Assembly (NCBI RefSeq): GCF_003097355.1
Contig: NZ_PYUI01000017.1
Span: 1 to 64,000, forward strand
DNA length: 64,000 nt
Direction of reading: 5' to 3'
Source of the DNA: Arthrobacter sp. H-02-3
GTDB lineage: Bacteria > Actinomycetota > Actinomycetes > Actinomycetales > Micrococcaceae
In this document: one piece after another, positions 1 to 64,000 of the stretch
Position numbering within the stretch: position 1 is the stretch's first letter
How the letters are laid out: each line of letters begins with the position of its first letter
Translations under genes and position numbers: made by a program
The notes under the pieces: generated by a model
What the model saw: only the letters and a program-made list of their open reading frames with translations
Told to the model about the DNA's origin: nothing
Databases searched by the model: none

Positions 1-108
<108 letters not shown>

Positions 109-247
109 AAGAAAAACAGACACAACACGCGCCCCCGGGAAAACGGGGAACACACGCTGCACAAAATTTGAAACCAGCCAAAAACACCAGACCACACCAC
201 GGGGTGGCGGGCCCGGCACATTCAACCAATTCAATACAATAAATTGG

Positions 248-288
248 TATCAACAAACTTGGCACACTATTGAGTTCTCAAACAACAG
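248..288 (-). promoter_or_regulatory. rrn leader conserved element (boxA-like / processing region)
   Basis: On the minus strand this reads as the conserved actinobacterial rRNA leader element, with core TTTGAGAACTCAATAGTGTG. It is found upstream of 16S genes and in 16S-23S spacers in this lineage. Such elements are linked to antitermination and to RNase III processing stems. It begins about 140 bases upstream of the 16S 5' end. Identification is by recognition of the conserved string. Confidence 0.75.
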
Positions 289-364
289 ACACATTCGAAT
301 ACTCGTCGAAACAATTCATTTCAATGAATTCTTTTATTTCGCTTTTCTTCGCTGCGATGTTTAC

Positions 365-393
365 AGCTTATTTCATTCATTTCCACTTTGCAA
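365..393 (-). promoter_or_regulatory. candidate rrn promoter
   Basis: On the minus strand TTGCAA (388-393) and TAAGCT (365-370, fits TANNNT) are separated by exactly 17 bases, upstream of the rRNA leader. The surrounding 290-480 stretch is AT-rich compared with the rest of the window, as expected for a strong rrn promoter region. Other weak -10-like sites exist nearby, so rrn may have more than one promoter. Confidence 0.45.
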
Positions 394-532
394 ATTCGCG
401 ATTTTCATCCGAATTTCACTCAGTGGAGCGAATCCGCCCAGCAGAATTGAAGCAATTTTTCATTATCCGCGCCTAGCGCATGAAGAATTGCTTCTCATTT
501 GTGGGGGTTTGTCTCCGCTCAGCGGCGGCGAC

Positions 533-588
533 TCAGAAAACAATACACGCTCCTCCCCGGCCGTGCAAATCAGCCAGGAAGGAGCGTG
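533..588 (-). terminator. intrinsic terminator of tyrS
   Basis: A 9-bp inverted repeat (546-554 with 580-588, arms CACGCTCCT / AGGAGCGTG) lies just past the tyrS stop. On the minus strand it is followed by a T-rich tail (GTATTGTTTTC). It would separate tyrS transcription from the rRNA operon. Confidence 0.6.
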
Positions 589-621
589 CAGCGTGCGTTC
601 TCAGTACGGACCAGCAGCTGA

Positions 622-1935
622 TCAGGACGCCGCGACCTCCACCGTTGCGAGGTTCTTCTTGCCCCGACGCAGGAGCAGGTAGCGCCCGTGGAGCAACTGG
701 CTGGCCGCAATAACGGCGTCGGGGTCGGAAACCTTCGCGTTGTTCACGTAGGCCCCGCCCTCCCCCACGGTGCGGCGGGCGGCGGACTTGCTCTCGGACA
801 GGCCGGAGGCCACGAGCAGTTCGATGATGCCCAGACCGCCGGCGTCCACGGTGGCGGACGGCAGCTCGGAGGTGGCAGCCTTCAGGGTCGCTTCATCCAG
901 CACAGTCAGATCGCCGTTGCCGAACACCGCCGCCGACGCCGCAATGACCTTTTCCGTGGCGTCAACACCGTGGACAAGAGAGGTCACCTCGTATGCCAGT
1001 TTCCGCTGGCCCTCGCGGGCGAACGGCCGTTCGGCGACCGCCAGTTCCAGTGCCTCGATCTCCGCACGGGTCAGGAACGTGAAGACCTTGAGGCGAGCCG
1101 CGACGTCGGCATCTGCCGTGTTGAGCCAGAACTGGTAAAAGGCGTACGGGCTGCACATCGCCGGATCCAGCCAGATCGCGTTGCCCTCGCTCTTGCCGAA
1201 CTTGGTGCCGTCAGAGTTGGTGATGAGCGGCGTTCCCAGGGCATGGACGTGCTTGCCCTCAACCTTCCGGATGAGTTCGGTGCCGCTGGTGAGGTTGCCC
1301 CACTGGTCCGAGCCGCCGGTCTGCAAGGCGCAGCCGTAGTCGCGGAACAACTGGAGGTAGTCCATGCCCTGCAGGATCTGGTAACTGAATTCGGTGTAGC
1401 TGATGCCTTCATCCGAGCCAAGGCGGGACGCGACGGCATCCTTGCGGAGCATGGTCCCGACCCGGAAGTGCTTGCCGATGTCGCGCAGGAAGTCGATGGC
1501 GCTCAGCGGCGCCGTCCAATCCAGGTTGTTGACCATCCGGGCGGCGTTGTCACCCTCGAAGCTCAGGAAGCGGCGGACCTGCGCCTGCAGGTAGCCCACC
1601 CACTCCGAGACGGTGTCCTTGGTGTTAAGGGTGCGTTCCGCCGTCGGACGCGGATCCCCGATCAGCCCCGTGGAGCCGCCGACCAGGCCGAGCGGCTTGT
1701 GGCCGGCCAGCTGGATCCGGCGCATGAGCAGCAGCTGGACGAGGTTGCCCAGGTGCAGGCTCGGCGCGGTCGGATCGAAGCCGCAGTAATACGTCACAGG
1801 CTCGCCGGCGAGGAGCTTCTCGAGCTCCGCCTCATCCGTGGAGACGTGGACAAGGCCGCGCCATTTCAGCTCCTGCCAGATATTGGCGAAGCTGGGGTCG
1901 TTCTGCTGGGCATCGAGATTATTTAGCTGGGACAC
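622..1935 (-). CDS. tyrS: tyrosyl-tRNA synthetase
   Basis: Class I aminoacyl-tRNA synthetase that charges tRNA-Tyr in the cytoplasm. Over 437 residues it shows the HIGH-type motif (PSLHLGN, about residues 57-63), the KMSKS equivalent (KFGKSEG, about 245) and a C-terminal S4-like RNA-binding domain ending the protein. Length is normal for the bacterial family. The start is GTG at 1935. No clear SD precedes it, but a TACCTT hexamer lies 7 bases upstream, so the mRNA may be leaderless. No T-box-like leader is visible. It lies immediately upstream of an rRNA operon on the same strand, with a terminator between them. Confidence 0.97.
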   Translation of the reverse strand: MSQLNNLDAQQNDPSFANIWQELKWRGLVHVSTDEAELEKLLAGEPVTYYCGFDPTAPSLHLGNLVQLLLMRRIQLAGHKPLGLVGGSTGLIGDPRPTAERTLNTKDTVSEWVGYLQAQVRRFLSFEGDNAARMVNNLDWTAPLSAIDFLRDIGKHFRVGTMLRKDAVASRLGSDEGISYTEFSYQILQGMDYLQLFRDYGCALQTGGSDQWGNLTSGTELIRKVEGKHVHALGTPLITNSDGTKFGKSEGNAIWLDPAMCSPYAFYQFWLNTADADVAARLKVFTFLTRAEIEALELAVAERPFAREGQRKLAYEVTSLVHGVDATEKVIAASAAVFGNGDLTVLDEATLKAATSELPSATVDAGGLGIIELLVASGLSESKSAARRTVGEGGAYVNNAKVSDPDAVIAASQLLHGRYLLLRRGKKNLATVEVAAS

Positions 1936-2065
1936 GGAATCTAAGGTAGCAGGATCAGCACATCCGCATCGCAGGTGACGCCCTGCCGACCGCTGTCTCC
2001 CCGCCGCCGTTCGGCAACGGGGAGCCGCCGTCCGGCAGCCGTACAGCGCGGCGGCCGGAACGGGC

Positions 2066-4294
2066 CTACTCCTCGATGCCGGCGGGGACGCCGGAGGCGG
2101 CGATGAGCCTCAGGCGTTGCGTGGGCCTGGTCATGGCCACATAGAGGTCGCCCACCCGGCCGTGCTCATGGTTGAGCATGTCCGTCGGTTCCAGGACCAC
2201 GACGCCGTCGAACTCCAGTCCCTTTGCCTCGCGGGGGCTGATAACCACGATGTCCTGCGCGTAGCTTCCCGCACCGGTCCCCACGCGGTGCCCGTACACG
2301 GCCCGGAGTGCAGCGCTGGCTTCCGGGAGAAGCTCGCCGTCGGCAATGACCGCCAGCAGGCCACCTTCGATCGCGTCCAGTTCCTCCGGCAGTACCTCGA
2401 CGAGCTTCGTGACAATCTGGCTCTGGTCCACGCGGTCGATCACCGGCGCCCAGCGTCCTTCCCTGACTGCCTTCGGCGCGGAAACCACCAGGCCGGCCGC
2501 ATTGGCCATCCGGGCGGCCGCCTCGGCGATCTGCGACGGCGTGCGGTAGTTGACGGTGAGTTCCTCGAGCTGCCAGCGGTCGCCAAACATGGGGGCCAGA
2601 GCGCTGTGCCAGGAGTTGGCGCCGGCGACTGAACTCGTCTGGGCGATATCGCCGACGATCGTGAACGACTTCAGCGGGCAACGGCGGACGAGTAGCCGCC
2701 ACTGCATGGGCGACAACTCCTGCGCCTCGTCCACCACAATGTGCCCGAACGCCCAGCTGCGGTCCGTGGTGGCACGCTCGGCAGCGGTCAGCCGCGTCTC
2801 GCGCTCCTGGTTCTGGTCCACGAGGTCTTCGGCGGTGACGAGGACATCCACCCCGGCGGTTTCCATGTTGACCAGAGTCTGCTTGGCGTTGGCGAGATCG
2901 CGGGCGCGGTCCTGTTCCTGCTGAGCCAGTCCCCGGCCGGCGGCGGCATCAAGCTCGCCGAGCAATTCGGCGGCCTCGTCGAGCAACGGGACGTCGGACT
3001 CCGTCCACGGCGAGCCGGCCGGGCGGAGCAGCAGAGCGCGTTCCTCCGGGGTGAGGTTCGGGGTGCATGCCTCGAGAATGGCCGGCTTGCTCAGCAACTC
3101 GCCCACAAGCTTCTCCGGGGTCATGGGCATCCAGCACAGGTTCAGCGCGATCCGGACATCCCTGGCGGACCGGACATCCTCCGCCAGGTAGGAGCGGTCG
3201 GCGTTGTTGCCGATGTTGCCGGCTTCCACCAGCTCCGTCATCTGTTCGGTCAGTTCGCGGAGCAGAATCTTGACGAAGGAGACTCGGGCCTCGTTGTGCG
3301 GCTTGCCCGTGGCCCGTGCCCTCTCCTTGGCGCGGCGGACCTGCCGCGGCGTCAGGATCAGCTTGCGCCCGTCGACCTCCAGGACGCGGTTTCCGGCCGG
3401 GAGGCGCTGCCGGTTAGCGACGGCGTTGGCCACCACGTCGGCCATGTCCAGCCGGCCCTTGATGGCGGCCACGGCAGAGTCCGGCTCGGCCACGGCGGTG
3501 ATGCCCGGCATAAGCCGGCCAAGGCTCGCCATCACGACGCCGGTCTCACCCAGCGAGGGCAGCACACGTTCGATGTACTTCATGAAGGACGACGTCGGCC
3601 CCACCAGCAGGACGCCGGCGCTCTTGAGCCGGTCCCGGTGCGTGTAGAGCAGGTAGGCCGCGCGGTGCAGTGCGACGGCGGTCTTGCCAGTGCCCGGTCC
3701 GCCCTGGACCACGAGCGCGCCGGAGATGGAGGAACGGATGATCCGGTCCTGCTCGGACTGGATGGTGCCGACGATGTCCGACATCCGGCCGGTCCGCTTG
3801 GAATTCAGGGCAGCCAGCAGGGCGCCTTCGCCCTGGAGGGAGTCGTTGTCGGCGAGCATGTCGGCGTCGAGCACGTCATCCTCGATCGCCTTGACCTCGC
3901 GGCCCTGCAGGATCAGGTGACGGCGGCGACGAACGCCCTGCCGGTCAAAAGCCGTGGCCTGGTAGAAATGGCCGGCCTCGGGCGCCCGCCAGTCCACCAT
4001 GAGCCGCTGCAGGTCCTCGGTGGTCAGCCCGATGCGGCCGATGTACTGGGCCTCCCCGGAGTCCAGGTCCAGGCGGCCGAAGACGAGGCGGTCATCGACG
4101 GCGTCGAGCTGGGCGAGGCGGTCCTCGTACAGGGCCGCGAAGGCATCGCGTTCGGAGACGTTTTGCATGGTGCCCACGGCACCGGCACGGCGCACCTGGG
4201 CCAGCTGGGTGCGCTTCTCTGCCCGCAACTCATCGAGCCGGGCGTAAAGTCCGGCCACATAGTCGCGTTCATGGGCCAAATCAGCGTCGTGCAT
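2066..4294 (-). CDS. helD: HelD-type UvrD-family helicase / RNA polymerase recycling factor
   Basis: Superfamily 1 ATPase of the HelD group, which binds RNA polymerase and releases stalled complexes. Some actinobacterial members (HelR) protect RNAP from rifamycins. The N-terminus (residues 1-75) is charged and helical, as in the RNAP secondary-channel arm of HelD. Walker A GGPGTGKT is at about 198-205, and motif II reads VVDEAQELSP. A family-typical DWRAPEAGHFYQAT segment is at about 101-114. I start at ATG 4294 (742 aa) because AGGGGA lies 7 bases upstream. An ATG 12 codons earlier has no SD. No rifamycin-associated palindrome was found in the 110 bases upstream, so drug induction is not indicated. 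Confidence 0.85.
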   Translation of the reverse strand: MHDADLAHERDYVAGLYARLDELRAEKRTQLAQVRRAGAVGTMQNVSERDAFAALYEDRLAQLDAVDDRLVFGRLDLDSGEAQYIGRIGLTTEDLQRLMVDWRAPEAGHFYQATAFDRQGVRRRRHLILQGREVKAIEDDVLDADMLADNDSLQGEGALLAALNSKRTGRMSDIVGTIQSEQDRIIRSSISGALVVQGGPGTGKTAVALHRAAYLLYTHRDRLKSAGVLLVGPTSSFMKYIERVLPSLGETGVVMASLGRLMPGITAVAEPDSAVAAIKGRLDMADVVANAVANRQRLPAGNRVLEVDGRKLILTPRQVRRAKERARATGKPHNEARVSFVKILLRELTEQMTELVEAGNIGNNADRSYLAEDVRSARDVRIALNLCWMPMTPEKLVGELLSKPAILEACTPNLTPEERALLLRPAGSPWTESDVPLLDEAAELLGELDAAAGRGLAQQEQDRARDLANAKQTLVNMETAGVDVLVTAEDLVDQNQERETRLTAAERATTDRSWAFGHIVVDEAQELSPMQWRLLVRRCPLKSFTIVGDIAQTSSVAGANSWHSALAPMFGDRWQLEELTVNYRTPSQIAEAAARMANAAGLVVSAPKAVREGRWAPVIDRVDQSQIVTKLVEVLPEELDAIEGGLLAVIADGELLPEASAALRAVYGHRVGTGAGSYAQDIVVISPREAKGLEFDGVVVLEPTDMLNHEHGRVGDLYVAMTRPTQRLRLIAASGVPAGIEE

Positions 4295-4444
4295 CGAACG
4301 TTCCCCTATCGAAAAAGACAGACCCACCATTCTACAGCCATTTCGGCAGACTCAGCTTTCGCCGGTCTGTCGAACAATGCCAAGGCAGTCTTCGTCAGGG
4401 AATTCTACCGACACGTCCCGAATGGTCCAGCCCCGGACCTCCCG

Positions 4445-5002
4445 TTAGAGTCGTAACAAGGATCGGACGTTGTGGCCGGTCAGGGCCGCGCGGCCGCCAA
4501 GATCGTCCAGTTCCATGACCACGCCGACGCCGGCCACGTGGATGCCGCAGCGCTCAAACAGCCGTGCCGTGGCGCCGAGCGTACCGCCGGTGGCGAGGAC
4601 GTCGTCGAGGATCAGCACGCGGCTCCCGGGCGCCAGATCGGTCGTATGCAGCTCGAGGGTGGCGGTGCCGTATTCCAGGGCGTAGTCCTCGGAGACGACC
4701 TCGCGCGGCAGCTTGCCCGCCTTCCGGACGGTGATGACGCCGGTGCCGGTGGCATACGCGGCGGCGGCGGCAAGAAGGAAGCCGCGGGCTTCCACCCCGG
4801 CGACGGCGTCGAACTGGCCCTTGAACGGCTCAACGAGGGCGTCGACCACCGCCTTCAGTGCCGCCCCGTCGGCGAACACCGGGGTCAGGTCCTTGAAGCT
4901 GATTCCGGGTTGGGGGTAGTCCGGGATGGTGGCGCAGAGGCTGTTGATCAGCTCGTCCACGGGCTTTGCTGGCTTGATCTGGTTCGGCTCGCTTGGATTC
5001 AC
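4445..5002 (-). CDS. apt: adenine phosphoribosyltransferase
   Basis: Purine salvage enzyme that makes AMP from adenine and PRPP. The 185-residue protein carries the PRPP-binding loop VLILDDVLATGG and the typical N-terminal segment DYPQPGISFKDLTP. Length is normal for Apt. The start is GTG at 5002, preceded by AGGTGG about 4 bases upstream. It lies upstream of helD on the same strand but with a 150-base gap, so co-transcription is uncertain. Confidence 0.95.
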   Translation of the reverse strand: MNPSEPNQIKPAKPVDELINSLCATIPDYPQPGISFKDLTPVFADGAALKAVVDALVEPFKGQFDAVAGVEARGFLLAAAAAYATGTGVITVRKAGKLPREVVSEDYALEYGTATLELHTTDLAPGSRVLILDDVLATGGTLGATARLFERCGIHVAGVGVVMELDDLGGRAALTGHNVRSLLRL

Positions 5003-5138
5003 CCATCCACCTTACTGGCTGGTAGCCACGCGCCGCCGGGCCTGCCCCGTGCCGGGCAACCTGGCGGTCACCGAATGTTCACCTCAGGGGTGCCGGATTC
5101 CACCGTTGCGTCCACTCCCGCGGTGATTGAATGCTCCA

Positions 5139-5756
5139 ATGCGACACGAAATCGTCCTCTCCGGCCATGGCGTCCACGTGGTTCCGCTGGCCCCGGAGCA
5201 TGCGGAAGGTCTCTTTGATTTTGTGGATTCCGGCATGTGGGCGGGCATGGCGGCGCCGATGCCCGGGACCAGCGGCGAGCTGGCGGCGCTGTTCCAGTCC
5301 CGGCTGGACGATCCTGCAACCATCCCGTTCGCTGTGACGGACGGGCGCACCGGCGCCCTCCTTGGCACGACGTCCCTGTGTGACTACGTTCCCGCCCAAC
5401 AGCGCCTGGAAATCGGGGGAACGTTCTTCGGGCGGCAGTTCTGGGGCAGCCACATCAATCCCGCGAGCAAGCACATGCTCCTCGCCCACGCCTTTGAGGT
5501 ACTGGAAGTCCACCGGGTGGCGTTCCGCTGCGATGCCCGCAACACCCGGAGCGCGACGGCGATCGAGCGGCTCGGCGCCCGCTTCGAGGGGATCCTGCGC
5601 GGCCACCGTGTAGCGCCCGGCGGGGGCCGTTCGGACACCGCCGTGTTCTCGATCCTCTCGCAGGAGTGGCCGCAGGTGCGCGAAGACCTCCGGCGCCGGC
5701 TTGCCCCGTTCGCTGTCGGAGCCGACTGCGCACTCCGCGCCTTCGCGGGCCTCTAG
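5139..5756 (+). CDS. GNAT family N-acetyltransferase (RimJ/RimL type)
   Basis: A GNAT acetyltransferase that uses acetyl-CoA to acetylate an amine, possibly a protein N-terminus or small molecule. The RimJ/RimL-like pattern is visible: an N-terminal strand LVPLAPEHAEGL-like segment, central LEIGGTFFGRQFWGS, and the acetyl-CoA region ending RNTRSATAIERLGARFEG. I use ATG 5139 (205 aa); a TTG four codons earlier is possible. It is divergent from apt. The substrate cannot be told from the sequence. Confidence 0.85.
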   Translation: MRHEIVLSGHGVHVVPLAPEHAEGLFDFVDSGMWAGMAAPMPGTSGELAALFQSRLDDPATIPFAVTDGRTGALLGTTSLCDYVPAQQRLEIGGTFFGRQFWGSHINPASKHMLLAHAFEVLEVHRVAFRCDARNTRSATAIERLGARFEGILRGHRVAPGGGRSDTAVFSILSQEWPQVREDLRRRLAPFAVGADCALRAFAGL

Positions 5757-5762
5757 AACTCC

Positions 5763-6425
5763 CTAGGCCCCAGGCCCTGCATCTGCACAGGAGGCGCCCC
5801 CGGCGTCGCCGCCCGGGTCCGGTGAGCGCAGGAGGTCCTGGGCGAGCCCATAGGAGACGACGTCGAGCGCCTTTCTGAGCGCGTGCTCGGCATGGAACCG
5901 TCCGGCCGCCACAGTGCTCAGCCTGGCGTAGTCCTCCGCCCAGCCGGACCGGCGGAACCTGTCTGCGTCGCCATGCAGGAGCCGCCCGTAGAGCACGTCC
6001 TCGAAGAGGTCATGGGCATCATCCTGATCATCCGGAGCGAGTCCGGACATCAACTTCTGGCGGCCCCGGATCATCCCATCGGTGAACAAGGTGGCCGCCT
6101 GGTCTGCGCCCTCGGTTATCCGGACGTCCGCCGCGTAATTGCACAAACGCAAGGCCCGCACCACGAGTTTGAGCGACACGTGTTCATCCGGAACGATGAA
6201 TTTGCGCAGCAAGACCGCACGGAAGAGCTCGATCCAGTGCGTGCGCTCCGCCGCTGCAGCGTCGACGGAATCGACGGGTTCCGCTGGCTCCGCCGGCTCC
6301 CTCGGGACCGGGCCGCCATCTGCGGAGAACAGCTCAACCATGCGGAAGTACTCGGTGGCCAGCTGCGCAAAGATCTGCAGGCGTTCGAGCTCGCTGCTTG
6401 GCTTTCCCCGTTTTCCCTCGCCCAT
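5763..6425 (-). CDS. hypothetical protein
   Basis: A 220-residue soluble, mainly helical protein of unknown family. It starts MGEGKRGKPSSELERL. The middle (about 65-190) looks like a compact all-helical domain rich in Arg, Asp and Leu, and the tail is Gly/Ala-rich and probably disordered. No signal peptide, membrane helix or catalytic motif is visible. It is convergent with the GNAT gene (6 bases between stops) and lies downstream of mpg on the same strand, 51 bases apart. Codon usage fits a real high-GC gene. I do not recognise a function. Confidence 0.7.
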   Translation of the reverse strand: MGEGKRGKPSSELERLQIFAQLATEYFRMVELFSADGGPVPREPAEPAEPVDSVDAAAAERTHWIELFRAVLLRKFIVPDEHVSLKLVVRALRLCNYAADVRITEGADQAATLFTDGMIRGRQKLMSGLAPDDQDDAHDLFEDVLYGRLLHGDADRFRRSGWAEDYARLSTVAAGRFHAEHALRKALDVVSYGLAQDLLRSPDPGGDAGGASCADAGPGA

Positions 6426-6476
6426 AATGCTTCATCATGCCCCACCGCGGGTGCCCGGCATCAGGGGTCCCTCCGG

Positions 6477-7211
6477 CTACGCGTTCCTGGTGTTTGGCGC
6501 TTTGGCGGCCTTGTAGCGGGACACGGTGGGGTCGCCGCTGAGCCAGAACCGCCATGGGTAGTCGTGGCTGCCGCCGGCGCCGGAGACGCCGACGCGCGGA
6601 CCCGAGCTGATGTCCGCGGCGGCCGCGCCCGGCGGCGTCGCGGGCAGCTCCAGCCGGAAGGGTGCCACGAGGGCGTCCCGCCCGCTGTCCGCCGTCGTCA
6701 GCCCCAGCGCGGTGGCAAGCCGGGCGGGCCCGCTTGCGAGGTCGTTGTCGGATTTCGACGTCGGGCGCCTGCGCCGGGCCAGCTCGTGTCCGGCGACAAC
6801 TTCGCCGGCCCGCAGCAGCAAGGCCGACGCCGTGCCGGCGGGTCCGCAGACGATGTTGGCGCAATGGTGCATCCCGTACGTGAAATACACGTAGAGGTGG
6901 CCGGCCGGCCCGAACATCGGCGCGTTGCGCGCCGTTTCGCCGCGGAAGGTGTGGGAGCCCGGGTCAGGGTGCAGTGAATCATGCGGGCCAAGGTAGGCCT
7001 CCACTTCGGTGATCCGTACCGAGACGGAACCGTCGCGCCCGTCATGCGTCAACACGGCTCCCAGAATCAGCGGCGCCACGTGCCGGGCGTCCGCCGAGAG
7101 CAGCTCCCGGAGCAACCCGGCCGCAACGGGCGATGCGCCGGATACCGCACCCGGCACTGTTCCCGCCCCGGACACGGCACCGGACCTGGCGGGAAGCGGG
7201 CTGGACGTCAT
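6477..7211 (-). CDS. mpg: 3-methyladenine DNA glycosylase (AAG/MPG family)
   Basis: Base-excision-repair glycosylase that removes alkylated purines such as 3-methyladenine. The 244 residues carry the family signatures VRITEVEAYLG, the stretch DSLHPDPGSHTFRGETARN and YVYFTYGMHHCANIV. Glu in EVEAY corresponds to the general base of the family. The N-terminal 30 residues are a low-complexity Gly/Ala/Ser/Val repeat absent from typical members. It is divergent from the adaA-alkA gene with a 100-base gap, so the three alkylation-repair genes here probably share control. Confidence 0.93.
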   Translation of the reverse strand: MTSSPLPARSGAVSGAGTVPGAVSGASPVAAGLLRELLSADARHVAPLILGAVLTHDGRDGSVSVRITEVEAYLGPHDSLHPDPGSHTFRGETARNAPMFGPAGHLYVYFTYGMHHCANIVCGPAGTASALLLRAGEVVAGHELARRRRPTSKSDNDLASGPARLATALGLTTADSGRDALVAPFRLELPATPPGAAAADISSGPRVGVSGAGGSHDYPWRFWLSGDPTVSRYKAAKAPNTRNA

Positions 7212-7311
7212 GCTCCGACTTTAACAAACGCCCGCCGGACACTGAACCGCCCGCCACGGCCGTGTCCGAATTCCGCTAGCAGGTGGTCGGCGAAGCTGGC
7301 AGGATGGGGTC

Positions 7312-8802
7312 ATGGACTTCTGGCAGCGCTACCGGGCAATCGACGCCCGGGACACCCGATTCGACGGGCAGTTCTATACCGCTGTCCGGACCACAGGGAT
7401 CTACTGCCGGCCCTCATGCCCGGCCCGGACCCCCAAAGCGGACAACGTCACGTTCTATGAAACCTCGGCCGCCGCGCACGAGGCCGGCTACCGGGCCTGT
7501 AAGCGCTGCCTGCCCGAGGCCGTGCCCGGCACGCCGGCCTGGAACGTGCGCTCGGACATCGCCGGCCGCGCCATGCGGCTCATCAACGACGGCGTGATCA
7601 ACCGCGACGGCGTCGAGGGGCTGGCGGCCCGGCTGGGCTATTCCTCGCGCCAGCTCAACCGGATCCTGAGCCATGAACTCGGCGCCGGCCCGCTGTCCCT
7701 CGCGCGGGCCAGCCGCGCCCAGACCGCGCGCACCCTGCTGGTCTCCACCGGAATGAAGGTCTCGGACATCGCCTTCGCCGCCGGATTCAGCAGCGTGCGC
7801 CAGTTCAACGAGACCATCGGCGAAGTCTTTGCCATGACGCCCTCCGCCCTCCGTGCCACGGCCCGGCATCACCGTGCCCCCGCTGCCACCACGGCGCTCA
7901 CGCTCAACCTTCCGTACCGGGAACCGTTCAATCCCGGCGTGTTCGACTTCCTCGCCGTCCGCGCCATCCCCGGGATCGAGGAAGGCAGCTCCGGCTCCTA
8001 TGCCCGGACCCTGCGGCTGGCGCACGGCGATGCCCGGTTCCGGGTGGAGTACGACGCCGGCGCGCCCGGCCGTCCGCTGGTGCTGACCATCGGCGCCGTC
8101 GACCTCCGGGACCTGGCCTCTCTGCTGAGCCGGGTCCGGCGTCTGCTGGACCTCGACGCCGATCCCGTCGCCATCGATGCCGCCCTCGCGGCCGATCCCC
8201 GCCTTGCCGCCGCCGTGGCACGCACGCCGGGCATGCGGATGCCCGGTGCCGTAGACCCGCAGGAACTCCTGATCCGGGCCATGATCGGCCAGCAGATCAC
8301 CGTGGCTGCCGCGCGGACCGCCCTGGTCCAGCTCTCCGCGGCCGGAAGCGAGAGCCTGGTGCCCGCCGATGGTCTCCACCGGCTCTTCCCCACGGCTGCC
8401 CAGATCGCGGAAACAGGCTTCGAACTGCTCCGCGGGCCGCAACGCCGCATCGACTCGGTCCGGGCAGCGGCCGCGGCAATGGCCTCCGGGGACCTGGACT
8501 TCGGCTACGGCGATGACGTGCGCGGACTTGAGGACAAGCTCTTGCCGCTTGCCGGCGTCGGGCCGTGGACGGTGGGATACGTCGCGATGCGGGTCATCGG
8601 GGCCCCGGACGTGTTCCTGGCCAACGACGCCGCGGTCCGCAATGGCATCCGGTCCCTCACTCCGGCCACAGACGGCACCACTCCTTCCCCCGATTTCCGT
8701 GAGGTGAGTCCGTGGCGCTCCTACGCCACGATGCACCTTTGGCGCGCGGCAGCTGCTGCCCAGGCCGCGGCGCGCACAGCATCTCGTACCCGGTCGCAGT
8801 GA
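7312..8802 (+). CDS. alkA: AdaA-AlkA fusion: alkylation-response regulator / 3-methyladenine glycosylase II
   Basis: A 496-residue fusion seen across actinobacteria. Residues 1-75 form the Ada zinc domain with Cys32, Cys36, Cys63 and Cys66; Cys32 should be the phosphotriester methyl acceptor. An AraC-type helix-turn-helix follows (about 80-185), then the AlkA N-terminal domain (about 195-275), then a helix-hairpin-helix GPD glycosylase domain. That domain includes [13 protein letters not shown] and the catalytic-Asp context [10 protein letters not shown]. It likely senses DNA methylation damage, activates the local genes and also repairs. The start is ATG with AGGA/GGGG upstream. ogt follows 29 bases downstream. 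Confidence 0.94.
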
Positions 8803-8831
8803 CCGCCGCAGACTCCGAAGAAAGCGAAACC

Positions 8832-9350
8832 ATGAAAGCCCAGTTGTTGACCATGTCCACCCCGGACGGTCCTTTCACCATCATTGCCCGCGACGGCGCC
8901 GTGCTGTCATCCGGCTGGACCGCCGTTCCCGGGGAGCTGACCGGTCAGATCCACGCGGACCTGCTGCCGGCCGAATTCGAGACCGTTACCGGCCTCGGCG
9001 CCATCTCCGAGGCGGTGGAGGCGTTCTACTCCGGCGATCCGGAACCGGCCATGGGCGTGCCGGTGCTGCAGAAATCCGGTCCATTCCGCAGCCACGCCTG
9101 GGACGTGCTCCGCACCGTCGCACCGGGACGCCCTGTGACCTACACGGAGTATGCGGAGCTTTCCGGCAACGCCAAGGCCGTCCGCGCAGCGGCCAGTGCC
9201 TGCGCCTTCAATGCGGCGGCCCTGTTTGTTCCCTGCCACCGGGTCATCCGGACCGACGGGACCCTGGGTGGCTTCCGCTGGGGGCTGGCCGTCAAGGGCA
9301 GCCTGCTGGACCGGGAACGCGAACTGGCCCTGACGGCGTCGCGGCCGTAG
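8832..9350 (+). CDS. ogt: methylated-DNA-[protein]-cysteine S-methyltransferase
   Basis: Suicide repair protein that transfers methyl groups from O6-methylguanine to its own cysteine. The active-site motif VPCHRVI is present near residue 136, followed by the family segment GGFRWGL. I use ATG 8832 (172 aa, normal length), because the upstream in-frame extension overlaps the end of the adaA-alkA gene and has no family similarity. It forms an apparent operon with adaA-alkA, 29 bases apart. Confidence 0.95.
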   Translation: MKAQLLTMSTPDGPFTIIARDGAVLSSGWTAVPGELTGQIHADLLPAEFETVTGLGAISEAVEAFYSGDPEPAMGVPVLQKSGPFRSHAWDVLRTVAPGRPVTYTEYAELSGNAKAVRAAASACAFNAAALFVPCHRVIRTDGTLGGFRWGLAVKGSLLDRERELALTASRP

Positions 9351-9395
9351 GGCTGCAGGCCCCGGGAGCGCCGCCTGGCGAAAGGCAGGCCCCGC

Positions 9396-10142
9396 TCAGT
9401 TGTTGACGGGCACGCCCGCGGGCCAAGGCAGCAGCTCCGGAAGGTCCACGCCGTCGGCCGCTGCCGTGGCGCGCAGGCTCCCGAGGCTCGGGGTGCGGCC
9501 GGCCAGCCAGGCGGCGATATCGGTCAGCATGCCGCAGATGACGGTGGATTTCCCCCCGCTGCCAATGGCCCGGTCGGGCAGCCCGAGCGGCTGCAGCACG
9601 AAACGCTGGCCGTCCGGGACCCTGGCGGAGAGGAAGTCGAAGAGGTGTTCGCAGAAGGGCCGGCTCCAGGTTTCCGGTCCGCGCCCGGTGCCGAGGTCCG
9701 TGGCATGGATGACGAGTTCTCGCCACAGCGCCAGGCCGCCGTCAAGGACGACTCCCCCGCGGTAGGCAATGGGCGCACGCCAGCCGGCCGCGTCGAGGGA
9801 ATCGAAGGCGCGCAGAGCCCGTTCCAGCGACGAGGCGAGGTCGGCACGGTGCTCCGCGAGGCTGTGGCCGGCCGCCATTTCGATGGCACGGGTGCGCCCC
9901 TCGAAACCGCCGTCATAGAGCTCGATTTTTTCGCCGCGGGCGGCATGTTCGAGCTGGCGGGCCATCGCGTTGGCGATGCCGCAGATGTGCGCCAGCACGT
10001 GCCCGCGGGTCCAGCCCGGCAGCTCGGATGGCGCTTTGATGTCCTGTTCCGAGAGCGAAGCGGCAATACCCGTCACGGTGTCGGCGGCCCGGTGCAGTTC
10101 TTCCCGAAGCTTTTCTGGTGTGATTGCGGTCATGGCGCCCAT
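9396..10142 (-). CDS. maleylpyruvate isomerase family mycothiol-dependent enzyme
   Basis: A DinB-like four-helix-bundle metalloenzyme of the MDMPI family, 248 residues. The N-terminal domain shows GWTRGHVLAHICGIANAMARQ, and a second conserved His lies in WRELVIHATDLGTG. These positions supply the metal-binding histidines in the family. A C-terminal SCP2-like domain covers about 170-248 (GGKSTVICGMLTDIAAWLAGR). Members use mycothiol, the actinobacterial thiol, but the substrate here is unknown. Two ATG starts four codons apart are possible. It stands alone, convergent with ogt. Confidence 0.85.
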   Translation of the reverse strand: MGAMTAITPEKLREELHRAADTVTGIAASLSEQDIKAPSELPGWTRGHVLAHICGIANAMARQLEHAARGEKIELYDGGFEGRTRAIEMAAGHSLAEHRADLASSLERALRAFDSLDAAGWRAPIAYRGGVVLDGGLALWRELVIHATDLGTGRGPETWSRPFCEHLFDFLSARVPDGQRFVLQPLGLPDRAIGSGGKSTVICGMLTDIAAWLAGRTPSLGSLRATAAADGVDLPELLPWPAGVPVNN

Positions 10143-10189
10143 CCTAACGGAGCCACCGGATTAGCAGCGATTAACTGAGCCGGGTCCGG

Positions 10190-10711
10190 TCAGCGGGTCG
10201 GGTAGCGGTGCCGGATGTGCCGGCGGTCGTGCCGTGCCTGCCAGAATTCGATCTCCCGCGGACGCACCGCGTAGAGCTGCCAGTTGGGGTTCTCAGTGCC
10301 GTCCGCTCCGGGCCGGGCGTGCCAGTCCGCGGCCGAGGCCGCGGCGGACAGCGCCACGACGTCCCCTGCCACCCGCACCTGGCGGCCCTGCGGCTGCCAG
10401 AAGAAGTTCAGCGCCGCGTGCGGGTTGGACGTGAGTTCGTGTCCCTTCCGGGACTCCCGGGACGTGGCGAAGTGCCAGCCGTCGGCGTCGATGTCCTTCA
10501 GGATCAGCATGCGCGAGGACGGCCGGCCGTCGGCGTCGGCCGTGGCCAGGCTGCAGGCGTTGGGTTGCGGCACCCCGGCCTCGAGGGCTTCGGCGAGCCA
10601 CTGCCGGAAGAGTTCGGCGGGATCTGCGGGGGCGGCGGCCGGATCAAACTCCGGGAGGACATCGGGGAAATCGGGCAGGGCACGCAGGTACCGGCGGAAG
10701 GATTCGCTCAT
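10190..10711 (-). CDS. pyridoxamine 5'-phosphate oxidase family protein (PdxH-like)
   Basis: FMN-binding split-barrel protein of 173 residues. The order resembles PdxH: N-terminal NACSLATADADGRPSSRMLIL, the FMN segment FATSRESRKGHEL, FFWQPQGRQVRVAG, and a C-terminal tail PREIEFWQARHDRRH like the PdxH signature IEFWQG...RLH. It is about 40 residues shorter than classical PdxH, mostly through a shortened middle. It may be a true PLP-forming oxidase or a divergent relative. A palindromic element separates it from argH. Confidence 0.8.
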   Translation of the reverse strand: MSESFRRYLRALPDFPDVLPEFDPAAAPADPAELFRQWLAEALEAGVPQPNACSLATADADGRPSSRMLILKDIDADGWHFATSRESRKGHELTSNPHAALNFFWQPQGRQVRVAGDVVALSAAASAADWHARPGADGTENPNWQLYAVRPREIEFWQARHDRRHIRHRYPTR

Positions 10712-10730
10712 GCACCCACCTTAAACGCCG

Positions 10731-10787
10731 CGAGTTGGCACTTCACGGCCGTGTTTTCGAAAAACATTGCCGCGAAATGCCAACTCG
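10731..10787. repeat. REP-like imperfect palindrome
   Basis: An imperfect inverted repeat of nearly 30 bases per arm. The outer part is perfect (CGAGTTGGCA with TGCCAACTCG); the inner part pairs with a few mismatches around an AT-rich centre (TTTTCGAAAA). It lies between the argH stop and the start of the PNPOx gene. Neither strand has the U-rich tail of a standard terminator, so I call it a REP-like element that may still slow or end argH transcription. Confidence 0.65.
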
Positions 10788-10815
10788 GTGGTAGACGCCC
10801 GGGTGGCGAGAGTTG

Positions 10816-13463
<2,648 letters not shown>

Positions 13464-13606
13464 TTGAAATGCTCCTTAGTTGTTTGGTTGATGCAGTTGT
13501 CTGGGAAGAATGTGGAAGAACTGTCGGGAAAACTGCTGCGGAAATCGTGTCTACTGAAAGCCTGTCACAGGCCCACCGCAGGCCCAATCCTCCGTTTGCC
13601 GCGGCG

Positions 13607-14140
13607 CTATTGGCTGCCGGCTTCCTCGGCGAACTGCAGGAAGCGGGCTGCGACGTCGGCGCCGCCCAGGGGGTCCCGGGTGACGAGGAGGACGGTGTCG
13701 TCCCCCGCGATGGTGCCCAGGATCGAAGGCATCACGGAGTGGTCGATCGCGAGGGCCAGGAAGTTCGCGGCCCCCGGCGGGGTCCTGAGCACCACGAGGT
13801 TGGCCGAGGCCTCGGCGGTCACGAGCAGTTCCCCGCACAGCCGGCTCAGCCGGGCGTCGAGGATTTCCTGGGTGACACCGCTTTTGGCGGCCCGTTCGCC
13901 GCCCTCCCCCGGGACGGCGTAGACCAGCACGCCGTCCTTGCCGCGGACCCGGACCGCGCCGAGTTCCACGAGGTCGCGGGAGAGCGTGGCCTGGGTAACC
14001 TGGACGCCGTCGTCCGCGAGCAGCGCCGCGAGCTCGGCCTGCGACCGGACCGATTCGCCCGTGAGGATCGCCGTGATCCGAGCCTGCCGGGCCGTTTTGG
14101 TGGCCGGGCTGGCCCCCGGAGAGGCTGGCTGGACGGACAT
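13607..14140 (-). CDS. argR: arginine repressor ArgR
   Basis: Hexameric arginine-responsive repressor of arginine biosynthesis. The N-terminal winged helix (about 18-85) contains [20 protein letters not shown] and [12 protein letters not shown]. The C-terminal oligomerisation and arginine-binding domain includes the conserved [13 protein letters not shown] with paired acidic residues. The total of 177 aa is slightly long because of an N-terminal Ala/Pro-rich extension. Its ATG overlaps the argF stop by one base (TGATG), indicating translational coupling. Its likely target is the paired palindrome upstream of argC. Confidence 0.95.
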
Positions 14141-15162
14141 CAGGCCGGGCCCACCGGCGCCAGCCCATCGACCGGCGCGAGCCCGTCAACAACCGCCAGG
14201 CCTGAGCGGTGCATGAGCCATGCCAGGAGTGCCTTCTGGGCGTGGAGGCGGTTTTCGGCCTCGTCCCAGACCACCGACTGCGGGCCGTCAATGACGTCCG
14301 CGGCGATCTCGTAGCCGCGGTAGGCCGGCAGGCAGTGGAGCACGACGGCGTCCGGCGCCGCGAGCTTCATGGCGTCAGCGTCCACGGAATAGTTGCGGAA
14401 CAGCTTCATCCGCGCTTCCTTTTCCGCTTCCTGGCCCATGGACACCCACGTGTCGGTGGCGACGACATCAGCGCCGAGGAGGGCCTCGGCGGGGTCGATC
14501 GTCACGAGCACCGAGCCGCCGGTCTCCGCGGCGCGATCCTCGGCGGCGGCGATGATCTCCGGGGACGGCAGGTACCCGTCCGGGCCCGCGATGCGGACGT
14601 TCATGCCCGCCGTGACACCGGCCAGCAGGTAGGAGTTGGCCATGTTGTTGGCGGAGTCGCCCAGGTACGCCATGGTCAGGCCGTTGAGTTCGCCCTTGTG
14701 TTCCTTGATGGTCAGGAGGTCGGCGAGCAGCTGGCACGGGTGGTAGTCATCGCAAAGGGCGTTGATGACCGGAACGCGCGAGTTTTCGGCCATGGCGACG
14801 AGGCCGGCGTGCGCGCCGGTGCGCCACACGATGGTGGAGACCATGCGTTCGAGCACCTTGGCGGTGTCCTCGACCGATTCCTTGTGGCCGATCTGTGCTT
14901 CGCCCGGGTTGATGATGAGCGGGTTGCCGCCCATGTCCGCGATGCCGGTGGCGAAAGAGACCCGGGTCCGGGTGGAGGTCTTGTCGAAGATGACAGCCAC
15001 GGTCTTGCGGCCGCTGGCCGCCGCGGCGAAGGGCTGGACGCTGTACGGCGCGGCCTTCATCCGGGCGGCGAGCTCGAGGACCTCGGCTTGTTCGGCCGGG
15101 CTGAGGTCCGTGTCCTTGAGGAAGTGGCGGACGGGTCTTGTCGAAATTTCAGTTGCGGTCAC
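14140..15162 (-). CDS. argF: ornithine carbamoyltransferase
   Basis: Converts ornithine and carbamoyl phosphate to citrulline. The carbamoyl-phosphate motif FDKTSTRTR and ornithine-loop motifs [11 protein letters not shown] and LHCLPAYRG are all present. I use GTG 15162 (340 aa), which overlaps the argD stop in GTGA; the longer open frame upstream is antisense-like noise inside argD. The last 17 residues are an unusual tail carrying VDGLAP twice, encoded by an 18-base tandem repeat next to the stop codon. That tail is not part of the usual enzyme. Confidence 0.96.
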
Positions 15163-16502
15163 TGGGCGTCCTTTGCGGTCTGGAGGAGGGCGGGCAGCGC
15201 CGCGAGGAAGCGGTCGGCCTGATCGGTGGTCAGGATCAGGGGCGGTGCCAGCCGGATGGTGCGCGGGCCCGGGCTGTTGACGATGAACCCGGCGTCGAGC
15301 CCGGCGGCAACGACGCCGGGGGCGACGTCGGCGTCGAGGTCGAAGCCGATCAGCAGCCCCTCGCCGCGGACCTCGGTCACGCCGTCGATCCCGGCCAGGC
15401 CCGCGCGCAGGTGCTCCCCCACGGCCCGGACGTGGGCCAGGACGTCCTGGCTTTCGAGGACGTGCAGGGTGGCGAGGGCGGCCGCGGTGGCCACCGGGTT
15501 GCCGCCGAACGTGGTCCCGTGCTGGCCGGCGGTCAGCAGCGCGGAGTTTTCCGGGCCGAAGGTCACGAGGGCGCCGATCGGGAAGCCGCCGCCCAGCCCC
15601 TTGGCGAGGGTCACGGCGTCGGGCACGATCCCGGCGTCCTCGCTGGCCAGCCACTTGCCGGTGCGGCCGATGCCGGTCTGGACCTCGTCGAGGATCAGCA
15701 GCGCGCCCGCGGCGGTTGTGGCCTCGCGGGCAGCCTTGAGGTAGCCGGCGGGCAGCGGCCGGACGCCGGCCTCGCCCTGTATCGGTTCCAGGAAGACCGC
15801 GGCGGTGGTGTTGTCCACCGCGGCGCGAAGGGCCTCGATGTCACCGAACGGAACGTGCACGACGCCGCCGGGCAGCGGCGCGAACGGCGCCCGGTATGCC
15901 TCCTTGGCGGTCAGCGCGAGGGCGCCCATTGTGCGGCCGTGAAAGGCGCCCTCGAGCGCGATGATCTTGGTGCGCGGCTTCGCTGCGCTCTCCGCGGCTG
16001 CGGCGTGGCTGGCGCCGGTGTTCCGGCGCGCCAGCTTGAACGCCGCTTCGACGGCCTCGGTGCCGGAGTTGGCGAAGAACACCTTGGAGCCGGCCGGCGC
16101 CTTGGACAGTTCCAGCAGCTTTTCGGCCAGGGCGATCTGGGTGGGGCTCGTGAAGAAGTTGGAGACGTGGCCCAGGGTGGCGAGCTGGCTGGAGATCACC
16201 GAGGTGACGAACGGGTGGGCGTGGCCCAGGGCGTTCACCGCGATTCCGCCGAGCAGGTCGAGGTACTCCTTGCCGTCGGCGTCCCACACGAGGCAGCCGG
16301 CGCCGCGGACCAGAACCCGTTGCGGGGTGCCGAAGACGCCCAGCAGGGAGGAGGAGTAGCGGGAGAGCCACTGCGCGCCGGTGGTTTGACCGACGAGCGC
16401 GGTTGCGGCGGCCTCCGCAGCGATGGGGGCCCCGCCCGTCCCCGGGCTCACCCCATCGCTGCTGCGGCCTTCAGCGGAATGGCTCAGTTCAGTGCTGCTC
16501 AC
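15159..16502 (-). CDS. argD: acetylornithine aminotransferase
   Basis: PLP-dependent class III aminotransferase of arginine biosynthesis, 447 residues. The PLP-lysine region reads TLAKGLGGGFPIGA, the DEVQTGIGRTG motif carries the cofactor-binding Asp, and NSGTEAVEAAFKLARR is also present. The first 35 residues are an Ala/Gly/Ser-rich extension beyond typical ArgD. The GTG start overlaps the argB stop (TAGTG), which supports this start. Confidence 0.95.
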   Translation of the reverse strand: MSSTELSHSAEGRSSDGVSPGTGGAPIAAEAAATALVGQTTGAQWLSRYSSSLLGVFGTPQRVLVRGAGCLVWDADGKEYLDLLGGIAVNALGHAHPFVTSVISSQLATLGHVSNFFTSPTQIALAEKLLELSKAPAGSKVFFANSGTEAVEAAFKLARRNTGASHAAAAESAAKPRTKIIALEGAFHGRTMGALALTAKEAYRAPFAPLPGGVVHVPFGDIEALRAAVDNTTAAVFLEPIQGEAGVRPLPAGYLKAAREATTAAGALLILDEVQTGIGRTGKWLASEDAGIVPDAVTLAKGLGGGFPIGALVTFGPENSALLTAGQHGTTFGGNPVATAAALATLHVLESQDVLAHVRAVGEHLRAGLAGIDGVTEVRGEGLLIGFDLDADVAPGVVAAGLDAGFIVNSPGPRTIRLAPPLILTTDQADRFLAALPALLQTAKDAQ

Positions 16503-17434
16503 TATGCGTTCACTTCCTCGTCCGGGACCACTTGGGTGCCGATGCCGGCGGTGGTAAAGGTTTCCAGCAGCATCGAGTGCGGCAGCCGGCCGTCCACGAT
16601 GTGGGCGCGCTCGACGCCGTCGTCAATTGCTTTCAGGCAGGCCGCCATCTTCGGGATCATGCCGGACTCAAGGCGCGGCAGCAGCTCGCGGAGCTCCGAA
16701 GCCGTCAGCGACGAGATGAGCGAGGACCGGTCCGGCCAGTTGGCGTAAAGGCCTTCGACATCGGTCAGGATGACCAGCTTGGATGCACCCAGCGCCGACG
16801 CGACCGCGGCCGCCGCCGTGTCCGCGTTGACGTTTAGCACCTGCCCGGTGGTGGACCCGTCGTCGTGGATTTCCGGGGCGACGGTGGAGATCACGGGAAT
16901 CCGCCCGGCGGCCACGATGTCCAGGATGCCTTCCGGGTTGACCCCGACGACCTCGCCCACCAGGCCCAGGTCCACCTCTTCGCCGTCCACCACGGTGCCG
17001 GTACGGACGGCGCGGAGCAGGCCACCGTCCTCACCCGACATGCCGACGGCGTACGGGCCGTGGGAGTTGATCAGGCCCACGAGTTCGCGTCCCACCTGGC
17101 CGGTGAGGACCATCCGGACCACGTCCATGGCCTCAGGGGTGGTGACGCGCAGGCCGCCCTTGAACTCGGATTCGATCCCGAGCCGGCTGAGCATGCTGTT
17201 GATCTGCGGGCCGCCGCCGTGCACCACCACGGGGTGGATGCCGACGTGGTGCAGGAAGACGACGTCTTCCGCGAAGGCGCGGCGGAGCTCGTCGTTGACC
17301 ATGGCGTTGCCGCCGTACTTGATCACCATGGTGGTGCCGGCAAAGCGCTGGATCCAGGGCAGCGCCTCGATCAGCGTGGCTGCTTTGTCGCGGGCCTCGG
17401 ACATGGAGGTGGTCTCGCGTGTCTGGGTGTTCAT
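16502..17434 (-). CDS. argB: acetylglutamate kinase
   Basis: Phosphorylates N-acetylglutamate, the second step of the cyclic arginine pathway. The amino-acid-kinase motif VIKYGGNAM lies near residue 38 and HGGGPQIN follows; length (310 aa) is usual. GGAAGGGA lies 8 bases before the ATG. argJ is 25 bases upstream and argD overlaps at the 3' end. Confidence 0.96.
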
Positions 17435-17459
17435 GCTGTTCGTCCCTTCCCGGAAGGGC

Positions 17460-18626
17460 CTAGCTTGAGTAGGCGCTGTTCTCGTGGACGTAGTCGTGGG
17501 TGAGGTCGTTGGTGAGGATCGTGGCCTCGGCCTCGCCGGCCTGCAGGTCGATCTCGACGAGGACCTCGCGCGGCTCCAGGTCCACGAGGTTCCGGTCGTC
17601 GCCGATGCTGCCGTTGCGGCAGATCTGGACGCCGTTCATGGTCACATTGAGCTGGTCCGGCTCGAACGCCGCGTCGGTGGTGCCGACGGCGGACAGCACG
17701 CGGCCCCAGTTGGGGTCCTTGCCGAAAATCGCGGTCTTGAACAGGTTGGAGCGGGCGACGGCACGGCTGACGGTCTCGGCGTCCCGCTCGCTCGCAGCGT
17801 TGAACGTCCGGATCGCAATATCGTGGCTGGCACCCTCGGCGTCGCCGATCAGTTTGCGTGCCAGCTCGGCGCAGACCTCGGTCAGTCCTGCGCCGAACGC
17901 GACGGCGGACGGCACGGCACCGGAGGCACCGGAGGCCAGGAGCACCACGGTGTCGTTGGTGGACATGCAGCCGTCGGAGTCCGCCCGGTCGAAGGTGACC
18001 CGGGTGGCGTCGCGGAGGACGACGTCGAGCATTTCCGGCTGGACGTCGGCGTCCGTGGTGAGGACCACCAGCATGGTGGCGAGGCCCGGGGCCAGCATGC
18101 CGGCGCCCTTGGCCATGCCGCCGATGGTGAACTCGTTGCCCTCGGCGTCCGTGCCGGTGAAGACGGCCTGCTTGGACACGGAGTCCGTGGTCATGATTGC
18201 GGTGGCCGCTGCTGCCCCGCCGTCGGCGGCCAGGCCGGCGGTGGCGGAACCGATCCCGGCCAGGATCTTGTCCATGGGCAGCTGCTCGCCGATCAGTCCG
18301 GTGGAGCAGACCACGACGTCGGTGGCCGAGACACCCAGCGACTCGGCGGTCTTCTCGGCCGTGGTGTGCGTGTTCTGGAAGCCCTGGGGCCCGGTGCAGG
18401 CGTTGGCTCCCCCGGAGTTGAGGATGACGGCGTCGACGCGGCCGTCCTTGACCACTTCGCGGGACCAGTGCACGGGTGCCGCGGCGACGCGGTTGGACGT
18501 GAAGACCGCCGCGGCGGCCTTGGACGGGCCGTCGTTGACCACGAGGGCCAGGTCCGGTTTGCCGGAGGTCTTGAGGCCGGCGGTGACGCCGGCGGCGCGG
18601 AATCCCTGCGGTGCGGTGATGCTCAC
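17460..18626 (-). CDS. argJ: bifunctional glutamate N-acetyltransferase / amino-acid acetyltransferase
   Basis: Transfers the acetyl group from acetylornithine to glutamate, closing the acetyl cycle. The self-processing site is visible: [17 protein letters not shown], where cleavage is expected between Ala and the nucleophilic Thr of ATML. Conserved DGCMSTNDT and KDPNWGRVL-type segments follow. I start at GTG 18626 (388 aa), overlapping the argC stop in GTGA. The ORF upstream of that GTG is spurious. Confidence 0.96.
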
Positions 18627-19654
18627 GGTGCGACTCCCTGGAGGTTGAGGCCGGCGTCTTCCGCCAGGCCGAGGGCAATATTCATGGACTGCACGGCCCC
18701 GCCGGCGGTTCCCTTGGTCAGGTTGTCGATGGCGCAGCACACGATCACGCGGCCGGTGTGCTCATCGAACGCAAGTTGCATGGCCGTGTGGTTGGATCCC
18801 TGGACCGATTTGGTGGAGGGCCACTGGCTTTCGGGGAGCAGGTGCACGAACGGTTCGTCGTCGTAAGCCTCGCTCCAGGCGCGGCGTAACTCCTCGGCGG
18901 TGACGCCCGAACGCACCTTCGCAGTCGCCGTCGTGAGGATGCCGCGGCTCATCGGAGCGAGCGTGGGCGTGAAGGACACGGTGACCGGGGCGTTCAGGGC
19001 TTTGGACAGTCCCTGCTCGATCTCCGGGGTGTGCCGGTGTCCGCCGCCCACACCGTAGGGGCTCATGGAGCCCATGACCTCGGCGCCGATCAGGTTCACC
19101 TTGGCGGCCTTGCCGGCCCCGGACGTGCCGGAAGCGGAGACGATCACGACGTCGTCGCCTTCCAGGAGGTGGTTGCTGAAGCCGGGCGTGAGGGCCAGCA
19201 GGGCCGACGTCGGGTAGCAGCCCGGGACGGCGATCCGGGTGGCGCCGCGCAGGGCGTCGCGCTGGCCGGGCAGCTCGGGGAGTCCGTAGGGCCAGGTGCC
19301 GGCGTGCGCGGAGCCGTAGAACTTCTCCCAGGCGTGCGGGTCCTCGAGGCGGTGGTCCGCGCCGGCGTCGATCACCACGGTTCCGGCCGGAAGCCGGGCC
19401 GCGATCTCCGCGGACGCCCCGTGCGGGAGTGCCAGGAACACGACGTCGTGCCCGGCCAGGTTGTCCACCGTGGTGTCTTCAAGGATCCGGTCTGCCAGGC
19501 CATGGAGATGCGGCTGCAATTCCCCTAGTCTGGAACCGGCGTTGCTGTGGGCCGTGATGGCGCCGATGGTGACGTCGGGATGACCGGCAAGGATCCGCAG
19601 GACCTCGCCGCCGGCATAACCGCTCGCCCCGGAAACGGCAACAGAAATAGTCAT
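18623..19654 (-). CDS. argC: N-acetyl-gamma-glutamyl-phosphate reductase
   Basis: NADPH-dependent reduction of acetylglutamyl phosphate. The N-terminal Rossmann motif [11 protein letters not shown] and the catalytic cysteine in VPGCYPTSA are present. First gene of the operon argCJBDFR. I choose ATG 19654 (343 aa) rather than GTG two codons earlier. A TATAGT -10 hexamer ends 7 bases upstream and no SD is present, so the transcript is probably leaderless and starts at this ATG. Confidence 0.95.
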
Positions 19655-19661
19655 AAGCACG

Positions 19662-19704
19662 ACTATACAGCAAGAGTATGCATAGATGCCGATATTTATG
19701 CATC
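19662..19704 (-). promoter_or_regulatory. argC promoter with two ARG-box-like operators
   Basis: On the minus strand the -10 TATAGT lies at 19662-19667, 7 bases before the argC ATG. Immediately upstream are two TATGCAT palindromic cores, at 19677-19684 and 19697-19704, 20 bases apart. In known ArgR operators two such 18-bp boxes lie about 21 bp centre to centre. They overlap the promoter spacer and -35 region, which itself is poor. I infer that this is the ArgR operator of the operon. Confidence 0.65.
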
Positions 19705-19946
19705 GATGCGTCCGTGTCCGGATGAACCCCGAAATGCGTACGGCTACGGCCCCCTAGCCAGTCCTCCGAGCACGGCTCCGGAAAAAGCGTGCCGGCGTCA
19801 GGAGAGTTCCGCCGGCAGAGGATGACGGTGTGGATCGGCGGTCCGTGTAGACACCGGGGCGTATGCTGGGTAAAGGGTAATACAGACCGTGCAGCTGCGA
19901 ATGTCAGTTGGCGCGTTGCCCGTAACAGTTACGAGGCAAGCGCTCC

Positions 19947-21038
19947 ATGACCCTCACCACCGCAACGACGGAGCGACCGAAATCGCGCGTCCGGCAGCCC
20001 AATGCCGTCGTCCTCAGCTACTCGGAACTCCTGAAAACCGTCAAGGCCGCAGGCCTGCTCGAACGCCGCGTCGGTTTCTACATCACGGTGTTTTCCGTCC
20101 TGGCCCTCCTGATGGCCGCCACCTGGTTCGGCTTCGCCTTGATCGGTGACAGCTGGTTCCAGCTCCTCATCGCCGCGGCCCTGGGCATCCTCTGCACCCA
20201 GCTGAGCTTCCTGGCCCACGAGGCCGGGCATCGGCAGATCTTCGCCTCCCGCCGCGCCAACGACTGGGCCGCACGGCTCCTTGCCACCTCGGTCGCCGGG
20301 ATCAGCTACTCCTGGTGGGAGCAGAAGCACGGCGCGCACCACAACCACCCGAACGTCATTTCCAAGGACCCGGACATCGCGCCCGGCCCCATCGCCTTCC
20401 ACGCCGAGGCCGTAGCCGACCGGCAGGGACGGTTCTCGTTCCTCACCCGCAAACAGGGCTGGTTCTTCTTCCCGCTCCTGTTCCTTGTGGGCCTGGGCCT
20501 GCAGATCGATTCGATCAAGTTCATCTTCCAGCGCGCCAAGGTCACGCACCGCTGGGTTGAAATCCCGATCCTCGTGGTCCGCCTCAGCCTGCTGCCGGTT
20601 CTCGCCTTCACTTTCCTGCCGTGGGGCATGGCACTCGCGTTCATCGCGGTCCAGCTCGCCGTCTTCGGTTTCTACATGGGTGCCTCCTTCGCCCCGAACC
20701 ACAAGGGCATGCCGGTCCTGCCTGCCGACAGCCGCGTGGACTTCTTCAGCCGCCAGGTCCTGACCTCCCGGAACATCTCGGGCGGCCGCTTCATGGACAT
20801 CCTGCTCGGCGGCCTCAACCGCCAGGCCGAGCACCACCTCTTCCCGGACATGGCCCGCCCCCAGCTGGACAAGGCCGCCGTGATCGTCCGCGAGTTCTGC
20901 GCGAAGCACCAGGTTCCTTACACGGAAACCACGCTCCTGCAGTCCTACGGCATCATCGTCCGTTACCTCAACGACGTCGGCCTCTCCGCCGGACGCCACT
21001 TCGAGTGCCCGATGGCGACCGTCACCCGCCGCTACTAG
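19947..21038 (+). CDS. membrane fatty acid desaturase
   Basis: Integral-membrane di-iron desaturase of the FADS / acyl-CoA desaturase group, 363 residues. The three histidine boxes are present: HEAGH (91-95), KHGAHHNH (about 127-134) and QAEHHLF (about 291). Two pairs of hydrophobic segments lie at about 45-85 and 155-230. It introduces a cis double bond into acyl chains and probably adjusts membrane fluidity. It is divergent from argC, with a 290-base gap that also carries the arg operator. Regiospecificity cannot be assigned. Confidence 0.92.
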   Translation: MTLTTATTERPKSRVRQPNAVVLSYSELLKTVKAAGLLERRVGFYITVFSVLALLMAATWFGFALIGDSWFQLLIAAALGILCTQLSFLAHEAGHRQIFASRRANDWAARLLATSVAGISYSWWEQKHGAHHNHPNVISKDPDIAPGPIAFHAEAVADRQGRFSFLTRKQGWFFFPLLFLVGLGLQIDSIKFIFQRAKVTHRWVEIPILVVRLSLLPVLAFTFLPWGMALAFIAVQLAVFGFYMGASFAPNHKGMPVLPADSRVDFFSRQVLTSRNISGGRFMDILLGGLNRQAEHHLFPDMARPQLDKAAVIVREFCAKHQVPYTETTLLQSYGIIVRYLNDVGLSAGRHFECPMATVTRRY

Positions 21039-21238
21039 CCGGGCGCAACGCCTCTGCCGCCGCCCGGGTGCGGGCTCCGCCGGCGGACCGGGCAGGTGTG
21101 GGACCATCATGCGCTGGTCTGTTCATAGCCGCACCACGTGACGGCTAGTTACGGACGGCCCCTTCATGGTTGTCGCCGGTGTCCCTAGGATGGTCCATGG
21201 GACCGGGACAGAAAATTCCCGCCCGGAAAAGGAGCCAT

Positions 21239-22204
21239 ATGATGCACGCTATCGTCGCCCGCCGGTCAGGGGGCCCCGAGGTCCTGGAACTCGACGAAAC
21301 AGCCCGTCCCGTTCCCGGACCGGGCCAGCTTCTGATCAAGGTCGCCGCCGCGGGCGTGAACTTCATCGACACCTACAAGCGCAGCGGCGTCTACAAGGTC
21401 GCCTACCCCTTCACACCCGGCTCCGAAGCCTCGGGGACCGTGGAGGAAGTCGGCGACGGCGTCACCGGATTCGCTCCCGGCGACCGGGTGGCGACGGCGG
21501 AAGGCATCAACTGCTACGCCGGCTATGCCCTCGTCGACGGGGACAAGGCCCTCCCGGTTCCGGACGGTCTGGACGATTTCACCGCCGCCGCCCTGCCGCT
21601 ACAGGGCGTCACAGCCCATTACCTGATCAATTCCACCTTCAAGGTCGAGCCTGACCACACGGTGCTGGTCCACGCCGGCGCCGGTGGTGTCGGGCTCCTC
21701 ATGATCCAACTGCTCAAGGCCAAGGGCGCGCACGTCATCACCACCGTCTCCACGGACGCGAAAGAACAGCTGGCCCGGAACGCCGGGGCAGACCACGTGC
21801 TGCGCTACGACGGATTCGCGGAGCACGTCCGCGACCTGACCAGCGGCACCGGCGCGGACGTGGTGTACGACGGCGTCGGAAAAGACACCTTCGACGGGTC
21901 CCTGGCGTCGCTGCGCATCCGGGGCATGCTGGTCCTCTTCGGCGGAGCCTCCGGCCCGGTCCCGCCGTTCGACCCGCAGCGGCTCAATGCCGGCGGCTCG
22001 CTGTACCTCACGCGGCCCACCATGGGCCACTACCTTCGCGACGCCCGGGAACGCCGCTGGCGCTCGGACGAAGTCTTTGCCGCCGCTGCCGCGGGCAGCC
22101 TCAAGGTCAGGATCGGCGCGCGCTACTCCCTCGCCGAAGCGGCACAGGCCCATGATGACCTCGAACAGCGCCGCACCACGGGCAAAGTCATCCTGGTCCC
22201 CTAA
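21239..22204 (+). CDS. NADPH:quinone oxidoreductase (zeta-crystallin type MDR)
   Basis: Zinc-free medium-chain dehydrogenase/reductase that reduces quinones or enones with NADPH. The GroES-like N-domain includes AAAGVNFIDTYKRSGVY, the quinone-oxidoreductase signature, and the nucleotide loop HAGAGGVGLLMIQL lies near residue 145. There is no catalytic or structural zinc cysteine set. I start at ATG 21239 (321 aa), with AAGGAG 5 bases upstream. The pls-like gene begins 66 bases downstream on the same strand; a functional link is possible but not shown. Confidence 0.93.
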   Translation: MMHAIVARRSGGPEVLELDETARPVPGPGQLLIKVAAAGVNFIDTYKRSGVYKVAYPFTPGSEASGTVEEVGDGVTGFAPGDRVATAEGINCYAGYALVDGDKALPVPDGLDDFTAAALPLQGVTAHYLINSTFKVEPDHTVLVHAGAGGVGLLMIQLLKAKGAHVITTVSTDAKEQLARNAGADHVLRYDGFAEHVRDLTSGTGADVVYDGVGKDTFDGSLASLRIRGMLVLFGGASGPVPPFDPQRLNAGGSLYLTRPTMGHYLRDARERRWRSDEVFAAAAAGSLKVRIGARYSLAEAAQAHDDLEQRRTTGKVILVP

Positions 22205-22270
22205 AGCCGCGCGGGCGCCTAGACCACGCGGCAACACCATCCGTTCATCTCTTGCAGGGACAATGCGCCA

Positions 22271-25200
22271 GTGACCGAGCAACAACTGACCCCGAGTAAA
22301 GCCCCCGACGCCGGTTCGGCACAGCGTGTGGCGGCGGACGACACCACCGTCCACGCGCCCCAACTGCCCGGCGCGCTCTCCGCCCCGCCGGAGCGGACGC
22401 TCATAGACATCCTCCGCACTACTGCCGACCGTTTCCCTGATGCATCCGCCCTCGACGACGGCCACCGCTCGCTCAGTTACGCCCAGCTCATGCACGAAGT
22501 CCGGGCAACCGCGCGGAAACTGCACATGGCCGGACTGGGTGCCGGCGACAAGATCGGCGTCCGGATCCCGTCCGGCACCAATGAGCTCTACATCTCGATC
22601 CTGGCGGTGCTGCTCGTCGGGGCGGCGTACGTCCCGGTCGACGCCGACGACCCCGACGAGCGGGCCAAACTGGTCTTCGGGGAAGCCAGGGTTTCCGGCA
22701 TTCTTCGCGCCGGCGCGAAGATCGTCACGGACAGCAAACACCCCCGGCCGTTCCCCGCGGCCAGGCAGCCGGGCCCCGACGACGACGCGTGGGTTATCTT
22801 CACTTCCGGTTCCACCGGCACTCCCAAGGGCGTTGCCGTCCAGCACCGCTCGGCCGCCGCGTTCGTGGACGCCGAGGCCCGCCTCTTCCTGCAGGATGAT
22901 CCGGTGGGCCCGCAGGACCGGGTGCTGGCAGGATTGTCCGTTGCTTTTGACGCCTCCTGCGAGGAAATGTGGCTCGCATGGCGCAACGGCGCCTGCCTCG
23001 TCCCGGCACCCCGGGCGCTGGTCCGCACCGGGATGGACCTTGGCCCCTGGCTCATCAGCCACGGCATCACAGTGGTATCCACCGTCCCCACGCTCGCCGC
23101 GCTCTGGCCCGTCGAGTCGCTGGAAAGCGTCCGCCTGCTGATCTTCGGCGGGGAAGCGTGTCCGCCGGACCTTGCCGAGCGGCTCGCCGTCGAAGGCCGG
23201 GAAGTATGGAACACCTACGGTCCCACCGAGGCCACCGTGGTCGCGTGTGCCGCGCCGCTCGGCACGCCCGGCCCCATCCGGATCGGCCTGCCGCTGGACG
23301 GCTGGGACCTCGCCGTCGTCGACGCCGATTCGCTCCCGGTCGCCGAAGGCGCGGTGGGCGAACTGATCATCGGCGGCGTCGGGCTGGCCCGGTACCTTGA
23401 CCCGGTCAAGGATGCGGAAAAGTACGCCCCCATGCCGACGCTGGGCTGGGAGCGCGCCTACCGCTCGGGCGACCTCGTCAAGTACGAGGCCGAGGGACTC
23501 ATCTTCCAGGGCCGCGCCGATGAACAGGTCAAGCTCGGCGGCCGCCGGATCGAACTGGGCGAAATCGACGCCGCCCTGCAGTCGCTGCCGGATGTCGCCG
23601 GTGCCGCCGCCGCGGTGCAGACCACGGCGGCGGGCAACCAGATCCTGGTCGGCTACCTTGCCGCCGTGGCTGGCCAGGACATTGACCTCGCCGTCGCGCG
23701 CGAACTGCTGGGCGAGAACCTCCCGGCACCGCTCATCCCGCTCCTGACCCTCGTCGATTCGCTGCCCACAAAGACCAGCGGCAAAGTGGACCGCCATGCC
23801 CTGCCCTGGCCGCTCAGCGGTACCGGAGCCGTCGAGGCCGAAGGCGCCCCGCTCAACCTGCCCGAGGACGCGCAATGGATCGTGCAGCAGTGGAGCGCCG
23901 TGCTGGGGAGCCCGGTCACGAGCCTGGACGCTGATTTCTTCGCCTACGGCGGCGGCTCGCTGGCAGCCGCGCAGCTCGTGTCCGCCCTGCGCGTGCGCTA
24001 CCCGACCATCACGGTGGCCGATATCTACGCAACCCCCAGGGTAGGCGCGCTGGTGGACACGGCCCGCCAGTCGCTACCCGAGGGCGGGGCCGTTCCCGCA
24101 CAGGAGCGGACCGTCCGGCCCACGGCACGGAGGTCCCAGGCCTTCCAGACGTTCATGGGCGTCCCCCTGCACATCCTCGTCGGCATGCGCTGGCTGACCT
24201 ACCTGATGGCCGCCAACAACCTTCTGGCGGCCTTCGCCGGATTCAGCGCGGCGCCAACAATTTCGTGGTGGTGGGTCCTCGCCTCCTGGCTCGTCTTCGT
24301 CAGCCCCGCCGGGCGGATGATGATCTCCATTGCCGCGGCCCGGATCCTGCTCCGCAACGTCGGGCCCGGAACGTACCCGCGGTCCGGGAAGGTGCACATC
24401 CGGCTCTGGCTCGCCGAGCAGATCCAGGACCTTGCCGGCGCTATCAGCCTGGCCAGCGCGCCGTGGGTCCCTTACTACGCAAAAGCCCTGGGCGCCAAGA
24501 TCGGCGAGAACGTCCAACTGCATTCCCTCCCGCCCGTCACCGGGCTGCTGACCCTCGGAGCCGGGTCCAACATCGAACCTGAAGTTGATCTATCCGGCTG
24601 GTGGATCGACGGCGACCTCGTCCACATCGGCGCCATCAGAATTGGCCCCGGCGCAAGCGTCGGGGCGCGCAGCACACTCATGCCGGGAGCCATCGTGGGC
24701 GCAGGAGCGCAGGTGGAGCCGGGCTCCGCAGTCATGGGGAAGGTCAAAGCCGGCCAGCTGGTGGCAGGGTCACCGGCCGAGCGACGCGGCAAGGCCCGGC
24801 ACTCGTGGCCGGAATCCCCGGCCGAGCACCGGCTGATCGGCCGGCTGTGGTTTGCCGGGTTCGCCGCGGCATCAGCTGTGCTGGCTCTTATCCCCTACGC
24901 CTCCGCCGCCGTTGCGGCCTTTGTGATGTTCTCGTTCATCAAGGGGCACTCCTCGTTGTCCGCAGCCCTGCCCGGACTTGTGCTCTCCATCCCCCTGGCG
25001 GCACTCGTGTGGTTCCTGACCAACCTGTTGCTGATACTTGCCACCACACGGCTCCTCAGCATCGGCCTCGCCGAGGGCTACTACCGTGTCCGCAGCCGGA
25101 TCGGATGGCAGGTGTGGGCGACCGAGCGGGTGCTGGACCTGGCCCGGGATCTGCTGTTCCCGATCTACGCCAGCCTCTTCACCCCTGTCTGGCTCCGGCT

Positions 25201-26251
25201 TCTCGGCGCGAAGATCGGCCGCAACGTGGAAGCCTCCACGGTGCTCCTGATCCCCCGCATGACCACTGTGGGAGAAGGCGCGTTCCTGGCCGACGACACC
25301 ATGGTGGCGTCCTACGAACTCGACGGCGGCTGGATGCGGATTGCGCCGGCAAAGATCGGCAAGCGGTCCTTCCTGGGCAACTCGGGCATGACGGCAGCCG
25401 GCCGCAACGTGCCCAAGAACTCCCTCGTGGCGGTCCTCTCCGCGACCCCGGCCAAGGCGAAGTCCGGGACGTCGTGGCTCGGCAGCCCGCCCGTGCGGCT
25501 GCGGCGCACCGCCATCGCCTCCGACGACACCCGGACCTACCAGCCGCCCCGGCGGCTGAAGGTCGCGCGCACCCTGTGGGAGCTGTGCCGGTTCGTCCCG
25601 GTCATGCTCACGGTCGCGATCGCCGTCGCCGTGATGCTGGCATTTGACGCGATCGCAACCATCTTCAACTATGGCATCGCCGCCGTCCTGGGCGGGGTGG
25701 TGATCCTGCTGGCCGGTGCCACGGCCGCAGGTAGTGCGGTGGCGGCCAAATGGCTGCTCGTCGGCCGTATCCGCCCCGGTGAACACCCGCTCTGGAGCTC
25801 CTTCATTTGGCGGAACGAAGTGGTGGACACCTTCATTGAGATGGTCAGCGCCCCGTGGTTCGCGCGCGCGGCCACAGGCACACCGGCGCTGGTCTGGTGG
25901 CTGCGGGCACTCGGCGCGAAAATCGGCAGGGGAACCTGGTGCGAAAGCTACTGGCTGCCCGAGGCAGACCTCGTGACCCTCGGCAGGAACTCGACCGTCA
26001 ACCGTGGGTGCGTCGTGCAGACCCATCTGTTCCATGACCGCGTCATGAGCATCGACACTGTTACGCTCGATGACGGAGCCACCATGGGACCGCATGGCGT
26101 CATCCTGCCGCAGGCCAGGATCGGGACCGGCGGCACGGTGGGGCCGGCGTCCCTCGTCATGCGGGGCGAAACCGTCCCTGCCGGCACGTACTGGATGGGC
26201 AACCCGGTCAGCCCCTGGGACGGCCCCGCACCGCCCGCCAAGTCCCGGTAG
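22271..26251 (+). CDS. Pls-like NRPS membrane synthetase (NAPAA / poly-basic-amino-acid synthetase)
   Basis: A 1326-residue single-module synthetase. The adenylation domain (about 40-515) has SGSTGTPKG (179-187), NTYGPTE (314-320), YRSGDLV, GRADEQVKLGGRRIELGE and TSGK with Lys505. The carrier domain (about 525-600) has Ser563 in GGGSLAAAQ as phosphopantetheine site. Three repeats of two membrane helices plus a hexapeptide-like soluble domain follow (helices about 635-690, 855-930, 1105-1165; soluble 700-850, 940-1075, 1170-1326). There is no condensation or thioesterase domain. This order and length match epsilon-poly-L-lysine synthetase Pls (about 1319 aa). Pocket residues aligned by eye to GrsA (D227, A228, E231, S270, I291, G293, T315, V323, V324, K505) resemble lysine codes. 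GTG start; M1 peptidase and PPTase genes follow. Confidence 0.88.
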   Translation: MTEQQLTPSKAPDAGSAQRVAADDTTVHAPQLPGALSAPPERTLIDILRTTADRFPDASALDDGHRSLSYAQLMHEVRATARKLHMAGLGAGDKIGVRIPSGTNELYISILAVLLVGAAYVPVDADDPDERAKLVFGEARVSGILRAGAKIVTDSKHPRPFPAARQPGPDDDAWVIFTSGSTGTPKGVAVQHRSAAAFVDAEARLFLQDDPVGPQDRVLAGLSVAFDASCEEMWLAWRNGACLVPAPRALVRTGMDLGPWLISHGITVVSTVPTLAALWPVESLESVRLLIFGGEACPPDLAERLAVEGREVWNTYGPTEATVVACAAPLGTPGPIRIGLPLDGWDLAVVDADSLPVAEGAVGELIIGGVGLARYLDPVKDAEKYAPMPTLGWERAYRSGDLVKYEAEGLIFQGRADEQVKLGGRRIELGEIDAALQSLPDVAGAAAAVQTTAAGNQILVGYLAAVAGQDIDLAVARELLGENLPAPLIPLLTLVDSLPTKTSGKVDRHALPWPLSGTGAVEAEGAPLNLPEDAQWIVQQWSAVLGSPVTSLDADFFAYGGGSLAAAQLVSALRVRYPTITVADIYATPRVGALVDTARQSLPEGGAVPAQERTVRPTARRSQAFQTFMGVPLHILVGMRWLTYLMAANNLLAAFAGFSAAPTISWWWVLASWLVFVSPAGRMMISIAAARILLRNVGPGTYPRSGKVHIRLWLAEQIQDLAGAISLASAPWVPYYAKALGAKIGENVQLHSLPPVTGLLTLGAGSNIEPEVDLSGWWIDGDLVHIGAIRIGPGASVGARSTLMPGAIVGAGAQVEPGSAVMGKVKAGQLVAGSPAERRGKARHSWPESPAEHRLIGRLWFAGFAAASAVLALIPYASAAVAAFVMFSFIKGHSSLSAALPGLVLSIPLAALVWFLTNLLLILATTRLLSIGLAEGYYRVRSRIGWQVWATERVLDLARDLLFPIYASLFTPVWLRLLGAKIGRNVEASTVLLIPRMTTVGEGAFLADDTMVASYELDGGWMRIAPAKIGKRSFLGNSGMTAAGRNVPKNSLVAVLSATPAKAKSGTSWLGSPPVRLRRTAIASDDTRTYQPPRRLKVARTLWELCRFVPVMLTVAIAVAVMLAFDAIATIFNYGIAAVLGGVVILLAGATAAGSAVAAKWLLVGRIRPGEHPLWSSFIWRNEVVDTFIEMVSAPWFARAATGTPALVWWLRALGAKIGRGTWCESYWLPEADLVTLGRNSTVNRGCVVQTHLFHDRVMSIDTVTLDDGATMGPHGVILPQARIGTGGTVGPASLVMRGETVPAGTYWMGNPVSPWDGPAPPAKSR

Positions 26252-26299
26252 GCCCGGCCCGCGTATGTCCGACAGCACCACAATCCGAAGGTCCGTCCA

Positions 26300-27748
26300 T
26301 TGAGTACCAGTGCACCAAGCAGCGGCGCCTCTGCCACCGGCGGGGATACTGCCGGAGAAATCGGCGGGGATATTGCCCGGCAGATCAGCAGGGATACAGC
26401 CAGGGCACCGGCCCGGGTTGTTGGCTCCCCGGACCCCTACATGCCTGGTCACGGGACCCATGCCTACCGGGTCACCCGGTATGAACTCGAGCTGGACTAC
26501 AGGGTCAGCAGCAACCGCCTGAACGGGCGTGCTGTCCTGCACGCCATGACGCAACTTCCGACGTCGGCGATCGTCCTGGACTTGACCGGGCTGCGGGCCA
26601 CCAAGATCCAGCTCGACGGCCGCAAAGTGCGCCGGTTCACCCAGCGGGCCGAGCAGCTCGTCGTATACCCGGAAGTGCCGCTGCTCGCCGATGAGGCCTT
26701 CAGCCTGGATATCCGCTACGAGGGATACCCTGCACCCCGCCGCGGCCTCTGGGGCGAAGTGGGCTGGGAAGAGCTCTCCGATGGCGTGCTGGTGGCTGGC
26801 CAGCCCAACGGCGCGGCTTCCTGGTTCCCGTGCAATGACCACCCGCGGGACAAGGCCAGCTATCGCATCACGGTGACCACCGAGGCGAACTACCGGGCGG
26901 TGTGCAACGGCGTGCTGCTGTCCCGCACCAGCAGGGCCAGCCGCGAGACCTGGGTGTACGAGCAGGCCGAACCCATGGCCACCTACCTCGCAACGGTCCA
27001 GATCGGGCGTTATGAGCTCCTGACGCTCAACGCCGAGCGGCCGTCGGGACACGTTCCCCAGTATGTGGCCGTTCCGGCGTCGCAGGCGGCGGACGCCCGG
27101 ACCGCCCTGGCCCGGCAGCCCGACATGATGCGGACCTTCACCAACTGCTTTGGGCCGTATCCGTTCCCGGAGTACACCGTGGTGGTGACCGGGGACGTGC
27201 TGGAGATCCCGCTGGAGGCACAGACGCTGTCCATCCTGGGTCCCAACCATTTGCGGCAGGACTGGGAGTCGCAGCGGATGGTCGCCCACGAGCTCGCCCA
27301 CCAGTGGTTCGGGAACTCGCTGACGACGGCCACGTGGAAGGACATCTGGCTGCACGAGGGCTTTGCCTGCTATGCCGAATGGCTCTGGTCCGAAGAGGCC
27401 GGCGTGATGTCGGTGGCCGGCCGCGCCCGGGCTGCCTGGCGCAAGCTTTCCGCCCTCCCACAGGACCTGATGGTCGGCGACCCCGGCCCGGAGCTGATGT
27501 TTGACGACCGCGTCTACAAGCGCGGAGCCTTGGCCCTGCACGCACTGCGGGTGCGCTCTGGCGACCTCGCGTTCTTCGCCCTCCTGCATGACTGGACGGA
27601 CCGTTTCCGCTACAGCACCGTGACGACGGCCGACTTCATCCTCACGGCGGCCCGCGCGACGGGCCTCGATGCCGAGGCACTGCTGCACCCGTGGCTCTAC
27701 GAGGACGCCCTCCCACCGCTGCCGCAGTCGGCGCCGCCAACGCCCTGA
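26300..27748 (+). CDS. M1 family zinc aminopeptidase
   Basis: Gluzincin peptidase with the zinc site HELAH (330-334) plus Glu353 in WLHEGFACY, and catalytic-type Tyr406 in VYKRGALAL. The exopeptidase loop normally reading GxMEN is PLEAQT here (304-309), as in short actinobacterial M1 enzymes. Length is 482 aa, so the large C-terminal domain of PepN is missing. No signal peptide is visible. Residues 15-38 are three imperfect 8-residue repeats. The TTG start has AAGG 8 bases upstream and lies 48 bases after the pls-like gene, so the two are probably co-transcribed. Zinc aminopeptidases degrade epsilon-poly-lysine in Streptomyces, so a processing or self-protection role is inferred. Confidence 0.9.
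   Translation: MSTSAPSSGASATGGDTAGEIGGDIARQISRDTARAPARVVGSPDPYMPGHGTHAYRVTRYELELDYRVSSNRLNGRAVLHAMTQLPTSAIVLDLTGLRATKIQLDGRKVRRFTQRAEQLVVYPEVPLLADEAFSLDIRYEGYPAPRRGLWGEVGWEELSDGVLVAGQPNGAASWFPCNDHPRDKASYRITVTTEANYRAVCNGVLLSRTSRASRETWVYEQAEPMATYLATVQIGRYELLTLNAERPSGHVPQYVAVPASQAADARTALARQPDMMRTFTNCFGPYPFPEYTVVVTGDVLEIPLEAQTLSILGPNHLRQDWESQRMVAHELAHQWFGNSLTTATWKDIWLHEGFACYAEWLWSEEAGVMSVAGRARAAWRKLSALPQDLMVGDPGPELMFDDRVYKRGALALHALRVRSGDLAFFALLHDWTDRFRYSTVTTADFILTAARATGLDAEALLHPWLYEDALPPLPQSAPPTP
26342..26413 (+). repeat. three imperfect 24-bp in-frame repeats
   Basis: Three consecutive 24-base units (26342, 26366, 26390), each beginning (G/A)GGGATA, encode GDTAGEIG, GDIARQIS and RDTARAPA near the N-terminus of the M1 peptidase. 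This part precedes the conserved fold and is probably a flexible, length-variable leader. Confidence 0.6.
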
Positions 27749-27826
27749 CGGCCGCCGGCGCCGCAGAAAGGCCTGTCGGAGAAAGACCGGTCGCAGACAC
27801 ACCTGCCGCGTACAGACCGGAAGCGC

Positions 27827-28588
27827 CTAGGGATAGACCGCCACGGCGACGGCGGCCACGAGGTATCCGGGCAGCCCGGCCTCTGCCGGCGGCAGGTCCC
27901 GGAGCCCGGCACGGCCGTTGACGTCCCCCTCCAGCACGTCATCCGGGGCGTCATCGAACACATCCACGGTGTCAGGAGCCGTCTGCAGTCCCGTGCCGGT
28001 CATCTTGAGCCAGGCCTCCTTGCGCGCCCACAGCCGTGCCCGCGCGCGGAACAGCTCGGTGCCGGTCAGGCCCGCGAGGTGTGCGCGTTCCGCCGGGGTC
28101 AGCACTACGGCGTCGAAACCCTCGAAGCCCGTCCTGGCCGGATCCTCAACGTCTATCCCCAGGCGCAGGCCCGGTTCCGGGTCAACGATTCCGGCCAACA
28201 GCGTCCAGCCGGCCGCACGGGAAAGGCTGAGCAGCAACGGCGCCGCTGCTCCCCCGATCAGGTAGCCGGGACGGCCGTGGGAGATCTGCGTGCCGGCGCC
28301 GCAGCGCGGACAGCTGTACCAGGCTGTGAGGGCCGACGCCGGCACACCCAGCAGCCCGGCGGCAAACCTCCGCTGCGCCAGCCGTCCGGCGAGGAAGTCC
28401 TCTCGTGTCCGGGCGGTCATGGCCCATGCCCGGTCCAGCTCCGGTCCGTCCAGAAGGGAACGCGCGTCGCTCTCCAGGAGCGAGGCAGCTGCCGCCGTTG
28501 CCGCGGCTGATGCGGGGTCCAAGGGATCGCCGGAGCTCACGGGCACGCGAAAGGGCGGGCAGGCACGCACAACAAGGTGTGATGCCAT
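27827..28588 (-). CDS. Sfp-type 4'-phosphopantetheinyl transferase
   Basis: Transfers phosphopantetheine from CoA to carrier-protein serines. The 253-residue protein has the Mg2+ motif GIDVED (Asp146, Glu148) and WARKEAWLK (187-195) with the catalytic KE pair. A CPRCG segment and SHGRPGYL upstream match the CxxCG...GKP region of Sfp-group enzymes. Length and motifs indicate a secondary-metabolism enzyme rather than AcpS. It lies convergently 78 bases after the M1 peptidase gene; the obvious local client is Ser563 of the pls-like protein. Confidence 0.92.
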   Translation of the reverse strand: MASHLVVRACPPFRVPVSSGDPLDPASAAATAAAASLLESDARSLLDGPELDRAWAMTARTREDFLAGRLAQRRFAAGLLGVPASALTAWYSCPRCGAGTQISHGRPGYLIGGAAAPLLLSLSRAAGWTLLAGIVDPEPGLRLGIDVEDPARTGFEGFDAVVLTPAERAHLAGLTGTELFRARARLWARKEAWLKMTGTGLQTAPDTVDVFDDAPDDVLEGDVNGRAGLRDLPPAEAGLPGYLVAAVAVAVYP

Positions 28589-28643
28589 GACCCGCCCTTT
28601 CAGCTCGCCAGCGCCGTCGTCAGCTCAGTGCTCAGCGCCGCAG

Positions 28644-31187
28644 TTAGCGCTGCACAGCCCCGAAGCGTTCGTGGGCAGCGGCGACGGCACCCTCACGGGC
28701 CGCCGATGCCTCGTCCGCCGTCAGGGTACGGTCGTCGGCGCGGAAGCGCAGGCTGAACGCGAGCGACTTCTTGCCGTCCTCGATGCCCTTGCCCGCGTAG
28801 ACGTCGAACAGTGCGACGTCCTCGAGCAGTTCGCCGGCGCCTTCACGCAGGGCCGTAAGCACCTCTCCGGCCGGGACGTCCTGCGGGACCACGAGGGCCA
28901 CATCCTGGGTCGCCACCGGGTACGTCGAGATGTGCCGGGCCACGATCACGTCGGCGGCGGCCTCGAACAGGGCGTCGGCGTTCAGTTCCAGCGCCACGGA
29001 GCGGGCCGGCATGTCGTAGGCTGCCAGCAGCTTCGGGTGCAGCTCCCCGGCATAGCCCACCACCTCGCCGGTGCGCAGGGCAATCTGCGCGGCCCGGCCC
29101 GGGTGGAAGGCCTGGTGCCGGCCCTGAGTGACCACGAGGTCGACGCCGAGCACGTCGCCGGCGACGCGGGCGATATCCAGGGCGTCGGCCCAGTCCCACG
29201 CCCGCGGGGCGTGGCCCGGGGCTGCGGGCGAGTCGTGCCCCGTGAGAACCGCGGCGAGGTGCAGCGGCTGGTCCGGGACGCCGTCGTACAGGGCATCCAG
29301 CACCTCGTCGCCGGGTTTGACGCCGAGCGGCGGAATCGAGGCGGTGCCCAACTGCTCGCCGGGCAGGAACACGAGCCCGGCCTCGAAGAGGGCGAGGTCG
29401 CGGAAACCACGGGAGTGGTTGCGCTTGGCCACCTCGATCAGGCCCGGCAGGATGGAGGTCCGCAGGAAGCCGTGCTCCTCGCTGATCGGGTTCGCCAGTT
29501 TGAGGGCCATGCGCGCCGCACCCTCGGCAGGAACGCCGAAGGTGTCGTTGGCGGCCTTGGACACGAACGGGTAGGCCAGCACTTCGGTAAGTCCGGCGTC
29601 GGCGAGGGCCTGGATCAGGCGTCGACGCTGCTGCTGGACACGGGTCAGGCCACGGCCCGGCGGCGCCACCGGCAGGGTTGCCGGGATCTTGTCGTAGCCG
29701 ACCAGCCGGGCGATTTCCTCGGTGAGGTCGTCTTTGGTTTCGAGGTCGTTGCGCCAGCTCGGGGCGGTCACCGTATGGCCGGCGGCGCTCGTTTCGACGA
29801 CGGCGCCGAGGTCCTCGAGCGAGGTCACGATGTGGTCCTCGGTGAAGTCGATCCCGATCCGGGCGGCAGCGTAGCCTGCCGGCAGTTCGATGGTGACGGC
29901 GTCCGGTGCAGTGCCGACGTCGGTCCCCGCCTCGTCGGCGGTGCCGCCGGCGAGTTCGACCAGCAGGTCCACCACGCGCTGGGCGGCGACGTCGGCAACC
30001 TGCCAGTCCACGCCGCGTTCGAAGCGCTTGGACGCCTCGGATGGGAGCTTGTGGCGGCGGCGCGAGCGCGCGATCGAGACTTCGTCGAAGTGCGCGGCCT
30101 CGACCAGGACGTTGGTGGTGGAGTCCGATACCTCGGTGTGGGCACCGCCCATGACGCCGGCGATCCCGATGGGCCCGGAGGCGTCCGTGATGAGCAGGTC
30201 CTCGGCGTCGAGCGTGCGCTCCTTGTCATCCAGGGTGGTGATCTTCTCCCCTGCCGCGGCCCTCCGGACCACGATGTCGCCGGACAGCTTGTCCAGGTCA
30301 TAGCAGTGGTTCGGCTGCCCGAGCTCGAGCATGACGTAATTGGAGATATCCACCGGCAGGGAGATGGACCGGATGCCGGCGAGCCGGAGGCGGGACGTCA
30401 TCCACGGCGGGGTGGGCCGGGTGGCGTCCACGCCGCGCACGGTGCGGGCCACGAAGCGGTCGCAGCCGGGCTTGCCGTAGATCGGGGCGTCGTCGTTGAG
30501 CTTGACGCCGTAGCCGCCGGACAGCACCTGCGGGGCGTGGACCTTGGATGCCGGGTCGGTGAACTCGGTGCCGGTGGCATGCGCGTATTCACGGGCCACT
30601 CCGCGGATGGAGAAGCAGTAGCTGCGGTCCGGGGTGACGTTGATTTCGGCGGCCTGGTCATAGAGGCCCAGGAGTTCCATGGCGTCGGTGCCCAGTTCGG
30701 GGTCGAGGCCGATCCGGGACAGGACCAGGATGCCGTCGTGGTCCTCGCCGATGCCGAGTTCACGCACGGACGCGATCATGCCGGCGGAGAGGTGTCCGTA
30801 AGTCTTGCGTGCGGAGATGTGGAAGTCGCCGGGCAGTACGGCACCGGGGAGGGTGACAACCACCTTGTCGCCTTCGACGAAGTTGTGGGCGCCGCAGATG
30901 ATGCCCTGCACACCGGAGGGGTCGATGCCCTCACCGGTCAGGGTCTGCTGCTGGCCTTCGGGGACAACCCGGACCTGGCACCAGTTGATGGTCTTGCCGT
31001 TGGTCTGGGGTTCCTTGACGATGCTGAGCACCTGGCCCACCACGATCGGACCCTGGATGGTGTCCGTGGGACGGTGGACCGCTTCTTCTTCGAGTCCGAC
31101 CTTGACGAGCTCGGCCATGACGTCTTCGGCCGTTGCTTCGGCCGGTACCTGCGCGAATTCGCGCAACCAGGAAAGTGGGATACGCAC
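28644..31187 (-). CDS. pheT: phenylalanyl-tRNA synthetase beta subunit
   Basis: Large subunit of the alpha2-beta2 PheRS. The 847 residues show the N-terminal tRNA-binding (EMAP-like) domain (about 40-155), the B3/B4 editing region, B5 domain, and a C-terminal FDX-ACB anticodon domain (DVALVVPQDVPAGEV near 760). The GTG start lies 2 bases after the pheS stop, with GGAG in the end of pheS as SD. It forms an operon with pheS. Confidence 0.97.
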   Translation of the reverse strand: MRIPLSWLREFAQVPAEATAEDVMAELVKVGLEEEAVHRPTDTIQGPIVVGQVLSIVKEPQTNGKTINWCQVRVVPEGQQQTLTGEGIDPSGVQGIICGAHNFVEGDKVVVTLPGAVLPGDFHISARKTYGHLSAGMIASVRELGIGEDHDGILVLSRIGLDPELGTDAMELLGLYDQAAEINVTPDRSYCFSIRGVAREYAHATGTEFTDPASKVHAPQVLSGGYGVKLNDDAPIYGKPGCDRFVARTVRGVDATRPTPPWMTSRLRLAGIRSISLPVDISNYVMLELGQPNHCYDLDKLSGDIVVRRAAAGEKITTLDDKERTLDAEDLLITDASGPIGIAGVMGGAHTEVSDSTTNVLVEAAHFDEVSIARSRRRHKLPSEASKRFERGVDWQVADVAAQRVVDLLVELAGGTADEAGTDVGTAPDAVTIELPAGYAAARIGIDFTEDHIVTSLEDLGAVVETSAAGHTVTAPSWRNDLETKDDLTEEIARLVGYDKIPATLPVAPPGRGLTRVQQQRRRLIQALADAGLTEVLAYPFVSKAANDTFGVPAEGAARMALKLANPISEEHGFLRTSILPGLIEVAKRNHSRGFRDLALFEAGLVFLPGEQLGTASIPPLGVKPGDEVLDALYDGVPDQPLHLAAVLTGHDSPAAPGHAPRAWDWADALDIARVAGDVLGVDLVVTQGRHQAFHPGRAAQIALRTGEVVGYAGELHPKLLAAYDMPARSVALELNADALFEAAADVIVARHISTYPVATQDVALVVPQDVPAGEVLTALREGAGELLEDVALFDVYAGKGIEDGKKSLAFSLRFRADDRTLTADEASAAREGAVAAAHERFGAVQR

Positions 31188-31189
31188 TG

Positions 31190-32251
<1,062 letters not shown>

Positions 32252-32334
32252 CTACTGTTCTTAGCTACGAGTCGGATCATGCCAACGGCGCACGGCCGGG
32301 CACAGGGCACGGACGCGGGTTGTCGGCAAGGCTT

Positions 32335-32425
32335 ATTGTCACAGTTCATTGTCACAGTTCCCGGTCACGGTTCCCGATCACAATTCTTGATCACGGTTCC
32401 TGATCACGGTTCGCTGTCCCAGTTC
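32335..32425. repeat. seven degenerate 13-bp tandem repeats upstream of pheS
   Basis: Seven head-to-tail 13-base units start at 32335, 32348, 32361, 32374, 32387, 32400 and 32413, with a consensus near CTGATCACGGTTC. Units 1 and 2 are identical; the others differ at 1-5 positions. They occupy the intergenic stretch between divergent pheS and the gene at 32678, about 85-175 bases upstream of the pheS ATG. Confidence 0.9.
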
Positions 32426-32430
32426 GCTGC

Positions 32431-32472
32431 GCTGGATTCATTGTGCTGGATTCATTGTGCTGAATTCATAGT
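32431..32472. repeat. three 14-bp tandem repeats upstream of pheS
   Basis: Three 14-base units, GCTGGATTCATTGT twice (32431, 32445) and GCTGAATTCATAGT (32459), directly abut the 13-bp block with only 5 bases between. The remaining parts of the 32252-32677 gap hold no gene that I can support. Confidence 0.9.
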
Positions 32473-32677
32473 GCTGGCCAGCCGAGATCCCTCCGGCGGG
32501 CACTTCCTCCAGTCTAGTAGACGGCCGTCGGCCGCACGGCAACGGCCGCGTGACGTGACACATCACGGCGGCTCTCCTAAGGTCCCCGGCGCGCCCCCGG
32601 GGTCGGGCTTGCCTGACCACCGGACATGTCCCCCCGCTCCCCTGACCCGTGGACATGTCCCCGGCTACCATGGCCTC

Positions 32678-33121
32678 ATGACGTCCGGTCAACGGCTGCG
32701 GCAGATCGCCAACATGCTCAATGGCACCACCCTCCTGGGGCTGGCGCTGGCGGTCTGTGCCGGGACGAACGTCGGCAGGGGTCCGCGTGGGCTGCTGATC
32801 GCGAGCCACTACCGCTGGCGGCTGCCCTTTGCCGGGGCCTTCACGGTGGGCAACGTGATCCTCTTCCGTGCCGGCCCGGAAGCCGCCCGCGCCAATCCGG
32901 CACTGCTCGGACACGAGGAGCGCCACAGCACCCAGTACGCCTGGTGCCTGGGGCTTCCCTTCCTTCCCCTGTACTTCATCGCCGCGGGCTGGTCGCTCTG
33001 GCGGACGGGCAACCCGGGCAGCGCGAACTTCTTCGAGCGCCACGCCGGGCTGGAAGCAGGCGGCTATCCCCGCGCGAGCGCCCCGGCGACCGATCCGCGA
33101 ACAAACCGCACACGGGCGTGA
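32678..33121 (+). CDS. putative membrane protein with HEERH motif
   Basis: A 147-residue protein with one N-terminal hydrophobic stretch (about 17-32) and a second near 100-116. Between them is GHEERHSTQYAW, a HEXXH-type sequence, followed after the second hydrophobic stretch by NFFERHAGLEAGGY. The family occurs in actinobacteria but I know of no assigned function. The HEXXH could bind metal, but this is only a motif match. I start at ATG 32678. The SIMPL gene follows 27 bases downstream, so the two may be co-transcribed. Confidence 0.7.
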   Translation: MTSGQRLRQIANMLNGTTLLGLALAVCAGTNVGRGPRGLLIASHYRWRLPFAGAFTVGNVILFRAGPEAARANPALLGHEERHSTQYAWCLGLPFLPLYFIAAGWSLWRTGNPGSANFFERHAGLEAGGYPRASAPATDPRTNRTRA

Positions 33122-33148
33122 CTGCCCCCGAGCGATACGAGGCCTGAC

Positions 33149-33787
33149 ATGACACACAACCCCAGAAGCATTTCGGTCACCGGAACCGGCAGCGCGGAGG
33201 CGGTGCCTGACCTCCTGACGTTGTCAGTTGGCGTCGAATGCCGCCGGGCTACTGTGGCCGAGGCCTACGGCGACGCCGGAACACGCTCGGCCGCCATCAC
33301 GTCGGCGCTCCGGCAGCACGGGGTGGACGGCCCCGACATGTCCACCTCCGGGCTGAACGTCCGCGCCGAAGTGAACTGGCAGGAGGGCCGCGGACAGACC
33401 GTCACCGGCTATCTGGCCTCAAGCACGCTCACCATCAGGATCCGAACGCTGTCCGCATCCTCGGAGGTCATCGCCGCGGCCGTTGCCGCCGGCGGAGACG
33501 ACGTCCGGCTGAACGGCCTGACGCTCGGCTTCGCGGATTCCGCCGGCGTCGAGGTCCGGGCGCGGGAGGCTGCCTGGCAGGATGCCCGCACCACAGCCGC
33601 GCACTACGCCGACCTCTCCGGGACAGGCCTGGGCAGGGTTCTTTCCCTCACCCAGCACACCGGGTTCCAGCCGCCGGTCCCGGTCGCGAAGATGCAGCGC
33701 GCGGTGGCGGCGGAAGCTCTCACCGTTGAGGCCGGTGAGTCGAGCGTCACCGCCACGGTCGGCGTCGTCTGGGAACTGCTCGACTGA
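33149..33787 (+). CDS. SIMPL (DUF541) domain protein
   Basis: A 212-residue member of the YggE/SIMPL family. It opens ISVTGTGSAEAVPDLLTLSVGVE and contains the paired repeat fold typical of DUF541 (segments at about 85-110 and 180-210). Many relatives are periplasmic and secreted; this one has no signal peptide and should be cytoplasmic. Family members have been linked to oxidative-stress tolerance and to signalling scaffolds, but the precise role is unknown. Confidence 0.88.
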   Translation: MTHNPRSISVTGTGSAEAVPDLLTLSVGVECRRATVAEAYGDAGTRSAAITSALRQHGVDGPDMSTSGLNVRAEVNWQEGRGQTVTGYLASSTLTIRIRTLSASSEVIAAAVAAGGDDVRLNGLTLGFADSAGVEVRAREAAWQDARTTAAHYADLSGTGLGRVLSLTQHTGFQPPVPVAKMQRAVAAEALTVEAGESSVTATVGVVWELLD

Positions 33788-33838
33788 GTCATCCTGTCGA
33801 CGCTTGAGCCGCTGGCGGCCTGCCTGGCGCTCGGCCCG

Positions 33839-34480
33839 CTAGTGCGTTGCGCCGGCAGCGATCTTGAGATCCGTCGTCGTCGCGAGCGCGGTGCGGACGA
33901 CGACGGCGAGCGCCGCCGCCATCTGGTGCGCCGGCAGCGACGGCGTGCTGTTCCCGGCCGGAAGTTGGCTGTCCTCGTAGGGGACGTGGACGAAGCCTCC
34001 CCTGGTGCCCGGCCGCAGCCTCAGTGCGTGCATGAGCGCATAGAAGGTGTGGTTGCACACATAGGTCCCCGCGCTTTGCGACACTTCCGCCGGGATCTGT
34101 TCTGCGGCCAGGGCCGCGAGCGCCGCCTTGACCGGCAGGGACGTGAAGTAGGCTGCCGGTCCGCCGCTGACCACGGGTTCGTCCACGGGCCGGTTGCCGG
34201 CGTTGTCCGGGATCCGGGCGTCGTCACAGTTGATGGCCACGCGCTCCAGGGAGATACGTGCCCTGCCGCCGGCCTGGCCGGTGCACAGCACGAGTTCCGG
34301 CCGGAAGCGCTCCAGAGCCTCCTCCAGCACCGTCGCCGATGTCCCGAAGACGCAGGGAAGTTCCACGGCCCGGACGTCGAGTCCTTCCGACCGGAGCAAC
34401 CGCGCCGCCGAACGGGCCGCGGCCCAGGACGGGTTGGTTGTTTCGCCACCGAAGGGCTCGAATCCGGTCAGGAGAATCAT
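33839..34480 (-). CDS. pcp: pyroglutamyl-peptidase I
   Basis: Cysteine peptidase of family C15 that removes N-terminal pyroglutamate from peptides. The catalytic triad residues are visible as Glu79 in ISLERVAIN, Cys142 in GTYVCNHTFY and His165 in GFVHVPY. The protein opens MILLTGFEPFGG as the family does, and its length (213 aa) is normal. It is convergent with the SIMPL gene. The 278 bases between its start and the map gene show no gene. Confidence 0.95.
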   Translation of the reverse strand: MILLTGFEPFGGETTNPSWAAARSAARLLRSEGLDVRAVELPCVFGTSATVLEEALERFRPELVLCTGQAGGRARISLERVAINCDDARIPDNAGNRPVDEPVVSGGPAAYFTSLPVKAALAALAAEQIPAEVSQSAGTYVCNHTFYALMHALRLRPGTRGGFVHVPYEDSQLPAGNSTPSLPAHQMAAALAVVVRTALATTTDLKIAAGATH

Positions 34481-34758
34481 CGCCCCAGCCTAACAACGCG
34501 CCACCACGATGCGGCCCAACGATTCGCTCCGGCAGATCGCCCCCACACTGCGCTCGGCGGCGCTTGTCGCGGCGAAAGGCGGCATGGCCGGCGTCGTACC
34601 TTCCAGTGAGGCACCCCGGGATCCGGGGGAACACGACATGATCCAGCCGGCAGCCTAAGCAGTCCTTCGTCGCGTAATCCAGGCTCGGCCTGTTGGACAG
34701 TCTCCGTACAGCGGATCCTGCATCAGATGCAGCACACGGGGCAGGTCTGGCTCCGATC

Positions 34759-35541
34759 TCACGGGTGCGCCTGCGTCGGCAAGGTGAGTATTTCGGCTCC
34801 GTCGCTGGTGATGGCGATCGTATGCTCACTGTGTGCTGTCCGGCAGCCTGTCGCACTTCGGAGCGTCCACCCGTCGGCGTCGGTGGTGAGTTCAGCGGTG
34901 TCGGCCATGACCCACGGCTCGAGTGCGAGCAGCAAACCGGGGCGCAGTTTGTATCCGCGGCCCGGCCGTCCGGTGTTAGGAACGTGCGGGTCCTGGTGCA
35001 TCGTCGATCCGATGCCATGACCGCCAAACTCGGTGTTGATCGGGTATCCCGCCTCGCTGAGGACCGAGCCGATGGCATGGGAGATGTCGCCGATGCGAGC
35101 CCCGGGTCGGGCAGCGGCTATCCCTGCGTTCAATGCGCGCTCGGTCGCGCTGATCATTGCGACGCTCTCCGGGGGCCTTGAGTCGCCCACGATGAAGCTG
35201 ATGGCAGAGTCCGCAGCGACTCCTCGTTTGGAGACGGCGAGGTCGAGTGTCAGCAGGTCGCCGTCGGCGAGCGCGTAGTCGTACGGGAGCCCGTGGAGCA
35301 CGGCGTCGTTGACGGCCGTGCAGATGTAGTGTCCGAACGGCCCGCGCCCGAAGGATGGCTCGTAGTCGACGTAACAGGACTGCGCTCCAGCGTCGACGAT
35401 CATGCTCCGGGCCCACCGGTCGAGGTCCAGGAGGTTCGCGCCGACTGTGCTTCGGCTCTTCAGCGTCTGCAGGATGTCGGCGACAAGGGCGCCTGTTTCT
35501 TTTGCTCGGGCCAGTTCGGCGGGGTTCAGGATCTCGGTCAT
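34759..35541 (-). CDS. map: type I methionine aminopeptidase
   Basis: Removes N-terminal methionine. All five metal ligands are visible: Asp100, Asp111, His175 (GGHGIG), Glu208 (ALEPW) and Glu239 (SEHTIAI), with His83 in the substrate site. The 260-residue length is normal for a stand-alone type I enzyme without an N-terminal zinc finger. The canonical bacterial copy usually lies near secY and adk, so this copy beside an XRE regulator is probably an extra paralogue. It is divergent from the XRE gene and shares its palindromic operator region. GAGAAAGG precedes the ATG. Confidence 0.93.
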   Translation of the reverse strand: MTEILNPAELARAKETGALVADILQTLKSRSTVGANLLDLDRWARSMIVDAGAQSCYVDYEPSFGRGPFGHYICTAVNDAVLHGLPYDYALADGDLLTLDLAVSKRGVAADSAISFIVGDSRPPESVAMISATERALNAGIAAARPGARIGDISHAIGSVLSEAGYPINTEFGGHGIGSTMHQDPHVPNTGRPGRGYKLRPGLLLALEPWVMADTAELTTDADGWTLRSATGCRTAHSEHTIAITSDGAEILTLPTQAHP

Positions 35542-35567
35542 GCGGCGCCTTTCTCACGCATCCAATA

Positions 35568-35597
35568 ACTATACCGGCCATATTATCCCGGTATAAT
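35568..35597. promoter_or_regulatory. palindromic operator and divergent -10 boxes between map and XRE gene
   Basis: A perfect 8-bp inverted repeat, TATACCGG (35570-35577) and CCGGTATA (35588-35595), with a 10-base spacer. Its right arm overlaps a consensus TATAAT (35592-35597) pointing to the XRE gene. Its left arm overlaps TATAGT on the minus strand (35568-35573) pointing to map. The position suggests one dimeric regulator, likely the XRE protein, controlling both promoters. Confidence 0.7.
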
Positions 35598-35604
35598 CGG
35601 AGCC

Positions 35605-35907
35605 ATGGTCAGGTTGCCGCTTACATTCGAAGAGGTCGAGCGCGGACAGCGCCTCGGCGCCCTGTTGCGTCGCGCCAGGGGAGGGCGCTCGATGCTCGAC
35701 GTCGCGCTCGATGCACGCGTCTCACCGGAGACCCTCCGGAAGATCGAGACGGGCCGTGTCGCGACCCCCGCCTTCCCGACTATCGCTGCGATCGCCGAGG
35801 TCCTGGGACTTTCCCTCGATGCTGTGTGGGCCGAGGTTAACCAGCCCAAACGTGGCGCTGAGCCGATCAGCTCCGATCACAACGCACGCGAGCGGCTGGC
35901 CTCGTAA
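35605..35907 (+). CDS. XRE-family helix-turn-helix regulator
   Basis: A 100-residue DNA-binding protein with a Cro/C1-type helix-turn-helix (about 15-75). The recognition region is MLDVALDARVSPETLRKIETGR, then FPTIAAIAEVLGLSLDAVW. The ATG follows a consensus TATAAT by 7 bases and has no SD, so the mRNA is most likely leaderless. The overlapping palindrome suggests autoregulation. It is divergent from map. No effector domain is present. Confidence 0.88.
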   Translation: MVRLPLTFEEVERGQRLGALLRRARGGRSMLDVALDARVSPETLRKIETGRVATPAFPTIAAIAEVLGLSLDAVWAEVNQPKRGAEPISSDHNARERLAS

Positions 35908-35956
35908 GTCTCAATCCCGCAGCTGCGTTGGAGGCTTCCAGGAGAAGCGCCTGGGG

Positions 35957-37039
35957 TCAGCCGCCAAGACGGAGGGTGATCAGCAGCCCGATCAGTACGA
36001 CCACGCCGGCCAGAAACATCGCGGACTTGGGATTGCCGAAGTTGAGCGTCCATCCCAGACCGAACCGGCGCGGAACCATCAGCGCGTGGTCGTCGCGGTT
36101 GACATAGAACAGGCCACCGCGCCAGTACTTGTCGTCGTCGCGGTGGGTCAGCCCGGTGTCCTTCTCGCCCTCATCCCGCTCACGGTTGTTTCCCGCCAGG
36201 ACCATGATGGCAACCACGACGGCGGCCAGGACCGGAAGCACGACCATCAGCGGCGCCCACCGCGTGACCGTCCCGGTCCACCTCAGCAGCGATGATCCCA
36301 GCATCCCCACGTCGATCATCGCGGCCAGCCCGAGCAGCGCCTTGGAGCCCAGGGACATGTACTGGCGATACCAGCGCGCGGAGCCTACCGGGTGCGCCGG
36401 GTCGAGGTCGGGCCGGCTGTGGAAGATGGCCGCCGCGATACCCGCCAGCAGCGCGGTCACGCCGATCTGCACGAACACCAGAGAGAAGGCGGTGCCGACC
36501 GATTTGGCGGCCACCCGGTTAGGCGCGCCGTTCGCGCCATAGTGGACCGCGAGCATCTCGGGCATCGACGGGTAACTGACCACACCGATCACCACCGTGG
36601 TGACCGTGACGATCACTGCAGGGGCCAGCCAGAGCCAGGGAAACCGCGGCGGATCTGTCCGCAGTCCGGTGTCCACCGCAATGCCTTGATGCAGGCCCTC
36701 ATACCAGCCTCCGGCGGCCTTGGCGGCCCGGATCTCATGGTTGGCCAGGAAGAAGCAGCCGTAAAAAACGCCGAGGAGCACCACGACCGACAGCGGCAGC
36801 AATACCGTTTCACCGGTCACGCCGTAGATGGCGCCGCCGACCACGGCGGCAACGAGTCCACCGACGAGTACCCGCCATCGGTAGATACGGGTCTGCCTGA
36901 CCACCGTCGGGTCTCCGGCACGCCGGGCTGGCACCCGGACTCCGAAGGGGACAGTCGGGCCGGTGATCGAGGGCAGCACGAGGGCAAGCGTGAGCACCAG
37001 TGCTGACAACATGGAACTCAGGGCGATGGCAACGGTCAT
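35957..37039 (-). CDS. DUF1648 / DUF5808 membrane protein
   Basis: A 360-residue polytopic membrane protein, with hydrophobic segments near residues 5-25, 50-95, 140-165, 195-220, 250-300 and at the C-terminus. The DUF1648 signature YPSMPEMLAVHYGANGAPNR lies at about 165-185. The DUF5808-like segment DDKYWRGGLFYVNRDD...NFGNPKS is near the end. The start ATG 37039 overlaps the GntR stop in ATGA, so the two are translationally coupled. Similar regulator-membrane pairs occur in Firmicutes and actinobacteria; function is unknown. Confidence 0.85.
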   Translation of the reverse strand: MTVAIALSSMLSALVLTLALVLPSITGPTVPFGVRVPARRAGDPTVVRQTRIYRWRVLVGGLVAAVVGGAIYGVTGETVLLPLSVVVLLGVFYGCFFLANHEIRAAKAAGGWYEGLHQGIAVDTGLRTDPPRFPWLWLAPAVIVTVTTVVIGVVSYPSMPEMLAVHYGANGAPNRVAAKSVGTAFSLVFVQIGVTALLAGIAAAIFHSRPDLDPAHPVGSARWYRQYMSLGSKALLGLAAMIDVGMLGSSLLRWTGTVTRWAPLMVVLPVLAAVVVAIMVLAGNNRERDEGEKDTGLTHRDDDKYWRGGLFYVNRDDHALMVPRRFGLGWTLNFGNPKSAMFLAGVVVLIGLLITLRLGG

Positions 37040-37392
37040 GGCATGTCCTCGGGCTGTGTGGCGCCGAATGAATCGAGTACGGATCGACAGATCTCGAGAA
37101 CCTCGTCGGGTGGCAGTCCTCTGGCCACGGCCTCCGCCAGGAGGGTCCGTGCCCTCACGGTCCACTCGGCGGAGAACGGCGGGGCCGCGGCCGTGGAAGT
37201 CACCACCGCCCCGGACTTGCGGTTGAGCCGAATCACGCCCTGCTGGCGCAGGAGGTCGTACGCCTTGTTCACGGTGTGAAAGTTGATCCCGAAGTCCGCA
37301 GCGAGCGTCCTGGTGGCCGCCAACGAGCTGCCCACGGTCAGCACACCCTCGGCGATCGCCTCCACGATCCGGTCCCGAAGCATTCGATGCAC
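37036..37392 (-). CDS. GntR family regulator (YtrA-like)
   Basis: A short GntR protein of 118 residues with the winged helix at about 5-70 (VGSSLAATRTLAADFGINFHTVNKAYDLL) and a small helical C-terminal part, as in the YtrA subgroup. These often control transporter or membrane genes in the same operon. Start is GTG 37392 or ATG 37383; an in-frame stop lies just upstream, so the N-terminus is slightly short for the family. It is coupled to the DUF1648 gene and divergent from the radical SAM gene. Confidence 0.87.
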   Translation of the reverse strand: MHRMLRDRIVEAIAEGVLTVGSSLAATRTLAADFGINFHTVNKAYDLLRQQGVIRLNRKSGAVVTSTAAAPPFSAEWTVRARTLLAEAVARGLPPDEVLEICRSVLDSFGATQPEDMP

Positions 37393-37426
37393 TGCCGAAT
37401 CTCATCCGCATGGTTCGACGGCATCC

Positions 37427-37455
37427 TTGACATTAAGTCGAACATATATTCGAAT
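37427..37455 (+). promoter_or_regulatory. SOS (LexA) box within promoter of the radical SAM gene
   Basis: A consensus -35 TTGACA (37427-37432) is followed after 17 bases by TCGAAT (37450-37455), 6 bases before the ATG at 37462. Between them lies TCGAACATATATTCGA (37438-37453). It differs by one base from the actinobacterial LexA consensus TCGAAC-N4-GTTCGA. The box would block the -10. This strongly suggests DNA-damage control of the downstream gene and a leaderless mRNA. Confidence 0.75.
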
Positions 37456-37461
37456 GGTGGC

Positions 37462-38655
37462 ATGAGATGGGATGCACAATCACTGAAGCGCGGCAGCTCC
37501 GGAAGCGACGCGTCTACGGGAGGCCCGTCCACCTCGTCGGAATCCGCCAATATCGGGTCCGCCACTCCCCCGTCCCCCGATGCCCTGCTGCCCCTGGCCG
37601 GACTGGTTCGGTCCGTCTCCACCCCGGAGTTTGCCGGGATCACTTTCCATGAGGTCACCGCCAAATCGGTGCTCAACAAGGTGGTCGCGGGTTCTCGGAT
37701 GCCGTTCGACTGGACCATCAACCCGTACCGCGGCTGCAGCCATGCCTGCGTCTACTGCTTTGCCCGCAAGAGCCACACGTACCTGGACTTCGACGCCGGC
37801 CTGGACTTTGACAGCCAGGTGGTGGTCAAGATCAATGCTGCCGAGGTCCTGCGCAGGGAACTGGCCAGGCCCTCCTGGCGGCACGAGCACGTGGCCCTCG
37901 GCACCAACACGGACCCCTATCAGCGCGCCGAGGGCCGCTACCAGCTCATGCCCGGCATCATTGGCGCCCTCGCCGACTCCGGCACGCCCCTGTCCATCCT
38001 CACTAAAGGCACGCTCCTGGCCAGGGACATCCCGCTGCTGAAGCATGCCGCGGCCCAGGTGCCGGTCGGGGTGGGCATCTCGCTGGCCATGACCAACGAG
38101 CACCTGTCCGAGGCCGTGGAGCCCGGTACACCGGGTCCGCGGGCACGGCTGAAGCTCATTTCCCGGCTCAGGGAAGCAGGCCTGCCCTGCGGCGTCATGG
38201 CCATGCCGATCCTGCCGTGGCTTTCCGACGGTGACGACGCCCTCAACTCCCTCTTCGGGGCCCTGGCAGCGGCCGGCGCCACGGGGGTCACAGCCGGCGC
38301 GCTGTACCTGAAGCCGGGGACGCGTGAGTGGTTCATGCAGTGGATTGCCCGCGAACATCCGCACCTGGCGGGCAAGTACCGCCGGTTGTACGGCAGCGGG
38401 TCCTATGCCTCAAAGGAATACCGGGCGTGGCTGGCCGGTCGCATCCGCTATTTCAAGGACCTGCACGGCTTTTCCGGTTCGCAGGGCTTCAGCCACAGGG
38501 ACCTCAGCGGCAACGCGGATCTCAGCGATGATGCCCGGGAAGAGGAAGCCCAGTACCCGGCTGGAAGCATCCCGGACACATCCCGGTACGCCACTAACCG
38601 GCACCCCGGCACGGTGCATGCCGGCCACCAGGCAGCGCAGCCGACGTTGTTCTGA
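37462..38655 (+). CDS. Rv2578c-like radical SAM protein
   Basis: A 397-residue radical SAM protein with the 4Fe-4S cluster motif Cys92, Cys96, Cys99 (GCSHACVYCFAR), preceded by WTINPYRGC. This is the SplB-like / Rv2578c subgroup. A central barrel covers about 90-330, and the C-terminal tail is variable. I start at ATG 37462 because it follows an SOS-box promoter directly; the open frame upstream runs through the GntR gene and is spurious. The mycobacterial relative Rv2578c has been listed among LexA-controlled genes, as I recall. The substrate is unknown; a role in DNA damage response is inferred from regulation. Confidence 0.88.
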   Translation: MRWDAQSLKRGSSGSDASTGGPSTSSESANIGSATPPSPDALLPLAGLVRSVSTPEFAGITFHEVTAKSVLNKVVAGSRMPFDWTINPYRGCSHACVYCFARKSHTYLDFDAGLDFDSQVVVKINAAEVLRRELARPSWRHEHVALGTNTDPYQRAEGRYQLMPGIIGALADSGTPLSILTKGTLLARDIPLLKHAAAQVPVGVGISLAMTNEHLSEAVEPGTPGPRARLKLISRLREAGLPCGVMAMPILPWLSDGDDALNSLFGALAAAGATGVTAGALYLKPGTREWFMQWIAREHPHLAGKYRRLYGSGSYASKEYRAWLAGRIRYFKDLHGFSGSQGFSHRDLSGNADLSDDAREEEAQYPAGSIPDTSRYATNRHPGTVHAGHQAAQPTLF

Positions 38656-38675
38656 AACGCGCCAGCTCCCTGACC

Positions 38676-40049
38676 TCAGAGCGCCTTGACCGCACCGAGC
38701 ACCTTGGACAGCGAATCCTTGGCATCCCCGAACAGGAGCGTGGTTTTGGGGTCGTGCAGGAGATCGTTTTCGATGCCCGCGAAGCCCGGACGCATCGACC
38801 GCTTCAGGAAGACCACCTGCTGGGCCTGCACCACGTCCAGGATCGGCATCCCGTAGATCGGCGAACCAGGTGAAGACTTGGCCGCCGGGTTGACGACGTC
38901 GTTGGCGCCGACCACCAGCACGATGTCCGTGTTGGCGAACTCGGGATTTATTTCCGCCAGCTCCCGCAGGGACTCATACGGCACATCGGCCTCGGCCAGG
39001 AGCACGTTCATGTGGCCCGGCATGCGTCCCGCCACGGGATGTATGGCGAACACCACATCAATGCCGCGGTCGGCCAAAGCTGTGGCGAGCTCCGCCACGG
39101 TGTGCTGGCCTTGTGCCACGGCGAGCCCGTACCCGGGAACGATCACCACGCGCTGGGCATAGCCGAGCTGGACGGCGACGTCTTCCGGGGAGGACGAGCG
39201 TACGGGCCGGTCACTCACGGCGGTGGAACCCGCCGTCGAGCCGCCCTTGAAGGCGCCGAACATGATTCCGGTGACTCCGCGCCCCATGGCAGAGGCCATG
39301 ACCTTGGTCAGGATGGTGCCGCTCGCGCCGACCAGAGTTCCGGCGACGAGCAGCAGGACGTTGCCCAGGACGACGCCCGACGCGGCCACCGCCAGGCCCG
39401 TGAAGGCATTCAGCAGCGAGATCACGATCGGCACATCCGCCCCGCCCACCGGCAACACGAGCAGCAGACCTGCCGCGAGCCCCAGGCCCAGCAGCGCCAG
39501 CGACCAGCCGACGGACCCGCTCAGGACGACCAGCGCCCCTGAGACGACCGCCCCGAGCATGACTGCCCCCATCACCCAGGGCATCCCGGGAAACAGCAGC
39601 GGACGGGTGCTGATGAGTTCCTGCAGCTTGCCCACGGTCACCGCGGAGCCCGCGAAGGACACCGCGCCCACGAGCATGGTGAAGACGACCGCCAGGCGCA
39701 CCCACGGATCCTCGCTGTGGCTCAGTTCGAGTGCGGCGACCAGCGCTGCGGCGCCGCCGCCGACGCCGTTGAACAGTGCCACCAGTTGGGGCATCTGCGT
39801 CATCTGCACCCGCCGGGCCACGGGGACGGCTATCGCGGAGCCGACGGCGATGGCGGCCAGGATGAGCGGAATATTCTCCAGCCGGGCAGAGAAGAACACC
39901 GTGATGACCGCCACGAGCGCCCCGGCCGCCCCGATGGCGTTGCCGCGGCGGGCAGTTTTTGGCGAGCTCAGGCCCTTTAGCGCCAGGATGAAGCAGACGG
40001 CAGCCACCAGATACAGCAGGGCCGTCCATTCCGGGGTCAGGAGGCTCAT
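38676..40049 (-). CDS. pntB: NAD(P) transhydrogenase subunit beta
   Basis: Membrane plus NADP(H)-binding subunit of proton-translocating transhydrogenase, 457 residues. About eight or nine hydrophobic segments fill residues 1-260. The soluble domain III (about 285-457) has the nucleotide motif VPGYGLAVAQGQH and the conserved GANDVVNPAA. The ATG overlaps the pntAb stop by 4 bases (ATGA). It supplies NADPH from NADH using the proton gradient. Confidence 0.96.
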   Translation of the reverse strand: MSLLTPEWTALLYLVAAVCFILALKGLSSPKTARRGNAIGAAGALVAVITVFFSARLENIPLILAAIAVGSAIAVPVARRVQMTQMPQLVALFNGVGGGAAALVAALELSHSEDPWVRLAVVFTMLVGAVSFAGSAVTVGKLQELISTRPLLFPGMPWVMGAVMLGAVVSGALVVLSGSVGWSLALLGLGLAAGLLLVLPVGGADVPIVISLLNAFTGLAVAASGVVLGNVLLLVAGTLVGASGTILTKVMASAMGRGVTGIMFGAFKGGSTAGSTAVSDRPVRSSSPEDVAVQLGYAQRVVIVPGYGLAVAQGQHTVAELATALADRGIDVVFAIHPVAGRMPGHMNVLLAEADVPYESLRELAEINPEFANTDIVLVVGANDVVNPAAKSSPGSPIYGMPILDVVQAQQVVFLKRSMRPGFAGIENDLLHDPKTTLLFGDAKDSLSKVLGAVKAL

Positions 40050-40441
40050 CTCGCCTCCCCTGCGACGCCGCCGGAGGAGCCGTCACCGGTGTGTCCTTCG
40101 GCCGCCGTTCCGCCGGCTTTGGCGGTACCGGTTCCTGAGGGCTTCTGCGCCGATTTGTGCTGGGGCTTGTGCACGCTGAACATCTCCAGCATCCGGTCCG
40201 TGACCACAAAACCACCCACCAGGTTCACGGTCGCCAGGACCACTGCCAGGAGCGCGATGCCGAGCACCCAGGGGTCGCCGGCTTGTCCGGCAACGATGAT
40301 GGCGCCGACGAGGATGATCCCGTGGATGGCATTGGCGCCGGACATGAGCGGTGTATGCAGCTTGCTGGTCACCTTGGAGACGACTTCGAAGCCGACGAAT
40401 ACGGCAAGCACCACGACTGTCAGCAGCGCAACGGGGCCCAT
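40046..40441 (-). CDS. pntAb: NAD(P) transhydrogenase subunit alpha part 2
   Basis: Short membrane subunit (131 aa) with three hydrophobic segments (about 4-21, 35-57, 62-85), carrying the family segment KLHTPLMSGANAIHGIILVGA. The C-terminal 40 residues are a Lys/Gly/Thr-rich tail beyond the usual family end. The ATG overlaps the pntAa stop by one base (TGATG). Split alpha subunits are common in actinobacteria. Confidence 0.93.
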   Translation of the reverse strand: MGPVALLTVVVLAVFVGFEVVSKVTSKLHTPLMSGANAIHGIILVGAIIVAGQAGDPWVLGIALLAVVLATVNLVGGFVVTDRMLEMFSVHKPQHKSAQKPSGTGTAKAGGTAAEGHTGDGSSGGVAGEAR

Positions 40442-41583
40442 CAGGCCTCCTCTCCCAGGGCTGCGGCGGTGGCGGAATGCCGTACGGCGCCGCCGTGGGT
40501 CAGGCATGTTCCGGCGACCACGTCGTCGTCGAAGTCCGGGGCAACGGTGCCGCCGTCGGTCATGAGGGCGAGGAAGTTGCTGACGTTCCGGGCGAAGAGC
40601 CGGGACGCGTCCGACGGCATGGCGGACGCGGCGTCCTGCAGGCCCACGAGTGTGACAGATCCGCCCTCAACCGGCACCTGGATGTCCTGGCCGGCGATCA
40701 CGCCTTCCACATTGCCGCCGGACTCCGCGGCGAGGTCGACGACGACGGACCCTGCCCGCATGCCGGTCACCATGTCGGTGGTTACCAGCAAGGGAGCGGC
40801 CCGGCCCGGGATGGCCGCCGTCGTGATCAGGATGTCCGTGGCCGCGACGTGCGGGGCCAGCAGGCTGCGCTGGCGTTGCGCCCGGTCCTCGCCGAGGGCG
40901 CGGGCGTAGCCACCGGTTCCTTCCGCCGCCGCGTCGAGGTCCAGATTGATGAACGTGCCGCCCATCGAGGCGACCTCGTCGGCGGAGGCGGCGCGGATGT
41001 CGTTGGCCGAAACGCGGGCGCCCAGCCGCTTCGCGGTGCCGATGGCCTGCAGGCCGGCGACACCGGCTCCCAGGACCAGTACCCTCGCCGGGGGGATGGT
41101 ACCGGCGGCCGTCATGTAGAGCGGGAAGAACCGCGGATACCGCACGGCGGCTTCCAGCACGGCGCGGTACCCGGTGACAAGGGACTGCGAAGTGAGTGCG
41201 TCCATCGACTGGGCCCGGGAGATCCTCGGAAGCAGCTCCAGGGCGAACGAGGTGATCCCGGCGGCGGCGAGCGCCCGGACGGTCGGCAACTCGGAGGCTG
41301 GCGACGCCAGGCCGACAGTGATGGCACCGGGCCGCAGCCGGGCGGCAGTTTCCGGCGCGAGCGGACGAACATGCAGCAGGACGTCCAGGGCCGCGAGCGG
41401 GAGCTCCGAGATCACCGTGGCGCCGGCCTCTTTGAACGCTGCGTCCGCGAACCCCGCCTCGGTTCCTGCGCCGCTCTCCACCACAAGTGTGAGCCCAAGG
41501 GCCGTCAGCTGCTGCACCGTTTCCGGCGTGGCCGCAACCCGGCGTTCTCCGGCGCGCTGTTCTCGTCCGACACCGACCTGCAC
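40441..41583 (-). CDS. pntAa: NAD(P) transhydrogenase subunit alpha part 1
   Basis: Soluble NAD(H)-binding domain I, 380 residues, related to alanine dehydrogenase. The Rossmann motif VLVLGAGVAGLQAIGTAKRLGA lies near residue 165, and conserved segments ERRVAATPE and DMVTGMRAGSVVVDLAAE are present. GTG start. First gene of pntAa-Ab-B with overlapping stop and start codons throughout. Confidence 0.95.
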   Translation of the reverse strand: MQVGVGREQRAGERRVAATPETVQQLTALGLTLVVESGAGTEAGFADAAFKEAGATVISELPLAALDVLLHVRPLAPETAARLRPGAITVGLASPASELPTVRALAAAGITSFALELLPRISRAQSMDALTSQSLVTGYRAVLEAAVRYPRFFPLYMTAAGTIPPARVLVLGAGVAGLQAIGTAKRLGARVSANDIRAASADEVASMGGTFINLDLDAAAEGTGGYARALGEDRAQRQRSLLAPHVAATDILITTAAIPGRAAPLLVTTDMVTGMRAGSVVVDLAAESGGNVEGVIAGQDIQVPVEGGSVTLVGLQDAASAMPSDASRLFARNVSNFLALMTDGGTVAPDFDDDVVAGTCLTHGGAVRHSATAAALGEEA

Positions 41584-41673
41584 GGGCTGCTCCTCTCGAT
41601 TGCGTTCAGAGTAGGCACATGCCTGACCGTTTGGCGAGAGGCGGCCGGGCGTATGCCGGTCGGCGTGTCCGGG

Positions 41674-42138
41674 TCAGCGGATCAGTTCGGCTCCCCCGCC
41701 GCGCAGCCTGGCGGCATGGACGGCGGCCAGGAGCGCTTCGACGATCGGGAAGTCGGCCGGGATCCACGGCAGGCCCAGGACGTCCTCGGAATTGCGGAGG
41801 TCAAGCCAGCGCAGTTCGTCGTGGTCCTCCAGCGGCCGGGGCTCCCCGTCCTCAAGTTCGGCGAACCAGACCCGCATCGCCGCCTTCTCGTTGAGCGGCC
41901 AGCCCGCCGCCGTCACCGCGGGCAGCTCGGCTCCGAGCCGGACCTGCACACCGAGTTCCTCCCGGAGCTCGCGGTGCAGGGCGTCTTCGGCTGCTTCGCC
42001 CGGCTCCACTTTTCCGCCCGGGAACTCCCACATACCGGCAAACTGCGGTGGCGCCGTGCGCCGCGCCACAAGGAGTTTGCCCGGTTCCGCCAGGGAGTCC
42101 ACTACTGCGCCGCCGACGACGTTGATGAGTCCAGTCAC
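41674..42138 (-). CDS. Nudix hydrolase, MutT-like
   Basis: A 154-residue Nudix pyrophosphatase. The Nudix box [24 protein letters not shown] is complete, preceded by the MutT-like [11 protein letters not shown]. It probably cleans oxidised or non-canonical nucleoside triphosphates. Similar proteins include MutT and the (d)CTP pyrophosphatases, and the exact substrate is open. It is upstream of pntAa on the same strand but 90 bases apart. Confidence 0.9.
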
Positions 42139-42342
42139 GCTCCCCAGTCTAAGGCGGGCGCCAGGGATCGACGTCGGCGGCCGGCGTCGCGGGGGGCGTC
42201 ACAGCTGGGAACGGGTAAGGGACAATGGTGAAGGCGTTGCCGGGCAGCCTGCGGAATATTCGGCACGCTCTCTCAGTTCTATAAAGCATATTTATCTGGC
42301 CGACTCTTCCCGGCATCTCCCGGAAATCACCCGAAAAGACGA

Positions 42343-43551
42343 ATGACAACCACCACACAAGCTCCGGCGTCGTCCAAGACCGGCACCCGTCACCTTGCCC
42401 TCGCCATCATTGCCCTGGCCATGGGCGGGTTCGGGATCGGCACCACAGAATTCACCATGATGGGCCTGCTCAAGGAGATTGAGCAGGGCCTGAACATCAG
42501 CACGCCCGAGGCCGGCCACCTCATCTCGGCCTACGCCCTCGGCGTCGTCGTCGGTGCGCCCGTGCTGGCCGCCGTCGGAGCCAAACTCCCGCGGAAGCAT
42601 CTGGCCCTGGGGCTCATGCTCTTCTTCAGCATCGCCAACCTCAGTTCCTTCCTCGCCCCTGACTACGGCTCCATGCTGGTGTCACGGTTCGCGGCGGGGC
42701 TGCCGCACGGCGCCTTCTTCGGCGTCGCGGCCGTGATTGCCGCGTCCCTCGTGGCGCCGACCAAGCGGGGCTGGGCCATTTCGATGGTCATGGCCGGGCT
42801 GACGGTATCCAACGTCATCGGCGTTCCCTTCGCTACCTGGCTGGGCCAGAGCTACGGGTGGAGGCTGCTGTTCCTGCTGGTCGGCCTGATCGGCATCATC
42901 ACGCTCGCCATGTTGTGGAAGTTCGTTCCGTTCCAGAAGCCGCACGCCGATGCCAGCTTCCGCCGCGAGCTCGGGGCACTCAAGCGGCTCCAGGTGTGGC
43001 TCGCCATCCTGGTCGGCATCGTCGGCTTCGGCGGCTTCTTCGCGACCTACACCTACATTTCGCACACCATGACATCCGTGGCCGGCGTCCCGGCGCCGTG
43101 GCTGCCGCTCGTCGTGGCGCTGTACGGAGTGGGCATGGTGGCAGGCAACATCGTTGGCGGCCGGATCGCCGATAAGTCCGTCATGGGGACGATCTACTGG
43201 GTGCTGCCGGCGACAGCCGTGGCCCTCGTGGTCTATGCCGTTGCGGCCCATTGGGCGTGGTCGGCGCTGATCATGGTGTTCGTGGTCGGTGCCGCCGGGT
43301 CCATGCTGGTTCCGGCCTTGCAGACCAGGCTTCTGGATGCATCGCCTGATGCCCCGTCACTGGCCTCCTCGCTCAACCATGCGGCGCTCAACGTCGCCAA
43401 CGCCTTGGGCGCCTTTCTCGGCGGACTCGTGATCGCCTGGGGCTGGGGTTACGTCGCCCCCGCGCTCGTGGGTGCCGTCCTGGCCATCCTGGGCCTCGGG
43501 GTCGCCGCCATCAGCGGCGCCGTGGAACGCCGGCGGCCGCTGGCCTCGTAG
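42343..43551 (+). CDS. MFS transporter (DHA1 / AraJ-like)
   Basis: A 402-residue 12-helix major facilitator of the drug:H+ antiporter-1 group. Conserved MGGFGIGTTEF at the first helix and the LPHGAFFGVAA motif resemble AraJ/Cmx chloramphenicol and sugar efflux proteins. It probably exports a small molecule, but the substrate is unknown. GAAAAGA just precedes the ATG, and a TATAAA lies about 65 bases upstream as a possible -10. A strong terminator follows. Confidence 0.9.
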   Translation: MTTTTQAPASSKTGTRHLALAIIALAMGGFGIGTTEFTMMGLLKEIEQGLNISTPEAGHLISAYALGVVVGAPVLAAVGAKLPRKHLALGLMLFFSIANLSSFLAPDYGSMLVSRFAAGLPHGAFFGVAAVIAASLVAPTKRGWAISMVMAGLTVSNVIGVPFATWLGQSYGWRLLFLLVGLIGIITLAMLWKFVPFQKPHADASFRRELGALKRLQVWLAILVGIVGFGGFFATYTYISHTMTSVAGVPAPWLPLVVALYGVGMVAGNIVGGRIADKSVMGTIYWVLPATAVALVVYAVAAHWAWSALIMVFVVGAAGSMLVPALQTRLLDASPDAPSLASSLNHAALNVANALGAFLGGLVIAWGWGYVAPALVGAVLAILGLGVAAISGAVERRRPLAS

Positions 43552-43571
43552 CCGCGGCCCCGCCGCCCACA

Positions 43572-43620
43572 AAGAACGGCAGCCCGATCCATCGGTGTAC
43601 TGGACCGGGCTGCCGTTCTT
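43572..43620. terminator. terminator between MFS and CDF genes
   Basis: A perfect 15-bp stem (43572-43586 with 43606-43620, arms starting AAGAACGGCAGCCCG) around a 19-base loop, 20 bases after the MFS stop. On the plus strand it ends in CTTGTTTG; the A-rich left side allows function on the other strand too. It lies between convergent genes. Confidence 0.85.
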
Positions 43621-43635
43621 GTTTGCTGACGTCTA

Positions 43636-43694
43636 ACTGCGCTGTCTTCTACGGCGCTGCCTTTACTGCCCTGCCTTCTACTGCGCTGCCGTCG
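43636..43694. repeat. four degenerate 14-15-bp tandem repeats
   Basis: Units at 43636, 43651, 43665 and 43680 follow the pattern ACTGCGCTGCCTTCT with 1-4 changes each. They lie between the terminator and the stop of the convergent CDF gene. The stretch has no coding sense that I can support. Confidence 0.75.
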
Positions 43695-43708
43695 ACGGCG
43701 GCCACCGG

Positions 43709-44629
43709 TTAGGACGCACTGACCCGCTGCACATCCGGCTCCAGGTAGATGACCCGGGCGATCGGGACGGCCTCGCGGATCCGGGCCTCTGCGGCGTCAA
43801 TCGCCTTCGCGATGTCCTGGCCGGAGTCCGTGCGGCCGATGCTGATCTTCGCCGCCACCAGCAGTTCCTCGGGGCCCAGGTGCATGGTCTTGAGGTGAAT
43901 GATGCCGGTGCCGCCAGCTTCGATCGCGCTGCGGATCTTGGCAACGTCGTCCCGGGTGGCCGACTCGCCCAGGAGCAGGGACTTTGTTTCCATGGCCAGC
44001 ACGACGGCGATCCCCACGAGCAGGAGGCCGATCATGGCGGTGCCCAGGGCGTCCCAGATGCCGTTCCCGGTGATGAGTGTCAGGCTTACGCCGAAGAGCG
44101 CGAAGACGAGGCCCACGAGGGCGCCGAAATCTTCGAGCAGGATCACGGGGAGTTCCGGCTGCTTGGCGTTGCGGATGAACTTGACCCAGCTCTGCTTCCC
44201 GCGGAGGGGGTTGGATTCGGCGATCGCCGTCCGGAACGAGAAGGATTCGGCAATGATCGCGCCCACCAGCACAGCCAGCGGCACCCACCAGAAGTCACCT
44301 TCGATGCCATGCGGGTGCTGGATCTTTCCCCACGCCTCGTAGAGCGCAAAGAGACCGCCGACGCTGAACAGCACAATCGAGACGATGAAGGCGTAGATGT
44401 AGCGCTCACGGCCGTAGCCAAAGGGGTGTTCCTGGCTGGCTTCCCGCTCCGCGCGCTTGCCGCCGACCAGCAGCAGCAACTGGTTGCCGGAGTCTGCGAG
44501 CGAGTGAATGGCTTCGGCCAGCATGGATGACGACAGCGTCAGAAAATAGGCGACGAACTTCAAAACGGCGATGGTCAGGTTGGCGGCCAGCGCCGCAATT
44601 ATCGCCTTGGTACCGCCATTTGCAGCCAC
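43709..44629 (-). CDS. cation diffusion facilitator (SLC30A9-like)
   Basis: A 306-residue CDF-family transporter with six predicted membrane helices and a C-terminal cytoplasmic domain (about 225-300). The helix-2 site reads AIHSLADSGNQ (HxxxD). The helix-5 site reads LEDFGALVGL, where the usual HDxxD is replaced, as in the ZnT9-like subgroup. Substrate is probably a divalent metal such as zinc or manganese, but the altered site leaves transport activity uncertain. Confidence 0.88.
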   Translation of the reverse strand: MAANGGTKAIIAALAANLTIAVLKFVAYFLTLSSSMLAEAIHSLADSGNQLLLLVGGKRAEREASQEHPFGYGRERYIYAFIVSIVLFSVGGLFALYEAWGKIQHPHGIEGDFWWVPLAVLVGAIIAESFSFRTAIAESNPLRGKQSWVKFIRNAKQPELPVILLEDFGALVGLVFALFGVSLTLITGNGIWDALGTAMIGLLLVGIAVVLAMETKSLLLGESATRDDVAKIRSAIEAGGTGIIHLKTMHLGPEELLVAAKISIGRTDSGQDIAKAIDAAEARIREAVPIARVIYLEPDVQRVSAS

Positions 44630-44858
44630 GTGAGCTTCTCCTTACGGGGTTCTTCCGGGGTGTAACCGGACGCCGGAAGAACCCGGCGTCCGCAAGGAAT
44701 ACGCTACCCGTTTCCGGACGGCCTCCGAACCGCGGGAGGGCCGATACCGCCACGTAACGATTGGGCACTCCCCTGCTGACAAGTAATCCGGCCTATGTTA
44801 GCTTGAAGCCATATTCGGGATTCACAATTTGGATACCGACGAATATGTAGGAGGAGAC

Positions 44859-45128
44859 ATGGGCTTTCTTGGCTGGATCATTCTCGGACTCATAGTAGGT
44901 GCAATCGTCAAGGCAGTCATGCCCGGCAGGGTCGGCGGCGGCTGGGTTACCAGCCTCGTGCTCGGCGTCGTCGGAGCCATTGTCGGTGGCTGGATCGGCG
45001 ACCTTCTGTTTGGCGGCGGCAAGATGGAATTCTGGAATCTCGGTTCCTGGCTCCTGGCCATCGTCGGCGGCTTGGTGGTTGCCCTCGCCTACGGCGCCAT
45101 CACAGGACGCAACAAGACCACATCATAA
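44859..45128 (+). CDS. GlsB/YeaQ/YmgE family membrane protein
   Basis: An 89-residue small membrane protein with three hydrophobic segments and glycine-rich turns (GFLGWIILGLIVGAIVK, then VLGVVGAIVGGWIGDLLFGG, then LLAIVGGLVVALAYGAI). It is the family called transglycosylase-associated, now GlsB, linked to stress responses. I start at ATG 44859, preceded by a perfect AGGAGGAG. A terminator follows 65 bases after the stop. Confidence 0.93.
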   Translation: MGFLGWIILGLIVGAIVKAVMPGRVGGGWVTSLVLGVVGAIVGGWIGDLLFGGGKMEFWNLGSWLLAIVGGLVVALAYGAITGRNKTTS

Positions 45129-45192
45129 TTCTGTACGGCTGACCTCACGCTTCGAGTGAGGCCCTAGTAACAGTAAGACAGAACAGTACGAC

Positions 45193-45226
45193 GGCGGAGC
45201 CCACCTTTGGCGGGCCCCGCCTTTTT
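45193..45226 (+). terminator. intrinsic terminator after the GlsB gene
   Basis: A 10-bp GC stem with one mismatch (45193-45202 with 45212-45221), followed by TTTTT at 45222-45226. Confidence 0.85.
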
Positions 45227-45270
45227 GTGCGCCTGCATGCGCCGGGATGCCTTTTCGGGCAGCCGGGTTT

Positions 45271-46167
45271 TTAGGGCACCTGCTGTGACCGGGCGCTGGC
45301 GTAGAGGCAAACGGTGGCCGCGGTGCCGAGGTTGAGGCTCTCCGCTTGCCCGTAGACCGGCACGGCCACCCGGTGGTCGGCCAGCGCAATTTCGTCCTCG
45401 GACAGGCCCTGGGCCTCGTTGCCAAAAAGCCAGGCGGTGGGCTGTTCCAGCGCGTAGACCGATCCCGCGGCGGACGCGCCCAGCCGGCGGGCCGCATTCT
45501 CGTCCTGGAGACGGTCCAGGTTCAGCTGGCCGTAGCCATCGGCGGCGAGGACGCCGATCCCCCGTTCCTTGCAGCGGGCCACGATGTCAGCCGCATCGGC
45601 GCCAAGGACGATCGGCAGGTGGAAGAGGGATCCCGCCGTCGAACGCACCGCTTTGGGGTTGTAGATGTCCACGCTGGATCCGGTCAGGACCACCGCGTCC
45701 GCTCCGGCAGCGTCGGCGGCGCGCAGGACGGTTCCGGCGTTGCCGGGATCGCGGACCTGGCAAAGGACGGCGATCAGCCGTGGCCCGGCGTCCAGCACCT
45801 CATCGAGGCCAACGTCCAGGAAACCGCAGACCGCGAGAACGCCCTGCGGGGTGACCGTGTCCGCCATCGCGGCGAGCACTTCGTCGGTGGCGAGGTAGGC
45901 GGTGGTGCCCTCCGCGAGTGTCTCCAGATCCGGGTGCCGGTCCAGGCAGGACTCGCTCGCGTAGACCTCATAGACAATGCCGGGTTGCCCCGCGGCGAGC
46001 CTCTTTTGGTGTAGGACGAGGGCCTCCCGGACCGCCTGCGGCCCCTCCGCCAGGAACTCGCGACGCTTTAAACGGGCCGGGCGCCCGGCAAGTTGTGCCA
46101 CCTTCCTCACCCGATCAGCTCGGGGGTTGGAAAGTGGAAGATCTTGCGGGCGCCCGGTTTCGTTCAT
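45271..46167 (-). CDS. TrmH/SpoU family RNA 2'-O-methyltransferase
   Basis: A SPOUT methyltransferase of 298 residues. The N-terminal substrate-binding domain (about 25-120) precedes the knot domain with motif 1 RDPGNAGTVLRAADAAG, motif 2 LFGNEAQGL and motif 3 VPVYGQAESLNLGTAA. It methylates a ribose in rRNA or tRNA. This position just downstream of rplT is a common actinobacterial arrangement. The target base is not known from sequence. Confidence 0.92.
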   Translation of the reverse strand: MNETGRPQDLPLSNPRADRVRKVAQLAGRPARLKRREFLAEGPQAVREALVLHQKRLAAGQPGIVYEVYASESCLDRHPDLETLAEGTTAYLATDEVLAAMADTVTPQGVLAVCGFLDVGLDEVLDAGPRLIAVLCQVRDPGNAGTVLRAADAAGADAVVLTGSSVDIYNPKAVRSTAGSLFHLPIVLGADAADIVARCKERGIGVLAADGYGQLNLDRLQDENAARRLGASAAGSVYALEQPTAWLFGNEAQGLSEDEIALADHRVAVPVYGQAESLNLGTAATVCLYASARSQQVP

Positions 46168-46232
46168 ATAAGAACCTTAGTTGCTCTCGCAGCCGGTTCT
46201 TGAACGCTGCAGTTTTTCAACTGCTGCGGGAA

Positions 46233-46703
46233 CTACTTTGCAGCCTCGTCGGCGGCCTTCTTGGCAGCAGGCTTCTTCGCGGGAGCCTTCTTGGCGGCCT
46301 TCGGAGCCGGAGCGGCCTCAGACTGGACAGCCGGAGCTGACGTGTCGGCGGGCAGCGCGTCCTTGGCGACCTTGACCAGCGCGGCGAAGGCGTTGGCGTC
46401 GGAAACGGCGAGCTCGGCCAGCATGCGGCGGTCAACCTCAACCTCAGCGGCCTTCAGGCCCTGGATCAGGCGGTTGTAGGTCAGGCCGTTGGCGCGGGAT
46501 GCAGCGTTGATGCGCTGGATCCAAAGACGGCGGAAGTCGCCCTTCTTCTTCTTGCGGTCGCCGTAGCTGTACACAAACGAGTGCAGCAGCTGCTCTTTGG
46601 CCTTGCGGTACAGGCGTGAGCGCTGTCCGCGGTAGCCCTTTGCGCGTTCGAGGATAACCCGGCGCTTCTTGTGGGCATTTACAGCCCTCTTCACACGTGC
46701 CAC
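46233..46703 (-). CDS. rplT: 50S ribosomal protein L20
   Basis: Ribosome assembly protein, opening [23 protein letters not shown] as in all L20. The conserved core ends near residue 117; the last 40 residues are an Ala/Pro/Lys-rich tail ([10 protein letters not shown]-type) not found in the standard 117-128-aa protein. The tail resembles the one on IF-3 in the same operon. It lies 120 bases after rpmI. Confidence 0.97.
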
Positions 46704-46823
46704 GTGCGTACTCCTTCAGAATTCTGATCCCAAGCGTCTACTGCCGGAAAAGTCCGGCTGGCCTGAGAAGCCTTTTTGGTAGTTGATTGCCGCCAGGTGG
46801 CCGGCAATCAGAGAACTTGGAAC

Positions 46824-47018
46824 TTAGATGCCGAGCATCTTCCGGATGACCTTGGCGTCGCCCTTGAAGACGATCTTGTCGCCGGCAAGGCGACGGGTCA
46901 GCCGTGAGGACTTGTGCTCGAGGTAGTGACGGCGGTTGGCCTGCTGACGGCGCAGCTTGCCGCTACCGGTCAGCTTGAAGCGCTTCTTAGCACCGCTGTG
47001 GGTCTTCATCTTCGGCAT
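46824..47018 (-). CDS. rpmI: 50S ribosomal protein L35
   Basis: 64 residues, opening [20 protein letters not shown] and ending KMLGI as is typical of L35. It is between infC and rplT in the standard infC-rpmI-rplT order. AAGGAGAT lies upstream of the ATG. Confidence 0.98.
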
Positions 47019-47133
47019 GGGAACCGATCTCCTTACGTATCCGCAGAAAAGTCTGCAGCTCTTTCGTGCAGCCGCCCCTGCGGGCGGCGTGCTGGTTGCT
47101 TGCTGCCGGACATTGCTGTCCGGCAGCCGTGAA

Positions 47134-48252
47134 CTAGTTGGTCTTCTTGCTGCCGGGCTTGGCGGCAGCCCGGGGGGCGGCCGGCCGTGCGGCGGGCTTC
47201 GGAGCTGCAGGCCTCGGAACCGGCTTCGGAGCAGCGACCGGCTTCGGTGCTGCTGCCGGAGCGGCCGGAGCGGATTCCGCAGCCTTCTCCTCCGGAGCCT
47301 TAGCCACGGGGGCCTTAGCCACGGGAGCCGGGGCCGGAGCGGCCTTCGGAGCCTCGGGAGCCTTGGCTGCTGCCGGCTTCTCGGCCGCCTTCGGAGCCTC
47401 GGGAGCCTTGGCTGCTGCCGGCTTCTCGGCTGCCTTGGGAGCAGCTTCCTTCGGGGCTTCCTGGGCCGGAGCCTCCTCGGCCTTGGCTTCCTCGACCGGG
47501 GCGTGCGTGGCTGCCGCCGTTTCAGCCGTGGTCTCTTCGACCTTGGCTTCTTCGACCGCGGGAGCCTCCGTTGCAGGAGCCTCCGTCGCTACCACGTAGC
47601 CTTCCGGCAGGAGGTCGGACAGCGTCTGCGTGAGCGGGGCGTTGCCGCCGGAGACGTCGACGCGGCCTGATGCCTTGGCTTCGTTCTCAGCCTTGGCTTC
47701 CGCACGCTGCGTTGCGCGGCGGGCCTCTGCCTTGGCTTCAGCCTTGTTCTTCAGCGGGCCCACCACCATGACCATGTTGCGGCCATCGATCCGGGGGCTG
47801 GACTCCACAACGCCAACTTCGGCGACGTCGTCCGCGAAACGCTGGAGTAGGCGGATGCCCATCTCGGGACGCTGCTGCTCACGGCCGCGGAACTGAATCA
47901 TGGCCTTGACCTTGTCACCAGCGCCGAGGAAGCGGAGCGCGTGGCCGCGCTTCGTCTCGTAGTCGTGGGTGTCAATCTTCAGGCGGAAGCGGATTTCCTT
48001 CAGGACCGTGTTGGTCTGATTCTTCCGGGCCTCGCGCGCCTTGACAGCGGCCTCGTACTTGTACTTGCCGAAGTCCATCAGCTTGCACACCGGAGGCTTG
48101 GCCTGCGGTGCAACTTCAACGAGATCAAGATCGGACTCGGCAGCCAAACGCAGGGCATCCTCAATACGGACAATTCCTACCTGTTCGCCTGCAGGGCCGA
48201 CCAGCCGCACCTCGGGGACGCGGATACGCTCATTGATTCTTGGCTCGCTAAT
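47134..48252 (-). CDS. infC: translation initiation factor IF-3 with long C-terminal extension
   Basis: Prevents premature 70S formation and proofreads start-codon choice. The start is the rare codon ATT at 48252: AGGAG lies 7 bases upstream and the protein then begins [10 protein letters not shown], the usual IF-3 N-terminus. AUU starts are the known basis of infC autoregulation. The N- and C-domains fill residues 1-170 ([15 protein letters not shown]). After that comes an approximately 200-residue low-complexity tail of Ala, Pro, Lys and Glu, giving 372 aa compared with about 180 in most bacteria. Part of the tail is a 45-bp tandem duplication (47342-47431). Confidence 0.95.
47342..47431 (-). 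repeat. 45-bp tandem duplication in the infC tail
   Basis: Two near-identical 45-base units (47342-47386 and 47387-47431) encode twice [15 protein letters not shown]-type sequence in the IF-3 C-terminal extension. Confidence 0.85.
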
Positions 48253-48650
48253 GTTAAAGCTCCTGTGTTCGTGAGGGGTATTCCACCGGCAAAAAGAGAA
48301 GGCCCCCAATTGCCGGAGCAATCGAAGGCCTCGAGATCGGAACTGCCGGCCTCAATGAGGCGGCATGCACTTTCGCCGGACCGGAGTCCGAGGTTGTGCC
48401 CGACCAGGTACCCGGCAACCTTGACTCCCGTGAGGGAGGGGCTTCCCGAAGGAAGTTTCGCGGCTGACGCGGGTGGGAGAGAACTCCGCTTGCAAACTAA
48501 AAGTCAATTCTACAGAAAGATACCCGCTCAACGCACGTGTGCGTCGCCGGGCACCGCCTACACCGGGAAGCACCAGTCAAGAACTAGCACCACAGGTAGG
48601 AAGCACTGCAGAATAACGACATTCAGTCGGTCTGTGACAAGCTTACCAGC
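48253..48650 (-). promoter_or_regulatory. infC leader region with possible attenuator (gap between infC and DUF1844 gene)
   Basis: About 400 bases without a gene. On the minus strand, just upstream of infC, a CCGGCAA / TTGCCGG pair encloses GGGGGCC and a run CTTTTT (about 48285-48325). An alternative AGGCC / GGCCT stem would place that T-run directly after a hairpin. These two structures exclude each other, as in leader attenuators that control infC-rpmI-rplT through L20 in other phyla. This is a reading by eye; no Rfam model was matched. Promoters for infC and the DUF1844 gene should also lie here. Confidence 0.4.
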
Positions 48651-49037
48651 ATGAGCACTTCAGACAGTAATTCCCATGTCTTCGAGCCCGCAGCCGCACA
48701 GGCCGACGTCTCGCAGCAGATTCGCGACATCTCGGAAGTCCCCGCGATCGAGGTCATCACCACGGCCGCCGTGCACCTGATGAGTGCCGCCGCAGTGAAG
48801 CTGGGCCTCGCCGCCGAGGAAAATGCCCAGGAACTCAAGGACCTGGACGAGGCCCGCAAACTCATCACCGCCCTTGCCGGCCTGGTGACGTCCGCGGCAC
48901 CGGAAATCGGCTCGCAGCACGCCGGGCCGTTGCGCGACGGACTGCGTTCGCTGCAGCTGGCCTTCCGCGAGGAATCGATCATCCCCGACGCTCCGGGCAA
49001 GGGCCCGGGCGAGAAGTACACCGGCCCCGTCAACTAG
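48651..49037 (+). CDS. DUF1844 domain protein
   Basis: A 128-residue helical protein of the DUF1844 family. It has an N-terminal helix pair, then the conserved AIEVITTAAVHLMSAAAVKLGL and DLDEARKLITALAGLV. Function is unknown. The gene is regularly found divergent from infC in actinobacteria. The stop codon lies inside the first unit of a 14-bp tandem repeat, and a strong terminator follows. Confidence 0.9.
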   Translation: MSTSDSNSHVFEPAAAQADVSQQIRDISEVPAIEVITTAAVHLMSAAAVKLGLAAEENAQELKDLDEARKLITALAGLVTSAAPEIGSQHAGPLRDGLRSLQLAFREESIIPDAPGKGPGEKYTGPVN

Positions 49038-49072
49038 TCCCAGTCAACTAGTCACGGCCAACTAGCCACGGC
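49031..49072. repeat. three 14-bp tandem repeats spanning the DUF1844 stop codon
   Basis: Units CAACTAGTCCCAGT (49031), CAACTAGTCACGGC (49045) and CAACTAGCCACGGC (49059). The first contains the gene's TAG stop, so the stop-codon region itself appears to have been duplicated downstream. Confidence 0.85.
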
Positions 49073-49099
49073 CACCTCAGCACTTTCGTCAGCTATGAC

Positions 49100-49150
49100 A
49101 CGCCGGCGGGCGGACCATCCGGGTCCGCCCGCCGGCGTCGTTAACTCTGT
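49100..49150. terminator. strong hairpin terminator after DUF1844 gene
   Basis: A perfect 17-bp GC-rich stem (49100-49116 with 49122-49138) with a 5-base loop, followed on the plus strand by CGTTAACTCTGTTT. It lies between convergent genes and may act on both. Confidence 0.85.
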
Positions 49151-49224
49151 TTCGATCCATCGGGACTCAGTGCGGCCCCCGGGGCCGGGCACGGCGCGGT
49201 CCCCCTGTCAGGGACGGCCCGGCG

Positions 49225-50538
49225 TCAAGCGTGGGCCAGGCGGCGGCGGCGCATCTGCTGCAGGACGAGTCCTACGAGGCAGAGGGCCACGCCAGCGAGC
49301 CCCACGGCGACGAAGCCGGCCGACGGGCCGATGACGTCGATGAACAGCCCGGCGAGCGGCGCGCCCAACGCCACGCCGCCGGTGAGCGAGGACCCGTACC
49401 AGCCCATAGCCTCGCCGCGGCGGCTCTCGTCAACGAGTTCGGCCACCTTTTCCGAGGCCGCGGACAGCACCGGTGCGCACAGCAGCCCCGGCAACAGCGA
49501 GAGCAGGCTGAGGGTCCAGGTATCGGTCGCGAACGCCATCGGGACCGTCAGCGCTGACATTCCCAACAGCAGGAGGATCGGCGAGACGGGCCGGTGCATG
49601 GCGCCGTAGATTATGCCGCCCACTACCGAGGCCGCGCACCAGAAGACGAAGACGATCCCGATTTCGCCCTCGTGCCCGCCGGTCTGGAGGGCTGCGACGA
49701 TGCCGACGTCGGTGCCGCTGAGGACCATGCCGGCACCGGCCGCGACGGCGAAGACGGCTCCCACGGCGGCGGTGAACCAACTGAAATTGTGTATGACCCG
49801 GTGGCGAAGGCCAGAGCGCCGCTGCCGCCGTTCCTCGGCCGCGGCCGCCAGGGGCGCCAGTTCGGCCGCGGCCTCCTGGAGGTGGGCCGGCGCGGCGGCG
49901 ACGACGGCGGCCTCCGCGCACTCGAGCTCCTCCGCCTCGAGCCCGGCGTCGGGGGCCGCGCTCCGGGTGGGCGGATTAAACCACATGAGGAAAAGTCCGG
50001 AGACGGACGTGGCCACGCCGACTATTGTCAGGCCCAGGACCGACTGCCCGCTGGTGGCGACGACGGCGCCGACTGCGGGGCCGATCATGAAGACCAGCTC
50101 GGTGGCGATGGCATCGAGGGCGAAGGCGGTGCGGCGCTGGTCCCCGGCGGCCAGTACGCCCAGGGACTGCCGCACCACGCTGAAGATGGGCAGCGTGAGC
50201 AGGCCGCCGACGAAGACCAACGGCAGCAGGACCTCGTAGGAGACGTGCGGCACGATGGACCAGATCACGGTCTCGGAGATGACGGACGGGATGAGCGCCT
50301 TGCGCAGTCCCACGGTGTCGACCCGGCGTCCGCGCCAGGGCGCCCCGACGGCGATTCCGATCGTCATGACGGCGGCCGCCGCGCCGGCGGCCGCGTAGCC
50401 CTGGCCGAGGGTCAGGACGATGTGCAGGGTCAGCAGGACGCCGGCCGCCGAGTGCGGTATGCGGGCAATCATCCCGACCAGCAGGAGCCGCCTGATGGGC
50501 CGGACGGCGAGCAGCTCCCGGTAAAGCGCGAAATTCAC
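49225..50538 (-). CDS. MFS transporter
   Basis: A 437-residue 12-helix major facilitator. It has two six-helix halves with a long charged central loop (about 200-245, Ala/Glu-rich). The first half has GRRVDTVGLRKALIPSV between helices 2 and 3. The second half has GRMMIS-like spacing and GEAMGWYGSSLTGGVALGAPLAGL. The family is probably efflux (YcaD/EmrD-like); the substrate is unknown. I use GTG 50538 with AAGGA 9 bases upstream. It lies 63 bases after the SseB gene. Confidence 0.87.
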   Translation of the reverse strand: MNFALYRELLAVRPIRRLLLVGMIARIPHSAAGVLLTLHIVLTLGQGYAAAGAAAAVMTIGIAVGAPWRGRRVDTVGLRKALIPSVISETVIWSIVPHVSYEVLLPLVFVGGLLTLPIFSVVRQSLGVLAAGDQRRTAFALDAIATELVFMIGPAVGAVVATSGQSVLGLTIVGVATSVSGLFLMWFNPPTRSAAPDAGLEAEELECAEAAVVAAAPAHLQEAAAELAPLAAAAEERRQRRSGLRHRVIHNFSWFTAAVGAVFAVAAGAGMVLSGTDVGIVAALQTGGHEGEIGIVFVFWCAASVVGGIIYGAMHRPVSPILLLLGMSALTVPMAFATDTWTLSLLSLLPGLLCAPVLSAASEKVAELVDESRRGEAMGWYGSSLTGGVALGAPLAGLFIDVIGPSAGFVAVGLAGVALCLVGLVLQQMRRRRLAHA

Positions 50539-50601
50539 GACACTACATCCTTCTGGTACTGCCCACGGCAGCACCGGGAGGTCCCCCCGTTGGGCCGTCA
50601 G

Positions 50602-51528
50602 CTATGGTGCTGCGCGCTGCAGCTTGACCTCGATTGAGTCAACCCGCTCGGCAAAGAATTCATTCCGGGCCCAGTCGTTGTTGAGGCCGGCGACGATGGA
50701 CTGCACGCCGGCGGCGTCGAGTCCGTCCTCAAGGTACAGGACCACGCGGAGTTCCGGGCCGGATCCCCCGCCGGGGAGCCGCCTGCCATCGGCTGTAGCC
50801 GAGGCAATTCCACCCCCCGGATGAATTTCAACACGGCGGACCGCCGGAAAGCCAACCGCGCTGTCCCCGAGGGCGCGCGCGAGTTCCGGATCGGCATACG
50901 ACGGCGTCCAGGTTTGCTGCTGGGCCAGTGCCCAGACCGCCGGTCTGCGGACCACGAATGTCAGGTCCGCGCCGGGATCCAGCACGAGCAGCTCGGCACC
51001 TTCCGCAACGGCCGACAGGGCCGCCCGGGCCGCGTAGACCGCCACCGGCCTGGCCTCCGGATGCCAGGCCTCCAGTGACGCCGCCGAGGTGAAGACCGGC
51101 ATGGCCGTCCGTCCGTCCGGCGCTTTGAGCGTGACGAGGGCCATATCGGCCTGCTTGTCGGCATGGAGGCCGCCGGCGCCTTCCCCCTCCTCGGCGAGCT
51201 GGGCCAGGATGGGCACGAAGACCCGGGCGGTGGCAAGCGCGGCCACCACGGCTGCCTCGTCGCCGGTGCCCGCGGCGAGGTTGGCCACGGCCGCTAGGTA
51301 GCCGGCGTCGGCAGCGCCGTCGTCGTCCTCGAAATTATGGATCTTCGCGGCTTCCCCGGACAGGCTGCGGCCCGCCCAGGGTTGGCCAGCGGAGTCCGTG
51401 GCGCCGCCGGCGCCGGCGAGGGCAGCCGCGATATGTCCGGGCAGATGCCGGACCGGAGCCGCGCCGGCGTCCGGCTGCCCTGAGTTGTGGGGGTCGTGGG
51501 TGTCGCCGGGCTCGCGGGTGTGCGTCAT
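50602..51528 (-). CDS. SseB family protein
   Basis: A 308-residue protein with an SseB N-terminal-like domain (about 75-185: DDDGAADAGYLAAVANLA, RVFVPILA, LVTLKAPDGRTAMPVFTSAASLEAW) and a second conserved C-terminal domain (about 210-305). The family is named after an enhanced-serine-sensitivity gene of E. coli, and its molecular role is unclear. I start at ATG 51528; it is 13 bases after priA and probably belongs to the his operon, as is common in actinobacteria. Confidence 0.85.
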   Translation of the reverse strand: MTHTREPGDTHDPHNSGQPDAGAAPVRHLPGHIAAALAGAGGATDSAGQPWAGRSLSGEAAKIHNFEDDDGAADAGYLAAVANLAAGTGDEAAVVAALATARVFVPILAQLAEEGEGAGGLHADKQADMALVTLKAPDGRTAMPVFTSAASLEAWHPEARPVAVYAARAALSAVAEGAELLVLDPGADLTFVVRRPAVWALAQQQTWTPSYADPELARALGDSAVGFPAVRRVEIHPGGGIASATADGRRLPGGGSGPELRVVLYLEDGLDAAGVQSIVAGLNNDWARNEFFAERVDSIEVKLQRAAP

Positions 51529-51541
51529 GACCGGTGACCGC

Positions 51542-52288
51542 TTAGCGGCGGCCGGCGACGTCGAGGGCCTGGGGCAGTGTGAAGTTGCCGTTGTAGAGGG
51601 CCTTGCCGATGATGGCGCCCTCGACGCCGAGCGGCACCAGGGACCGCAGGACCTGCAGGTCCTCAAGGCTGGAAATGCCGCCGGAGGCGACCACCGGCTT
51701 GCCCGTCTTCTCGACCATCTGGCGCAGGAGTTCGACGTTGGGGCCCTGGAGGGTGCCGTCCTTGGTCACGTCGGTGACGACGTACCGGGCGCAGCCGGCG
51801 TCTTCGAGGCGGCCGAGCACCTCCCAGAGGTCCCCGCCTTCCTTGGTCCAGCCGCGGCCGGCGAGCGTGGTACCGCGGACATCGAGGCCGACGGCGATCT
51901 TATCGCCAAAGCGCTCGATTACCCGGGAGGTCCATTCCGGGTTCTCCAGTGCCGCGGTGCCCAGGTTCACGCGGGCCACGCCGAGGTCGAGCGCCTTTTC
52001 GAGGGATTCGTCGTCGCGCAGGCCGCCGGAGAGTTCCACCTTGATGTCCAGCCGCCCCACGACCTCGCGCAGCAGTTCAGCGTTGGAGCCGCGCCCGAAT
52101 GCGGCGTCCAGGTCCACCAGATGCACCCACTCGGCCCCCTGCTGCTGCCAGTTGAGGGCGGCCTCCAGCGGGGTGCCGTAGCTCGTCTCGCTGCCGGCTT
52201 CGCCCTGCACGAGCCGGACGGCCTGGCCGTTGACGACGTCGACGGCAGGCAGAAGCTCGAGTACGGACAGCGGGGTTTCGGTGGTCAT
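51542..52288 (-). CDS. priA: phosphoribosyl isomerase A (HisA/PriA)
   Basis: TIM-barrel sugar isomerase of histidine biosynthesis (ProFAR isomerase). In actinobacteria lacking trpF it also performs the PRA isomerase step of tryptophan synthesis. The 248 residues show [15 protein letters not shown] with catalytic Asp, [26 protein letters not shown] with the second Asp, and [12 protein letters not shown]. Whether it is bifunctional depends on the absence of trpF elsewhere. Confidence 0.94.
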
Positions 52289-52336
52289 CGTGGTGTCCTC
52301 AGCTCGGGATGGTGGGTCAGGAACGCGGCGCGGTCG

Positions 52337-52495
52337 TCAGGACGCCGGCAGGGTCAGAAGATAGGCGGCCAGCAGCGACATGCCGGCCAGGATGTAGAAC
52401 ACGACCTCCACCCAGCGCGGACTTTTCTGCTGGCGGAAGGAGATTGCGCCGCCGACCAGCAGGCCGGCGATGCCCATGAGGACCAGGGACCACAT
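52337..52495 (-). CDS. small membrane protein in the his operon
   Basis: A 52-residue reading frame with ATG at 52495 directly touching the hisH stop (TAGATG) and TGA at 52337. It encodes two hydrophobic helices (about 2-18, MWSLVLMGIAGLLVGGAI, and 31-50, VVFYILAGMSLLAAYLLTLP) joined by the basic loop SFRQQKSPRW. The fixed position between hisH and priA, the coupling to hisH and the clean two-helix pattern argue for a real gene. I recognise no function; membrane location is inferred. Confidence 0.7.
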   Translation of the reverse strand: MWSLVLMGIAGLLVGGAISFRQQKSPRWVEVVFYILAGMSLLAAYLLTLPAS

Positions 52496-53227
52496 CTAGG
52501 CGGTCTGTTCCGGTGCCGCGGGGCGCAGGCTGTCGACCCAGTTGCGCAGGAGCCGGGCGCCGGCGTCGCCGGACTTCTCCGGGTGGAACTGCGTGGCGCA
52601 CAGCGGGCCGTTCTCCACGGCCGCAATGAACGGGGCACCGTGTTCGGACCAGGTCACCAGGGGCGCCGCCATCCGGGGCTGGATGACGTCGAAGTCCCAG
52701 TGCTGGACCCCGTAGGAGTGCACGAAGTAGAAGCGCTCACCCTCGACGCCGGCGAACAACTTGGATCCCTCCGGGACGGAGACGGTGTTCCAGCCCATAT
52801 GGGGCACGACGTCGGCGGGCAGCAACTCGACCTTGCCGGGCCACTCCCCCATGCCTTCGGCTTCCGTGCCGTGCTCGACGCCTGCCTCGAACAGCACCTG
52901 GAGTCCCACGCAGATGGCAAGCACGGGGCGGCCGCCGGCGACGCGGCGGCCGATCATGCGGATGGCATCCACGGACTTGAGCTCGCGCATGACGGTTTCG
53001 AAGGCGCCGACGCCGGGGACCACGAGGCCGTCGGCGTTGAGGACGTCCTCGGGCTTGGAACTGAGGATGACCTCGGCGCCGGCCCGCTCCAGAGCACGGA
53101 CTGCAGAGCGGACGTTGCCGGAACCGTAGTCCAGCACAGTGACGGTCGGCTTTCCCTCCGGAGACACCGGCTTGGTTCCGGCGGCGGGGTCGATGATGGC
53201 CCCGTCGCGCAGGACCGGGCCGGTCAC
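52496..53227 (-). CDS. hisH: imidazole glycerol phosphate synthase subunit HisH
   Basis: Class I glutamine amidotransferase that delivers ammonia to HisF. The nucleophile is in [10 protein letters not shown] and the His/Glu pair in [11 protein letters not shown]. Residues 1-27 are an extension before [16 protein letters not shown] start overlapping the hisB stop (GTGA). The partner hisF is not in the window and probably lies elsewhere. Confidence 0.95.
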
Positions 53228-53850
53228 AGGGCGCCCTTGGTGGACGGGATGCCCTCGACCCGGGGGTCCGGTTCGACGGCTGCGCGCAGGGCCCGGGCGA
53301 ACGCCTTGAACTGGGCCTCGACGATGTGGTGGGGGTCGCGTCCGGCCGTGACGTTCATGTGAAGGCAGATCCCGGCGTGGAGCGTGATCGCCTCGAACAC
53401 GTGGCGGGTCAGCGAGCCGGTGAAGTGGCCGCCGATCAGGTGGTATTCCTGGCCTGCCGGCTCGCCGGCGTGCACAAGGTAGGGCCGGCCCGAGACGTCG
53501 ACGACGGCCTGCGCGAGGGCCTCATCCAGGGGCACGGTCGCCTCGCCGAAGCGGCGGATTCCGGCCTTGTTGCCCAACGCGGTCCGCAGAACCTCGCCAA
53601 AGGTGATGGCCACGTCCTCGACGGTGTGGTGGACATCGATGTGGGTGTCGCCGGTGGCCTTGACGGTCATGTCAATCAGCGAGTGCTTGCTCAGGGCCGT
53701 CAGCATGTGGTCGTAGAACGGGACCGACGTGCTGATATCCGAGACCCCGGTGCCGTCCAGGTTGATCTCGACCAGGACCGAGGACTCACTGGTGGTCCGT
53801 TCCATGCGTGCGGTCCGGCCCTCGGCGGCGGTGGCTCCGGTGTTGCTCAT
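53224..53850 (-). CDS. hisB: imidazoleglycerol-phosphate dehydratase
   Basis: Sixth step of histidine biosynthesis. The two Mn-binding motifs are visible: [11 protein letters not shown] and the related [13 protein letters not shown] region, plus [15 protein letters not shown] near the end. 208 residues from ATG 53850, which has AAAGGA upstream; monofunctional as in other actinobacteria (no phosphatase domain). Confidence 0.96.
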
Positions 53851-53920
53851 GTAGATGTGTCCTTTGGAAGAAGGCAGGGTGCTGGGCAGTCTGGCGGGGC
53901 GCACTGGCTCCCCGTCAAGT

Positions 53921-55039
53921 CTAGGCCTGCGGCGTTGCGTGGCTGGTCAGGATGCGTTCAAGGGCTTCGAGGAAGGCTGTGGTTTCCGTCTCAGTGCCCG
54001 CGGTCACGCGAAGGTGCCCCGGGATGCCGACGTCGCGGATGAGGACGCCGGCGTCCAGTAGGCCCTGCCAGACGTCGTGCGGGCTCTCCAGGCCGCCGAA
54101 GAACACGTAGTTCGAATCGGAAGCCGCCGGCTTGAGGCCCAGGCGGGTCAGCTCGGACACGATCCGGTCGCGCTGGCGCTTGATGTCCTCGACGTCGGCC
54201 ATGAGGGCCACGCGGTGGTGCAGTGCGGCCAGGGCCGTCGCCTGCGTGATAGCTGACAGGTGGTACGGCAGACGGACCAGCCGCAGGGCGTCGGTGACCT
54301 CCGGAGCCGCTGCCATGTACCCGAGCCGCGCCCCGGCGAGGGCGAAGGCCTTGCTCATGGTGCGCGAGACGATGAGCCGCTCCCGGCCGGGCAGCAGGGT
54401 CAGCGCGCTGGGTGTGCCGTCGTGGGCAAACTCGTGGTACGCCTCGTCGACGATCACGATGGTCTGGCTGGCCTGGCCGGCGTCATAGACGGCCTCGACG
54501 ACATCAAGACCCAGTCCGGTACCGGTGGGGTTGTTCGGGGAGCATAGGAAGACAATGTTGGGCTGCAGTTCCCGGACCTGGCGGGCAGCCGATTCCGCGC
54601 TGAGCCCGTAGTCCGCCGCGCGGGCGCCGACGATGTACTCCGTGTCCGTGCCGGCGGCCAGCAGCGGGTACATCGAGTATGTGGGAGGGAAACCGAGGGC
54701 CGTCCGGCCGGGGCCGCCAAAGGCCTGGAGGATTTGCTGAAGGACTTCGTTGGAGCCGTTCGCGGCCCAGATGTTCTCCGCGCCCAGACCGTGGCCAAGG
54801 TACTCGGCCAGGGCTTCCCGCAATTCGGTGAACTCCCGGTCCGGATACCGGTTCAGCCCGGCTGCGGCGGCGCTGACAGCCTCGGTGATGGCGGCGCGGA
54901 CGTCGGCCGGGACACCATGGGTGTTCTCGTTGACGTTGAGCAGAATGGGGACGTCCAGCTGGGGTGCGCCATACGGTCGCAGGCCGCGCAGATTGGTTCG
55001 GAGGGGCAGTCGGTTGAGGCGCTCAAGCTGGTCAGTCAC
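53921..55039 (-). CDS. hisC: histidinol-phosphate aminotransferase
   Basis: PLP class I/II aminotransferase of histidine synthesis, 372 residues. The PLP-lysine context is [16 protein letters not shown], and NPTGTG and DEAYHEF are present. The GTG start is preceded by TAAACT 6 bases upstream and no SD, so this transcript could also be leaderless. First gene of hisC-hisB-hisH-(small ORF)-priA here; hisD is not adjacent upstream. Confidence 0.95.
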
Positions 55040-55107
55040 GTGACCAGTTTAAGTGGAAGCGGGACGGGCGCTGAAACTGTGACGCCCGGGACGGGCGCCG
55101 GCGGTAC

Positions 55108-55497
55108 CTACTTGGACGGAACGAACAGCTGCTGGCCCGGCATCACACGCGCAGCGTCAAGGTTGTTCAGCTGCACGATATCGGCCACGACGTCACGGGG
55201 ATCGCGTTCCGGCGCGACGGTCCCCGCAATGGCCCAGAGGGACTCCCCCGGCTGGACTGTCACGGAAACAGTGGGCGTCACATTGAGCTGGTCCGCGGAA
55301 TCCGCCGCCTTGGCCGGAGCGTTGAGGAATCCGCTGAACGACAAGATGAGCGCTGCCAGCAGGATCAGCGGGATCCCGAAGAAGACGAACCGTCCGCGCC
55401 GGGTGAGCCGCAGCGGCGCCTGCTTCGGCCGCCGGGTGACCCCACGGTCCGTGATGCTGTGATCAAAAGTGCTGTGAAACGCGCTTGATGCTGACAT
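55108..55497 (-). CDS. DivS/ChiZ-like LysM membrane protein (SOS cell-division inhibitor)
   Basis: A 129-residue protein with a basic cytoplasmic N-terminus (1-36), one membrane helix (about 37-58) and an external LysM domain (about 78-127, VQPGESLWAIAGTVA ... VMPGQQLFVP). This architecture and its position divergent from lexA match Corynebacterium DivS and mycobacterial Rv2719c (ChiZ), SOS-induced suppressors of division. Start ATG 55497 has AGGAGGG 8 bases upstream. The SOS box at 55614 lies in the shared intergenic region. Assignment is by context and architecture, not sequence identity. Confidence 0.8.
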   Translation of the reverse strand: MSASSAFHSTFDHSITDRGVTRRPKQAPLRLTRRGRFVFFGIPLILLAALILSFSGFLNAPAKAADSADQLNVTPTVSVTVQPGESLWAIAGTVAPERDPRDVVADIVQLNNLDAARVMPGQQLFVPSK

Positions 55498-55613
55498 GAA
55501 CTGAGCCCTCCTGGACCATACGGTGCCGCCGGCGTTCTCCACATACTCGCCGCCAACCGGCCGAACCTTCGAACATAGAACCGAACAATGCACTCGACTC
55601 GCAAATCCTTAAA

Positions 55614-55629
55614 TCGAACACATATTCGA
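55614..55629. promoter_or_regulatory. SOS (LexA) box, lexA / DivS-like intergenic region
   Basis: TCGAACACATATTCGA, one base from the consensus TCGAAC-N4-GTTCGA, in the region between the divergent DivS-like gene and lexA. It is nearer the DivS-like gene, so it probably controls that promoter. Confidence 0.8.
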
Positions 55630-55680
55630 ACTTTGCTAGTTCTGTTTTAGCACTTAGTAACGAACGATGTCGAGACTCGC

Positions 55681-55696
55681 TAGAACAAATGTTTGA
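55681..55696. promoter_or_regulatory. second, weaker SOS-box-like site nearer lexA
   Basis: TAGAACAAATGTTTGA matches the LexA consensus with two changes (GAAC-N4-GTTTG core kept). It lies about 155 bases upstream of the lexA start and could serve lexA autoregulation. Confidence 0.55.
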
Positions 55697-55850
55697 AAAA
55701 GCTCTGCCGCTGGCCTACTTTTGAGGGAAAGAACAACAGCTTGTGAACTCGTTCATCGGTAGTTGATCAGGAGGGTCTGACATTTCAGGCCGGAAGTTCC
55801 CGGTGACAGCAGCCACGGCGGCCGGGTGGAACGGAAAGGCGTTGGCGAAC

Positions 55851-56600
55851 ATGGCAGCACAAGCCACCGGCGGCCGGGCCAGCTCACGGAGCGCCCAGCC
55901 TGCCCGGGCCCCCAAGAGCCTGACCGTCCGGCAGAAGAAAATCCTGGAAACGATCCAGCGCTCCGTCAGTGACAACGGCTACCCGCCGTCCATGCGCGAA
56001 ATCGGCGACACCGTCGGACTCGCCAGCCTGTCGAGCGTGACCCATCAACTGTCCCAACTGGAAAAGCTCGGGTACCTGCGTCGCGACCCAAAGCGTCCAA
56101 GGGCCATGGAAGTGCTCATGCCGCTGACCCTGGACGAGGGTACGAGGGCCATTTCGGGCGTCGAGAAGTCCAGCGGCCTCCGCGCCGTCGGTGGCCTCTC
56201 CGTGACGGAACTCGCCAGCGCCACCGACACGGCAATGGTGCCGTTCGTCGGACGCATCGCGGCCGGCGGACCGATCCTCGCCGACCAGGTGGTGGAGGAC
56301 GTCATGCCCCTGCCGCGCCAGCTGGTGGGCCACGGCGAACTCTTTATGCTCAAGGTGGCCGGCGACTCGATGATCGATGCCGCCATCTGCGACGGCGACT
56401 GGGTGGTTGTCCGCCGCCAGGGTGACGCCGTGAACGGCGACATCGTGGCCGCGCTGCTCGATGATGAAGCAACGGTCAAGACGTTCCGCCAGCGCGACGG
56501 CCACACCTGGCTGCTGCCGCAAAACACCCAGTACGAGCCCATCCTCGGCGACCACGCCGTGATCATGGGCAAGGTCGTCTCGGTGCTCCGCTCCCTGTAG
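55851..56600 (+). CDS. lexA: LexA repressor
   Basis: SOS master repressor, 249 residues. N-terminal winged helix (about 22-90: [36 protein letters not shown]). The self-cleavage site is Ala138-Gly139 (RIAAGG), with catalytic Ser173 (GDSMIDA) and Lys210 (EATVKTF). I use ATG 55851, which gives the usual N-terminus; GTG 55803, 16 codons upstream, is an alternative. Divergent from the DivS-like gene, with two SOS boxes between. A strong terminator follows. Confidence 0.96.
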
Positions 56601-56647
56601 CCACCCCGTGGCAAGCCTCCCGGGGTGGCCACCCCCGGGACGGCTTC

Positions 56648-56683
56648 CAGGGGCCGGAGCCGTGGCTCCGGCCCCTGCTCTTT
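56648..56683. terminator. terminator between lexA and dinG
   Basis: A perfect 14-bp stem (56648-56661 with 56664-56677) with a very tight loop and a CTCTTT tail on the plus strand. It lies between convergent genes; the dinG stop codon overlaps the tail. Confidence 0.88.
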
Positions 56684-58829
56684 AGTCCTTTCCGGAGTCC
56701 TTCGCCAGGCGCTTCAAGGCGGCCACGGCGATCGAAGGATCCGTGGTGGGCCAGAACGGCGGAAGCGCGGCGCGGAGGAACCCGCCGTAGCGCTCCGTGG
56801 ACAGCCGCGAATCCAGCACCGCCACCACACCCTTGTCCGAGGTCGAGCGGATCAGCCGGCCGGCGCCCTGCGCCAGGCGGATTGCGGCGTGCGTGGCCGA
56901 GACGGACATGAAGCCGTTGCCGCCGGCCTGCGCCACCGCACGGGAACGTGCGGTCATGAGCGGGTCGTCCGGCCGCGGGAACGGAATCCTGTCAATGACC
57001 ACCAGGCGGCAGGACACCCCGGGAACGTCGACACCCTGCCACAGGGACATCGTGCCGAACAAACATGTGTCCGGCTCGTCGGCAAACTGCCGCACGAGCG
57101 CCGTCATGCTCGACTCCCCCTGACACAGGATGCTGAGGCCCAGCCGTGGCCGCATCGCCTCGGCGGCCTCCTCCGCCGCCCGCCGGGAGGAAAACAAGCA
57201 CAGGGCGCCCCCGCCGGAGGCACGGATCAGTTTCTCGAGTTCGTCCAGGGCCTCCGGGGACGTGCCGCGGCCGGGCTTGGGCAGGTGCTGGGCGACATAG
57301 AGGATGCCCTGCTTCGGATAGTCGAACGGGGACCCGACGTCGACGCCGGTCCAGCTCGGGGCGCCGCTGCCGACCAGGCCGAGGCCTCCGGCGGCCGGCT
57401 CGAACGCCGCTCCGATGGCGAGCGTGGCGGATGTCAGGATGACGGTGTGGTCCGCGAACAGTCCTTCACGCAACCGCCCCGCGACGCTCAACGGAGCCAC
57501 ATTGATCAAGGCCGGCGCGGTCTCGTCCGGCTGGAAGTAGCCCTGCGTCGGGTCGAAGCTGCTATTGCGGGAGAACCACACGACTTCGCGGTTTTCCCGC
57601 GCGGCCAGGAGTCGTTCGCAGAGTTCCAGGATGACCATGAGGCGGGACCGGGCGAGCTGGCGACCGCCGTCGGCCGTCGTGGAGCTGTCCCCCTTGGAAT
57701 CGGAGAGCGCGGCGCGGCAGGCGTCGCGCAACTGGTCGATGCAGTCCAGCTGCTCGGTGTTCAGGCCGTTGGGCATCAACCCGCTGGGGACGCCGTCGAT
57801 GGCGAGTTCCAGGTGGGAGGCGGCATTGTTCAGGGCGTCCACGGTGATGCCGGTGTGCTTCCGGGCCCCGGAGGCAGCGGCGTGGACCATCGCGACGGAG
57901 AGCTGGCCGGAGACCGCGCCTGTGACGCGGTCCTGCAGTTCGTGGGCCTCGTCCACCACCACGACGTCGTACTCGGGCAGGACCGCCAGGCCTTCGAAGG
58001 CGCTGACGGCGAGCATGGCGTGGTTGGTGACCACGACGTCGGCATCGGCGGCGTTCTGCCGGGCCAGTTCACTGAAGCATTCGGCCGCGAGCGGGCACTT
58101 TTGCGCGCCGAGACACTCCATGGACGTGACGGAGACCTGCCGCCAGGCCCGGTCCGTGACACCGGGCATGAGTTCGTCCCGGTCTCCCGTGGCCGTCTCC
58201 TCCGCCCATTCGCGCAGGCGCACGACTTCCTTGCCGAGCTGGGAGGACGGCCCGCCCAGCGCGGCGGCAAAGTGCGGCACGGACGTGTCCTCGCCGAGGG
58301 AGAACAGTTGTCCCTCGGACGGTTCCTCGGACGGGAAGCCGCCCTCGATCTTGTGCCGGCACACATAGTTGGACCGGCCCTTCACCAGGGCAACCTTGAC
58401 GGGCCGATCCAGGGCCGGGGTGATCGTCTTGAGCAGCCGGGGCAGGTCGCGGCCGACAATCTGGGTCTGCAGTGCCAGGGTCGCGGTGGAGACCAGGGTG
58501 GGCTTGTTGCTGGTCAGCGAGTGGGCGATCAGCGGAATCAGGTACGCCAGAGACTTGCCGGTGCCCGTGCCGGCCTGGACCAGCAGGTGGTCGCCGCTGT
58601 CGATCGCGCGCGCCACCTGCCGGGCCATTTCGTGCTGGCCGTCGCGGCTCTGGCCACCCATGCCGGACACGGCACGGTCGAGCAGTTCAATCACGAACTC
58701 CTCGCCGGTCCCGCCGGCCGTGTTGCCGCCCGCGGCGTCCTCACCCGTCCCGCCATCGGCCGGTTCCGCGTCAGCGGCCCCGGCGTCCGGGGATCCGGCC
58801 TTGGCTTTGGTCACCGCAGCCTCAGTCAT
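56682..58829 (-). CDS. dinG: DinG-like ATP-dependent DNA helicase (XPD family)
   Basis: A 715-residue superfamily 2 iron-sulfur helicase. Walker A AGTGTGKS (about 86-93), a four-cysteine FeS region (NYVCRHK, then ECLGAQKCPLAAEC), DEAH box VVVDEAHELQD, and a C-terminal domain with SLWQGVDVPG and RLAQGAGRLIR. It unwinds structures such as R-loops and G4. The first 40 residues are a low-complexity Gly/Ala/Asp tail. The ATG overlaps the end of hflX by 8 bases. No SOS box is seen upstream, despite the gene name. Confidence 0.92.
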   Translation of the reverse strand: MTEAAVTKAKAGSPDAGAADAEPADGGTGEDAAGGNTAGGTGEEFVIELLDRAVSGMGGQSRDGQHEMARQVARAIDSGDHLLVQAGTGTGKSLAYLIPLIAHSLTSNKPTLVSTATLALQTQIVGRDLPRLLKTITPALDRPVKVALVKGRSNYVCRHKIEGGFPSEEPSEGQLFSLGEDTSVPHFAAALGGPSSQLGKEVVRLREWAEETATGDRDELMPGVTDRAWRQVSVTSMECLGAQKCPLAAECFSELARQNAADADVVVTNHAMLAVSAFEGLAVLPEYDVVVVDEAHELQDRVTGAVSGQLSVAMVHAAASGARKHTGITVDALNNAASHLELAIDGVPSGLMPNGLNTEQLDCIDQLRDACRAALSDSKGDSSTTADGGRQLARSRLMVILELCERLLAARENREVVWFSRNSSFDPTQGYFQPDETAPALINVAPLSVAGRLREGLFADHTVILTSATLAIGAAFEPAAGGLGLVGSGAPSWTGVDVGSPFDYPKQGILYVAQHLPKPGRGTSPEALDELEKLIRASGGGALCLFSSRRAAEEAAEAMRPRLGLSILCQGESSMTALVRQFADEPDTCLFGTMSLWQGVDVPGVSCRLVVIDRIPFPRPDDPLMTARSRAVAQAGGNGFMSVSATHAAIRLAQGAGRLIRSTSDKGVVAVLDSRLSTERYGGFLRAALPPFWPTTDPSIAVAALKRLAKDSGKD

Positions 58830-60420
58830 TGCTGATGAAGGGATCCAGTTCAGCGGCGAGTCCTTCGCGCACCATCACCACGGCCCGGGTGCCGGTTTCC
58901 TCGTGCTCGAGGCTGAGGATCTCAGCGTCGGTCTCGTGGAGCTTGTTGAGCAGATCTCCGCGGTTGTACGGGATCAACAGTTCAAGCTTCACACCGGGGC
59001 GCGGAATGCCGTCGCTGATGGCCTTGAGCAGTTCCGGGATGCCTTCACCTGTGCGTGCCGAGACCACCACGTGGCGCGGTTCGCGCTGCTTGAGCCGTTC
59101 GACCACAAACGGGTCGGCGGCGTCGGCCTTGTTCAGGACGATGATTTCCGGAACCTTGCGGGCGTCGACTTCGCTGAAGACTGCCCGGACTGCGGCGATC
59201 TGGCCCTCGGGGTCCGGGTGCGAGACGTCGACGACGTGCAGGATGAGGTCCGAGTCGGCCACCTCTTCCAGGGTGGAGCGGAATGCTTCCACGAGCTGGG
59301 TCGGCAGCGAGCGGACGAATCCCACGGTGTCGGCCAGCGTGTAGCCGAGGCCGTCGGCGGTTTCTGCCTTGCGCACGGTGGGGTCCAGCGTGGCGAACAG
59401 GGCGTTCTCCACCAGCACCCCGGCGTCGGTCAGGCGGTTCAGGAGCGAGGACTTCCCGGCGTTGGTGTAGCCGGCGATCGCTACTGACGGCACGGCATTA
59501 CGACGGCGGTTGGCGCGCTTGGTTTCCCGGGCGGGCTTCATGGCGGCGATTTCGCGCCGCAGCTTGGCCATGCGGGTGCGGATCCGGCGGCGGTCCAGTT
59601 CAATCTTGGTTTCACCGGGACCACGGGAACCCATGCCGGCGCCGGCGCCGCCCACCTGGCCACCGGCCTGGCGGGACATCGACTCGCCCCAGCCGCGCAG
59701 GCGCGGGAGCAGGTATTCGAGCTGGGCCAGTTCCACCTGTGCCTTGCCTTCCCGGCTCTTGGCATGCTGCGCGAAGATGTCCAGGATGAGCGCGGTGCGG
59801 TCGATGACTTTGACCTTGACGATGTCCTCCAGGCCGCGCCGCTGGGACGGGGCGAGTTCGGCGTCGACAACTACGGTGTCGGCGCCCGTGGACATCACGA
59901 TGGCTTTGAGTTCCTGCGCCTTGCCGGAGCCGAGGAAGGTTCCGGGGTCGGGCTTGGCCCGGCGCTGGACGAGCCCGTCCAGGACCTCAGAGCCGGCTGT
60001 CTCAGCGAGGGCCGCAAGTTCACGCAGGGAGTTCTCGGCGTCGGCGAGGGTACCTTCGCTCCAGAGTCCGGCCAGGACGACGCGTTCGAGGCGCAGCTGA
60101 CGGTATTCGACCTCGGTGACGTCCTCGAGTTCGGTGGACAGGCCCGCCTTGCGGCGCAGGGCGTGGCGTTCCTCGAGGTCTTGCTGGTCGCCGTCGAAGT
60201 TGGTGTACACGTCGTCCAGGCGCGAGATGGCCTGTGCCGTGCCGAAGACCGCCTTCTGGCCGCCGGCACTCGTGCCGGCTGCGTCGTGGGCTCCGGTGCC
60301 GCGGCCCGCATTCGGGGCAGGGGCGTCCTTGGAGAGGATCCGGTCGATAACAGCCTGGATCTCCTCAGGGCTCATGTCCTGGGCGGCTGAATCGGGTCCG
60401 GTGTTGGGCTGGCTGGTCAT
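58822..60420 (-). CDS. hflX: ribosome-associated GTPase HflX
   Basis: A GTPase that splits stalled ribosomes under stress. The N-terminal HflX domain (about 95-270) includes GSGKAQELKAIV and LAQLEYLLPRLRG. A coiled coil follows (about 275-325). The G domain has G1 AGYTNAGKSSLLNRL, DTVGFVRSLP, and NKAD. I use ATG 60420 (532 aa), with AGGAG 4 bases upstream; the longer open frame is not supported. The N-terminal 85 residues are a low-complexity extension. A TATTCT about 30 bases upstream may be the -10. Confidence 0.94.
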   Translation of the reverse strand: MTSQPNTGPDSAAQDMSPEEIQAVIDRILSKDAPAPNAGRGTGAHDAAGTSAGGQKAVFGTAQAISRLDDVYTNFDGDQQDLEERHALRRKAGLSTELEDVTEVEYRQLRLERVVLAGLWSEGTLADAENSLRELAALAETAGSEVLDGLVQRRAKPDPGTFLGSGKAQELKAIVMSTGADTVVVDAELAPSQRRGLEDIVKVKVIDRTALILDIFAQHAKSREGKAQVELAQLEYLLPRLRGWGESMSRQAGGQVGGAGAGMGSRGPGETKIELDRRRIRTRMAKLRREIAAMKPARETKRANRRRNAVPSVAIAGYTNAGKSSLLNRLTDAGVLVENALFATLDPTVRKAETADGLGYTLADTVGFVRSLPTQLVEAFRSTLEEVADSDLILHVVDVSHPDPEGQIAAVRAVFSEVDARKVPEIIVLNKADAADPFVVERLKQREPRHVVVSARTGEGIPELLKAISDGIPRPGVKLELLIPYNRGDLLNKLHETDAEILSLEHEETGTRAVVMVREGLAAELDPFISND

Positions 60421-61110
60421 GGTCTCCTTTAGGGGTTCGGCTATTTCAGAATAGTGCCGATTGGTGCTCTGTGGGGCGGTATTCGCGCTGGGCTGACGGC
60501 GAGGGGTCATGCAGGCCTCCTGGAATGCCCGCGGCAACGGTGCCGGGGGGGCTGGCTCCGGACGGAGCGCTGGCTAGGTAAAGAGAACAGCTAGGTGAAG
60601 AGAGCGGCTCGGTGGGAGAGGCGCCCGAGGCGCCTGGCTGCGGGGAACGCAGTGAGGTAATTGCCGTCCGCCGGGCCGGCCCGGAAGCGGGCCAGGCACG
60701 GTGTCAAGGAAAGAAGGGCCGCCGTCAAGGCGTTGCCGAGAAAAGCGGCTGGATTCCAAGTGTTTCGTGCACCTGCCGGCGAGATAACTCGACATGGCGA
60801 TGGAGCACTGAGCGGAAGGCGTTTACCTGCGTCGCTGCGGGGACGGGATGAGACCCGTGCCGGCTACTTGGAGATCAAGATCATGCTTTTAAGCCTAGCA
60901 GACGCCGCAGCTCGCCCGGTTCACGCGGCCAGCTCCCCCGGGGTGCGCCGTTCGGGGAGGGCCGCCGGGACCGTTCACGCCCCGTTCCAAGGCTTGGCGG
61001 CCGCTCCTTCCCGGCACCGCGGCCGTTCCGTTGTGTACCCGGGCCCGGACGCCGTTCCGAGTCCCGTCCAGTTTCCCATTCGGGTGGACCGCCAACTAAT
61101 CTGGCCCATT
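60421..61110. other. 690-base intergenic region
   Basis: Region between divergent hflX and the methyltransferase gene. It holds the hflX SD and possible -10 (TATTCT, 60448-60453 on the minus strand), and at the right edge a possible promoter for the methyltransferase (TTCCCA 61073-61078, 18 bases, TAATCT 61097-61102). The open frames present have no family features or SD and atypical composition. I see no tRNA, repeat or stable RNA, although a non-coding RNA cannot be excluded by eye. Confidence 0.5.
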
Positions 61111-61725
61111 ATGGAGTCTGCACACTATTTCAGCGCCCAGCCCGCCGGGCCCTTCACCCGCAAGCCGCTCACCGTGGACCTTGCCGGTGAGACGCGCCGG
61201 CTGCAGACGTCCTCGGGGATCTTCAGCCCGGACGGGATCGACAAGGGAACGGCCGTGCTGCTGGCCGATGTCCCGGCTCCGGCTCCGCAGGGAAACCTGC
61301 TTGATATCGGCTGCGGCTGGGGCCCGATTGCCCTGACCATGGCCCTGCGGGCACCGCACTCCCGCGTCTACGCGGTGGACGTGAACGAGCGCTGCGTGAC
61401 CCTGACCAACGAAAACGCCGCACTGCTGGGACTCACCAACGTCACCGCCAGCACGCCGGAGGCGGTGGACCCCGAACTGCGTTTTGACACCATCTGGTCC
61501 AACCCGCCTATCCGGATCGGCAAGGACGAACTTCACGCGCTCCTGCGCCTGTGGATTCCGCGGCTGGCGCCGGGCGGATCGGCGTGGCTGGTGGTCCAGA
61601 AGAATCTCGGCTCGGATTCGCTGCAGCGTTGGCTCGCGGCGGAGCTCGATTCCAGCTTCACCGTGACCCGTGAGAGCACGTCGAAGTCGTTCCGGATCCT
61701 TCGGGTCAGGAAAGCGTCCCGGTAG
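61111..61725 (+). CDS. class I SAM methyltransferase (RsmC-like MTS domain)
   Basis: A 204-residue methyltransferase. The SAM-binding motif is LLDIGCGWGPIAL, then VYAVDVNERCVTL, and the catalytic-type motif SNPPIRIG. The MTS fold is that of RsmC and RlmG, which methylate guanine in rRNA, but this is the single C-terminal-type domain only. The ATG follows TAATCT by 8 bases without an SD, suggesting a leaderless mRNA. The 3' end overlaps dapF by 20 bases on the opposite strand. Confidence 0.9.
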   Translation: MESAHYFSAQPAGPFTRKPLTVDLAGETRRLQTSSGIFSPDGIDKGTAVLLADVPAPAPQGNLLDIGCGWGPIALTMALRAPHSRVYAVDVNERCVTLTNENAALLGLTNVTASTPEAVDPELRFDTIWSNPPIRIGKDELHALLRLWIPRLAPGGSAWLVVQKNLGSDSLQRWLAAELDSSFTVTRESTSKSFRILRVRKASR

Positions 61726-62659
61726 CCACGATCACGGCCGGGCCGCTGAGCTCGACGTGTTCGTGTCCCTCCGGGCCGACGAAGAATTTCACACCGACCG
61801 CTCCGCCGGGAACGTGAACGTTCCACGCGTCCGGTGCGCCCTGCCCGGCCCAGTGGCGGATGGCGACGGCGGCGGCGCAGGCACCGGTGCCGCATGACTG
61901 GGTTTCCCCCACCCCCCGCTCGTGAACCCGCATGGTGATGGTGCCCGTGCCGTCGTGGACGAGTGGTTCGGAGGGCACCACGAATTCAACATTGGTGCCG
62001 TGCGGCGGCGTCGGATCCACCTTGGGCGCGGTGAACAGCTGCGTGGCCTCAAGTTCGGCCATTTCGGCCAGGGCCACCACTGTGTGCGGGTTGCCCATGC
62101 TGACCGACAGGGCAGGCCTGGCCACCTCCAGCCCCTCGGCGCTGACGAGCGAATCCATGGCCCGCGCGGTCGCCTCGCCCGGAAAAATGAACGCCCAGGG
62201 CCCCATATCGACGGCATAGCCGGCAGCGGTGCGGACGATCGTCTTCACGCCGCCCCGGGTGCCGATGACGAGGGATTCGCCGGCCGGCAGGTTCACGAGG
62301 CCTTCGGCGATGAGGAAGTGCACAAAGACGCGGACGCCGTTGCCGCACATCTCAGACAGTGAGCCGTCGCCATTTCGGTAGTCCATGAACCACTCGGCGT
62401 CGGGGTGGGCGGTCAGCAATTCCTGGCCCTCGGGCAGGAGCCGCGAGGGCACCGCACGGATCAGGCCGTCGCCGCCGATGCCGCGGTGCCGGTCGCAGAG
62501 CGCCGCGACCTGATCGGGGCTGAGCGACAGTGTGCCGTTGGGGTCGGCGATCAGGACAAAGTCGTTGCCTGTTCCGTGGCCTTTGGAAAACTTCAGACCG
62601 CTGAGGGATGCGGTCTCGCCGGCGGCAGGGGCGGCGGTTACGGCTTGGGATGCGTCCAT
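61706..62659 (-). CDS. dapF: diaminopimelate epimerase
   Basis: Converts LL- to meso-diaminopimelate for peptidoglycan and lysine. Both catalytic cysteines are seen, in SEMCGNGVRVF and QSCGTGACAAA. The N-terminal segment KGHGTGNDFVLI is typical. 317 residues, with an N-terminal extension of about 20 residues. It lies downstream of miaA on the same strand, 51 bases apart, which is a common actinobacterial order. Confidence 0.95.
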   Translation of the reverse strand: MDASQAVTAAPAAGETASLSGLKFSKGHGTGNDFVLIADPNGTLSLSPDQVAALCDRHRGIGGDGLIRAVPSRLLPEGQELLTAHPDAEWFMDYRNGDGSLSEMCGNGVRVFVHFLIAEGLVNLPAGESLVIGTRGGVKTIVRTAAGYAVDMGPWAFIFPGEATARAMDSLVSAEGLEVARPALSVSMGNPHTVVALAEMAELEATQLFTAPKVDPTPPHGTNVEFVVPSEPLVHDGTGTITMRVHERGVGETQSCGTGACAAAVAIRHWAGQGAPDAWNVHVPGGAVGVKFFVGPEGHEHVELSGPAVIVATGTLS

Positions 62660-62710
62660 GCTCCAAGGTTACCGTTCCGTATGGCGCGCTCCGGCACCGT
62701 GACGGGAACG

Positions 62711-63697
62711 CTACGCCGGCGGCGGAACGGGCGCCGTCCGGCACAGGGCCGCGGCCCTGGCCACCAGGGCGGGATCCTGCCAGTCCAGCCAGTTGACCCG
62801 GGGATCGGCACGGAACCAGGTCAGTTGCCGGCGCGCGAACTGCCGGGTGGCGATGATCGTTTCGTCCGCGGCCTGCTCGAGGTTGGAAGCGCCGTCGAGA
62901 ACCCGGAGGAACTGGGCATAGCCGAGGGCCCGTGGCGCGGTCCTGCCGTTGCGGAGCCCCGCGGCGTCGAGCCGCCGGACTTCCTCCAGCAGCCCACTGT
63001 CCACCATGGCGTGGACCCGCAGGGCCAGGCGCTCCCGGAGCAGTTCCCTGTCGACTTCGAGCCCGATCTGAACGGCAGGCTGGAAGTACTCGCGGGCGGG
63101 CATGAAGGAGCTGAACGGGCGTCCAGTGAGTTCGAAGACTTCCAGGGCGCGGACGATGCGCCGGGCATCGCCGAGCCTACCGGCCGACACGGGGTCCACG
63201 GCTTCCAGCCGTTGCCGCAGCGGCGCGGGGCCCGCCGTTTCCAGTTCGACCTCCAGGCGCCGTCGGATATCCGGATCCGTGCCGGGAAACTCCAGGACAT
63301 CGAGCGCGGCACGGACGTACAGTCCGGAGCCGCCGGCCAGGATGGCCCGCTTCCCGCGGGCGTGGATGTCTCCGATCAGGGCGCGGGCCTGCTGCTGGAA
63401 GTCCGAGACGCTCGCTTCCTCGGTCACGTCCAGGATGTCCAGGAGGTGGTGCGGGACTCCCCTGCGTTCGGCGTCGGTGATCTTGGCCGTGCCGATGTCC
63501 ATGCCGCGGTAGAACTGCATGGAATCGGTGTTGATGACCTCGCCGTTGAGTTCCAGCGCCAGCGAAACGGCGAGGTCGGACTTGCCGGAACCGGTGGGCC
63601 CGACGACGGCGATCACCGGCGGCGCTGCCGCCGTCTGCGGCGCCGTCACCGGCTGGCCGTGCACCTGCGCGGCGGCGCTGCGTTGAGGTCCCGGCAC
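62711..63697 (-). CDS. miaA: tRNA dimethylallyltransferase
   Basis: Adds the isopentenyl group to A37 of tRNAs reading UNN codons, before MiaB thiomethylation. The P-loop [14 protein letters not shown], the [15 protein letters not shown] segment and GGSGLYV are present. The start is uncertain: GTG 63697, five bases after the miaB stop, is used here (328 aa). GTG 63649 would remove 16 non-conserved residues. Confidence 0.94.
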
Positions 63698-63701
63698 GGC
63701 G

Positions 63702-64000
63702 CTAACGGCCGCGGACCGGAAGGCTGGGCATGCCCAACGACACGCCGGCCTTGCCCGACGCGCCGGTTTTGCCAGCCGGGCTCGTCGGGCCGGCACCGCA
63801 GGAATCGGCCTGGGAACGGTCCCAGGCGTCACCGGCACGCGACCGGCGCAGGCTGTAGTCCGCCGCCGAGGCGGGGTCGGCGACGAGGTGGAACGCGGCC
63901 GCTTCAGTGATGGTGACGGTCACGAGGTCGCCGGGCCGGGGCACGTCGGCGCCCTCGGGCACCGAGAAGTGCACCAGCCGCTGGTCCTGGGACCGGCCGG
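63702..64000 (-). CDS. miaB: tRNA-2-methylthio-N6-dimethylallyladenosine synthase MiaB, C-terminal part
   Basis: Only the last roughly 98 codons are in the window; the gene runs off the right edge. The frame enters with [16 protein letters not shown], then [20 protein letters not shown], which is the C-terminal TRAM domain of MiaB. After that comes a 50-residue Gly/Ala/Ser-rich tail. The radical SAM domain is outside the window. Position just before miaA fits the usual miaB-miaA-dapF order. Confidence 0.88.

Follow-up and report, generated by a model that had tools for sequence, protein, structure and literature searches.

Genes for SplB-like radical SAM proteins (COG1533) have been reported under SOS control in alpha- and beta-proteobacteria (PMC3323433), in Bacteroidetes (PMC8565304, where earlier species are cited) and in the core Gram-positive SOS regulon (PMC7739468). 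Like the gene considered here, these genes carry LexA boxes upstream, and this in several phyla; they differ in that they were labelled photolyase/SplB or plain radical SAM protein, and we found no mention of the clamp or of a missing spore photoproduct lyase (SPL) cysteine in the three papers. The preliminary description of the present locus held that a damage-related role was undescribed, a claim that has to be withdrawn because SOS control of SplB-like genes was already published there. In Streptomyces venezuelae, vnz_31145 ("Radical SAM protein") shows a LexA ChIP peak and is about 20-fold up with MMC (PMC9380542); it is likewise a LexA-linked radical SAM gene, possibly of the same family. 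SPL itself requires a fourth cysteine as hydrogen donor (C141 Bs / C140 Gt) and a tyrosine relay (PMC3742179). In the open-access literature, we found neither Rv2578c joined with LexA nor a clamp-binding motif for the radical SAM family, and subscription papers may report either. Older LexA lists for M. tuberculosis and P. aeruginosa may include genes of the Rv2578c/PA0069 type. What the present analysis adds to these systems is a clamp-type tail, the distribution of this tail among homologues and the missing SPL cysteine.

We analysed a stretch of 64,000 nucleotides from Arthrobacter sp. H-02-3 (contig NZ_PYUI01000017.1, positions 1 to 64,000), hereafter the window, which contains a radical SAM gene and its presumed regulator lexA (Table 1). 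The model that best explains the locus, to which we give a probability of about two in three on the basis of the sequence and of a predicted structure, is that this gene encodes a LexA-controlled, clamp-tethered radical SAM enzyme that would act on damaged DNA. We infer LexA binding, induction, clamp binding and DNA as the substrate of the enzyme, and the reading of a DNA lesion as substrate draws on the regulation, the predicted fold and the putative docking tail.

Table 1. Features of the radical SAM locus and of the lexA region (positions in the window)
Feature	Positions	Strand	Remark
GntR regulator and DUF1648-like (by eye) membrane protein module	35957-37392	-	adjoins radical SAM gene
-35 element TTGACA	37427..37432	+	TTGAC in 80/80 relatives
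LexA/SOS box TCGAACATATATTCGA	37438..37453	+	one mismatch to consensus TCGAACNNNNGTTCGA
Proposed -10 TCGAAT	37450..37455	+	17 bp after -35 in 80/80
In-frame ATG start	37462..37464	+	6 nt after TCGAAT; conserved MRW N-terminus
Rv2578c-family radical SAM protein, 397 aa	37462..38655	+	NF038135, PF04055
Cluster motif C92-SHA-C96-VY-C99	37735..37758	+	cysteines invariant in 37 homologues
Linker, residues 344-392	38491..38637	+	hypervariable; pLDDT mostly <50
C-terminal QPTLF, residues 393-397	38638..38652	+	beta-clamp-binding-type motif
LysM-type gene (by eye)	55108-55593	-	divergent from lexA
SOS box TCGAACACATATTCGA upstream of lexA	55614..55629	+	
Second, weaker SOS-like box TAGAACAAATGTTTGA upstream of lexA	55681..55696	+	
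lexA, presumed regulator	55803..56600	+	TIGR00498, 220 bits

The promoter island of the radical SAM gene contains, as the preliminary description had reported, a consensus -35 element, an SOS box one base off consensus and a -10 that ends 6 bases ahead of the ATG. Its placing of the box between the two promoter elements holds in part only: the box lies downstream of the -35 and shares 4 bases with the proposed -10. The latter is weak (4/6 positions of TATAAT, without A at position 2), and it is because of this missing second A that a strict sigma-70 scan did not call a promoter at TCGAAT. Since the ATG stands 6 nt past the -10, transcription and translation would start at nearly the same place, and the mRNA is predicted to be leaderless or near-leaderless. 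Near-consensus boxes number 2 in the whole window versus 0.17 expected in shuffles, the other one being located upstream of lexA, and TCGAACATATGTTCGA with one mismatch occurs in only 3 places genome-wide, including the box of the radical SAM gene.

The close relatives, drawn from Arthrobacter, Pseudarthrobacter and their neighbours, comprised 80 homologue loci. Every one of them has exactly the layout TTGACN-17 bp-TCGAAT-6/7 nt-ATG, with a gap between TCGAAT and ATG of 6 bases in 29 and 7 bases in 51, a spacing that would fit the near-leaderless arrangement proposed earlier, although the -10 is weak. Most positions of the island carry 2 bits of information, versus mostly <0.4 bits upstream. 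Absence of the box from close relatives had been named in advance as an observation that would count against SOS control; the box is present in 80/80. The gene, which is single copy in the genome, was found in 61/61 genomes of the genus; in one genome of the genus (assembly 79% complete) the homologue is broken over three frames (G053:C1:1313058-1314234), as a pseudogene or through a sequencing error.

Upstream, the radical SAM gene is adjoined by a divergent GntR/DUF1648-like pair, perhaps a recent local insertion. The intergenic region that holds the box is a divergent one, with the start of GntR some 46 bp away, and one could suppose that box and promoter arose by chance or are linked to GntR, the radical SAM gene being outside SOS control. 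We regard this as extremely improbable: the box is kept in all 80 relatives and its spacing to the radical SAM ATG is fixed, whereas the pair adjoins the gene in 0/80, and the box therefore belongs to the radical SAM gene.

Beyond the Arthrobacter group, 60 further Actinomycetota homologue loci were scored for their best upstream match to TCGAACNNNNGTTCGA over 12 positions. The best score was 12/12 in 7 loci, 11 in 29, 10 in 18, 9 in 4 and 7 in 2, giving a LexA-type match of at least 9/12 in 58/60, totals that are approximate because a few matches fall within coding sequence or were anchored wrongly on account of inteins. For comparison, random 200-nt segments score at least 11 in 0.23% and at least 10 in 4.9% of cases. 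An intein carried by the radical SAM protein apparently accounts for the length of about 700 aa seen in several homologues (L140, L141, L143 and others). In most Streptomyces homologues (lineage assigned by inference) an AGGAGG-type ribosome site is retained and the box stands at about -46; the box reported for vnz_31145 is at -61, and a search of 393 Streptomyces genomes for that published box gave matches solely outside the expected setting. Some other homologues of the phylum have a leader as tight as that of Arthrobacter sp. H-02-3.

In PA0069-family relatives located on megaplasmids, GTTCN7GTTC, which is the alphaproteobacterial LexA motif, was found upstream in 9/10 alphas; it occurs 0 times in 54.8 kb of neighbouring DNA. 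An Aeromonas relative of the same family has a perfect CTGTN8ACAG (CTGTATATATAAACAG), and no recognised box was found upstream of the Legionella, Gemmatirosa and Pseudorhodobacter relatives. In three distant homologues (L275, L280, L281), an SOS-box-like palindrome lies within the first codons (EQMFE/EQLFE), which may be coincidence. LexA control appears to be kept under differing LexA motifs and a real function is therefore argued, as was done earlier for alpha- and beta-proteobacteria (PMC3323433). Altogether, the island kept in 80/80 relatives, the boxes in 58/60 phylum loci and the lineage-specific motifs of proteobacteria make SOS control of the radical SAM gene, as judged from sequence, near certain, in agreement with what the preliminary description had proposed.

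The lexA gene of the window is itself preceded by two boxes, and recA, farther on in this contig, has a weaker one. The region 55614-55696 is common to lexA and to the divergent LysM-type gene, a pair that we take to be the arrangement known for mycobacterial Rv2719c/lexA. Elsewhere in the genome, whose SOS regulon was read from single stretches, two more strong SOS boxes (G000:C19:46224 and G000:C28:27229; L146, L147) are found near short, mutually similar proteins, DUF6504-like by eye, which are likely further SOS genes. Finally, a box identical to that of the radical SAM gene (G000:C17:77265; L145) stands between a gene for a DUF418-like (by eye) membrane protein and a small ORF.

The encoded protein matches NF038135, the Rv2578c family, with 502.5 bits versus a curated cut-off of 430 and over positions 1-316 of the 317 of the profile. 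It shares with this family the MRW start and the cluster motif, without structural difference, and is thus an ordinary member; SOS regulation and the tail look like family-wide features. With the PA0069 family (NF033668) it has in common a homologous core (221 bits), a lineage-specific LexA box and a QLxLF-type tail, but it scores under the cut-off of that family and its N-terminus differs. Two viral contigs (L163, L164) encode radical SAM proteins 38-40% identical to the Arthrobacter protein. PADLOC gave no defence-family match.

Against solved structures, a profile of 37 homologues placed SPL first (E 0.004). The AlphaFold model is mostly confident for residues 61-340, save around 101-120, and its quality is poor from residue 344 onwards; its comparison with SPL gave a Foldseek E of 6e-9 and a Z of 20.4 over 279 residues, versus a Z of 15.6 for the next family, and the RNA-modifying radical SAM enzymes RlmN and TYW1 came lower in the list. 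SPL would therefore be, by a clear margin, the closest known fold. The Rv2578c/SplB-like identity first proposed is borne out by the NF038135 score and by this nearest fold.

This likeness raises the question of a true SPL, which would repair thymine dimers of the SP type when cells are dry or exposed to UV. The solved SPL structure (PDB 4FHC and mutants) also shares with the protein a cluster motif with CxYC, the cluster tyrosine Y98 is invariant (37/37), the hosts are UV-exposed soil bacteria and relatives have been named SplB in the literature (PMC3323433). However, the only cysteines invariant in the 37 homologues are the cluster ligands C92, C96 and C99, and the hydrogen-donor cysteine has no conserved counterpart: by a motif-based pairing (CTSD/TNTD), T148 takes the place of SPL C140, and an hhalign comparison with an SPL fragment was credible at its two ends only, the middle being left out. 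The relay tyrosine that comes next (Y99 Bs) is replaced by F100 in 35/37, so that the SPL pair Y97/Y99 Bs is not kept. In addition, the NCBIfam matches of the protein do not include an SPL model, and the setting is SOS rather than spore. The SPL fold thus seems present while two defining SPL features fail. We consider a true SPL improbable; it is because the family is without the essential fourth cysteine that a bona fide SPL is excluded in the preferred reading.

Another possibility is that the SOS-induced enzyme has nucleotides, tRNA, rRNA or a protein as its substrate, with a C-terminal motif meant for another partner. Radical SAM substrates are very diverse, RlmN and TYW1 do occur lower in the fold list, and repair genes were not found as neighbours: when neighbourhoods were compared throughout the phylum, neither a conserved partner nor a conserved repair gene emerged. 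Against this, the closest fold is, with a clear margin, that of a DNA-lesion enzyme, LexA control is kept across phyla and the tail is of clamp type. A non-DNA substrate therefore seems doubtful, and we retain DNA damage as the probable target of the enzyme.

Bacterial sliding-clamp-binding motifs have the consensus QL[SD]LF. The protein ends, in a flexible terminus, with a linear motif of this type, QPTLF, a variant that departs from the consensus; relatives with QLSLF or QLDLF match it. The endings seen among homologues are QPTLF, QSTLF, QATLF, QLTLL, QLALL, QLSLL, QLSLF, QLDLF and similar, and the linker ahead of them varies in length and sequence. A QxxL[FLI]-type end is present in 76/79 proteins of the Arthrobacter group, 56/75 of the phylum and 12/12 of the proteobacteria, versus a background of 1/887 ORFs and, in a second set, about 1/294 (raw 3/296, two being family members). 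The motif is missing in several distant homologues (for example L263, L265, L269 and L272), and among the more distant viral radical SAM homologues it is confined to 4/77; the tail of one viral homologue is QQTLF. In the same genome, Pol IV carries the comparable motif QLSLD. The tail therefore resembles a beta-clamp-binding motif and may serve for docking on the clamp.

The mechanism that we propose can be described briefly. LexA would occupy the box, which lies within the core promoter, and so repress the gene, until RecA-triggered cleavage of LexA frees the promoter; the 5' end of the mRNA would then be at the ATG or within about 1 base of it. The flexible QPTLF tail would dock on the beta sliding clamp, and the enzyme held in this way could work at damaged or stalled replication sites, where a 5'-deoxyadenosyl radical would most likely remove or remodel the lesion by hydrogen abstraction. 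As for the wider proposal, that a widespread SOS-induced, beta-clamp-tethered radical SAM enzyme, with no need for the fourth cysteine, reverses or remodels some lesion in DNA distinct from the spore photoproduct, we see the odds as evenly balanced.

If this is true, a core SOS gene of several phyla, called "photolyase" by analogy, would be a replication-associated radical enzyme, and a direct-reversal step would join an SOS regulon whose usual picture is one of mutagenic polymerases and recombination. The clamp motif, with its five residues, would offer a simple handle for testing the link to the clamp.

Follow-up and report, generated by a model that had tools for sequence, protein, structure and literature searches.

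The window, by which we mean the whole 64,000-nucleotide stretch of Arthrobacter sp. H-02-3 DNA that was analysed, contains a minus-strand cluster of histidine biosynthesis genes in which a frame of 52 codons lies between hisH and priA. We refer to this frame and its relatives as SMP1, a label coined here for the hisH-linked family of two-helix proteins. The features of the locus are:

49225-50574, minus strand: MFS gene, downstream of priA and sseB
51542-52288, minus strand: priA, bifunctional HisA/TrpF isomerase (TIGR01919, hisA-trpF, 385.7 bits; cut-off 306.45)
52337-52495, minus strand: SMP1 gene, 52-aa two-helix membrane protein (sequence, list of open reading frames, orthologs, pN/pS, structure model)
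52352-52417, minus strand: predicted second helix, residues 27-48 (AlphaFold2)
52418-52429, minus strand: short loop, residues 23-26, within a basic stretch, predicted to be cytoplasmic (model and charge census)
52430-52492, minus strand: predicted first helix, residues 2-22 (AlphaFold2), with the conserved G15, G16 and S19; Q23 lies just beyond
52493-52498, minus strand: TAGATG junction, the hisH stop followed at once by the SMP1 start (sequence; abutting or overlapping junctions in relatives)
52496-53227, minus strand: hisH, glutaminase subunit of IGP synthase (TIGR01855, 198.5 bits; cut-off 105.4)
53224-53904, minus strand: hisB (NF002110, 342.6 bits; cut-off 266)
53921-55039, minus strand: hisC (NF002877, 563.6 bits; cut-off 409)

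Read along the minus strand, the gene order (assigned with NCBIfam and Pfam) is hisC, hisB, hisH, SMP1, priA, an SseB-domain gene and the MFS gene. The frame preceding hisC shows a sub-threshold match to YneA (42.5 bits against a cut-off of 60) and is itself preceded by lexA on the opposite strand; no hisD was seen beside hisC in the window. The SMP1 frame comprises an ATG start, 52 codons and a TGA stop. An earlier note had placed it at 52337-52495 without giving a strand, and had described it as touching the hisH stop within a 207-base gap between hisH and priA. These coordinates are correct and the strand is minus; the ATG starts on the base after the TAG, and the gap indeed spans 207 bases (52289-52495). 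At the edge of the contig lies the 5' end of a minus-strand 16S rRNA gene (window positions 1-109), the only feature that Rfam recovers in the window at its gathering scores, with nothing at the his genes.

The conservation of the frame was assessed at several phylogenetic depths. A first protein search of 59 genomes (the window's own included) recovered SMP1 in 37 of 37 genomes of the same genus and in 0 of 22 others, and no match contained an internal stop. A profile built from ten sequences then matched, at E <= 0.01, 135 of the 149 genomes sampled from the family. Two of these matches (G102 and G164; loci L087 and L086) are false, as they lie away from the his genes in genomes whose real hisH-priA gap contains no SMP1-like frame, and two of the 14 genomes missed by the profile (G090 and G189) do possess SMP1; the corrected total is again 135 of 149, a count in which the doubtful cases were checked by locus and the strong matches only in part. 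The 14 genomes without SMP1 are all 10 sampled from g30, g33 and g36, together with G060, G158, G186 and G191. When family loci were read directly, a two-helix frame was present in the hisH-priA gap in 98 of 101, a set that includes the window's own locus thrice and some genomes twice, and in which the exceptions are L083, with ambiguous bases, and the two false matches. The position of the SMP1 start relative to the hisH stop was read at 94 of these loci: the two abut in 42 and overlap by 1-8 bases in 26, the start lies no more than 15 bases past the stop in 21, and the remaining 5 have some other arrangement.

The substitution pattern points in the same direction. Among 30 same-genus sequences that share one length (of the loci L002-L038, seven were excluded for length, start or duplication), pN/pS is 0.27 in the SMP1 frame (pN 0.128, pS 0.484) against 1.38, 2.14, 1.39, 0.53 and 3.33 in the other five frames of the same alignment; the amino acid sequence of SMP1 is under purifying selection. 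The earlier note would have given up the gene if relatives did not conserve the frame or had stop codons in it; this check was run and came out in favour of the gene. Its short length, and the presence of 98 open reading frames of at least 40 residues, mostly overlapping one another, in the list for the surrounding 12 kb, might suggest that SMP1 is a chance frame and no gene, but conservation in relatives and purifying selection contradict this, and we give the idea practically no weight. The evidence is strong that SMP1 is a real small membrane protein, conserved and associated with the his genes. Its mean identity to the window's protein over 59 family loci is 56% (by global alignment), the corresponding values, from local alignments, being 76% for HisH, 78% for PriA, 84% for HisB and 57% for SseB.

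AlphaFold2, supplied with a 40-row alignment, predicts a hairpin of two helices spanning residues 2-22 and 27-48, with a mean pLDDT of 94.8 in the best of five models (93.9, 92.6, 92.5 and 73.2 in the remaining four). In an 11-residue span following the GGxxS motif the mean net charge is +1.9, and it is above zero in 37 of the 40 homologues, while both ends of the protein average about zero. The earlier description of two membrane helices with a basic loop is borne out by these results and, given the positive-inside rule, the basic loop is likely to be cytoplasmic. Members of the family have about 50-56 residues, two helices and a basic loop, and the frame in the window conforms to this pattern; its motif, GGAISFRQQ, is of the GGxx[ST]xx(x)Q type and lies at the end of helix 1. 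The best conserved columns are G15 and G16 (40 of 40 each), Q23 (37 of 40) and S19 (36 of 40), with further conserved small residues at positions 10, 11, 37 and 44; the glycine counts are biased because the program that picked the frames favoured those with GG, a bias of which the profile searches are free. A conservation moment was calculated for helix 1 to see whether one of its faces is conserved, and it fell short of significance (P 0.13); no conserved membrane-embedded charge was found in the alignment columns. The conserved residues could either pack the hairpin or contact a partner.

The earlier note had called the protein unrecognised, and this holds for the libraries searched. Nothing scored above the cut-off in Pfam (best DUF2842, 17.1 bits; cut-off 25) or NCBIfam (best LPXTG_anchor, 13.2 bits; cut-off 15.9), PADLOC gave no match, no PDB sequence matched at E <= 1, and PHROGs returned weak matches only. 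The best of the latter, to phrog_2359 (E 0.039), would invite comparison with phage holins; the gene context here is the his operon. Four homologues from other families likewise gave nothing above the cut-off in Pfam and NCBIfam. A Foldseek structure search found no match at E <= 0.001, and the rows reported by VIA-align at Z <= 7.5 (ferritins, c-rings and 7q21_K) are generic hairpins that were not taken as relatives. Searches of the open PMC library gave no description of the gene among the papers that they listed. The SMP1 family is without a name in the libraries searched.

Beyond the family, but within the same order, 22 genomes match at E <= 1.7e-4, and their matches adjoin hisH, except for L117, which lies beside a priA-like gene in a short locus where no hisH was found; three of the 22 were checked for position and strand only. 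Three weaker matches in the order (L242-L244; E >= 1e-3) are not linked to his genes and were dropped, and another (G207, E 0.005) proved genuine on reading its locus (L250). In a survey of the class, for which priA loci were fetched from 60 genomes, many loci contain a similar small frame between hisB and hisH instead, and some of its carriers appear to be Streptomyces-like genomes. A profile of 14 such hisB-hisH proteins (A3), built with no sequences from the window's family, aligns with the family's own profile (A2) with an hhalign probability of 98.7% (P 4e-16). On searching 197 genomes of the class, the A3 profile matched 49 at E <= 0.001, in one place each, and its sole match in the window's genome is SMP1 (E 4.9e-8); a TAG flagged within this match is the hisH stop, since the match begins one codon upstream of the ATG. 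The profile alignment and this match together indicate that the frames before hisH and those after it belong to a single family, which extends across the class. The hairpin and a motif of the GGxxSxxxQ type are kept across families, also where the gene lies upstream of hisH.

Linkage to his genes is the rule in these matches, as it holds for 44 of the 49 and, once the 14 that trained the profile are set aside, for 30 of the remaining 35; the 44 include the window's own, one from the same genus and one with a TnpB-like frame between the small frame and hisH. In this last case, the Streptomyces-like genome G546 (L202, L143), a TnpB-like open reading frame of the IS200/IS605 type, as judged by eye, splits the small frame from hisH within the his operon. 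Of the five unlinked matches two (L236, L237) are spurious, each belonging to a larger frame, and the other three are genuine small homologues that are relocated. The one at L228, from an assembly with 6% contamination, has as neighbours a PIG-L gene and a frame that by eye resembles UvrD. At L229 and L230 (genomes G441 and G513) lone homologues are divergently oriented to an AtuA-family gene, away from the his genes, and offer a possible way into a his-independent role of SMP1. A sample of 149 genomes from the phylum yielded no credible member outside the class; two non-class matches (about 6e-4) both fall within longer open frames (445 and 495 residues).

Among 80 priA loci of named genomes, SMP1 was seen in 39 in the gaps that were read, a count with partial coverage of loci whose hisH is distant from priA. 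The carriers include Arthrobacter, Pseudarthrobacter, Paenarthrobacter, Psychromicrobium, Specibacter, Rothia, Citricoccus and Kocuria, as well as Micrococcus lylae (with GA for GG), Streptosporangium minutum and Actinomadura xylanilytica (with MG for GG). A few more members may be missed, since the GA and MG variants surfaced only in 13 loci examined without regard to the motif. None was seen at the named loci of Nesterenkonia (4 of 4), Microbacterium, Leucobacter, Leifsonia, Cryobacterium, Cellulomonas, Brevibacterium and Aeromicrobium. Judged by PriA, the records nearest to the window are from Arthrobacter. The small frame of Curtobacterium sp. S6 is identical to that of Kocuria massiliensis (L303, L304), and none was seen in Curtobacterium luteum; the name of the Curtobacterium sp. 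S6 record may be wrong.

A second, unrelated family of small membrane proteins, with a basic N-terminus and the pattern ...RxGVLxLSxLLxPVLxxLxFDRR, has its gene immediately upstream of priA in other families of actinomycetes, between hisH and priA at L134, L147-L149, L157, L160, L161, L164, L166, L183 and others. Of 148 genomes of the class, 31 match its profile at E <= 0.001, and nine of these supplied rows of that profile. By hand comparison 29 of the 31 end at most 130 bases from the priA match, one lies about 1 kb away and one is on another contig. Three members searched against Pfam and NCBIfam gave nothing above the cut-off. In some genomes both small-protein families are found around hisH.

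Eleven genomes of the family keep hisH and priA together without SMP1 (six belong to g33, three to g36, and g30 and g27 contribute one each); in ten of them the gap measures 32-139 bases, and in G072 it is about 40 as judged from the match ends. The Nesterenkonia loci mentioned above are a further case of such absence. These losses show that SMP1 is dispensable for histidine synthesis as such and, together with the relocated copies, speak against an obligatory tie between the protein and this pathway. Two further genomes without SMP1, G060 and G158 (L357 and L358; one genus), have a HisH only 43-46% identical to that of the window. Their PriA/HisA is likewise divergent, falling below the TIGR01919 cut-off, and their his operon has perhaps been replaced. 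In G186 no PriA scores above the cut-off, the one weak match being comparable in strength to the second, HisF-like match that other genomes give, and the SMP1 profile finds no copy. The absence of SMP1 from G186 and from the genomes with divergent his genes fits linkage and is no proof of function.

We tentatively propose, at a probability of about 0.4, that SMP1 is a membrane accessory of the HisH/HisF-PriA step of histidine synthesis. The adjacency to hisH, usually with overlapping or nearly touching frames, suggests co-synthesis with HisH, probably through translational coupling at the TAGATG junction. The product would be a small integral membrane hairpin with its basic loop in the cytoplasm and both ends outside, and the cytoplasmic end of helix 1 with the loop (G15, G16, S19, Q23 and the basic residues) might dock or modulate a soluble enzyme. 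HisH is the first candidate for such docking, since SMP1 usually lies next to hisH whichever of the two gene orders is present, and through PriA the proposed role would extend to tryptophan synthesis. In favour of the accessory role we count the conservation and purifying selection, the hairpin with its positive loop, the linkage to hisH in both gene orders, and the precedent of small proteins in other actinomycete amino acid operons, namely TrpM and the PF09534 and HGxxPAAW proteins described below. We consider it doubtful that the class-wide hairpin family tethers or gates the HisH glutaminase/IGP synthase-PriA step at the membrane; were this true, the histidine-tryptophan branch would have a membrane-bound regulatory subunit undescribed in the literature searched. 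The earlier note had suggested feedback or anchoring, either of which would fit the adjacency to hisH; contact with HisH, HisF or PriA is conjecture. Against the accessory role we count the losses, the three relocated homologues, a divergence above that of the enzymes and the nonsignificant helix 1 moment.

Most of these points would suit an autonomous small membrane protein with an envelope or stress function, which would gain steady expression from its place in the his operon and make no contact with histidine enzymes. We regard such a passenger as nearly as likely as the accessory role, given the single-gene homologues relocated in three genomes (L228-L230, the first from the contaminated assembly), the losses in genomes that keep hisH-priA, the fact that SMP1 has diverged no less than the SseB-domain gene and the absence of a his-specific motif; the his linkage of 44 of 49 matches, on either side of hisH and in many families, and the joint absence of SMP1 and an above-threshold PriA in G186 argue against it. 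The spacer hypothesis, in which SMP1 would be translated merely to couple hisH and priA translation with the peptide itself irrelevant, accounts for the overlapping or abutting junctions with hisH and for the position just upstream of priA in the window's family. However, the selection on the amino acid sequence, the persistence of the hairpin and motif across families even upstream of hisH, and the lack of an Rfam match above the gathering score in the his region of the window all run counter to it, and we rate it the least probable of the functional readings. Transport, also suggested in the earlier note, we find improbable, if slightly less so: a membrane protein inside an amino acid operon might be a transporter or belong to one as an accessory subunit, e.g. 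to the downstream MFS protein, whose gene comes after priA and sseB in various relatives as well, but SMP1 has two helices only, lacks a conserved charged residue in the membrane and matches no transporter family above the cut-off in Pfam or NCBIfam. Moreover, deletion of the predicted MFS permease gene cg2301 in C. glutamicum, an unpublished observation quoted in PMC3896937, left a histidine auxotroph growing on histidine.

Whether accessory or passenger, SMP1 is a nameless, conserved and operon-embedded membrane protein of many actinomycete lineages, Streptomyces-like ones included, set within histidine synthesis, which is a textbook soluble pathway. It is small, has one credible match per genome in our searches and should be easily deleted or tagged, which makes the role of small membrane proteins in actinomycete amino acid operons directly testable.

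Among known hairpin proteins, subunit c of the F-type ATP synthase also has two helices joined by a polar cytoplasmic loop. The likeness is one of fold only: c-rings occur among the VIA-align rows at a Z of about 6, within the range of any hairpin, whereas SMP1 has no conserved carboxylate or acidic column in helix 2 (residues 30-48) and no Pfam match to that family at E <= 1. Small multidrug resistance transporters of the EmrE type have four helices; this candidate was rejected, as the SMP1 model has two and no such Pfam family was listed.

Closer parallels come from other amino acid operons. The HGxxPAAW family (NF041681) of the actinobacterial trp operon is similarly small, hydrophobic and uncharacterised, but differs in sequence, motif and pathway; the HGxxPAAW motif is absent from the 52 residues of SMP1, which does not match NF041681 at E <= 1. 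TIGR02234/PF09534 likewise describes a membrane protein of the actinobacterial trp operon without known function, but of about 200 residues as opposed to 52, and SMP1 matches neither model at E <= 1. The trp region of the window's own genome encodes a protein with a PF09534 match above the cut-off (122.7 bits) and a TIGR02234 match below it, and at about 100.3-101.4 kb of G000:C14 (L390) this PF09534-type protein and an HGxxPAAW protein lie between frames that were identified by eye as trpE and trpC. Small membrane proteins of amino acid operons would thus include the PF09534 and HGxxPAAW types in trp, and SMP1 and the second family upstream of priA in his. TrpM (SCO2038) of S. coelicolor, a small trp-operon ORF described as modulating tryptophan synthesis, by authors who report small ORFs in several amino acid operons (PMC5036795, PMC7042404), resembles SMP1 in being a small frame within an actinomycete amino acid operon. 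It differs in that the operon is trp and in that, according to the same reports, the tagged protein was purified from soluble extract and binds PepA; the parallel is one of operon context, and homology is not claimed. In C. glutamicum the his locus also includes non-enzyme genes, cg2302 and cg2301, given as being of unknown function in PMC3896937; unlike SMP1 these are positioned after hisB, cg2301 being the predicted permease mentioned above and cg2302 being likened to SMP1 by its description only. SMP1 is of the same kind as these small proteins of actinomycete amino acid operons, but constitutes an unnamed family of its own.
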